Under the pieces are notes generated by a model. The model was not told where the DNA came from, did no database searches, and was given only the letters and a program-made list of their open reading frames with translations. Source: Vicinamibacteria bacterium (GTDB lineage: Bacteria; Acidobacteriota; Vicinamibacteria; Fen-336). From it: a stretch of DNA of 35,794 nt. Numbering within the stretch: position 1 is the first letter of the stretch; each line of letters begins with the position of its first letter. Shown one piece after another: positions 1 to 35,794 of this stretch. The stretch lies in the NCBI GenBank assembly GCA_023701125.1, contig JAMPXO010000047.1:1-35794 (forward strand). Direction: 5' to 3'. The position numbers were made by a program, and so were the translations under genes.

Positions 1-481
1 GCGGACAGACGTCGGCCTCGGCGAACCCCAGGTCGAGCGCGGCCGCCCGCGCCCCATCGCCCTCGAGCTCGACGAAGTCGCCGAGCGGGGTCTCGTCCAG
101 CGCGACCTCGAGCCCGCGCCAGGCGAGCGTCTCCCGGTACTTCTGGTAGCGGAACGTCGGCGCGAAGCCGAGGCCGCGCACGATCGCCTCGCACGCGTCG
201 GCATCGGCCACGGACGTCTCGGCCTCGGGCCGGCTGCGCACGCCCGCCGCGACGGACTTCACGCCCTTCCAGGTCAGGATGGCGCCGTGGCCCGGGTGGG
301 TACGACGCAGCCGCAACACGGCGCCCCCGGCGCGGAGGTCGCCGCCGGGCCGATCGAACAGCACGTTCTCCTCGAAGTGCCGATCGCGCTGCGGCACGGC
401 GCCCGCGGCCACCAGGCGCGCGCGCACCTGCGGCAGCGACGCCGCCCGCAGCTTGATCTCGGTCTCGACCTTGACGCTCAA
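1..481 (-). CDS. CYTH-domain protein (CyaB/thiamine-triphosphatase-like), 3' part cut by window edge
   Basis: About 160 residues are visible and the C-terminus lies beyond the left edge. The N-terminus carries the ExExK signature of CYTH enzymes (ETEIKLR, residues 5-11). Basic, Arg-rich strands follow (VLRLRR, LTWKG), then the acidic strand pattern EVALDETPLGDFVELEG, typical of the triphosphate tunnel. The family binds triphosphate substrates with divalent metal; members are class IV adenylate cyclases, thiamine triphosphatases or inorganic triphosphatases, and the sequence does not say which. The start is taken as TTG because an in-frame TAG, the stop of the upstream cyclophilin gene, lies 9 bases before it. 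No clear Shine-Dalgarno is seen, so translation may be coupled to the cyclophilin gene. Domain call is firm; substrate is open. Confidence 0.8.
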   Translation of the reverse strand, partial: MSVKVETEIKLRAASLPQVRARLVAAGAVPQRDRHFEENVLFDRPGGDLRAGGAVLRLRRTHPGHGAILTWKGVKSVAAGVRSRPEAETSVADADACEAIVRGLGFAPTFRYQKYRETLAWRGLEVALDETPLGDFVELEGDGARAAALDLGFAEADVCP

Positions 482-490
482 GGGGCCGCG

Positions 491-979
491 CTACTCGACG
501 ATGCGCACCTTCATGTCGATGCGATCGTTCGGGTTGTCGCGGCCGTCGCGCGGCGCGGCGACGATCTGGTCGGCGACCTCGATGCCCTTCGTGACCTTGC
601 CGAAGGCCGTGTACTGGCGGTCGAGGAAGACCGAGTCAGCCACGCAGATGAAGAACTGGCAGCCGGCCGAATCGGGGCTCTGGGCGCGGGCCATCGACAC
701 CACGCCGCGCTTGTGCGAGGTGTCGTTGAACTCGGCCTTGATCGTGTAGCCCGGGCCGCCGGTGCCGTGCTGCGAGCGCGGCGCCTTGGGATCCTTCGTG
801 TTGGGGTCGCCGCCCTGGATCATGAATCCGGGAATCACGCGGTGGAACGTCGTCCCGTCGTAGGAGCCCTTCTTCGCCAGGTCCGTGAAGTTCTTCACGT
901 GGCCGGGCGCCTTGTCGGTCAGGAACTCGATCTCGATCTCTCCGAACTTGGTCTCGATCACGGCACGGGCGGCACTCAT
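491..979 (-). CDS. Cyclophilin-type peptidyl-prolyl cis-trans isomerase
   Basis: The 162-residue protein is a single compact cyclophilin domain, the usual length for bacterial cytosolic forms. It shows the catalytic strand FHRVIPGFMIQGGDP near residues 54-68 and later SQFFI-like QFFICVAD and the Phe/Leu-Asp segment VFLDRQYTAFGKV. It catalyses isomerisation of Xaa-Pro bonds during protein folding. No signal peptide is visible, so a cytoplasmic location is expected. The start ATG is preceded by a strong AAAGGAGG Shine-Dalgarno. A weak -10-like TAGTCT sits at 1008-1013 on the minus strand. The stop is 9 bases upstream of the CYTH gene, with which it probably forms a short operon. Divergent from the membrane protein to its right. 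Confidence 0.93.
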   Translation of the reverse strand: MSAARAVIETKFGEIEIEFLTDKAPGHVKNFTDLAKKGSYDGTTFHRVIPGFMIQGGDPNTKDPKAPRSQHGTGGPGYTIKAEFNDTSHKRGVVSMARAQSPDSAGCQFFICVADSVFLDRQYTAFGKVTKGIEVADQIVAAPRDGRDNPNDRIDMKVRIVE

Positions 980-1084
980 TCGCGGGGCCCTCCTTTCGGG
1001 CCCGTGCAGACTAGCAGGGCCCGCCGCCTCGCGCCTAGACGGCAGGGCCCGGGCACCGCCGCGCGGATGCGAAGATCGGCCCCG

Positions 1085-2134
1085 ATGTCGGTTCCGCAGT
1101 CGCTCGACGGCAGGGCCTCGGCGCACCCGCACGCGGGCGCGCCCCCGACCCGCCCGCGGCTGGCGGCCGCGGTGCTGGTCGCGCTCACCTGCACGAGCAT
1201 CTTCCTCGGCCGCGCCCACCTGCAGGACGTCCCGGCGCGCGAGGTCGGGGGCGACGTGCGGGTGACGATGGTGGGCGCCCAGCGGCTGCTGGCCGGCGAG
1301 AACATCTACGCGACCCACCCGTCGGTCTACGACGCGATCACGGGCGCCTTCGCGGCCGGAGCCTATCCGCTGCCCGCCTATGCCGTGGTGCTGCCCTTCT
1401 CCTTCGTCGCTCCACCGTTGTTCGCCTCGGCGCTCTGGGTCTTCGCGACCTCGCTGCTGGGGGCCTGGCTGCTTTCGGCGCGGGGCCTGTCGCGACTGCT
1501 GGTGTTCGCGTCGTACCCCGTGGTGAAGCTGGTCAGCTGCGCACAGTGGGAGGTGCTGATCCTGTGCGGCGCCGCCAGCCCGTGGGCCGCGGCCTTCGTC
1601 GCCTGCAAGCCACAGGTGGGCCTGCCGCTGCTGGTGGCCTTCCCGGATCGGCGCCGGCTGCTGGCGGTCGCCGGCGCGGTGCTGCTGAGCCTGCTGTGGA
1701 TGCCCTCGTGGCCGCTCGACTGGCTCGGCGGGCTGCCGCCGGTCCCGGGCGTCGTGGAGACTCGCGTCGAGGCCTTCCGCGGCGCTGACTTCGAGGTCCT
1801 CCTGCTGCGGCCGGGCGGCTTTCTGGTACTGCTCGCGCTGTGGCGCTGGCGTGACTGGCGGGCCCGGATGCTGCTCGCCACTGCGCTCATGCCGCAGGCG
1901 TTGAACTTCCACCACCAGTTGCCCCTCGCCGTGGTGCCGCAGACCCCGGCCCGCCAGCGGGCCTGGGTCGCACTGACGTGGGTCGGCGCAGCGATCTGGG
2001 GGCTGGGGCGCTGGCGGGCCGGCGGCGCCTTCGCGTGGGACGTGGGGGCCGCCGCGTGCGTGCTGACGCTGTGGCTGCCGACCCTGCTGTTCGTGCTCTT
2101 CCCGCCGCGCGGGGACGAGACGGGCCGCGACTAG
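1085..2134 (+). CDS. Polytopic membrane protein, GT87 (DUF2029)-like glycosyltransferase
   Basis: The 349-residue protein has a first membrane segment at about residues 24-42 and roughly seven further hydrophobic segments spread to the C-terminus. After the first segment come an extracytoplasmic stretch with VGGDVRVTMVGAQRLLAGENIY and an Asp/Tyr-rich region before YPLPAYAVVLPFSF. This layout resembles the GT87 polyprenyl-phosphate-mannose-dependent transferases, which act in the membrane on lipid-linked sugars. The match is by pattern only. Start is uncertain: ATG at 1085 is used, and an in-frame ATG at 1067 adds six residues; neither has a convincing ribosome site. Its TAG stop overlaps the TAG of the convergent minus gene inside a CTAG at 2131-2134. 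Function remains provisional. Confidence 0.68.
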   Translation: MSVPQSLDGRASAHPHAGAPPTRPRLAAAVLVALTCTSIFLGRAHLQDVPAREVGGDVRVTMVGAQRLLAGENIYATHPSVYDAITGAFAAGAYPLPAYAVVLPFSFVAPPLFASALWVFATSLLGAWLLSARGLSRLLVFASYPVVKLVSCAQWEVLILCGAASPWAAAFVACKPQVGLPLLVAFPDRRRLLAVAGAVLLSLLWMPSWPLDWLGGLPPVPGVVETRVEAFRGADFEVLLLRPGGFLVLLALWRWRDWRARMLLATALMPQALNFHHQLPLAVVPQTPARQRAWVALTWVGAAIWGLGRWRAGGAFAWDVGAAACVLTLWLPTLLFVLFPPRGDETGRD

Positions 2135-3462
2135 CGGACCTTCGGCGACTCCTCCAGCAGGGCGTCGATCTGGGCCTGGAAGCGGCTGTCGCCCGTGCGC
2201 AACAGCAGGCGGCGCGACTCCTCCCCGCGGCCCAGCGCCGCCAGGATGCGGGCCCGGTTGGCGCGGGCCTCGGGGCGCAGCAGCCAGCCGTCGGGCAGGG
2301 CCTCGAGCACGTCGAGCGCGCGCAGCGCCTCGCGATGGCGGCCGGCCCCGAACGCCGCCACCAGCGCTCCCCACTCGGGCGGGGCGGGTTCCTCTTCTCC
2401 GGGCAGAAGTCCCCCGGGCGCGGGCTGTGGGCGCGGGGTGCGCTCCGGGCGCATCACGGGGCGACGGTTCCACGCGGTGCGCGGCCGGGGCTCGGTGACG
2501 TCGGCGGCCGTCAACGCCGCGACCGCGGCGGGCAGCGAGGCTCGGAACGGCGACGACAGGAGCGCGCCGCTCCAGCCCTCGCGCCCGACCAGCAGCGCGG
2601 CGCCGCCGGGGATCTCGAGCCCCGCGGCGACGTCCGCGTTGTAGAGCACCGGCCAGTCCCGCCGGTACAACCGCAGTGCCTGCCGCAGCGCCTGGTCCTG
2701 GTCCGGGCGGAAGGCGGCGACGAAGATGGCGAGGCCGGGCGGGGCCGCCCGCGCCAGTTCGTCGAGGTCGCGCGAACAACTGCCGCAACCCTGGGGGGCG
2801 ACGTAGACGAGGATCAGCCCGGGGCCGTCGAGGCGGGCCCGCGCCCCGCTCGACAGCCGCGTGCCGGCGGGCAACGAGAACGGGCCGGGGCGCGGCTGCG
2901 GTCGCTTGCCTTCCGGCGCGGCGCCTGGCTCCGTCGGGGCCAGCATCCGCCGCCGGTCGTACTCCGCCTGCAGGCTCGGCAGGCCGAGCACGTCCGCGGC
3001 TTCGCCCGCCACGTCGCCGGCGCCCGCAACCGAGAGCGCCTCGTCCAGCGCCTCCCAGGCCTGCCCGCGCCGGAGCAGCGCCCGGGCCAGCAGCGTCGCG
3101 CCTTCGGGAGACGGGGACAGCTCCTGCGCGCGGCGCAGCGCCCGCGAGGCCGGCACCGCCTCGCCGCCTTCCAGCAGCACGCGGCCCCAGGTTCGGTAGA
3201 GCAGGGCGCGGTGCGCGCGGTAGGCGTTGCGCGCCTCCATCCAGGCGTCGTCGACGACCTCGCCCTTGCGGCCCGCGGTCACGAAGGCCGTGGGGTCGAA
3301 CTCTTCGGTCAACCCGAGCGCGCGCCGGGCCAGTGCCGCACCTTCGCCGGCAGGGGCGGCCACCGCTCGCGCCGCCAGCGCTTCGGCCTCGCCCTTGACG
3401 TCGGCGGCGAGCGGCAGCGCGACGAGCCAGGCGACCGCAACCCACGTCGAACGCCAGGTCAA
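2131..3462 (-). CDS. Secreted TPR-like protein with internal thioredoxin-like CxxC domain
   Basis: The 443-residue product starts with a hydrophobic leader (WVAVAWLVALPLAADV), suggesting export. Residues 25-170 are Ala/Arg-rich helical repeats resembling TPR units (for example ASRALRRAQELSPSPEGA). A thioredoxin-like segment follows with CGSC at Cys226 and Cys229 in the strand context VYVAPQGCGSC and later WPVLYNADVA and AALLVGREG. A Pro-rich linker and a second helical repeat block (REALRALDVLEALPDGW, ARILAALGRGEESRRLL) end the protein. It may serve thiol chemistry or envelope assembly, but no named family is recognised. It is the last gene of a minus operon with the amidase and GerMN genes; its TTG start overlaps the GerMN stop as TTGA. 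Confidence 0.72.
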   Translation of the reverse strand: MTWRSTWVAVAWLVALPLAADVKGEAEALAARAVAAPAGEGAALARRALGLTEEFDPTAFVTAGRKGEVVDDAWMEARNAYRAHRALLYRTWGRVLLEGGEAVPASRALRRAQELSPSPEGATLLARALLRRGQAWEALDEALSVAGAGDVAGEAADVLGLPSLQAEYDRRRMLAPTEPGAAPEGKRPQPRPGPFSLPAGTRLSSGARARLDGPGLILVYVAPQGCGSCSRDLDELARAAPPGLAIFVAAFRPDQDQALRQALRLYRRDWPVLYNADVAAGLEIPGGAALLVGREGWSGALLSSPFRASLPAAVAALTAADVTEPRPRTAWNRRPVMRPERTPRPQPAPGGLLPGEEEPAPPEWGALVAAFGAGRHREALRALDVLEALPDGWLLRPEARANRARILAALGRGEESRRLLLRTGDSRFQAQIDALLEESPKVR

Positions 3463-4151
3463 CGCGGGCTCTCCGTCGGCGACGCGACCGCGGCCGGCGC
3501 GCCCGGGCCCGCGTCGTCGGGCGTCGGCGAGGGCTCCGGCTCGGCGATCAGGGTCATGTCCGCTCGCAGCGGGCGCGACAGGTCGACGTGGCCTGCCATC
3601 GTCTCGACCGGCTTGTCTTCGACCAGCCACTGCACCCGCCGCACGGCCGGGAAGTTGAGGGACAGGGTGTCGACCAGCGCGTACACCGCCAGCCGCTCCT
3701 CGAGCGCGCCGATGCCCGTCCACGCCGCGTCCTTGGACAGGTCGACGAAGGCCGTTCCGCGCTCGTCCACCAGCACCTGCAGCACGCGGGTGCCTGGCGG
3801 CAGGGCCGGAAGATGCCCGGCCCGCGATCCGGTCGCGAGCGCCGTCACCACCTGCTCGAGCTGCCGCGCGAGGTCGGCGTCGTAGGCCACCGCCCGCTCC
3901 TCGATCAGCAGCGCGTTGCGATCGGCCGCCGGGAACAGCAGCCGCACCTGGATGCTGCGCGAGGCGTCGGCCGGTGCGTCCGGCGTGGGCGTGGCGACGG
4001 GGCCGGCGCCGGCTTCGTCTTCCGGAGCCGTCGGCGCCGTGGCGCGGAACAGCGCGGACCAGCGCGGCGACGTGAAGACGACGCCGGAGAACAGCACGAG
4101 CAGCCCGACCACCGCCCGCGCGTTGCGCCAGCCGGGGGTGTCGCGGCTCAC
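3459..4151 (-). CDS. GerMN-domain protein, membrane-anchored
   Basis: The 230-residue protein has one N-terminal hydrophobic segment (residues 10-28, AVVGLLVLFSGVVFTS) and no lipobox Cys. A Pro/Ala/Asp-rich linker follows, then a GerMN domain at about residues 60-195 (VRLLFPAADRNALL, LPPGTRVLQVLVDERGTAFV, DLSKDA, RVQWLVEDK). GerMN domains occur in cell-envelope and sporulation proteins, often next to amidases; they are thought to bind partners or ligands rather than catalyse. It starts with GTG inside the stop of the upstream amidase (GTGA overlap) and its TGA overlaps the next TTG, so the three genes are probably translated together. A role in cell wall remodelling with the amidase is inferred from this linkage. 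The C-terminal tail is disordered Pro/Ser/Thr-rich. Confidence 0.85.
   Translation of the reverse strand: MSRDTPGWRNARAVVGLLVLFSGVVFTSPRWSALFRATAPTAPEDEAGAGPVATPTPDAPADASRSIQVRLLFPAADRNALLIEERAVAYDADLARQLEQVVTALATGSRAGHLPALPPGTRVLQVLVDERGTAFVDLSKDAAWTGIGALEERLAVYALVDTLSLNFPAVRRVQWLVEDKPVETMAGHVDLSRPLRADMTLIAEPEPSPTPDDAGPGAPAAVASPTESPR
3469..3474 (-). promoter_or_regulatory. Ribosome binding site fixing a TTG start
   Basis: On the minus strand GGAGAG lies six bases upstream of the TTG at 3462. No ATG or GTG nearby fits the visible signal peptide, so this site supports TTG initiation within the overlap with the preceding GerMN gene. Confidence 0.6.
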
Positions 4152-5650
4152 TGCGGCGACGCGCCGCGCTGGCGGCGCGCGCGCTCGGCCTCGTAGCGGG
4201 CGATGCCACGCGCCAGCGCGCGGGCCACCTGCTGCTGGAAGCCCTCGGAGGCGAGTTGCTGCTCCTCCTCCGGGTTCGAGATGAACGCCGTCTCCACCAG
4301 CACCGCGGGCATCGCTGCGCCGACCAGCACCCGGAACGGCGCCTGCTTGACCCCGCGCATCTCGCTGCCGGCCGCCGCCGCCAGCTCCTCCTGCAGCCGC
4401 GAGGCGAGGAAGGACGACTCCTCGAGGTGCTCCGCCTGCGCCATCTCCCACAGGATCAGGTCGAGCCCGGCCGCGCCAGGAGCGGCCGCCGCGGCCTCGG
4501 GGATGTGGGCGCCCTCGGCCTGGGCGACGCGCCGGCTCTCGTCGTCCGAGGCCTCGTAGGACAGGAAGTAGACCTCGCTGCCGGAGGCGCCGCGGGCGCG
4601 GGCCGCGTTGGCGTGGATCGAGACGAACAGGTCGGCCTTGTAGTTGTTGGCGAGCGCGGTGCGCTGGTCGAGCTCGACCTCGACGTCCGAGTCGCGGGTC
4701 AGGAACACCTGCAGCCCGAGGTCGTTGACGAGGATCGCCCTGAGGCGTCGGGCGATCTGCAGCGTGACGTCCTTCTCGAGCGTGCCGCCGGGGCCCTTGG
4801 CGCCGACCTCGGGCCCGCCGTGTCCCGGGTCGAGCACCACCACGCGCGGCCCCTGGATCGCCCGTGCCGGGCGCGCGGTCGTGGCCGCCGGCGGCGCCGC
4901 CTGGACCTTGCCCGACCCGGTCAGCTCCAGCACCAGTTGCCGGCCCGCGGGGTCCTCGACCACTCTCAGCGTGTCGAAGCGGGGACCGGTCACGACCGCG
5001 ATCAGGTTGCGGCGGCCGCCCACGAACTGGACGCGCTCGACGATGCCGCCGGTGACCCGCTCCTCCGCGGGCGTCACGTCGACCAGGTCGCGGCGCAGCG
5101 CGACCTGGACGCGGCCGGGCTCGCGCTCCACCTCGAACGGGATCGGCTCGGAGAACTCGAGCGTGACCCGGGTCGCGTCACCCGCGGTCGTCGTGCGCAC
5201 GGTGACCTTCGGCACGGCGATCGCCCCGATCGCCAGCACCCGCGCCGACGGCCGCCAGATCACCGGCTGGTCGAGCAGCGGCCCCAGCACCTTCGGCACC
5301 GCGTCGACCGCGACCAGCCACTGCCCGCCCTCGAGCTGGGTCGCGGCCGACAACAGCCGCAGTTCGCCGCCGATCGAGGCGAAGCTCTTGCCGCGGTAGA
5401 GCACGACCTCGCGGCCCTCGTGGACGAGGCGCAGCGTGCCCGCGGTCGCGTCCGGGATCGCCTTCAGCCGCAGCCCTTCGAGGATCGGGTCGAGCGGCAG
5501 CCACTCGGCGGCGCCGCGCGAGACCGGCAGCAGCTCGCGGCGATCCCCCGCCCCCAGCACGACGATCGGCTCGGGCGCGGCGGAGGCGGACGCAGCGAGC
5601 GACACCAGCAGCGCCAGCGCCTGCCCGCGGACGAGGCTTCGCAGTTGCAC
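4148..5650 (-). CDS. N-acetylmuramoyl-L-alanine amidase (Amidase_3) with N-terminal AMIN-like region
   Basis: The 500-residue enzyme cleaves the amide bond between MurNAc and the stem peptide of peptidoglycan in the periplasm. A signal peptide is seen at the N-terminus (LALLVSLAASASA). Residues 30-135 resemble a copper-amine-oxidase-like/stalk region. Residues 160-260 show an AMIN-like beta fold. Amidase_3 follows from about 270: DPGHGG with zinc ligand His277, Glu in GTLEKDV, His in VSIHANA, and the catalytic Glu in VLVETAFISNPEEE. All key residues are present. The GTG start at 5650 is chosen because the leader begins there; the site lacks a clear Shine-Dalgarno. It is the first gene of a coupled operon with GerMN and CxxC proteins. 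Confidence 0.93.
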   Translation of the reverse strand: MQLRSLVRGQALALLVSLAASASAAPEPIVVLGAGDRRELLPVSRGAAEWLPLDPILEGLRLKAIPDATAGTLRLVHEGREVVLYRGKSFASIGGELRLLSAATQLEGGQWLVAVDAVPKVLGPLLDQPVIWRPSARVLAIGAIAVPKVTVRTTTAGDATRVTLEFSEPIPFEVEREPGRVQVALRRDLVDVTPAEERVTGGIVERVQFVGGRRNLIAVVTGPRFDTLRVVEDPAGRQLVLELTGSGKVQAAPPAATTARPARAIQGPRVVVLDPGHGGPEVGAKGPGGTLEKDVTLQIARRLRAILVNDLGLQVFLTRDSDVEVELDQRTALANNYKADLFVSIHANAARARGASGSEVYFLSYEASDDESRRVAQAEGAHIPEAAAAAPGAAGLDLILWEMAQAEHLEESSFLASRLQEELAAAAGSEMRGVKQAPFRVLVGAAMPAVLVETAFISNPEEEQQLASEGFQQQVARALARGIARYEAERARRQRGASPQ

Positions 5651-5667
5651 GCCCGATCTTATTACGC

Positions 5668-5684
5668 GCGGCGCCGGGCGCCGC
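5668..5684. repeat. 17-bp GC-rich perfect inverted repeat
   Basis: GCGGCGCC and GGCGCCGC flank a single central G in the 37-base gap between the VOC gene stop and the amidase start. It could be a protein-binding site or a weak hairpin between two same-strand genes. There is no T-tract, so a terminator is not supported. Confidence 0.4.
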
Positions 5685-5687
5685 AGT

Positions 5688-6131
5688 TCAGGGCGTTGGC
5701 CCCGTGCGCAGGCGTTGGGCGAACCACCACACGTGGCCACCGGGGTCGGCGCATTCGTAGCCGCGGTCACTCCAGTGCTCGGGGCCGTAGTCGACCGTCT
5801 CCAGCTCGCGCCGGATCAACGCGCCGCGGGCCTTCGCCCGCGCGAAGTGGGCCTCGACGTCGTCGACGTAGACGAACAGGTTCTGGGTGTTGGCCCCGCC
5901 CACCTGGCCGGGGCTCTTGCGAAACGGGTACTTGTCGCGGGCGTCGGCCACCATGACGAGGTCGTCCGGGCCGTACTCGAGTTCCGCGTGCTCGACCAGG
6001 CCGTCCTCGCCGTCGACCCGGATGCGGACCGCGAACCCGAACGCCTCGCACAACCACGGAATGATCGTGCCCGCGTTCTCGTACACCAGGGCAGACGAGA
6101 TGCGCGGCCAGCCGACGGGCGGTGGGTTCAT
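5688..6131 (-). CDS. VOC (glyoxalase/bleomycin-resistance) family protein
   Basis: The 147-residue protein has the paired beta-alpha-beta-beta-beta modules of the vicinal oxygen chelate superfamily: an N-terminal half (SALVYENAGTIIPWLCEAFG, EHAELEYGPDDLVMVAD) and a C-terminal half (NLFVYVDDVEAHFARAKARG, GYECADPGGHVWWFAQRL). The closing DPGGHVW motif with its acidic and aromatic residues is typical of PhnB/YdcR-type members. The reaction cannot be deduced; members isomerise, cleave or sequester small molecules. The start ATG has an ideal AAAGGAG site nine bases upstream, which rules out a longer in-frame ATG at 6167. It diverges from the DUF4349 lipoprotein gene across 64 bases. Confidence 0.85.
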   Translation of the reverse strand: MNPPPVGWPRISSALVYENAGTIIPWLCEAFGFAVRIRVDGEDGLVEHAELEYGPDDLVMVADARDKYPFRKSPGQVGGANTQNLFVYVDDVEAHFARAKARGALIRRELETVDYGPEHWSDRGYECADPGGHVWWFAQRLRTGPTP

Positions 6132-6195
6132 GGCGGCTCCTTTGGAAACGGTGGGATGTTCTAGCATCGCCGGGTCGTCAAGGCGAGGAGGGCGC

Positions 6196-7089
6196 ATGCG
6201 GCGGTGGCAGGCCGGTTCTCTGGTCGTGGCACTGGTGGCGATGGGCTGCGGCGAGAAGCGCGCTCCAGCAGAGGGTTCGGCGGCGCCTGCGCCGGCGCGC
6301 CAGGCCATGGCGGCCGAGCAGCAGGCGAGCGCCGGGGGTGCGGACAAGCTGAAAGCGCTCGGCGACGCCGCCCAGGAGGCCGTCGCGGGCACGGCCCAGG
6401 CCCAGGACGTGGCCGCCGCGATGGTCGCAGCCCGCAAGCTGATCCGCACGGGTCAGATCGATCTCGAGGTGGCGGCCTTCCCTGCGGCAGCCGAGAAGGC
6501 GAGCGCGATCGCCGGGAGTCAGGGCGGCTACGTGGCCGACTCGAAGCAGAGCCGCGCGGATTCCGGCGTGCAGCGCGGATCGCTGGTCCTGCGCGTGCCG
6601 GCAGAGCGCTTCGCGGACGCGCTCGCCGCGCTGCGGGCGCTGGGCACCGTGCGCTCCGAGAACGTGTCGGCCCAGGACGTCACCAAGGCCTATGCCGACC
6701 TCGAGACCCGCCTGCGCGTCAAGCGCGAGACGCTCGAGCGGCTGCGCGACATCCTGCGCAAGCAGACGGGCAAGCTGCAGGACGTGCTCGAGGTCGAGCG
6801 CGAGATCGCCCGCGTCACCGAGGAGATCGAGGCGGCCGAGGGCGAGCGCCGCTACTACGACCAGCAGATCGCGCTGTCGACGATCCACGTCGAACTGGGC
6901 GAGCCTGCGCCGCTGATGACCGGCGGCGCCTTCGACGTGATCGGCGAGGCGCTGCGCGAGTCCGTGCGGGTGCTGGCCGGCTCGCTGGCGGCCATGGTCT
7001 TCCTCGCCGCCGCCGGCCTGCCGTGGCTGCTGCTGGTCTACGTGCTGTTTCGGCTGTACCGCTGGCGGCGGCCGAAGAAGGTCGCCTGA
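6196..7089 (+). CDS. DUF4349-family lipoprotein with C-terminal membrane segment
   Basis: The 297-residue protein begins with a lipoprotein-type leader ending at Cys18 (LVALVAMGC). The linker to residue 75 is Ala/Gln-rich. DUF4349 covers about residues 80-245: KLIRTGQIDLEVAAF, SQGGYVADSK, GSLVLRVPAERFADALAAL, LGTVRSENVSAQDVT, then a long charged coiled coil (DLETRLRVKRETLERLRDIL) and the strand STIHVELGE. One transmembrane helix at about 262-285 precedes a basic tail (YRWRRPKKVA). Family function is unknown; the architecture fits an envelope sensor or scaffold. ATG is preceded by GAGGAGGG. It lies 48 bases upstream of pfaD on the same strand, but a functional link to fatty acid synthesis is not shown. 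Confidence 0.87.
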   Translation: MRRWQAGSLVVALVAMGCGEKRAPAEGSAAPAPARQAMAAEQQASAGGADKLKALGDAAQEAVAGTAQAQDVAAAMVAARKLIRTGQIDLEVAAFPAAAEKASAIAGSQGGYVADSKQSRADSGVQRGSLVLRVPAERFADALAALRALGTVRSENVSAQDVTKAYADLETRLRVKRETLERLRDILRKQTGKLQDVLEVEREIARVTEEIEAAEGERRYYDQQIALSTIHVELGEPAPLMTGGAFDVIGEALRESVRVLAGSLAAMVFLAAAGLPWLLLVYVLFRLYRWRRPKKVA

Positions 7090-7120
7090 CGGGTTCTGCG
7101 CGCACACGCCCGGCGCGCGT

Positions 7121-7126
7121 TACACT
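7121..7126 (+). promoter_or_regulatory. Candidate -10 element upstream of pfaD
   Basis: TACACT matches four of six consensus bases and fits a TANNNT -10 pattern. It ends 11 bases before the pfaD ATG, and no Shine-Dalgarno is visible between them, so a very short or leaderless transcript is possible. No convincing -35 is seen. Confidence 0.3.
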
Positions 7127-7137
7127 TCGCGCCCTCT

Positions 7138-8733
7138 ATGCTCGAAACCGTCGGCGTCTGGCGCCCCGGACAGGAGGCAGCCGCTTTTTCGCCCGAAGAA
7201 CTGCACCGGGCCTCCCTGCGTTTCCGCGAGCCCGCTCACGTCGTCCGCGAGGGCGGCCACGGCCGCGTCGGCGTCGCCTTCGGCGGCGAGGCCTCGTCGG
7301 AGGGCATGGGCTTTCCGCTGCTGGCCTCGTTGCCACCGCTCTACCCCGAGTGGCTCGGCGACCGGACGTTCTGCGAGGCGCACGGCGTCCGCTTCCCCTA
7401 CACGACGGGGCCGATGGCCAACGGCATCGCCACCACCCGGATCGTGATCGAGATGGGGCGCGCCGGCATGCTGGGCTTCTTCGGCTCGGCCGGCCTGCCG
7501 CCCGCGCGGGTCGAAGCGGCGCTCGACGAGATGGAGCGCGAGCTGGGCGGGCTGCCGTGGGGCGTCAACCTGATCCACTCGCCGAACGAGCCCGACCTCG
7601 AAGAGGCGCTGTGCGACCTCTACCTGCGCCGCGGCGTCGTGCGCGTGGACGCCTCCGCGTTCATGAACCTGACGCCGGCGATCGTGCGCTATGCGCTGTC
7701 GGGCCTGCGTGCCGACGGCGACGGCCGCGTGCTGCGCCAGCGCCACGTGTTCGCGAAGATCTCGCGGCCCGAGGTCGCCCAGCGCTTCCTGTCGCCCGCG
7801 CCGGCCGAGATCCTCGACGCCCTGGTGTCGCGCGGCGCGCTGTCGGCCGAAGAGGCGCGGCTCGCCGCGAAGGTCCCGCTCGCCGAGGACGTCACGGTCG
7901 AGTCCGACTCCGGCGGCCACACCGACAATCGCCCGCTCGGCTCGCTGTTCCCGTCGATCGCCAACCTGCGCGACCGCCTCGTCCGGCAACACGGATACGC
8001 CCGGCCGGTCCGACTGGGTGCGGCGGGCGGCCTGGGCACCCCGGCGTCCGTGGCCTCGGCCTTCGCACTCGGCGCGGCCTACGTGATGACCGGCACGGTC
8101 AACCAGGGCGCGGTCGAATCGGGCCTGTCCGAGGCCGGCCGCAAGATGCTGGCGGACGCAGGCCTCGCCGACGTGATCATGGCGCCCGCGGCCGACATGT
8201 TCGAGCTCGGCGTCAAGGTCCAGGTGCTGCGCCGCGGTTCGCTGTTCGCGCAGCGTGCGCTGCGGCTGTACGAGATCTACGTCGCGTACGACTCGCTGGA
8301 GGCGATTCCCGAAGGCGAGCGGGTCAAGCTCGAGAAGGAGATCCTGCGCGCACCGTGGCAGCAGGTGTGGGAGGAGACGCGGAGCTTCTTCGCCCAGCGC
8401 GACCCGCGCGAGAACGCCCGCGCCGAGCGCGAGCCGAAGCACAAGATGGCGCTGGTCTTCCGCTCCTACCTCGGCCGCTCCAGCAAGTGGGCGATCGCAG
8501 GCGAAGCGGACCGCCGGCTCGACTACCAGATCTGGTGCGGCCCGGCCCAGGGCGCGTTCAACGACTGGGCGAAGGGCTCGTTCCTGGAAGCGCCGGAGAA
8601 CCGTTCGGTCGTCCAGATCGCGCGCAACTTCCTGGAGGGCGCGGCGGCCATCACCCGCGCCCAGCAACTCCGCACGTACGGCGCCCCGATCCCCGCAGAA
8701 GCCTTCGACTTCACCCCGCGCCGCCTGGAGTAG
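7138..8733 (+). CDS. pfaD: PfaD, FMN-dependent trans-acting enoyl reductase of the PUFA synthase
   Basis: The 531-residue protein is a full-length PfaD-type reductase of the nitronate-monooxygenase-like TIM-barrel family. It reduces enoyl-ACP intermediates on the Pfa megasynthase in trans, using FMN and NAD(P)H. Visible family features are MANGIATTRIVIEMGRAG and FFGSAGLPP near residues 93-122, PWGVNLIHSPNEP, KISRPEVAQRFLSPAP, the SDSGGHTDNRPLG segment with His261, and the flavin-phosphate region LGAAGGLGTPASVASAF followed by VMTGTVNQGAVESG. The C-terminal third (YLGRSSKWAI, RLDYQIWCGPAQGAFNDW, VQIARNFLEGAA) is the typical PfaD tail. The ATG at 7138 gives the standard N-terminus. It is the first gene of the Pfa locus; pfaA follows after 150 bases containing regulatory-looking repeats. 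Confidence 0.95.
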   Translation: MLETVGVWRPGQEAAAFSPEELHRASLRFREPAHVVREGGHGRVGVAFGGEASSEGMGFPLLASLPPLYPEWLGDRTFCEAHGVRFPYTTGPMANGIATTRIVIEMGRAGMLGFFGSAGLPPARVEAALDEMERELGGLPWGVNLIHSPNEPDLEEALCDLYLRRGVVRVDASAFMNLTPAIVRYALSGLRADGDGRVLRQRHVFAKISRPEVAQRFLSPAPAEILDALVSRGALSAEEARLAAKVPLAEDVTVESDSGGHTDNRPLGSLFPSIANLRDRLVRQHGYARPVRLGAAGGLGTPASVASAFALGAAYVMTGTVNQGAVESGLSEAGRKMLADAGLADVIMAPAADMFELGVKVQVLRRGSLFAQRALRLYEIYVAYDSLEAIPEGERVKLEKEILRAPWQQVWEETRSFFAQRDPRENARAEREPKHKMALVFRSYLGRSSKWAIAGEADRRLDYQIWCGPAQGAFNDWAKGSFLEAPENRSVVQIARNFLEGAAAITRAQQLRTYGAPIPAEAFDFTPRRLE

Positions 8734-8746
8734 CCGCCGGCCGCAA

Positions 8747-8768
8747 CTGTCACAGTTCTGTCACAGTT
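8747..8768. repeat. Perfect tandem 11-bp palindromic repeat, probable operator
   Basis: CTGTCACAGTT occurs twice head to tail. The first copy with two preceding bases forms AACTGT-C-ACAGTT, a 13-bp palindrome with a central C; each copy contains CTGT-C-ACAG. The 11-bp period places both sites on one DNA face. An outer pair GCAACTGT/ACAGTTGC spans 8743-8770. The site lies 14 bases after the pfaD stop and 54 bases before a -10-like element, so a dimeric regulator binding site controlling pfaA-pfaC is inferred. No T-tract follows. Confidence 0.6.
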
Positions 8769-8821
8769 GCCGGCTGGCGTCCGCGGGCCCTGATCACCCT
8801 CTTCGAGACGGGTGAAAGAGA

Positions 8822-8827
8822 TAGAAT
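8822..8827 (+). promoter_or_regulatory. Candidate -10 element upstream of pfaA
   Basis: TAGAAT matches five of six sigma70 -10 bases and stands out in very GC-rich DNA. It is 56 bases before the chosen pfaA GTG. The -35 region is not recognisable, which would fit an activated promoter. It lies inside a longer open frame, which argues against the upstream start at 8812. Confidence 0.4.
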
Positions 8828-8867
8828 TCGCGGCTACCGCTCGAGGCCAGTGCCTGGCCGTGCGGCC

Positions 8868-8872
8868 GGAGG
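8868..8872 (+). promoter_or_regulatory. Ribosome binding site supporting the pfaA GTG start
   Basis: GGAGG ends 11 bases before GTG at 8884. The protein from this GTG begins directly with the KS strand FSPIAVVGLG, as expected for PfaA; the spacing is a little long. Confidence 0.5.
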
Positions 8873-8883
8873 TTTCTGCGAAC

Positions 8884-11800
8884 GTGGCCGACCGATTTTC
8901 TCCCATCGCCGTCGTCGGACTCGGTGCGCTCTTCCCCGGCTCCGCGGAACCCGGAGGCTTCTGGCGCGACATCGTCAGCGGCCGCGACCTGCTGACGGAC
9001 GTGCCGCCCGATCGCTGGCTGATCGAGGACTACTACGACCCCGACCCCTCGAAGCCGGACAAGACCTACGCGAAGCGTGGCGCGTTCCTGTCGCCGATCG
9101 AGTTCGATCCGCTCGAGCACGGCGTGCCGCCCACCGTCGTGCCCTCGACCGACACCTCGCAGTTGCTCGGCCTGATCGTCGCCAAGCAGGTGCTCGAGGA
9201 CGCCACGAAGCACCGCTTCGACAAGCTCGACCGCGACCGCGTCAGCGTCGTGCTCGGCATCACCTCCGCCCAGGAGCTGCTGGTCGAGGCCGCCTCGCGC
9301 CTGCAGCGCCCCGTGTGGGTCAAGGCGCTGCGCGAGGAGGGCGTGCCGGAGGACGAGGTCACGAAGATCTGCGACCGGATCGCGGGCTCCTACACGCCGT
9401 GGCAGGAGATGACGTTCCCGGGCCTGCTCGGCAACGTGGTCGCGGGCCGCATCGCCAACCGCCTCAACCTGGGCGGCACCAACTGCGTGACGGACGCCGC
9501 CTGCGCCTCCGCTCTGTCCGCGCTGACGATGGGCGTCTCCGAGCTGCGCCTCGGCGACTCCGACATGGTGATCGTCGGCGGCGTCGAGACGTTCAACGAC
9601 ATCTTCATGTACATGTGCTTCAGCAAGACCCCGGCGATGTCGCCGACCGGGGACTGTCGCCCCTTCTCGTCGAAGGCGGACGGCACCATGCTGGGCGAGG
9701 GCATCGGCTTCCTGGCGCTGCGCCGGCTCGAAGACGCCGAGCGCGACGGCGACGCGATCTACGCCGTGATCCGCGGCATCGGCTCGTCCTCGGACGGCCG
9801 CGCCAAGAGCATCTACGCCCCGGTCGCGGCCGGCCAGGCCAAGGCCCTGCGCCGCGCCTACGACGCCGCCGGCTACGGCCCCGACACCGTCGACATGGTC
9901 GAGGCCCACGCCACGGGCACCAAGGCGGGCGACGCCGCCGAGTTCGAGGGCCTGCGCACCGTCTTCGACGAGTCCGGGCGCGCCGATCGCCAGTGGTGCT
10001 CCGTCGGCTCGATCAAGTCGCAGATCGGTCACACGAAGGCGGCGGCGGGCGCCGCCGGCATGCTCAAGGCCGTGCTCGCGCTGCAGCACAAGACGCTGCC
10101 GCCGACGGCCAAGATCGACGCCCCGAACCCGCAGCTCGAGATCGAGAAGTCGCCGTTCTACCTGAACGTCGAAGCCAGGCCCTGGGTGCGCGACGCGCGC
10201 CACCCGCGCCGCGCCTCGGTCTCCGCGTTCGGCTTCGGCGGCAGCAACTTCCACGTGGCGCTCGAGGAGTACACCGGGCCTGCGTCGCGGGCGCTGCGCT
10301 ACCGCAACTTCCCCACCGAGCTGGTCGTGCTGTCGGCAACCACGCCCGAGGAGTTGCGGGCCGCGATCGCGAAGCTGCGCGGCGAGGCCGAGACGGCCGG
10401 CTGGCCGCGGCTCGCCCGGCTGTCGCAGGAGTCCTTCGACGCTGCGCGTCCGGCCCGGCTCGCGATCGTCGCCGGTTCCCTGGACGACCTGCTCGCCAAG
10501 CTGGCCGACGCCGACAAGCGCCTGGCCACAGCACCCCGCGACGCCTTCGCCGCACCCGGCGGAGCCAGCTACACGTTCGGCGCCGAGCCGGGCAAGGTCG
10601 CGTTCCTGTTCCCCGGCCAGGGCAGCCAGTCGCTGAACATGGGCCGCGACCTCGCCCTGGGCTTCGAGTCCGCCCTCACCGTCTGGGATCGCGCCGCGGC
10701 ACTGCCGTTCGGCAATACGCCGCTGCACGAGGTCGTGTTCCCGAAGGCGGTGTTCGACGACGCGTCGAAGGACGCGCTCGCGAAGCGGCTCACCGCGACC
10801 GAGTGGGCGCAGCCCGCGATCGGTGGCGCCAGCCTCGCCCTGCTTCGGCTCGTCGCGTCGCTCGGCCTGCGGCCCGACGCCGTCGCCGGTCACAGCTTCG
10901 GCGAGCTGGTCGCGCTGCACGCCGCGGGGGCCTTGTCCGAGGCCGACCTGCTGCGCGTCGCTCGCCAGCGCGGCGAGCTGATGGCCGGGGCCGCGGCGGC
11001 CACGCCGGGCGCGATGCTCGCGGTCGCCCACGCGGCCGACGAGGTGCGCGCGATCCTGGAGAGCGAGCGGCTCGAGGTCGTGATCGCCAACCACAACTCG
11101 CCGAAGCAGGTCGTGCTGGCCGGTTCCGTCGACGCCATCGCGGCGGCCGAGAAGGTGCTGAAGGCCCGCGGCCTGACCGCGAAGAAGCTGCCGGTCGCCA
11201 CCGCGTTCCACTCGTCGATCGTGGCTCCGTCGTCCGAGCCGTTCCGCGCCTTCCTGGCGGGGATCGACGTGGCGGCGCCGACGCTGCCCGTGTTCGCCAA
11301 CGAGACGGCGGCCCCCTATGCCGCCTCGGCCGACGCCGTGCGCGACGGTCTCGCGCGCCAGATCGCCAACCCGGTCCGCTTCGCGCAGATCGTCGAGGCG
11401 CTCTACGGCCTTGGCGTGCGCACGTTCGTGGAAGTCGGCCCCGGCGCGGTCCTCACGGGCCTGGTCGGCGAGTGCCTGGCGGGCCTTCCGCACGTCGCCG
11501 CCAACCTCGACCGCAAGGGCCAGCACGGCGTGACCGCGCTGTGGAACGGCCTCGCCCGCCTTGCCGTCGCTGGCGTGCCGCTCGCGTTCGCGAAGCTCTG
11601 GGAGGGCTACCGCACGCCCGCGCCGGAGCCGAAGAAGCCGGGCCTGCGCCTGACTCTGACCGGCGCGACCTACCAGAAGCCGTATCCGCCGAAGGGCGGC
11701 TCGGCCGCGCTGCCGAAGCCCAACCCGCCGCGGCCGCCGCAGACGGTCATCGCCGCCGCGCCCACGCCGACCGCGGCTGCGTCCGCGGCACCGTCGACTC

Positions 11801-14800
11801 ACCTCTCGGGAGGAACCGCCGTGGCGTCGGGACACGATTCGGGCTGGCTGGCCGCATGGCAGGAGATGCAGCGGCAGACGGCGGAGGCCCACGCCGCCTA
11901 CCAGCGCACGATGGCCGACACCCACGGCGCGTTCCTGCGCGCCAGCGAGACCTCGTTCCAGGCCCTGGCCGGGCTCGCCGGTGGTGCGATGCCCGCGTTG
12001 CCGGTGGCCGCCCCAGCGCCGGCGTTCACGGCTCCCGTCGCCGCGCCCGTCGCTTCGGCCCCCGCGCCCCTTGCGGCGAAGTCGGCGCCCGTCGCGCCAG
12101 CAGCCGCAGCCGTGGTCGCGCCCGCTCCGATCCCGGTGCCCGCGGCCGCTCCCGCGGGCGACCTGACGCCCGCGCTGCTGGAGGTCGTCTCCGAGAAGAC
12201 CGGCTACCCCGCCGAGATGCTGCAGCTCGAAATGGAACTCGAGGCCGACCTCGGCGTGGACTCCATCAAGCGCGTCGAGATCCTCGCCGCCCTCACCGAG
12301 CGCGTGCCCGGACTGCCCTCGATCGGCGCCGGCGAGATGGGCGCGCTGCGCACCCTCGGCCAGATCGCCCAGCGCCTGCAGGCCGACGCGCCTGCCGTGG
12401 CCCGGGTCGCGCCCATCGCGGCTCCGACGGCCCACGCTCCCGCCGCGGCGCCTGCGGCTGACCTCACGCCCGCGCTGCTCGCCGTCGTTTCCGAGAAGAC
12501 CGGCTATCCCGCCGAGATGCTTCAGCTCGAGATGGAGCTCGAAGCGGACCTCGGCGTCGACTCCATCAAGCGCGTCGAGATCCTCGCCGCTCTCACCGAG
12601 CGCGTGCCCGGATTGCCCTCGATCGGCGCCGGCGAGATGGGCGCGCTGCGCACCCTCGGCCAGATCGCCCAGCGCCTGCAGGCCGACGCGCCCGCCCCCG
12701 CGCGGGTCGCAGCCGCAGCCGTCGCGACGGCGCCGGCCGTGGCCAGCGCAGCACCGTCGACCGACGTGACGCCCGCGCTGCTCGCGGTCGTCGCCGAGAA
12801 GACCGGCTACCCCGCCGAGATGCTGCAGCTCGAGATGGAACTCGAGGCCGACCTCGGCGTCGACTCCATCAAGCGCGTCGAGATCCTCGCCGCCCTCACC
12901 GAGCGCGTGCCCGGACTGCCCTCGATCGGCGCCGGCGAGATGGGCGCGCTGCGCACCCTCGGCCAGATCGCCCAGCGCCTCGCCGGCAGCGCCATCGGCG
13001 TGCTGCACGTGGCGGCGGCTCCCGCGCCGCCTGCTGCGGCGCCTGCTCCTGCCGTGGCACCTGCGGCCGACCTCACGCCCGCGCTGCTCGCGGTCGTCGC
13101 CGAGAAGACCGGCTACCCCGCCGAGATGCTGCAGCTCGAGATGGAGCTCGAGGCCGACCTCGGCGTCGACTCCATCAAGCGCGTCGAGATCCTCGCCGCC
13201 CTCACCGAGCGCGTGCCCGGTCTGCCCCAGATCGCCGCCGGCGAGATGGCCCAGTTGCGCACGCTGCGCCAGATCGCGGCCCGCCTCGCCCAGGCCGACG
13301 CCGGCGCCGCTGCCGAGCCCGCCGCCGCGCACGTGGAGACGAAGCCGGCCGCCGAGCTCGGCCACTTCGCGCTCGAACTCCGCCCGACCGCGCCTGTCGG
13401 GTTGCCCGCGGGCGGCCTGTTCACGGCCGGTCCGATCGCGATCACCGACGACGGCAACGGCGTGGCCGCCGCCCTGGCCGAGCGCCTCGCACGGCTCGGC
13501 GCGGACGTCCGCGTCGTCGCCGAGGTCAGCGGCGAAGAGGCCGGCGCGATCGTGCTCTCCGGCCTGCGCAAGGTCGGCTCCGATGCCGACGTCGACGCCG
13601 CCTGCCGCGAGGCGTTCGAGGCCGCCCGCAAGTTGGCCGCGAAGCTGGCCGACAAGGGCGGGCTGTTCGTCACCGTCCAGGACACGGGCGGCGACCTCGG
13701 CCTCGCGGGCCGGGTGCCCGCCCGCGCCGCGCTCGGTGCGCTCGCGGGCCTCGCCAAGACCGCCGCCCAGGAGTGGCCGCTCGCCACCGTGCGCGCGATC
13801 GACGTGGCGGCGGGCGAGCCGACCGCCGTCGCCGACGCGCTGGCCGCGGAGCTGCTCAACGGCGGCTTCACCCGCGAGGTCGCGCTGGGCGCCGACGGCA
13901 TCCGCCGCGAGCCGTTCAGCGTCACCAGCGCTCCGGCCGACGCCCCACTGCCCTGCGACGAGACCTCGGTCGTCGTCGCCACCGGCGGCGCTCGCGGCGT
14001 CACCGCCGACTGCCTGCTGGCGCTCGCCCACAAGACCCACGCCCGCTTCGCCCTGCTCGGCCGCACCCCGCTCGTCGACGAGCCCGCCGCCGCCCGCGGC
14101 GTGGAGGGCGAGCGGGCGCTGAACCAGGCGCTGCTCGCCGCCGCCCGCGCGGAAGGTCGCGCCCTGACGCCCGCCGACCTGCGCTCCGCGGTCAACACGA
14201 TCCTCTCCGGCCGCGAGGTCCGCCATACCCTCGACGCGCTGAAGGCCGCCGGCTCCGAGGCCGTCTACGTCGCCACCGACGCCCGCGACGCGGCGGCCGT
14301 GGCCGCGGCGCTCGACGGCGTGCGCCAGCGCTTCGGCCCGATCACGGGCCTCGTCCACGGCGCAGGCGTGCTCGCCGACCGCCTGCTCCGCGACAAGACC
14401 TCCGAGCAGTTCGAACGGGTGTGGGGCACGAAGGTCCTGGGCCTGCGCGCGCTGCTGGCCGCGACCGGCGGCGACCCGCTGCGCTTCGTCGCGCTCTTCT
14501 CGTCGGTCGCTGGCCGCTGCGGCAACGCCGGCCAGTCCGACTACGCGATGGCCAACGAGGCGCTGAACAAGACCGCGGCGGCGCTGGCCGCCCAGCGCCC
14601 GGGCTGCCGCGTGATCGCGATGGGCTGGGGCCCGTGGGACGGCGGGATGGTGACGCCGGCCCTGCGCGAGCGCTTCGAGGCGCGCGGCGTGCCGCTCGTC
14701 ACCCGCGACCGCGGGCCCGAGATGTTCCTCGCCGAGCTCGCGCAGCACCCCGCCTCGGGCGCCGAGGTCGTGCTGGGCGGCGAGCCGCGACCCGAGCCGC

Positions 14801-15645
14801 TCGCCAGCGAGTCCGCGGCGCACGAGGCGCGCTTCGACCTGGCGGTCAATTCCCGCACCGAGCCGCTGCTGGCGGACCACACGGTCGCCGGCGCCCCGGT
14901 CGTGCCCGCGGCGTTCGCGCTCGACTGGTTCGCGCGCGCCGCCCTCGCCCTGCGCTCCGACCTGCGGCTCGCGGCCGTGCGCGACCTGAAGGTCGTGCGC
15001 GGCATCCGCGTCACCGACTTCGAGGGCCGCGGTACGCGGCTGACGCTGTCGGTGCGCGAGGTCTCGAACGGGACCGGCGCTCGGCTGGCGCTGGAGCTGC
15101 GTGGCGAAGGCAGCGTGCTGCACTACACGGCCGCCGCCGAGATGGCGGCCGAGGGCCTCGCGGGCCCGCAGGCCGCGCGCTCCGGCAGTGCGCGCAGCGG
15201 CGAGCCCGCGGCCAGCCTGTACGGCGAGACGCTGTTCCACGGCCCGGCCTTCCACGTGCTGCGTCACCTCGACGCGGTCTCGGCGAAGGGTGCCGCGGCC
15301 TCCTGCGCCGGCGTGCCCGAGCAGGGCTGGGCCGGCCGCTTCGCGCTCGACGTGGCTGCAGTCGACGGCGCGCTGCAGCTGGCGATCGTGTGGGGCCTGC
15401 AACAGGCGGGTGCGCACACGCTGCCCACGGGCCTCGGCGCGTTCGTGCCGCGTGGCGCCTTCCCCGCCCGCGGCCCGCTGCGGCTGGAGTTGATCGCCCG
15501 CCAGGCGACCGCGCTGCGCACCGTCTCGGACGTGCTGGCCTTCGACGCGGAAGGCGCGCCGGTGTTCGAGCTGCGCGACGTGGAGATGCACGCGGTGCCT
15601 GCCCCGGACCGCAAGGCCCCGGCGCTCCAGGGCGCGGCGTCCTGA
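8884..15645 (+). CDS. pfaA: PfaA-type PUFA synthase: KS-AT-ACP-ACP-ACP-ACP-KR-DH
   Basis: This 2253-residue iterative megasynthase carries out condensation, loading, ketoreduction and dehydration in polyunsaturated fatty acid synthesis. KS (about 6-460) has DAACAS with Cys207, EAHATGT with His342 and GHTKAAAG with His383. AT (about 570-905) has FPGQGSQ and GHSFGEL with Ser671. An Ala/Pro linker contains a helical motif near 990-1030. Four near-identical ACPs follow, each with LGVDSIKRVEI and phosphopantetheine serines at 1127, 1227, 1328 and 1430. KR (about 1690-1925) has TGGARG at 1700 and Tyr1887 in SDYAMAN. A double-hotdog polyketide DH (about 1975-2245) has HTVAGAPVVP with His1999 and DGALQ with Asp2161. 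All catalytic residues are intact. It needs a PPTase, not found here, and works with PfaC and PfaD. Confidence 0.95.
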   Translation: MADRFSPIAVVGLGALFPGSAEPGGFWRDIVSGRDLLTDVPPDRWLIEDYYDPDPSKPDKTYAKRGAFLSPIEFDPLEHGVPPTVVPSTDTSQLLGLIVAKQVLEDATKHRFDKLDRDRVSVVLGITSAQELLVEAASRLQRPVWVKALREEGVPEDEVTKICDRIAGSYTPWQEMTFPGLLGNVVAGRIANRLNLGGTNCVTDAACASALSALTMGVSELRLGDSDMVIVGGVETFNDIFMYMCFSKTPAMSPTGDCRPFSSKADGTMLGEGIGFLALRRLEDAERDGDAIYAVIRGIGSSSDGRAKSIYAPVAAGQAKALRRAYDAAGYGPDTVDMVEAHATGTKAGDAAEFEGLRTVFDESGRADRQWCSVGSIKSQIGHTKAAAGAAGMLKAVLALQHKTLPPTAKIDAPNPQLEIEKSPFYLNVEARPWVRDARHPRRASVSAFGFGGSNFHVALEEYTGPASRALRYRNFPTELVVLSATTPEELRAAIAKLRGEAETAGWPRLARLSQESFDAARPARLAIVAGSLDDLLAKLADADKRLATAPRDAFAAPGGASYTFGAEPGKVAFLFPGQGSQSLNMGRDLALGFESALTVWDRAAALPFGNTPLHEVVFPKAVFDDASKDALAKRLTATEWAQPAIGGASLALLRLVASLGLRPDAVAGHSFGELVALHAAGALSEADLLRVARQRGELMAGAAAATPGAMLAVAHAADEVRAILESERLEVVIANHNSPKQVVLAGSVDAIAAAEKVLKARGLTAKKLPVATAFHSSIVAPSSEPFRAFLAGIDVAAPTLPVFANETAAPYAASADAVRDGLARQIANPVRFAQIVEALYGLGVRTFVEVGPGAVLTGLVGECLAGLPHVAANLDRKGQHGVTALWNGLARLAVAGVPLAFAKLWEGYRTPAPEPKKPGLRLTLTGATYQKPYPPKGGSAALPKPNPPRPPQTVIAAAPTPTAAASAAPSTHLSGGTAVASGHDSGWLAAWQEMQRQTAEAHAAYQRTMADTHGAFLRASETSFQALAGLAGGAMPALPVAAPAPAFTAPVAAPVASAPAPLAAKSAPVAPAAAAVVAPAPIPVPAAAPAGDLTPALLEVVSEKTGYPAEMLQLEMELEADLGVDSIKRVEILAALTERVPGLPSIGAGEMGALRTLGQIAQRLQADAPAVARVAPIAAPTAHAPAAAPAADLTPALLAVVSEKTGYPAEMLQLEMELEADLGVDSIKRVEILAALTERVPGLPSIGAGEMGALRTLGQIAQRLQADAPAPARVAAAAVATAPAVASAAPSTDVTPALLAVVAEKTGYPAEMLQLEMELEADLGVDSIKRVEILAALTERVPGLPSIGAGEMGALRTLGQIAQRLAGSAIGVLHVAAAPAPPAAAPAPAVAPAADLTPALLAVVAEKTGYPAEMLQLEMELEADLGVDSIKRVEILAALTERVPGLPQIAAGEMAQLRTLRQIAARLAQADAGAAAEPAAAHVETKPAAELGHFALELRPTAPVGLPAGGLFTAGPIAITDDGNGVAAALAERLARLGADVRVVAEVSGEEAGAIVLSGLRKVGSDADVDAACREAFEAARKLAAKLADKGGLFVTVQDTGGDLGLAGRVPARAALGALAGLAKTAAQEWPLATVRAIDVAAGEPTAVADALAAELLNGGFTREVALGADGIRREPFSVTSAPADAPLPCDETSVVVATGGARGVTADCLLALAHKTHARFALLGRTPLVDEPAAARGVEGERALNQALLAAARAEGRALTPADLRSAVNTILSGREVRHTLDALKAAGSEAVYVATDARDAAAVAAALDGVRQRFGPITGLVHGAGVLADRLLRDKTSEQFERVWGTKVLGLRALLAATGGDPLRFVALFSSVAGRCGNAGQSDYAMANEALNKTAAALAAQRPGCRVIAMGWGPWDGGMVTPALRERFEARGVPLVTRDRGPEMFLAELAQHPASGAEVVLGGEPRPEPLASESAAHEARFDLAVNSRTEPLLADHTVAGAPVVPAAFALDWFARAALALRSDLRLAAVRDLKVVRGIRVTDFEGRGTRLTLSVREVSNGTGARLALELRGEGSVLHYTAAAEMAAEGLAGPQAARSGSARSGEPAASLYGETLFHGPAFHVLRHLDAVSAKGAAASCAGVPEQGWAGRFALDVAAVDGALQLAIVWGLQQAGAHTLPTGLGAFVPRGAFPARGPLRLELIARQATALRTVSDVLAFDAEGAPVFELRDVEMHAVPAPDRKAPALQGAAS
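12160..13290 (+). repeat. Four tandem ACP-coding repeats in pfaA
   Basis: Four units begin at about 12160, 12460, 12763 and 13069, giving periods of 300, 303 and 306 bases. About 220 bases of each unit encode almost the same ACP, with only scattered synonymous changes; the Ala/Pro linkers between them differ. Unit four diverges at its end (QIAAGEMAQLRTLRQIAARL against SIGAGEMGALRTLGQIAQRL). Such repeats point to duplication with gene conversion and are prone to assembly collapse. Confidence 0.93.
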
Positions 15646-15700
15646 CGGCCGGCGCGCGGCTCCCCCACGTGCGCTCCACGAACGTCGCCGGGTCGGCGCG

Positions 15701-18700
15701 ATGAGTTCGCGCCGATTCGCTCCGATCGCGATCGTCGGCCGCGCCTGCGTGCTGCCGGGCGCGCTGACGCCCGCCGCCTTCACGCGCGCGATCCAGGACG
15801 GGCGCGACCTGCTCGGCTCCGCGCCCGCGGGCCGCTGGCGCATCGACCCCGACCTGATCCAGGGCACCCCGGAATCCCCGGACCCCGACCGTTCATGGTC
15901 CGACCGCGGGGGCTACGTCAGCGGCTTCGAGCAGGCGTTCGACGCGACCGGCTTCGAACTGGCGCCCGAGCACCTGCGCGAACTCGACCCGCTGTTCCAG
16001 TGGCTGCTGCACTGCGGCCGCGAGGCGCTGCTCGAGGCGGGCATCGGCCCCGGCGAGTTGCGTCGTCGCGCCGGCGCCGTGGTCGGCAACCTCTCGTTCC
16101 CGTCGACCCGGCTCTCGGAGTTCGCCGAGAGCGTGTGGCGCGGGACCCCCGGCCCCCATCCCATCAACCGCTTCATGTCCGGGCTGCCGGCCCACACCCT
16201 GGCCCAGGGCCTGGGCCTCGGCCGCGACGCGTTCGCGCTCGACGCCGCCTGCGCGTCGTCGCTGTACGCGATCAAGCTGGCCTGCGACCGCCTCCACGAC
16301 GGCAGCGCCGACGTGATGCTGGCCGGCGCGGTCAACCGCGCCGACGACCTGTTCATCCACGTCGGCTTCTGCGCCCTGCGCGCGCTGAGTCGCACGGGCC
16401 GCAGCCGCCCGTTCCACGCCGAGGCCGACGGCCTGGTGCCGGCGGAAGGGGCCGCCATCTTCGTGCTGCGCCGGCTGGAGGACGCCGTCGCCTCGGGCCA
16501 GCGCGTGCTGGGCGTGATCCGCGGCGTCGGGCTGTCGAACGACGGCCGCGGCTCCGGGCTGCTCGCCCCCGCGGAAGAAGGTCAGGAGCGCGCGATGCGC
16601 GCCGCCTACGCGATGGCGGGCCTCGACCCGTCCGCCGTGTCGATGCTCGAGTGCCACGCGACCGGGACGCCGGTCGGCGATGCCACCGAGCTGCGCAGCT
16701 CGGCGCGCGTGTTCGCGGGCCACCCGGGGCTGCCGATCGGTTCGCTGAAGTCCAACCTCGGCCACCTGATCACGGCCGCCGGCTCGGCGGCGCTGCTGAA
16801 GGTGCTGGGCGCCTTCGAGCAGGCCTCGCGCCCGCGCACGCTGCACGTCGAGCGCCCCACCGACGCCCTCGCGGGCACCCCGTTCCAGTTGCTGTCCGAG
16901 GCCCTGCCGTGGCCCGAGACCGATCAGGCGCGGCTGGCCGCGATCTCCGCCTTCGGCTTTGGCGGCAACAACGCCCACCTGCTGGTCGAGGAGTACCGCC
17001 CCGCGGCGTCCCCGGCCGTCGCGGTCTCGTCGGCAGCGCCGCTCGACCCGATCGCCATCGTCGCCGCGGGAGCCTGCGTCGGCGGTGGCGAGAGCGCGGC
17101 CCGTTTCGTCCGCGACCTGTTCGCGGGCGACAGCCGGGTGCGGGTCGTCGAGGACCTGGGTGAAGCCGCCGCCGCGGACGAGTTGCACATCGACGGCGCC
17201 GGCCTGCGCTTCCCGCCGCGCGACCTCGAGCACGCGCTGCCCCAGCAGTTGCTGGTGCTGCAGGCCGTGCGCGAGGCGCTGGACGCGGCCCCGAAGCTGT
17301 CGCGCGAGCGCACGTCGGTGCTGGTCGGCATGCAGTGCGACGCGCAGGTCGCGCGCAACGGCGCACGCTGGCGAGCCGCGCAGTGGGCGCGCGACGCGGG
17401 CCAGGGCGACGCCTGGCGCGACGCCGCAAGGGCGGCGCTGTGCCCGCCGCTCGACTCGGCGGGCGTGGTCGGCACGATGCCCAACATCGTCGCCAACCGC
17501 CTGACCAGCCAGTTCGACCTCGCGGGCCCCGGTTACGCGGTCTCCGCCGAGGAGCTGTCGGGCCTGCGCGCGCTCGAGATCGCGGCCCGCGCGCTGCGCG
17601 CCGGCGAGATCGACGCCGCGGTCGTCGCGGCCGTCGACCTCTGCGCCGAGCCCGTGCACGCCACGGCTGCCGGCCACACGTTGCCCGCGGCCCAGCAGGT
17701 ACCGGGCGACGCGGCCGTCGCCCTCGTCGTCAAGCGTCTGGCCGACGCGGAGCGCGACGGCGACCCGATCCTCGCCCGGCTCGACGCCGATCCGACGGGC
17801 GTAGCCCCCATGGCACCGGTGACGGGCTCCGCCCGGCACCGGAACCCGACCGAAGACGGCCTCGGGTTCGGCACTCGCCGCGGCTCGATCGCGCTGAATG
17901 CACGCTTCGGCCATGCCCACGCGGCCAGCGGCCTGCTGCACGTGCTGGCGGCCGCCGTCGCCGTCGGCTACGGCGCGCGACCCACGAGCGAAGCTGGCGC
18001 CCTTGCCCAGCCGTGGCTCGGCGCGGAGCGCCACGCCCACGTTCACGTCGATGCCCTCGGCCACCAGTCCGCCACGGTGGTCCTGCGCAACGCCGGCCCG
18101 CGGCGCGCCGCCGCGATCGCGCCGCTGCCGCGGCTCCACCTCTTCAGCGGGGCGAATCCGCGCGACCTGCGGCGGGCGCTCGACACCGGCCACGCGGGCG
18201 GCGACGGACCCTGCCGGCTGGCGATCGTCGCCACCGCGGAGGAACTGCCGGCGCGGATCGATGCCGCCCGCCGCTACCTCGAGCTGCGGGCCCAGGCCCC
18301 CGACCAGCCGCCCCCGCACGGCGTCGCGTTCCGCAAGGAGCCGGCCGGCGGCGAACTGGCGTTCGTCTTCACCGGCCCCGCCGGCTCGTACTCCGGCATG
18401 GGCGCGGCGCTGCTGCTGGCGCTGCCCGAGTTGCAGGAGCGGGTCGAGGCGCGCTTCCCCAGCGTCGGCGAGGCCGCGGGCTGGGTGTACGACGGAAGCA
18501 CGCCGCACGACGCGGACAAGCTGTGGGGCTCGTCGATGCTGTGCCAGACCCACGCCGAGCTCACGCTGCGCCTGCTCGACCTGAAGCCGGAAGCGGCGAT
18601 CGGTTTCTGTGCGGGCGAGACCAACGCGCTCTACGCGCTCGGCGCGTGGAACGACATCGAAGCGCTGCGCCGCGAGATCCACGAGAGCGGGGTCTACGAC

Positions 18701-21700
18701 CGCGAGCTCGCCGGCGAGTTCCTGGCCTTGCAGCGGGCGTGGCGGACGGGCCCGGGCGAGCGGCCGCGGTTCGAGAGCTGGCGGGTGCTGGCCCCGCTCG
18801 ACCGCGTCCGCGAGGTCGTGGCCGGCGAACCTCGCGTCCACCTCTCGATCATCAACGCGCCGAGCGACGCGGTGATCAGCGGCGACCCCGAGAGCCTGCG
18901 GCGTGCGATCGCGAAGCTGGGGCCCGAGCGCGCGCGTTCGCTCGGCTACGACATGGTGATCCACGTGCCCGAGCTGGCCGCCTTCGAGGACGGCTGGCGG
19001 ACGCTGCACACGCGGCCCACCTCGCCGGTGCCCGGCATCCGTTTCTACTCGCAGGCGTTCATGGACGCGTACACGCCGGACACCAGCCTGGCGGCCGACG
19101 CGCTGACCGGCCAGGCGTTGCGCACGGTCGACTTCCCCGCGCTGATCGAAAAGGCCTACGCGGACGGCGTGCGGGTGTTCCTCGAGCACGGCCCGCAGGG
19201 CGGCTGCGCGCGCTGGATCTCGCGCACGCTGGGCGAGCGCGACCACGTCGCCACCTCGCTCGACATCGCCGGCGTGCCGCCGGTGGAGCAGGCGCTGGTC
19301 GCCATCGGCTGGCTGTGGGCCGCCGGCCTCGCGCCCAACGTCGAGCGGCTGCACGAGCGCCTCGCGACGGCCGAGGCGGCACTGTTCCCGCGCGAGCGCG
19401 CCCACGCGCTGCCGCTACGCTTCGCTGCCCACCCGAAGCGCCCGCAACTGCCCGCCGACCCGACCCGCATCGTCGCGGCGGCCGCCAAGGACACGATGAT
19501 CCCTGCCCCCGAGCTGCCGTCCGCGCTGGCCGAGTGGGGCCTCGCCCCCACCCCGCGCGCGAAGACGCCCCAGGGCCCGGCCAACGGCACCGCCGTCGCC
19601 GCGTGCCCCGCGCCGCAGCCAGTGCCAGCCGCGAGCGCCCCGCCGCGATCGGCGCCGCCCGCGCGGCCCGCCCCGCCGTCACCGGCGGTCGCACCGCCCG
19701 CACCGTTCGCCTCGAACCCGGCCGTGGTGCCGTTGGTGCCGACGGGCGTCCCGGACCGAATGTCGGGCCTGACGGGCCCGGCGGCGGTGCTGGCTGCGGA
19801 ATACGCCCGCGTGGCCCGGGTCCACGCGGAGTACCTGCAGACGCAGGCCGAGTCGCACGCTCGCTTCCTCGCGACCCGCGCGATGACGTCCCCGTTCCCG
19901 ATATCGGGTTCCGGAGCCGGGCAACCCCGGTCGTTCCCGACCGGCAGCCCGCTCCCGACCGGAACACCCGCCCCGACCGCGCCCCCGATCCCGCCCGCGG
20001 CCGTCGCCCGACCGGCGGCCGCCACCCCGACCGTCAGCCGTCCCCCGGCCGTGACGGCGCCCGCGAAGCCCGACGCCCCCGCCCGGCCGCAGGCCGTCCC
20101 GGTCGAGCTCGTCCCCGCGGCAGCGACGCAGCGCACGTCGGCCCTCTCCTCCCGCACCTCCTTCCCCGGCCCGGCCTTCTCCCGCGCCCAGCTCGAGACG
20201 CTGGCCTCGGGCCGCATCTCGGAGGTCTTCGGCAAGCTGTTCGAGCGCCAGGACGGTTACGAGCGCCAGGTCCGGATGCCCGAGCCGCCGCTGCTGCTGG
20301 CCGATCGCGTGGTCGGGATCGAAGGCGAGCCGGGCACGATGGGCACCGGCACGATCTGGACCGAGACGGACGTCGCGCCGGGCGCCTTCTACCTGCACGA
20401 GAACCGGATGCCCGCGGGCATCCTGATCGAGTCGGGTCAGGCCGACCTGCTGCTGATCTCCTGGCTCGGCGTCGATTTCCTGAACCAGGGCGAACGCGTC
20501 TATCGGCTGCTCGGCTGCGAGCTGACCTACCACGGCCACCTGCCGAGCGCCGGCGAGACGCTGCGCTACGCGATCACGGTCGACGGCCACGCCGCCCAGG
20601 GCGCGGTGCGCCTGTTCTTCTTCCACTACGACTGCGAGGTCGCGGGCCGCAAGCAGATCAGCGTGCGCGGCGGCCAGGCCGGCTTCTTCACGTACGAGGA
20701 ACTGGCCGACTCCGGTGGCGTGCTGTGGGACGCGGCGACCGAGACCCCGAAGCCGAACCCGCGGCTCGATCCCCCGGTGGTCGAACAGGTCGCGGCGCGG
20801 CTCTCGCGCGCGCAGCTCGAGGCGTTCGCGGCGGGCCGCGCCCACGAGGCGTTCGGCCAGGGCTTCCTGCGCGCGGCCACCCACGTCCAGCCGCCGCGGA
20901 TCGCCGGCGGCGACATGCTGCTGCTGCACGAGGTGGAGACGATCGACCCCAACGGCGGTCCCTGGCAGCGCGGGTATCTGAAGGCGCGCTGGGACTTCAC
21001 GCCCGACGACTGGTTCTTCAAGGGCCACTTCAAGAACGACCCGTGCATGCCGGGCACGCTGATGTTCGAGGGCTGCCTGCAGACGATGGCGGTCTACCTC
21101 GCGGCCCACGGCCACACGATCGCCCGCGACGGCTGGCGCTTCGAGCCCGTGCCCGAGGTCGCCTACAAGCTGCGCTGCCGCGGCCAGGCGATCCCGAGCT
21201 CGAAGACGCTGGTCTACGAGCTGTTCATCGAGGAGATCGAGGACGGCCCCGAGCCGACGCTGTGGGCCGACCTGCTGTGCACGGTCGACGGCCTGAAGGC
21301 CTTCCACTGCCGGCGCATGGGCCTGCGCCTGGTGCCCGACGTGCCGCTCACGCGGCGGCCCGAGCTGCTGCGTGCGCTGCCCGAGAAGGCGGCCGCCACC
21401 GGCCTCGGCATCACCTTCGACGACAAGGCCGTGCTGGCCTGCGCGTGGGGCCAGGCCAGCGAGGCGTTCGGCACGCTGTACCCGTCGTTCGACGGCCCCG
21501 CCCGCCTGCCGCGGCTGCCCGGCCCGCCCTTCTTCTACATGTCGCGGATCACCAGGGTCGACGGCGAGCTCGGTAACCGCCGCGCCGGCGCGACCATCGA
21601 GTGCACGTGGGACGTCGATCCCGAAGCGTGGTTCTTCGCGGCCAGCGGGTCGAACACCGCGCCGTTCTGCGTGCTGCTCGAGGCGATGCTGCAGCCCTGC

Positions 21701-22516
21701 GGCTGGCTGGCCCTGGCCTCCGGCTCCACACTGGCGGGCGGCAGCGACGGGCGCGGCCTGCACTTCCGCAACCTCGACGGCACCGGCCGCCTGCTGCGCG
21801 AGCTGCGCCCGGGCGACGGGCCGCTCGTCACCCGCATCACGCTGAAGGACGTCTCGGCCTCGGCGGGGATGACGCTCGTCACCTTCGACGTCGACGGCCG
21901 CCTCGGCGGCGAGCCCTTCTTCACCATCAACACGGGCTTCGGCTTCTTCCCGGCCGCCGCGCTCGCCCACCAGGTCGGCACTGGCGGCACGCCGGAGGAG
22001 CTGGCGTGGGCGAACCGGCCGAGCGAGGCGAGCCTCGACCTGGCGGCGCTGCGCGCGCGACAGCCGCGCACCGCCGGCCCCGAGCTGTTCATGTTCGACC
22101 GCATCACCGGCTTCTGGCCGACCGCGGGCGCCGCCGGCCTGGGCCGCATCCGCGGCGAGAAGGACGTGCGACCGGAGGAGTGGTTCTTCAAGGCCCACTT
22201 CTTCCAGGACCCGGTGATGCCGGGCTCGCTCGGCATCGAGGCCCTGATCCAGTTGCTGCAGGCCTGGATGCTGGCGACCGGCCTGGCCGCGGAGGGCGAG
22301 CGCTTCGCCCCGCTCGGCACGGGCGACGAAATGGTCTGGAAGTACCGCGGCCAGGTCATCCCCGAGCGTCACAAGGTGCTGCTGGAACTGGAGATCACGG
22401 CCGCGGGCCGCGACGAGAACGGGGCCTTCGCGCGGGCGGACGGCTGGCTCAGCGTGGATGGCATCCGCATCTACGCGGCGAAGAACCTGTCGATGCGCTC
22501 GGGTCCGCAGTTGTGA
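15701..22516 (+). CDS. pfaC: PfaC-type PUFA synthase: KS-CLF-AT-DH-DH
   Basis: The 2271-residue protein has five parts. KS (about 5-430) has DAACASS with Cys184, ECHATGT with His319 and NLGHLITAAG with His355. A chain-length-factor domain (about 450-800) has Glu617 in place of the Cys (VSAEELSG). An acyltransferase of PfaB type (about 880-1210) has GFCAGETNALYA, so Cys970 sits where Ser is usual. A long Pro/Ala linker (1230-1490) contains a helical HAEYLQTQAESHARFL motif. Two FabA-like dehydratase didomains follow: the first has LHENRMPAGILIESGQ and KGHFKNDPCMPGTLMFEG (His1776), the second a degenerate half and KAHFFQDPVMPGSLGIEA (His2166). It sets chain length and double-bond geometry together with PfaA. 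No C-terminal glycerol-phosphate acyltransferase domain is present. It lies 55 bases after pfaA. Confidence 0.95.
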   Translation: MSSRRFAPIAIVGRACVLPGALTPAAFTRAIQDGRDLLGSAPAGRWRIDPDLIQGTPESPDPDRSWSDRGGYVSGFEQAFDATGFELAPEHLRELDPLFQWLLHCGREALLEAGIGPGELRRRAGAVVGNLSFPSTRLSEFAESVWRGTPGPHPINRFMSGLPAHTLAQGLGLGRDAFALDAACASSLYAIKLACDRLHDGSADVMLAGAVNRADDLFIHVGFCALRALSRTGRSRPFHAEADGLVPAEGAAIFVLRRLEDAVASGQRVLGVIRGVGLSNDGRGSGLLAPAEEGQERAMRAAYAMAGLDPSAVSMLECHATGTPVGDATELRSSARVFAGHPGLPIGSLKSNLGHLITAAGSAALLKVLGAFEQASRPRTLHVERPTDALAGTPFQLLSEALPWPETDQARLAAISAFGFGGNNAHLLVEEYRPAASPAVAVSSAAPLDPIAIVAAGACVGGGESAARFVRDLFAGDSRVRVVEDLGEAAAADELHIDGAGLRFPPRDLEHALPQQLLVLQAVREALDAAPKLSRERTSVLVGMQCDAQVARNGARWRAAQWARDAGQGDAWRDAARAALCPPLDSAGVVGTMPNIVANRLTSQFDLAGPGYAVSAEELSGLRALEIAARALRAGEIDAAVVAAVDLCAEPVHATAAGHTLPAAQQVPGDAAVALVVKRLADAERDGDPILARLDADPTGVAPMAPVTGSARHRNPTEDGLGFGTRRGSIALNARFGHAHAASGLLHVLAAAVAVGYGARPTSEAGALAQPWLGAERHAHVHVDALGHQSATVVLRNAGPRRAAAIAPLPRLHLFSGANPRDLRRALDTGHAGGDGPCRLAIVATAEELPARIDAARRYLELRAQAPDQPPPHGVAFRKEPAGGELAFVFTGPAGSYSGMGAALLLALPELQERVEARFPSVGEAAGWVYDGSTPHDADKLWGSSMLCQTHAELTLRLLDLKPEAAIGFCAGETNALYALGAWNDIEALRREIHESGVYDRELAGEFLALQRAWRTGPGERPRFESWRVLAPLDRVREVVAGEPRVHLSIINAPSDAVISGDPESLRRAIAKLGPERARSLGYDMVIHVPELAAFEDGWRTLHTRPTSPVPGIRFYSQAFMDAYTPDTSLAADALTGQALRTVDFPALIEKAYADGVRVFLEHGPQGGCARWISRTLGERDHVATSLDIAGVPPVEQALVAIGWLWAAGLAPNVERLHERLATAEAALFPRERAHALPLRFAAHPKRPQLPADPTRIVAAAAKDTMIPAPELPSALAEWGLAPTPRAKTPQGPANGTAVAACPAPQPVPAASAPPRSAPPARPAPPSPAVAPPAPFASNPAVVPLVPTGVPDRMSGLTGPAAVLAAEYARVARVHAEYLQTQAESHARFLATRAMTSPFPISGSGAGQPRSFPTGSPLPTGTPAPTAPPIPPAAVARPAAATPTVSRPPAVTAPAKPDAPARPQAVPVELVPAAATQRTSALSSRTSFPGPAFSRAQLETLASGRISEVFGKLFERQDGYERQVRMPEPPLLLADRVVGIEGEPGTMGTGTIWTETDVAPGAFYLHENRMPAGILIESGQADLLLISWLGVDFLNQGERVYRLLGCELTYHGHLPSAGETLRYAITVDGHAAQGAVRLFFFHYDCEVAGRKQISVRGGQAGFFTYEELADSGGVLWDAATETPKPNPRLDPPVVEQVAARLSRAQLEAFAAGRAHEAFGQGFLRAATHVQPPRIAGGDMLLLHEVETIDPNGGPWQRGYLKARWDFTPDDWFFKGHFKNDPCMPGTLMFEGCLQTMAVYLAAHGHTIARDGWRFEPVPEVAYKLRCRGQAIPSSKTLVYELFIEEIEDGPEPTLWADLLCTVDGLKAFHCRRMGLRLVPDVPLTRRPELLRALPEKAAATGLGITFDDKAVLACAWGQASEAFGTLYPSFDGPARLPRLPGPPFFYMSRITRVDGELGNRRAGATIECTWDVDPEAWFFAASGSNTAPFCVLLEAMLQPCGWLALASGSTLAGGSDGRGLHFRNLDGTGRLLRELRPGDGPLVTRITLKDVSASAGMTLVTFDVDGRLGGEPFFTINTGFGFFPAAALAHQVGTGGTPEELAWANRPSEASLDLAALRARQPRTAGPELFMFDRITGFWPTAGAAGLGRIRGEKDVRPEEWFFKAHFFQDPVMPGSLGIEALIQLLQAWMLATGLAAEGERFAPLGTGDEMVWKYRGQVIPERHKVLLELEITAAGRDENGAFARADGWLSVDGIRIYAAKNLSMRSGPQL

Positions 22517-22602
22517 TGACTCGCAAAAGGGTGATCCCGCTCACCTGATCGGGCGAACCCGCGCCCCCCTTTCGGCGTCCAATGCAGCAGAAGGGGGACG
22601 CC

Positions 22603-22815
22603 ATGGCCGCTCTGCACGCCGCTGCCGCCGCCGTCGACGCCCGTTGCCCGCTCTGCGGAGACCTGATCCTCGCGGTCGGGCGCTCGGGCCGCGTCCTCGC
22701 CTCCGACTTGCACCCGGTGCCGATGTTCAAGCGCGGCCGCGGCGGCGAGGGCTTCATGCTCTGCGACGACTGCGGGGTGCTGGCCGAGTTGCCGCCAGGC
22801 ATGACCCTGAATTAG
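22603..22815 (+). CDS. Small zinc-ribbon-like protein downstream of pfaC
   Basis: The 70-residue protein carries two CxxC pairs, CPLCG near residue 15 and CDDCG near residue 57, which probably bind one zinc ion. Between them are GDLILAVGRSGRVLASD and a basic stretch MFKRGRGGEGFML. No DNA-binding helix is evident and no family is recognised. The start at 22603 is preferred to the in-frame ATG at 22582 because AAGGGGG lies seven bases before it. The gene is 86 bases after pfaC on the same strand, so co-transcription is possible. It might be a small regulatory or metal-binding accessory; function is unknown. Confidence 0.65.
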   Translation: MAALHAAAAAVDARCPLCGDLILAVGRSGRVLASDLHPVPMFKRGRGGEGFMLCDDCGVLAELPPGMTLN

Positions 22816-22863
22816 GGCGCCGGTCGCTCCCGTGGCAGCCGCCTTGACGACGCCGCCCGCGTG

Positions 22864-22878
22864 GCGGGAGACTCCCGC
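22864..22878. repeat. 15-bp perfect inverted repeat before the histone-like gene
   Basis: GCGGGAG and CTCCCGC flank a single A. It lies 48 bases after the zinc-ribbon stop and 26 bases before the H1-like start. The one-base centre suits a dimer binding site better than a hairpin; no T-tract follows. Confidence 0.4.
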
Positions 22879-22904
22879 AACCCACCAACGGGAAGGAGAA
22901 CGTC

Positions 22905-23426
22905 ATGGAGGATGAGACGCCCACGGGCGACGCGGCCGCGCCGGAGGCGCCCGCGCCCGCGGTCCCCGCCGAACCCGTACCCGAACCCGTGGTCGCGCCC
23001 GAACCATCGCCGGACCCCGTGGCCATCGAGCCGGCGCCGGTCCCTGCGCCCGCGCCGATGCCGCTGCCCCGCAAACCCGCTCCGAAGAAGGCCGCGGCGA
23101 AGAGGCCCGCGCAGAAGAAGCCCGCGGCCAAGAAGGCGGCCGCGAAGAAGCCGGCTGCGAAGAAGGCCAAGCCGGCCAGGAAGGCCGCGAAGCCCGCGAA
23201 GAAAGCGGCGAAGAAGGCCGCCCCGCGGAAGGCCAAGCCGGCCAGAAAGGCGACGCCCAAGAAGAAGGCGCCGAAGAAGGCGGCCCGGAAGGCCCCGAAG
23301 AAGGCGCCGAAGAAGGCCGTGCGCAAGGCGCCGAAGAGGGCCGCCCGGAAGGCCCCGAAGAAGATCGCGCCGAAGAAGAAGGCCGCCCGGAAGCCGGCCC
23401 GGAAGGCGAAGAAGAGCCGGCGCTAG
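22905..23426 (+). CDS. Histone-H1-like Lys/Ala/Pro-rich DNA-binding protein
   Basis: The 173-residue protein has two halves. Residues 1-55 are acidic and Pro/Ala-rich (ETPTGDAAAPEAPAPAV, PEPSPDPVAIEP). Residues 56-173 are strongly basic, made of irregular KKA, KPA, RKA and APKKA repeats ending in KKSRR. No folded domain, Cys or Trp is visible. Such tails resemble eukaryotic H1 C-termini and bacterial Hc1/AlgP-like proteins that bind and compact DNA; DNA binding is inferred from composition. ATG is preceded by GGAAGGAG. A hairpin terminator follows 33 bases after the stop. Repetitive coding means the length may vary between strains. Confidence 0.82.
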   Translation: MEDETPTGDAAAPEAPAPAVPAEPVPEPVVAPEPSPDPVAIEPAPVPAPAPMPLPRKPAPKKAAAKRPAQKKPAAKKAAAKKPAAKKAKPARKAAKPAKKAAKKAAPRKAKPARKATPKKKAPKKAARKAPKKAPKKAVRKAPKRAARKAPKKIAPKKKAARKPARKAKKSRR

Positions 23427-23458
23427 GCCGACGCTCCGCCGCCGAACCGGACTCGACG

Positions 23459-23484
23459 AGGGCGCCCCCGCAAGGAGGCGCCCT
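23459..23484. terminator. Hairpin terminator between convergent genes
   Basis: AGGGCGCC and GGCGCCCT form an eight-base-pair stem around a ten-base loop, followed by TTCGTTCGTTCG rather than a clean T-run. It lies between the histone-like gene and the convergent dehydrogenase operon, so it can serve both directions. Confidence 0.65.
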
Positions 23485-23505
23485 TCGTTCGTTCGCGTCC
23501 CTGGC

Positions 23506-24537
23506 TTACGGAAGGATCGCGGTCTTGAGCGGGCGATCGCCCGCCGCCATCTCGCGCAGGACCGTCGGCAACTCGTCCAGCGCTGCCTCGCCATGGAGCA
23601 GGTCGCGGGGCCGGATCACTCCGCGCGCGATCAGGTCGTGCGCCTTGCGCACGGTGTCGGGCGTGTGGTGGAACGACGAGGTGAGGGTGATCTCGTCGTA
23701 GTGCAGGATCGCGACGTCGACCGCGATCCGGGTGCCCGCCGGCGGCCCGGCGAACAGGTTGACGGTGCCGCCCTTGCGCGCCGCTCCGACCGCCGCCTCG
23801 GCCGTGATCGCATGGCCGACCGCCTCGACGACCACGTCGAAACCGTGGCCACCCGGCGAGGAGTAGCGCAGCCGGGCGGCTGGGTCCGCGGCATCGGCCA
23901 GGCTGAGGATCGTGGAGGCGCCGAGGCTGCGCGCGCGCTCCAGCCGCTCGGGCCGCCTGCCGGCTGCCACCACGCGGGCGCCCATCGAGCGGGCCAGGGC
24001 GACGAACATCAGGCCGATCGGGCCGACGCCGATCACGGCCACGTCCATGCCCGCCGTGATGCCACAGTCCTGGACGCCCTTCACGACGCAGGCCAGCGGC
24101 TCGACCATGGCGGCCTCGCGATAGTCCACCGCCGGGTCGATGTGGATCAGGTTGCGGGCCACCACCCGCGCCGGCAGCCGGACGAACTCCGCGTAGGCCC
24201 CGTTCCAGAACAGCAGGTCGTCGCACAGCGCGGGCCGCCCGCGCCGGCAATAGGGGCAACTGTCGCAGGGCGCGGAGTTGGCCGCCACCACGCGGTCACC
24301 GATGGCGAAACCCGTGACCCCCTCGCCCACGGCCGAGATGTCGCCCGCAAGCTCGTGGCCGAAGAGCGCCGGCGGCACGATCATCTTGGCGTGGTAGCCA
24401 CGGCGGAACACCTTGACGTCGGTGCCGCAGGTGAGCGCCGCCCGCGCCCGCAGCACGACCTCGCCGGGCCCGGGCTCGGGCAGCGGCACCCGCTCGACGC
24501 GGACGTCTTCGCGGCCGTGGAGCACGGCCGCCCGCAT
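23506..24537 (-). CDS. Zinc-dependent medium-chain alcohol/polyol dehydrogenase
   Basis: The 343-residue enzyme oxidises an alcohol or polyol with NAD(P)+. It has the catalytic zinc ligands in LTCGTDVK and FGHELAG, and the structural zinc motif CxxCxxCx7C in APCDSCPYCRRGRPALC near residues 85-105. A Rossmann fold begins at VAVIGVGPIGLM; after it AAGRRPERL has basic residues compatible with NADP+ binding. MVEPLACVVKGV precedes it. The start ATG at 24537 matches the usual MRAAV N-terminus of the family; GTG at 24549, which overlaps the upstream stop as GTGA, would add four residues. It is the last gene of the minus operon and adjoins a second dehydrogenase of the same superfamily. Substrate is unknown; threonine, sorbitol or similar alcohols are options. 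Confidence 0.9.
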   Translation of the reverse strand: MRAAVLHGREDVRVERVPLPEPGPGEVVLRARAALTCGTDVKVFRRGYHAKMIVPPALFGHELAGDISAVGEGVTGFAIGDRVVAANSAPCDSCPYCRRGRPALCDDLLFWNGAYAEFVRLPARVVARNLIHIDPAVDYREAAMVEPLACVVKGVQDCGITAGMDVAVIGVGPIGLMFVALARSMGARVVAAGRRPERLERARSLGASTILSLADAADPAARLRYSSPGGHGFDVVVEAVGHAITAEAAVGAARKGGTVNLFAGPPAGTRIAVDVAILHYDEITLTSSFHHTPDTVRKAHDLIARGVIRPRDLLHGEAALDELPTVLREMAAGDRPLKTAILP

Positions 24538-24545
24538 CGAGCGGC

Positions 24546-25595
24546 TCACGCGGCGCCGCGCAACACGATCTTGCGCACCCCGGGCCCCGGCCGCTGCGAC
24601 ATCGCCACGGCCCGCGGCGCTTCGTCGAGCGGCAGCACGTGGCTGACCAGTTCGGCCACCCGCACCTCGCGGCTGAACACCAGCCGCGCCGCCTCTTCCT
24701 GCACGTCGATGGAGGCGCTGTACGAGGTCAGCAACTGCTTCTCGGCCGACGCCAGCCGCCCGAAGTCGACCTCGGCGATCTCGCCCGGCGAGGTGGCCGC
24801 GAAGACCATGATCTGCCCGCCCGGGCGCGCGGCCTCGATCGCCTGCGTGATCGGGGCCTGGCCCATCGCCGCCACCAGCACGCGGTCGGCCCCGCGGCCC
24901 GAGGTCAGCGCCCGCACCTCGCGCACCACGTCGTGCTCGCGCACGTCGAACGCGTGGTCGGCGCCGAGCTGGCGTGACAGCTCCAGCCGGTCCGGCATCG
25001 CGTCCGAGGCGATCACCGACGCCCCGGCACAGCGCGCGAGCTGCATCAGGATCAGGCCGATCGGGCCCTGGCCGACGACCAGCACGGTCTGCCCGGGTGC
25101 CACGCCCGCCGCCCGCACCGCCTTCAGGCAGGTGTTGACCGGCTCGACGAAGGCGGCCTCCTCGGGCTTCACGCCGTCCGGGATCGGGATCGCGCCGCGC
25201 TCGACGATCCAGTCCAGCGCCTTCACGTACTCGGCCATGCCTCCGCCGGCGGGCTCGAAGCCGGCGGTGGTGCCGTTGCGCTTGTAGGTCTCGCACTGCG
25301 CGTAGATGCGCTGCGCGCAGTAGAAGCAGGACCCGCACGGGATGTGGTGGTGCAGCACCACGCGATCGCCTTCGCGGAAGCGGGTGGTGCCGGCGCCTGT
25401 GCGCACGACCGTCGCCGCGATCTCGTGGCCGAACACCCGCGGCCCCGGCAGCAGCCCCTTCTCGATCTTCTTGACGTCGGTGCCGCACACGCCGCAGGCG
25501 TCGACGCGCGCCAGCAGCTCGCCGGGCCCAGGCACGGGGACTTCGATGTCCTCGACCGCGAAGGCCCCGGGCCCGCGGTAGACGGCGGCCTTCAT
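24546..25595 (-). CDS. Second zinc-dependent medium-chain dehydrogenase
   Basis: The 349-residue enzyme shares the fold of its downstream neighbour but is clearly diverged. Catalytic zinc residues are in GVCGTDVKK and FGHEIAA, and the structural zinc cluster is in IPCGSCFYCAQRIYAQC. The NAD(P) site starts at VLVVGQGPIGLI. EPVNTCLKAV is at the place where the neighbour has EPLACVVKGV. The unusual HHHIPCG run precedes the zinc cluster. The stop codon of the proline dehydrogenase overlaps the Shine-Dalgarno (TAGGAGG) directly before this ATG, so translation is coupled. The two tandem enzymes may act on related substrates or on successive steps. Substrate is not predictable from motifs. Confidence 0.9.
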   Translation of the reverse strand: MKAAVYRGPGAFAVEDIEVPVPGPGELLARVDACGVCGTDVKKIEKGLLPGPRVFGHEIAATVVRTGAGTTRFREGDRVVLHHHIPCGSCFYCAQRIYAQCETYKRNGTTAGFEPAGGGMAEYVKALDWIVERGAIPIPDGVKPEEAAFVEPVNTCLKAVRAAGVAPGQTVLVVGQGPIGLILMQLARCAGASVIASDAMPDRLELSRQLGADHAFDVREHDVVREVRALTSGRGADRVLVAAMGQAPITQAIEAARPGGQIMVFAATSPGEIAEVDFGRLASAEKQLLTSYSASIDVQEEAARLVFSREVRVAELVSHVLPLDEAPRAVAMSQRPGPGVRKIVLRGAA

Positions 25596-25599
25596 CCTC

Positions 25600-26445
25600 C
25601 TATCCGCCGAGCAGGTTGCGCAGGACGAACAGGATGTTCTCCTTGCGCTCGCGCAGCCGGCGGTAGAAGTACGGGAACCAGTGGGTCCCGTAGGGCACGT
25701 AGATGCGGACGTTCCAGCCGTCCTTGACCAGCTCGTCCCAGCGCGCCGAGCGCAGGCCGTAGAGCATCTGGAACTCGAAGCGGGAGGCGGCGAAGGCGCT
25801 CTCGCGGGCGAAGGCGATCGCGTCCTTGACCAGCTCCTCGTCGTGGGTCGCGACCGCCGGGTAGTGGCCCTCGTCCATCAGCCGCCGGGCGCAGGCCTTG
25901 AACTGGGCGCGGATCTTCGCCATGTCCTGCAGCGCGACGTCCGCGGGCTCGCGGTAGGCGCCCTTGCACAGCCGCACGCGGTCGCCGCGGCGGATCGCTT
26001 CCTCGACGTCGTCGAGCGTGCGGTGCAGGTAGGCCTGCAGCACGATGCCGACGTTGTCGTAGTCCTTGCGCAGCAACTGGAAGAAGCGGAGCGTGCGCTC
26101 CGTGTGCTTCGATCCCTCCATGTCGATGCGGACGAAGCCCTTGACCTCGCGGGCGGCGTCGAGGATGCCGCGCACGACCTCCTCGCACAGCTCCTCGGAC
26201 ACGTCGAAGCCGAGCGAGGTCAGCTTGATCGAAATGTTGCGCTCGACGTCCTGCGGGATCAGCCGCAGCAGGCCGGTGTTGGCGGCGGCGATCCGACGGG
26301 CGGCCTCGGCCTCGAGCACGTCCTCGCCGAGCAGGTCGAAAGTCGGCTTGATGCCGCGGGCCGCGAGCTTGCGACCGACGGCAACGGCCGAGTCGGCGGT
26401 GGCACCGGCGACGAAGCGTCGGGCCAGGATGGCCGGGGGTTGCAT
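25600..26445 (-). CDS. Proline dehydrogenase (monofunctional PRODH)
   Basis: The 281-residue protein is a single FAD-dependent PRODH TIM barrel, the short form separate from P5C dehydrogenase. It oxidises L-proline to pyrroline-5-carboxylate and passes electrons to quinone. Diagnostic strands are ISIKLTSLGFDV, VRIDMEGSKHTERTL, VLQAYLHRTLDDVE, VRLCKGAYREP, AVATHDEELV, FEFQMLYGLRS and the substrate-binding end RIYVPYGTHWFPYFYRRLRE with paired Arg residues. Start ATG has GGGAGGA immediately upstream and overlaps the queF stop by one base (TGATG). No P5C dehydrogenase gene is visible in the window. Its place among unrelated genes suggests operon packing rather than a shared pathway. Confidence 0.95.
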   Translation of the reverse strand: MQPPAILARRFVAGATADSAVAVGRKLAARGIKPTFDLLGEDVLEAEAARRIAAANTGLLRLIPQDVERNISIKLTSLGFDVSEELCEEVVRGILDAAREVKGFVRIDMEGSKHTERTLRFFQLLRKDYDNVGIVLQAYLHRTLDDVEEAIRRGDRVRLCKGAYREPADVALQDMAKIRAQFKACARRLMDEGHYPAVATHDEELVKDAIAFARESAFAASRFEFQMLYGLRSARWDELVKDGWNVRIYVPYGTHWFPYFYRRLRERKENILFVLRNLLGG

Positions 26446-26807
26446 CACTTCCTCCCGCGCGCCGGGCGCCGGCCCGTGTGGCTGGCCGTGACGACCGAGC
26501 CGATCCCGCCGCGCACGTTGAAGCGGCCCTCGACGGTCATGGTCCGCGGGCGCACCGCCTTGACCAGGTCGTCGAGGATCGCGTTGACGACGTTCTCGTA
26601 GTAGATCCCGCGATTGCGGAAAGATTGCAGGTACAGCTTGAGGCTCTTGAGCTCGACGCACACCCGGTCCGGCACGTAGGTGATGACGAGGGTCGCGAAG
26701 TCGGGATGGCCCGTCTTCGGGCACACCGCCGTGAACTCGGGGCAGGTGTGGGTGATGACGTAGTCGCGGGCCGGGTGGGTGTTGGCGAAGGTCTCCAGGG
26801 CGCTCAT
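26445..26807 (-). CDS. queF: QueF, NADPH-dependent 7-cyano-7-deazaguanine reductase (short type)
   Basis: The 120-residue protein reduces preQ0 to preQ1 in queuosine biosynthesis, a tRNA wobble modification. It belongs to the unimodular type. The catalytic pair is Cys29 and Asp36 in [15 protein letters not shown], spaced as in characterised enzymes. The QueF signature follows as [21 protein letters not shown], here split by Leu-Lys contacts. The family's NADPH-binding segment corresponds to [16 protein letters not shown]. The other queuosine genes are not in the window. It lies 12 bases after the DnaQ-WYL gene and overlaps the PRODH start by one base. The start has only a weak ribosome site. 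Confidence 0.95.
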
Positions 26808-26819
26808 GGCGAGCCCATT

Positions 26820-27770
26820 CTAGAACTCCCTCACCTCGTCCACCCGCACGGCGGCGATCCGGTCCAGCCGGAACGTGCGCGGCGCCCCGACCTCGAGGCA
26901 GTCGGCCTCCAGGTAGACGACACCGCCGATCGCGTACAGTTCGCGGGGCACGGCCCAGCGCGGTCGCAGGCCGCGGGTGCCGCCGCGGTACACGAGCGAC
27001 ACGGCACGACCCTCGGCCCGCGCCCGCCGCAGGACGCGGACGATCGGCGTCTCCGGCACCGGCTCGCAGGCCCAGGCCCGGAACGAGGCCAGGCCCGCCC
27101 CGCAGCCCGTCAGCCCCTCCCGCACCAGGCGCGATGCCCGCGGCCCGACCTGCTCGAGGTAGGCGCGCAGCAGCCCGGCCGCCGTGCGGGCGTCGGGCAG
27201 GGCGCGGTGAGCGAGCCCCTGGCGCAGGCCGAAGGCGCGAGCCAGGGTGGTCAGGCGGTGGTTCTCGACGGGCAGGCCGAGCGCGCGCGGGATCGCGCAG
27301 GTGTCGAGCACCGGGTTGTCGGGCAGCGGCAGGCCGGCCTGGAGCAGCTCGGAGGCCACGACCCGGACATCGAACGGCGCGTGGTGGGCGACCAGGGCCG
27401 CGCCTTCGATCAGCTCCAGGAAGCGGCCCAGCGCTTGCGCCGGCCGCGGCTGGCCATGAAGGTCCTCGTCGCGGATGCCGTGGATGCGAGTGGCGGCCTC
27501 GGGCAGCGGCACCCCGGGGTCGACCAGCGTCGACCACTCGGCCTCGACCTCGCCGCCGCGGAAGCGCACCGCGGCGATCTCGACCAGCCGGTCGGACAGC
27601 CGCAGGCCCGTCGTCTCCGTGTCGAAGGCAACGAACGGCACGCCGTCGAGACGCGGGTCGGCAAGCGTCGCCGCGCGTGGCTGAAACGTCTCCCCCATGT
27701 GCAGGTCGAGTGTCGGCGGAAGCCGTGCCGCCCAGGGTCCGGGAGTGCCGGCGTTTTCCCGGGGGACCAT
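26820..27770 (-). CDS. DnaQ-like DEDDh exonuclease fused to a C-terminal WYL-like domain
   Basis: The protein has 316 residues from ATG 27770, or 292 from ATG 27698. The exonuclease part has Exo I VAFDTETTG, Exo II VAHHAPFDVRVV, and Exo III HRALPDARTAAGLL, so all DEDDh residues are present; this fold removes 3' nucleotides from DNA or RNA. The last 75 residues (VRVLRRARAEGRAVSLVYR, RPRWAVPRELYAIGGVVYLEA, RTFRLDRIAAVRV) match the WYL pattern of small SH3-like ligand-sensing domains. Such domains usually sit in transcription factors, and the next gene upstream is exactly such a regulator. The longer start is four bases after that gene's stop; the shorter one begins closer to the domain. Neither has a clear ribosome site. 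A nucleic-acid-sensing nuclease is inferred. Confidence 0.82.
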   Translation of the reverse strand: MVPRENAGTPGPWAARLPPTLDLHMGETFQPRAATLADPRLDGVPFVAFDTETTGLRLSDRLVEIAAVRFRGGEVEAEWSTLVDPGVPLPEAATRIHGIRDEDLHGQPRPAQALGRFLELIEGAALVAHHAPFDVRVVASELLQAGLPLPDNPVLDTCAIPRALGLPVENHRLTTLARAFGLRQGLAHRALPDARTAAGLLRAYLEQVGPRASRLVREGLTGCGAGLASFRAWACEPVPETPIVRVLRRARAEGRAVSLVYRGGTRGLRPRWAVPRELYAIGGVVYLEADCLEVGAPRTFRLDRIAAVRVDEVREF

Positions 27771-27774
27771 CGAT

Positions 27775-28749
27775 CTAGGCCCCGAAGGCCTCCGCGGCGG
27801 CGGCGATCTCGCGCCGCAGCTCCTCGCGCAGCGAAGCCGGTGCCAGCACCCGCACGTGCGGCAGGTAGCCCTTGATCCAGGTCCGCAGCTCGAAGTTGGG
27901 CGCGACCTGCAGCCGCAGCACCACCCCGCCGTCGGCCGTCTCCTCGAGCTGCTGGCTCTCGTGCCAGACCCGCTCACGGACGTAGCCGGCGATCTCCTTG
28001 TCGAACTGCAGCTCGACCTTCTCGGGCGGGCCGCCGGCGATGCCGAACGCGCTGCGCGCGTACTCGCTGACGTTGAAGTCGCGCGGCACCTCGAACGGCG
28101 AGTCGGTGACGTCCACCTTCTGCAGCCGCTCGACCGCGAACGTGCGGACCTCGTCGTAGTCGTGGGCGCGGGCGTACAGGTACAGCCCGCCGTGCCAGTA
28201 GACCAGCCGATAGGGGTCGAGCTGGTAGGTCTTGCTGCGGCGGCTGCTGAACGAGTAGTAGCTGGCGCTGACCCGGCGCTGGTGCAGGATCGCGTCGACC
28301 AGCGAGGCGATCACCTCGCGCTTCTTGGAGTAGTCCTTGAACGGGTCGGGCCGGGCGGCGAACAGGTCCGAGATCCGCGCCAGGTAAGGCAGCGCCTTCT
28401 CCGGCAGCGCGCCGCGGATCTTGTCGAACGCGGTCTCCAGGTCGGAGCCGAACGGGGCGCCGACCAGGATCGACATCAGGTTCTTGCCGAAGTGCAGCGC
28501 CGCCAGCTCGGACAGGGTGAAGGTCTGGGTCACCCGCTGCCGGTAGCCATCGACCAGGCGCCAGATGCGGCGGCCGCCGGTCTCGTCGTCGTAGAGCGGG
28601 AACCCGGCCTCCTGCAACGCCTCGATGTCGCGGCGGATGGTGCGCTCGGTGACGCCGTGTTCGTCGGCCAGCTCCTTCGAGCTCGTGTAGCGGCCGGCCT
28701 CGATCGTCTTCAGGATCCGCCACTGGCGGATCACCTCGGCGTTCCTCAA
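27775..28749 (-). CDS. WYL-family transcriptional regulator (HTH-WYL-WCX)
   Basis: The 324-residue protein begins with a DeoR-like winged helix-turn-helix (RILKTIEAGRYTSSKELADE, GVTERTIRRDIEALQEAGFP, residues 11-52). A middle helical region follows, then the WYL domain at about 155-215 (VSASYYSFSSRRSKTYQLDP, YRLVYWHGGLYLYARAHDYD, RTFAVERLQKVDV) and a C-terminal WCX extension (VELQFDKEIAGYVRERVW, VVLRLQVAPNFELRTWI). WYL regulators bind nucleic-acid or small ligands and control stress, phage-defence or DNA-damage genes. It starts with TTG, overlapping the upstream EAL stop as TTGA, with a good GGGAGGA site. It may regulate its own operon. Confidence 0.92.
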   Translation of the reverse strand: MRNAEVIRQWRILKTIEAGRYTSSKELADEHGVTERTIRRDIEALQEAGFPLYDDETGGRRIWRLVDGYRQRVTQTFTLSELAALHFGKNLMSILVGAPFGSDLETAFDKIRGALPEKALPYLARISDLFAARPDPFKDYSKKREVIASLVDAILHQRRVSASYYSFSSRRSKTYQLDPYRLVYWHGGLYLYARAHDYDEVRTFAVERLQKVDVTDSPFEVPRDFNVSEYARSAFGIAGGPPEKVELQFDKEIAGYVRERVWHESQQLEETADGGVVLRLQVAPNFELRTWIKGYLPHVRVLAPASLREELRREIAAAAEAFGA

Positions 28750-30017
28750 AGCCCGTCCTCCCGGTGGAACAGGAAGCCCTGCCCCAGCTCGATGCCGAGC
28801 GACACCAGGGTGTCGCGCTCCTCGACGCGCTCGATGCCCTCGGCGATCACCCGCGCCTTGATCTTGTCCGCCAGCCCCTTGAGCGACTCCAGCAGCGAGC
28901 GCTTGATGCTGCTCTTGTCGATGTCGCGAACCAGGCTGACGTCGAACTTCAGGAAGTCCGGCTCGATCGCCGCCAGGCTCTGCAGCGAGGAGTAGCCGGC
29001 GCCCATGTCGTCGACCGCCACCCGGTAGCCGCGCTCCTTGAAGCTGCGCAGCGTTTCCTGGAAGGCGTCGTGGCGCAGGATCGCCACCCGCTCCGTGACC
29101 TCGACGACGACCTCGCCCGGGGTCAGGCCGGAGCGCGCCAGCGCCTCCGCGACCTTGCCCGAGCGCCAGTCCGGGTCCTCCATCGCGTGGGCCGAGGCAT
29201 TCAGGAAGAGCAGGCCGCGCGGCGCGACGCCGGCCACCGAACGAATCGCGGTGTCACGGCACACGCGCTCGAAGTCGATCAGCAGGTCGGTCGACTCGGC
29301 GAACGCGAACAACTCCTCCACCGAGTCGAAAGGGACGTCCCCGAGCGGCCGGGTGAGCGCCTCGTGCCCCACCAGCTTCCCGTCGGCGAGGCTCAGGATC
29401 GGGTGGAACACCGAGCGCACCTCGCGGTGGTCGATCAGACGCTGCAGTTCGGCGCGGCGCCGCTCCTCGCCGCCCAGGCGCTCCTCGAAGCACGCCGCCG
29501 TGGCGTCCGCGACCGCCTGCGAGATCGCCCGCTCGGCGCGCGCCATCGGGTCGTGGCGCAGGGCCACGACGGCCGCGGCCAGCCGCACGTTGCCGAGCCG
29601 GCCGCGAGCCGAGGGCTCGTCGATCACCGCCCGCAACCGCGCCAGCAGCGGCGAAGCCGGGCCCGGTGCGTCGGCGTCGGCCGGCAGGAAGAACAGGAAA
29701 CGGTCGCCGCGAGCCGCCTGCAGGCAGACCAGGTCGTCGGGAGCCAGCGCGCCCTGCGCGCGCAGCGACGCGACGACGGCAGCGAACTCGCGCACGGCGC
29801 GGTCGTAGGCGCCCCAGCCGACCTTGGTCTCGTGCCAGCCGGAGCGGCCGAGGTCGATGTAGAGCAGTTCCACCGCGCCGCGGCCCTCGAGCAGGCGGCG
29901 CACGTCGTCGACGACGCCGGGCAGCGTGGGCAGACCCGTCAGGCTGTCGACGAGGTGACTCTTGTAGCGCAGCCACTCGGTGCGCAGGCGGTAGTAGTCG
30001 GCTTCGGTGGCGCTCAC
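28746..30017 (-). CDS. EAL-domain protein with degenerate GGDEF domain (c-di-GMP turnover or sensing)
   Basis: The 423-residue protein has two domains. Residues 20-185 are GGDEF-like (HLVDSLTGLPTLPGV, VELLYIDLGR), but the GGDEF loop reads ARGDRFLFF, so cyclase activity is unlikely. Residues 190-420 form an EAL domain: GHEALTRP, LFLNASAHAM, VVVEVTE, VAVDDMGAGYSSL, DFLKFDVSLV, RVIAEGIE and GQGFLFH. The metal- and substrate-binding Glu, Asn, Asp and Lys positions look intact, so phosphodiesterase activity is plausible; known homologues with inactive GGDEF can also be receptors. No membrane segment or sensor domain is present. GTG start at 30017 has a weak ribosome site. It heads the minus operon. 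Confidence 0.9.
   Translation of the reverse strand: MSATEADYYRLRTEWLRYKSHLVDSLTGLPTLPGVVDDVRRLLEGRGAVELLYIDLGRSGWHETKVGWGAYDRAVREFAAVVASLRAQGALAPDDLVCLQAARGDRFLFFLPADADAPGPASPLLARLRAVIDEPSARGRLGNVRLAAAVVALRHDPMARAERAISQAVADATAACFEERLGGEERRRAELQRLIDHREVRSVFHPILSLADGKLVGHEALTRPLGDVPFDSVEELFAFAESTDLLIDFERVCRDTAIRSVAGVAPRGLLFLNASAHAMEDPDWRSGKVAEALARSGLTPGEVVVEVTERVAILRHDAFQETLRSFKERGYRVAVDDMGAGYSSLQSLAAIEPDFLKFDVSLVRDIDKSSIKRSLLESLKGLADKIKARVIAEGIERVEERDTLVSLGIELGQGFLFHREDGL
28756..28762 (-). promoter_or_regulatory. Ribosome binding site fixing the WYL regulator TTG start
   Basis: GGGAGGA on the minus strand lies six bases before TTG at 28749, inside the end of the EAL gene. It favours TTG over the in-frame GTG five codons later. 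Confidence 0.6.
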
Positions 30018-30033
30018 TCTATGGATCGCTTTA

Positions 30034-30062
30034 TTGCCTGTGCAGAGCGGCGATTCTATACT
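30034..30062 (+). promoter_or_regulatory. Sigma70-type promoter of the nucleoside operon
   Basis: TTGCCT at 30034-30039 and TATACT at 30057-30062 are separated by 17 bases, matching four and five of six consensus positions. Transcription would begin near 30069, about 30 bases before the first ATG. On the other strand TAGAAT at 30058-30053 overlaps it and could be the -10 of the divergent EAL operon. Confidence 0.68.
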
Positions 30063-30070
30063 CCGCGGGC

Positions 30071-30080
30071 CCTTCGAAGG
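30071..30080. promoter_or_regulatory. Palindrome CCTTCGAAGG just downstream of the promoter
   Basis: A perfect 10-bp palindrome lies at about +2 to +12 of the predicted transcript and overlaps the AAGGAG site. It could be an operator that blocks both divergent directions. Chance occurrence is possible for a single 10-bp site. Confidence 0.3.
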
Positions 30081-30097
30081 AGTCTTCCCGGATCCTG

Positions 30098-30466
30098 ATG
30101 GCTGACCGCCCGCTGCGCCTCGGCGACGTGCTCGACGACTACTGCCCGCGGTGTCGGCTGCTGCTCAACCACGACGTCGCGTCGCTGGCCGAGGGCCAGG
30201 TCGCGCGCACCACGTGCCGCACCTGCTACGACACCCACGACTACCGCCACGGCCAGAAGCCGCAGCGCCGCGGTGGCCGCAAGAAGGAAGAACCCAGGAG
30301 CCTCGTGGACCAGGTGCTGGCCGGGATGCCGATGCCGCCCGTGACCGCCGCCCAGCCCGCCGAGTCGCCCGCGCCGGAGGAGGCCGACCTGCGCGAGCGA
30401 GCCGCCCCCACGGTGCACCGCCGCGGGAACCTGTGGGCCGAGCTCGAGCGGATCCGGAAGAAGTGA
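30098..30466 (+). CDS. Zinc-ribbon-like protein, first gene of the nucleoside operon
   Basis: The 122-residue protein has two CxxC pairs, CPRC near residue 17 and CRTC near residue 41, suited to bind zinc. Between them are LLLNHDVASLAEGQVAR; after them a basic stretch (HGQKPQRRGGRKKEE) that may contact nucleic acid. The C-terminal half is Pro/Ala-rich and ends in a charged helix (LWAELERIRKK). No named family is recognised. The ATG at 30098 lies behind the promoter; AAGGAG is present but 15 bases away. It ends four bases before the phosphorylase start, so it is co-transcribed with nucleoside genes, possibly as a regulator. Function unknown. Confidence 0.68.
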   Translation: MADRPLRLGDVLDDYCPRCRLLLNHDVASLAEGQVARTTCRTCYDTHDYRHGQKPQRRGGRKKEEPRSLVDQVLAGMPMPPVTAAQPAESPAPEEADLRERAAPTVHRRGNLWAELERIRKK

Positions 30467-30470
30467 ACGC

Positions 30471-31778
30471 TTGAGAGCCTCCGACATCATCTACAGGAAG
30501 CGCGAGGGCGAGGCGCTGCGCCGCGAGGAGATCGACTTCTTCATCTCCGGCTACGCCGCGGGCCAGATCCCCGACTACCAGGCCTCGGCGCTGGCCATGG
30601 CCGTCTTCTTCCGCGGCATGACGTCCGAGGAGACGGTGTGGCTGACCGAGGCCATGATGCGTACCGGCGAGGTGCTCGACTTCTCCGACCTCGGCGGGCC
30701 CAAGGCCGACAAGCACTCGACGGGCGGCGTCGGCGACAAGACCAGCCTGATCCTGGCGCCGCTGGCGGCCGCCTGCGGCGTGTACGTGCCGATGATCTCG
30801 GGCCGCGGCCTCGGCCACACCGGCGGCACCCTCGACAAGCTGGAGTCGATCCCGGGCTTCCGCGTCAACCTCTCGCTGGCCGAGTTCCGCAAGGTGCTGT
30901 CGCGCTCGCATCTCGGCCTGATCGGCCAGACGCCGGAGATCGCCCCCGCCGACCGCAAGCTCTACGCGCTGCGCGACGTGACCTCGACGGTCGAGAGCCG
31001 GCCGCTGATCGCCGCCTCGATCATGAGCAAGAAGATGGCGGAGGGCATCGACGCGCTGGTGCTCGACGTCAAGACCGGCGATGGCGCGTTCATGAAGACG
31101 CTGGCGGACTCGACCGCGCTGGCCGAGGCGATGCTGGCGATCGGCAAGGGCATGGGCCGCAAGGTGGTCGCGCTGATCACCGACATGGACCAGCCGCTCG
31201 GCCGCACCGCGGGCAACGCGCTCGAGGTCGTCGAGTGCGTGGAGACGCTCAAGGGCCGCGGCCCCAAGGACCTCGAGTCGTTGTCGATCGAGCTCGCCGC
31301 CTGGATGCTGCAGTTGACCGGGGTGACGACGCGGATCGAGGCGGCCCGCTTCCGGGTGCGCGAGGCGCTGTCCTCGGGGGCCGGGCTGCGCAAGTTCCAG
31401 GAAGTGATCGAGCTGCAGGGTGGCGACCCGCGGGTCTGCGACGACCCGGGCATCCTGCCCAAGGCGCGCGAGACCGTCGACATCCCGGCCCCGCAGGACG
31501 GCCGTGTCGCCCGGCTGGGGTGCCGGGCGCTGGGCCAGGCCGCGATGCTGCTCGGAGCCGGCCGCGAGCGACTGGAGAGCCGGATCGACCCGGCCGTCGG
31601 CATCGTGTTCCACAAGAAGGTCGGCGACCTGGTGATCGCGGGCGAGCCCGTGATGACCCTCCACGTCAACGACAGGAGCCGCCTGGCGGAGGCCCGCGAG
31701 ATGGCCCTGGGAGCGCTGAAGGTCGCGCCCGAGGTCGCCTCGGCGGCCCCCCTGATCAAGGCCGTGCTCGAGGCCTGA
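30471..31778 (+). CDS. deoA: Thymidine/pyrimidine-nucleoside phosphorylase
   Basis: The 435-residue enzyme splits thymidine or other pyrimidine nucleosides with phosphate into base and (deoxy)ribose-1-phosphate. The N-terminal helical domain starts at ASDIIYRKREGEALRREE. The phosphate and nucleoside site is marked by KHSTGGVGDKTSL and the family signature SGRGLGHTGGTLDK. IGQTPEIAPADRKLYALRD and DVKTGDGAFMKTL continue the catalytic domain. The C-terminal domain (FHKKVGDLVIAGEPVMTLH) is typical. It resembles DeoA somewhat more than Pdp, by inspection only. Start TTG at 30471 follows the upstream stop by four bases and gives the normal N-terminus. It works with the transporter and deaminase downstream. 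Confidence 0.94.
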   Translation: MRASDIIYRKREGEALRREEIDFFISGYAAGQIPDYQASALAMAVFFRGMTSEETVWLTEAMMRTGEVLDFSDLGGPKADKHSTGGVGDKTSLILAPLAAACGVYVPMISGRGLGHTGGTLDKLESIPGFRVNLSLAEFRKVLSRSHLGLIGQTPEIAPADRKLYALRDVTSTVESRPLIAASIMSKKMAEGIDALVLDVKTGDGAFMKTLADSTALAEAMLAIGKGMGRKVVALITDMDQPLGRTAGNALEVVECVETLKGRGPKDLESLSIELAAWMLQLTGVTTRIEAARFRVREALSSGAGLRKFQEVIELQGGDPRVCDDPGILPKARETVDIPAPQDGRVARLGCRALGQAAMLLGAGRERLESRIDPAVGIVFHKKVGDLVIAGEPVMTLHVNDRSRLAEAREMALGALKVAPEVASAAPLIKAVLEA

Positions 31779-31809
31779 GTACCGCGCACACCGGAAAGGA
31801 CCGGCGCAC

Positions 31810-33150
31810 ATGAGCGAGATCGAAGGAGCGTCGCGCGACCGCACGCTGCGCACGGGGGCGATCGCGATCGCTGCCGCGGGCCTGCTCGCCGCCTGGGCGG
31901 GCGGCGAAGCGATCGGGCCGCAGGTGCAGGCGCTGTGCGGCATCGTCTGCTTCATCGCCGTCACCGTCGCCGCCTCCGCGGCTCCGCGCAACATCCCGTG
32001 GCGCACCGTCGGCGCCGGCCTCGCCCTGCAGTTCGGCCTCGCCCTCTTCATCCTCAAGCTGGAGATCGGCGGCGTGCGCCCCGGCTTCGAGCTGTTCAGC
32101 GCCATCGCCCGCCTGGTGCAGCGCTTCCTCGAGTTCACCGATGCCGGCGCGCTGTTCGTGTTCGGCGGCCTGGCCGACCCGGCCGCGATGGGCAAGGTCT
32201 TCCCCGGCGGCTTCGTGTTCGCGTTCCGCGCGCTGCCGACGATCATCTTCGTGTCGGCCTTCTTCACCCTGATGTACCACTTCGGCGTGCTGCAGTGGGT
32301 GGTGCGGGTGATGGCGAAGGTGATGATGCGGGTGCTCGGCACCAGCGGCGCCGAGACGCTGTCGGCGACCGCCAATGTCTTCATGGGCCAGACCGAGGCC
32401 CCGATCATCGTCAAGCCCTACGTGCCGGGCATGACCCGCTCCGAGCTGCTGGCGATGATGGTCGGCGGCATGGCGACCATCTCCGGCGGCGTGATGGCGG
32501 TCTACATCAGCCTCGGAGCGGATCCGATCGCGATCCTGACCACCAGCGTGATGGCGGCCCCCTGCGGCCTGTACCTGTCGAAGATCCTGCTGCCCGAGAC
32601 GGAGGAGTCGCAGACCCGCGGCGAGGTCAAGGTCTCCGTCGAGCGGGTGCACGCGAACGCGGTCGACGCGGTGGCGGGCGGCGCCTCGGACGGCATGCAG
32701 CTCGCGATCAACGTGGCCGCGATGCTGATCGCGTTCCTGGCCTTCATCGCGATGGGCGACTGGCTGCTGTCGCTGATCTCGCCCGAGCTGACGCTGGCCG
32801 CGGTGTTCTCCACGGTGTTCGCCCCGGTCGCGATGCTGATGGGGGTGCCGGCGGCCGACGTGCCGCGGATGGCCGACCTGCTCGGCACCAAGCTGGTGGC
32901 CAACGAGTTCGTGGCCTACGTCAAGCTGACCGGCGAGTACAAGGCGGTGATGAGCGAGCGGGCCTTCGTGCTCGCCACCTACGCGCTGACCGGCTTCGCC
33001 AACATCGGCAGCATCGGCATCCAGCTCGGTGGCATCGGCGGCATGGCGCCGACCCGGCGGCCCGACCTGGCCCGGCTGGGTGGCCTGGCCCTGTTCGCGG
33101 GCTTCACCGCGACCCTGATCAACGCCTGCGTGGCGTCGCTGTTCCTGTGA
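31810..33150 (+). CDS. nupC: Concentrative nucleoside transporter (CNT/NupC family)
   Basis: The 446-residue inner-membrane protein imports nucleosides with an ion gradient. About ten hydrophobic segments are visible, starting with IAIAAAGLLAAWAGGEAI. The Nucleos_tra2 core has GQTEAPIIVKPYVPGMTRSE, MATISGGVMAVYISLGA, ANEFVAYVKL and the closing FANIGSIGIQLGGIGGMAP. These residues line the nucleoside pocket in CNT structures. The ATG has GGAAAGGA about ten bases upstream. It lies between the pyrimidine and purine phosphorylases, consistent with uptake feeding salvage. Pyrimidine versus purine preference cannot be read with confidence. Confidence 0.94.
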   Translation: MSEIEGASRDRTLRTGAIAIAAAGLLAAWAGGEAIGPQVQALCGIVCFIAVTVAASAAPRNIPWRTVGAGLALQFGLALFILKLEIGGVRPGFELFSAIARLVQRFLEFTDAGALFVFGGLADPAAMGKVFPGGFVFAFRALPTIIFVSAFFTLMYHFGVLQWVVRVMAKVMMRVLGTSGAETLSATANVFMGQTEAPIIVKPYVPGMTRSELLAMMVGGMATISGGVMAVYISLGADPIAILTTSVMAAPCGLYLSKILLPETEESQTRGEVKVSVERVHANAVDAVAGGASDGMQLAINVAAMLIAFLAFIAMGDWLLSLISPELTLAAVFSTVFAPVAMLMGVPAADVPRMADLLGTKLVANEFVAYVKLTGEYKAVMSERAFVLATYALTGFANIGSIGIQLGGIGGMAPTRRPDLARLGGLALFAGFTATLINACVASLFL

Positions 33151-33163
33151 GGAGCACTCCCGA

Positions 33164-34009
33164 ATGAGTTCCGACCTGCTGCGCCAGCTCGACGAGGCGG
33201 CGGCGTCCGTCCGCACCCGCAGCCCCCTCGCGCCGCGGGTGGGGGTCGTGCTCGGCTCCGGCCTCGGCGCCTTCGCCGACAGCCTGAAGGGCGCCATTTC
33301 GGTGCCTTACGGCGAGATCCCCCACTTCCCCGTCTCGACCGCGGTCGGCCACGCCGGCAAGCTGGTGCTGGGCACCACCCGCGACGGCGTGCCGCTGGCG
33401 GTGATGGCCGGCCGCGTCCACTACTACGAGGGCTACCCGCTGCAACAGGTGGCCTTCCCCGTGCGAGTGCTGGCCCGGCTCGGCGTGCGCAGCGTGGTGC
33501 TGACCAACGCCGCGGGCGCCGTCAACACCTCGTACCGCCCGGGCGACATCATGGTGATGACCGACCACCTGAACCTGATGGGCAGCAACCCGATGATCGG
33601 CCCCAACGAGGCGAGCCTCGGCGAGCGCTTCTTCGACATGACGACGGCCTACGACCGCGGGCTGTGCGGCGCGGCCGAAGCCGCCTGTCGCGCGGCCGGG
33701 ATCACGGTCCATCGCGGCGTCTACGCGGCCCTCACCGGCCCCTCCTACGAGACGCCGGCCGAGATCCGGATGCTGCGCACGATGGGCGCCGACGGCGTCG
33801 GCATGTCGACGGTGCCGGAGGTGATCGCCGCGCGCCACATGGGCCTGCGCGTCGCCGGGCTGTCGTGCATGACCAACATGGCGGCCGGCGTGCTCGACGC
33901 GCCGCTCGACCACCAGGAGGTGCTCGAGGTCGGCGAGCGCGTGCGCGAGAAGCTGATCGAGGCGCTGACCCGCCTGGTCCACGCCGCCGACGCGGGAGCC
34001 GCGGCGTGA
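33164..34009 (+). CDS. punA: Purine-nucleoside phosphorylase (trimeric, PunA type)
   Basis: The 281-residue enzyme converts inosine or guanosine plus phosphate to base and ribose-1-phosphate. The phosphate loop is VGVVLGSGLGAFAD near residues 27-40. AGRVHYYEGYP and VLTNAAGAVN line the active site, with ALTGPSYETPAEIRML and GADGVGMSTVPEVIAARH following. The Glu and Asn residues that bind the purine are in SYETPAE and CMTNMAAG; Asn fits 6-oxopurine preference. Length matches the trimeric class rather than the hexameric DeoD. ATG follows an AGGAG site. Its stop overlaps the cytidine deaminase GTG start as GTGA. Confidence 0.95.
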   Translation: MSSDLLRQLDEAAASVRTRSPLAPRVGVVLGSGLGAFADSLKGAISVPYGEIPHFPVSTAVGHAGKLVLGTTRDGVPLAVMAGRVHYYEGYPLQQVAFPVRVLARLGVRSVVLTNAAGAVNTSYRPGDIMVMTDHLNLMGSNPMIGPNEASLGERFFDMTTAYDRGLCGAAEAACRAAGITVHRGVYAALTGPSYETPAEIRMLRTMGADGVGMSTVPEVIAARHMGLRVAGLSCMTNMAAGVLDAPLDHQEVLEVGERVREKLIEALTRLVHAADAGAAA

Positions 34010-34398
34010 AGGGGCTGGCGGAGCTGGCCCGGCTGGCGCAGCAGGCCCGCACCCGCGCCCATGCGCCCTACTCCCGCTTCAAGGTCGGCGCTGCGCTGCG
34101 CACGAAGACCGGCGAGATCATCCTCGGCTGCAACATCGAGAACGCGTCCTACGGCCTGACGATGTGCGCCGAGCGGGTGGCGGTGTTCAAGGCGGTGTCC
34201 GAGGGTTTCCGCGAGTTCGACGCCGTGGCCGTGTGCGCCGACTCGTCGCACCTGACGCCGCCCTGCGGCCCGTGCCGTCAGATCCTGTGGGAGTTCTGCG
34301 GGGACATCGCCGTGCGCATGGTCGACCTCAAGGGCCGGGCGCGCACGACCTCGCTGTCGAAGCTGCTGCCCTTCCCGTTCGACAGCCGCCACCTGTGA
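34006..34398 (+). CDS. cdd: Cytidine deaminase
   Basis: The 130-residue protein is the small tetrameric type. It hydrolyses cytidine and deoxycytidine to uridine and deoxyuridine plus ammonia. Substrate residues are in HAPYSRFKVGAAL and CNIENASYG. The zinc site is TMCAERVAVF with its catalytic Glu, plus PCGPCRQILWEF. All zinc Cys residues are present. Start GTG overlaps the purine phosphorylase stop, with GGGAG nearby. The product uridine can be taken on by the phosphorylase encoded upstream, giving a complete salvage route for pyrimidines. The stop overlaps the next GTG. Confidence 0.95.
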   Translation: MKGLAELARLAQQARTRAHAPYSRFKVGAALRTKTGEIILGCNIENASYGLTMCAERVAVFKAVSEGFREFDAVAVCADSSHLTPPCGPCRQILWEFCGDIAVRMVDLKGRARTTSLSKLLPFPFDSRHL

Positions 34399-35789
34399 TC
34401 CGGCGGCTCGCGGTCGCGCTGGCCGCCCTCCTGCTCGCCCCCGCCGCCACGGCCGCGCCGCCGCGCGAGGCCGCCGACCTGCTGGTCCGCAACGGCACCG
34501 TCGTCACCCTGGACAGCCAGCGGCGGGTGATCGCACGCGGCGCGGTGGCGATCCGCGGTGGCGCGGTGCTGGCGGTCGGTACCGAGGCCGAGCTCGCGGC
34601 GCGCTACAAGCCGCGAAAGACGCTGGACGCGGGCGGCGGCATCATCCTGCCCGGCCTCGTCAACGCCCACACCCACGCGCCGATGGCGCTGTTCCGCGGC
34701 ATCGCCGACGACCAGCGGCTGATGGACTGGCTCCAGAAATACGTGTTCCCGGCCGAGGCGAAGAACGTCACCGCCGCGTTCGTCCGGACCGGGACCCGGC
34801 TGGCGGCGCTGGAGATGGTCCGCTCCGGCACCACCACATTCGCGGACATGTACTACTTCGAAGACGAGGTCGCGCTGGCCACGAAGGAAGCGGGCCTGCG
34901 CGGGGTGCTCGGGGAGACACTGATCGAGTTCCCCGCGCCCGACAACAAGTCGATCCCGGACGCGCTGCGCTACACCGAGGCGTTCCTGAAGCGCTGGCAG
35001 GGCGACCCGTTGATCGTGGCCGCGGTGGCGCCCCACTCGGTGTACCTGGCGAAGCCGGAGACGCTGCGCGCGGCGCGCGAGCTGGCGGACCGTTACCAGG
35101 CGCCGCTGCTGATCCACGTCTCGGAGTCGATGGACGAGCAGGCCCAGGTCTCGCGCGAGCACGGCAAGACGCCGGTGCGCCACCTCGCCGACCTCGGCTT
35201 CCTGCGCAAGGGCGTGGTGATGGCCCACGGCGTGTGGCTGTCGGCCTCCGACCGCGCAGTGGCGCTCGAGGCCCGGGCGGGAATCGTGCACTGCCCGCAG
35301 AGCAACATGAAGCTGGCCTCCGGCGCCGCGCCGGTGAAGGAGATGCTGGCCGAGGGCCAGCGGCTGGGGCTGGGCACCGACGGCGTCGCCTCCAACAACG
35401 ACCTCGACATGTTCGAGGAGATGTTGAGCGCAGCGCTGCTGGCCAAGCTGACCGCCAACGACCCGACCGTGGCACCTGCCGCGGCGGTGCTGGAGATGGC
35501 CACCCTGGGCGGCGCGCGCGCGCTCGGCATGGAGGACCGGATCGGTTCGCTCGAGCCCGGCAAGCGCGCCGACCTGATCGTCGTCGGCAGCGCCGAGCCC
35601 CGCACCCAGCCGCTCTACGACCCCGTGTCCCATCTCGTCTACGCGGCCAAGGGCGCGGACGTGCGCCACAGCGTGATCGAGGGGCGGGTGGTGATGAAGG
35701 ACCGCGTGGTGCTGACCCTGGACGAGGCGCGGGTGCGCCGTGAAGCGGCGGCGCTGGAGGCGGGCGTGCGCGCGAGCGTGGGCCGATGA
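34395..35789 (+). CDS. Exported amidohydrolase, MtaD/SAH-deaminase-like
   Basis: The 464-residue protein belongs to the metal-dependent amidohydrolases closest in pattern to 5'-methylthioadenosine/S-adenosylhomocysteine and related purine deaminases. Metal ligands are in LVNAHTHAPMALFRG, the His in LLIHVSES and VVMAHGVWL, and the Asp in LGTDGVASNN; HCPQSNMKL is typical of this group. A signal peptide is visible at the N-terminus (RRLAVALAALLLAPAATA), which is unusual because relatives are cytosolic. The GTG start overlaps the cytidine deaminase stop as GTGA. It may deaminate extracytoplasmic adenosine-type nucleosides before uptake by the CNT transporter; this is inferred. The exact substrate is open. 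Confidence 0.9.
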   Translation: MIRRLAVALAALLLAPAATAAPPREAADLLVRNGTVVTLDSQRRVIARGAVAIRGGAVLAVGTEAELAARYKPRKTLDAGGGIILPGLVNAHTHAPMALFRGIADDQRLMDWLQKYVFPAEAKNVTAAFVRTGTRLAALEMVRSGTTTFADMYYFEDEVALATKEAGLRGVLGETLIEFPAPDNKSIPDALRYTEAFLKRWQGDPLIVAAVAPHSVYLAKPETLRAARELADRYQAPLLIHVSESMDEQAQVSREHGKTPVRHLADLGFLRKGVVMAHGVWLSASDRAVALEARAGIVHCPQSNMKLASGAAPVKEMLAEGQRLGLGTDGVASNNDLDMFEEMLSAALLAKLTANDPTVAPAAAVLEMATLGGARALGMEDRIGSLEPGKRADLIVVGSAEPRTQPLYDPVSHLVYAAKGADVRHSVIEGRVVMKDRVVLTLDEARVRREAAALEAGVRASVGR

Positions 35790-35794
35790 CGGCC
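35786..35794 (+). CDS. Possible start of a next operon gene, cut by the window edge
   Basis: ATG overlaps the amidohydrolase TGA as ATGA, and three codons (Met-Thr-Ala) are visible before the edge. Repeated use of such overlaps in this operon makes a further gene likely, but nothing can be said about its product. Confidence 0.3.

Follow-up and report, generated by a model that had tools for sequence, protein, structure and literature searches.

The pfaD, pfaA and pfaC genes on contig JAMPXO010000047.1 of a Vicinamibacteria bacterium probably encode (we put the probability at roughly 0.7) a complete, working synthase of long-chain polyunsaturated fatty acids (PUFA) of the pfaD-pfaA-pfaBC type, whose terminal acyltransferase (AT) would act through a thioester and not an oxyester. 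The compact layout of this locus is already known and ordinary; what is new is the cysteine variant of the AT.

Results

We analyzed a stretch of 35,794 nucleotides, here called the window, in which the pfaD, pfaA and pfaC open reading frames each run uninterrupted over their full length and have a coding-type codon composition (Table 1). The gene order is an enoyl reductase, then KS-AT-ACP-KR-DH, then KS-CLF-AT-DH-DH, which is the order of myxobacterial Pfa1-Pfa3. A preliminary description of this DNA had claimed an intact set lacking a separate pfaB, with a PfaB-like AT fused into PfaC and no AGPAT at the PfaC end. Open reading frames, Pfam and TIGR models and active-site motifs all bear this out: a PF00698 domain with PfaB as its best structural match lies inside PfaC, and the protein stops right after its second DH. 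The separate pfaB of marine gammaproteobacterial pfaABCDE loci (Types A and B) is thereby replaced by an AT inside PfaC. Genes for a stand-alone PfaB, a PPTase or an AGPAT were absent from the window, and no tailoring genes adjoin the locus.

Table 1. Features of the pfa locus, numbered from the first nucleotide of the window
Feature	Position	Strand	Basis
pfaD, trans enoyl reductase, 531 aa	7138..8733	+	TIGR02814 627 bits, cut-off 449
pfaA, 2277 aa, KS-AT-4xACP-KR-DH	8812..15645	+	TIGR02813 1622 bits, cut-off 1010; Pfam domains; motifs
PfaA KS domain	8899..10116	+	PF00109, PF02801; Cys in DAACAS
PfaA malonyl-type AT, GHSFGE	10603..11472	+	PF00698 135.9 bits; motif
Four tandem ACPs	12150..13290	+	PF00550, 4 stretches; DSIK serines
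PfaA KR domain	13972..14640	+	PF08659; S-Y-N motif
PfaA PKS-type dehydratase (DH1)	14818..15606	+	PF14765, PF21089; HxxxGxxxxP
pfaC (pfaBC-type fusion), 2271 aa, KS-CLF-AT-DH-DH, without C-terminal DH4/AGPAT	15701..22516	+	
PfaC KS domain	15722..17011	+	PF00109, PF02801; DAACAS/CHATGT/KSNLGH
PfaC chain-length-factor (CLF) domain	17033..18190	+	second KS-like domain; VSAEE replaces active Cys
PfaB-like AT domain inside PfaC	18350..19270	+	PF00698; AlphaFold2 model pLDDT 92.8
AT active site GFCAGE	18602..18619	+	Cys970 codon TGT at 18608-18610
AT catalytic-type histidine, residue 1088 (YDMVIHVPE)	18962..18964	+	invariant column of AT alignment
First FabA-like DH (double hot dog)	20177..21280	+	PF07977; HFKNDPCMPG
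Second FabA-like DH (double hot dog)	21368..22498	+	PF07977, PRK05174, FabA models; HFFQDPVMPG

The components required of a PUFA synthase were present in all three proteins. The PfaD-family enoyl reductase scored over the TIGR02814 cut-off, and its closest solved chains were the PfaD structures 6lkc and 4yx6, ranking above the PKS enoyl reductases DfnA and MlnA. PfaA, also over its family cut-off, has the KS-MAT-tandem ACPs-KR arrangement with four PP-binding domains, whose phosphopantetheine serine codons lie at 12262, 12562, 12865 and 13171; the ACP repeats are 86-92% identical in DNA, and no two are the same. PfaC combines KS-CLF with paired FabA-like DHs that carry their active histidines, and the best solved match of its KS by sequence was 6riw (annotated ORF10, 359 bits).

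The preliminary description had also stated that no PPTase is present. This holds for the window and fails for the genome, where a genome-wide search found a single Sfp-type PPTase on contig C220, away from the pfa locus; the idea that the genome lacks one was therefore rejected, and this sole enzyme is the candidate PPTase for these ACPs. The genome contains no condensation domain or NRPS and no second type I synthase of the PfaA-like kind.

To place the locus, we collected relatives by using the DH region as query against the class and the phylum. In the KS phylogeny that had been suggested as a check, the PfaC KS grouped with PfaC sequences including 6riw, apart from the PKS outgroup, and in a PfaC core tree the locus shared a clade with PfaC from myxobacteria, actinobacteria and Azospirillum; 6riw was the sole named reference in these trees. 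Each of the three genomes sampled from the genus carries pfaC, and the two relatives among them have conserved flanks. A myxobacterial host was rejected because the relatives that share these flanks are Vicinamibacteria; the host is an acidobacterium of that class. The nearest named relative is 'Vicinamibacteria bacterium ACD1'; a literature search on ACD1 and ACD2 found no papers. PUFA-synthase genes occurred in about one tenth of the examined genomes of the class Vicinamibacteria. Many PfaC relatives carry an AGPAT, and PfaC proteins with neither PKS-type DH4 nor AGPAT are common among them. The AT has been lost from L010, L017, L173 and L174, which have an AGPAT, and from L179 and L185; because these last two lack both domains, a rule that the AT is missing only when an AGPAT is present is not general.

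The most unusual feature of the locus, which the preliminary description had passed over, is a cysteine in the active site of the PfaC AT. Where PfaB-type ATs have the serine of GxSxG, this one has Cys970 in GFCAGE. The catalytic serine of PfaB has been described as fully conserved (PMC12895367), and serine occupies the position in 72 of the 81 readable homologues. Cysteine is common to every genome sampled from the genus (three, of which two differ very little) and to six loci in myxobacterial genomes. It is retained through a silent TGT/TGC change, and we rejected chance or sequencing error as the source of GFCAGE because independent assemblies share the motif with a different codon. Parsimony on the AT tree gave two changes to cysteine; a single origin is left standing, as one Cys clade was not rejected (AU p 0.30). 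Among the matches listed in a literature search, no paper contained GFCAGE or GFCSGE.

The AT domain is under purifying selection as strong as that on the KS (dN/dS 0.18 for the AT and 0.22 for the KS, with 0.51 for the linker). Its predicted model matches PfaB 9ry8 best in the PDB (Z 36.9, next 31.0; rmsd 2.3 over 317 residues; 22% identity), so that the PfaB-type acyltransferase of the synthase is supplied in fused form; the match to TIGR02816 is weak, at 32 bits against a 144-bit cut-off. In favor of a working AT, PfaB S608C has been reported to retain transfer activity (PMC12895367). Two points weigh against it: a Phe precedes the nucleophile, whereas Tyr607 was reported as crucial in Moritella PfaB, although the clade also has Leu, Val and Ile at this position; and a Ser-to-Cys change can slow an AT strongly, 200-fold in a PKS AT cited in the same work (PMC12895367). 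Since the other tested features are those of a PUFA synthase, we regard the Cys AT as a variation inside this family.

Discussion

Comparison with known systems showed which parts of the locus are familiar. The closest parallel is in Acanthopleuribacter pedis and Sulfidibacter corallicola, two EPA-containing acidobacteria of the Acanthopleuribacteraceae with pfaD-A-B/C and an unlinked pfaE (PMC8841776): phylum, gene order, the AT fused into PfaC and the unlinked pfaE are alike, although they belong to a different group of Acidobacteria; their EPA was measured at 6-12%. In G583, a 10.2-Mb genome of another class in the phylum, the AT has a serine (GYSSGE) and PfaC ends in a PKS-type DH and an AGPAT; PfaC of the window differs in its Cys AT and has neither extra domain. 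Fused pfaBC genes are also known from Types C, D, H, I and L of Shulse and Allen (PMC3098273). The locus shares its fusion with Types I and L and its 5' pfaD with Type L; however, Type L is drawn as KS-CLF-DH2-AT, and this locus has its AT after the CLF and ahead of the DHs, which nothing follows.

The resemblance to myxobacterial Pfa1-Pfa2-Pfa3 that had been proposed earlier stands in part. Aetherobacter and Minicystis enzymes have the same order, a Pfa2 of KS-AT-ACPs-KR-DH and a Pfa3 core of KS-CLF-AT-DH-DH (PMC6731297, PMC8436480), their PPTase is likewise at a separate locus, and myxobacterial genomes fall in the same broad PfaC clade. It does not extend to the C-terminus: the described Pfa3 has an AGPAT, and PfaC of the window lacks both this and DH4, the latter being present in M. 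rosea and missing from A. fasciculatus (PMC6731297, PMC8436480). PfaB of Shewanella and Moritella (9ry8; PMC12895367) shares the AT fold but differs in having the conserved Tyr-Ser motif in place of GFCAGE and its own N-terminal KS', and in not being fused into PfaC. Outside the family, fungal SAT domains of non-reducing PKSs carry out AT-type acyl transfer via the Cys of GxCxG (PMC10401856); as they load starters and belong to another enzyme family and position, the analogy is one of mechanism only.

We propose that PfaA would load malonyl units on its four tandem ACPs, primed by the PPTase encoded elsewhere, and carry out condensation, ketoreduction and dehydration. PfaD would reduce some enoyl intermediates, and the FabA-like DHs of PfaC would dehydrate others and isomerize them to cis double bonds, with late elongations by the PfaC KS-CLF. 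The finished chain would then move to the PfaB-like AT, forming a thioester at Cys970 (with His1088) in place of the usual serine oxyester, and the AT may pass it to ACP, CoA or a phospholipid acyltransferase. With no fused AGPAT, lipid acylation would therefore fall to separate enzymes. The product is predicted to be a C18-C22 PUFA; as had been noted before, and we agree, its identity cannot be read from the sequence. Chimaera work indicated that several DH domains exert complex control over the product (PMC6731297), and among PUFA KS domains extracted from metagenomes, more than 92% do not fall with the domains whose products are known (PMC10308959).

Might the Cys AT instead be a retired domain that holds the megasynthase together, with release by a separate enzyme? 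Several PfaC relatives do without any AT (the six named above), and fungal PKSs keep inert SAT domains for structure (PMC10401856). We nevertheless consider this unlikely, given that purifying selection is as strong as on the KS, the histidine and motif are retained, and the nucleophile is a cysteine, found in separate lineages, instead of an inert residue. Equally doubtful is a specialized polyunsaturated product, such as a hydrocarbon precursor or lipid tail, instead of membrane fatty acids like EPA, DHA or ARA. Shulse and Allen proposed that clusters of Type I, and perhaps also of Type L, feed olefin synthesis (PMC3098273), hybrid PUFA-synthase-like lipopeptide pathways exist (PMC13291983), and the AGPAT of characterized myxobacterial Pfa3 is lacking here; yet the genome has neither an NRPS nor a second type I synthase, tailoring genes do not adjoin the locus, and EPA is present in acidobacteria that share this gene order (PMC8841776). 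It is very improbable that we are dealing with glycolipid-type synthases or with ordinary polyketide synthases: KS and AT domains are indeed common to type I PKSs, but the TIGR02813 and TIGR02814 scores, the KS tree and the nearness of PfaD to solved PfaD over PKS enoyl reductases argue against it, as do the paired FabA-like DHs, which the PfaC homologue of heterocyst glycolipid (Hgl) synthases lacks (PMC3098273).

Beyond this locus, we tentatively suggest, at somewhat worse than even chances, a branch of Cys-dependent terminal ATs in Vicinamibacteria and myxobacteria that hands over PUFA by thioester and, when changes are counted as economically as possible, arose or moved at least twice. If true, the thioester would favor transfer to a carrier over hydrolysis, an off-loading route unlike both the Ser AT and the fused AGPAT. 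Product release and chain-length control in PUFA synthases are an open practical question, and PfaB-type ATs have been variously termed thioesterases, terminal transferases and product selectors. Together with AT-less and AGPAT-bearing relatives, this natural Ser-to-Cys AT under purifying selection provides a comparison set for transfer versus hydrolysis, and our survey of the class widens the range of PUFA-synthase genes within the Vicinamibacteria.

A complete PUFA synthase locus of known arrangement

The three open reading frames pfaD, pfaA and pfaC are open from end to end, with the coordinates assigned to them in a preliminary description of the sequence. In profile searches PfaD and PfaA exceeded the NCBI subfamily cut-offs, and Pfam and motif checks returned the domain orders already proposed for PfaA (KS-AT-4xACP-KR-DH) and PfaC (KS-CLF-AT-DH-DH). 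Catalytic motifs were kept in the domains of both proteins that we checked with a single exception, the replacement of serine by cysteine in the acyltransferase (AT) of PfaC, the PfaB-like domain fused into this protein. Calculated from the coordinates, the two intergenic gaps are 78 and 55 bp, compatible with an operon. pfaD-pfaA-pfaC is a real and complete PUFA synthase locus, and its layout is ordinary. It has been previously reported that pfa clusters of types C, D, H, I and L carry pfaBC fusions (PMC3098273), and that two Acanthopleuribacteraceae with pfaD-A-B/C and an unlinked pfaE contain 6.2% and 12.2% EPA (PMC8841776); the present locus is thus a further example of a known arrangement. 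Two small reading frames behind pfaC are listed in the table.

Location of the features discussed in the text
Feature	Sequence	Position	Strand	Observations
pfaD-pfaA-pfaC	window	7138-22516
77-aa ORF	window	22582-22815	+	65 bp behind pfaC; two CxxC pairs; 89% identity in two loci of the same genus (L003, L004); no match in Pfam search
173-aa ORF	window	22905-23426	+	rich in Lys/Ala/Pro; histone H1-like resemblance; no match in Pfam search
Sfp-type PPTase gene (L001, L094)	contig C220 of the window's genome (G000)	14150-14870		sole ACPS-family gene seen in the genome

Among relatives of PfaC we found four C-terminal endings beyond the DH domains: none, a PKS-type DH only, an AGPAT only, or both. 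The protein studied here has the first of these, as do those of G014 (a genome of the sister family), L014, L116, L175-L177, L188 and nearly the whole set of relatives with the serine AT motif GYSLGE. Six other PfaC proteins (L010, L017, L173, L174, L179 and L185) have no detectable AT domain; PKS-type DH and AGPAT are both present in 4/6 of these and both missing in 2/6.

A single PPTase gene in the host genome

Examination of the window's gene content revealed no pfaB, PPTase or AGPAT gene, in agreement with the preliminary description. Its statement that no PPTase is present holds for the locus but not for the genome, where one Sfp-type gene lies on another contig; likewise, a single gene of this kind was seen in each of its two congeners. 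Since no AcpS gene was found in the assembly (95% complete) and the only ACPS-family gene is of the Sfp type, one PPTase may serve both the FAS and the PUFA synthase. In the sister family (G014 and G016) another Sfp-type PPTase gene (L131 on G014:C69, L092 on G016:C203) is located directly upstream of pfaD, and its product shares only 33-36% identity with the PPTase of the window's genome. Neither a second PfaA-like synthase nor a condensation domain was seen in the window's genome.

Relatives and spread of the locus

In a tree built on KS and DH columns, PfaC from myxobacteria, actinobacteria and other acidobacteria forms one set with the locus; this set is well supported and separate from the largely deltaproteobacterial GYSLGE set. 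With KS alone the same set also takes in Azospirillum, and the solved PfaC-type KS-CLF 6riw adjoins it with moderate support and on a long branch. Branching within the set is mostly weak. The closest relatives of PfaC, at 79-80% identity, come from 'Vicinamibacteria bacterium ACD1' and 'Acidobacteria bacterium ACD2'.

Two genomes, G001 and G002, belong to the window's genus and share with it an amidase, a cyclophilin and a DUF4349 gene upstream of the locus, and ADH, QueF, EAL and nucleoside genes downstream. These flanking genes match at about 70-93% identity and their order is kept, and the locus is therefore settled in the genus. Strong matches to PfaC (E <= 1e-29) were found in 19/193 searched genomes of the class Vicinamibacteria, and PfaC was found in 5/396 genomes sampled across the phylum. 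In a myxobacterial class, five genomes (G215, G217, G218, G219 and G220) each gave two matches to the PfaC DH region on different contigs, a pattern that suggests two Pfa loci per genome.

A natural cysteine in the acyltransferase of PfaC

The AT motif of PfaC reads GFCAGE, with Cys970 at the nucleophile position. Among 81 homologues with a readable motif this position is serine in 72 and cysteine in 9, the latter being all three genomes of the genus together with L009, L172 and L181-L184, which come from a myxobacterial class. In the literature searched we found no PUFA synthase described with a naturally occurring cysteine in its terminal AT. The AT is 88% identical to those of L003 and L004, and its dN/dS against them (0.175-0.185) resembles that of KS (0.21-0.22), unlike that of the linker (0.51). 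The cysteine codon itself differs silently between the window and its genus relatives, and His1088 occupies an invariant alignment column. A predicted model of the domain (pLDDT 92.8) matched S. baltica PfaB best in the PDB, clearly above FabD and PKS ATs. PfaB needs a tyrosine before the nucleophile, whereas the present AT has phenylalanine, although within the clade of this AT the position is occupied by Tyr, Phe, Leu, Val or Ile.

For the PUFA synthase family, malonyl-primed iterative synthesis, late elongation by KS-CLF and a role of the PfaB-type AT as a late acyltransferase or thioesterase are established (PMC12895367, PMC9702510). The S608C variant of Moritella PfaB retained palmitoyl transfer (PMC12895367), and GxCxG is the natural motif of fungal SAT domains (PMC10401856). 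We infer that the cysteine AT is active and that its acyl-enzyme is a thioester; more speculatively, it might prefer transfer to hydrolysis. Since PfaC has no fused AGPAT, acylation of lipid would have to be carried out by separate enzymes.
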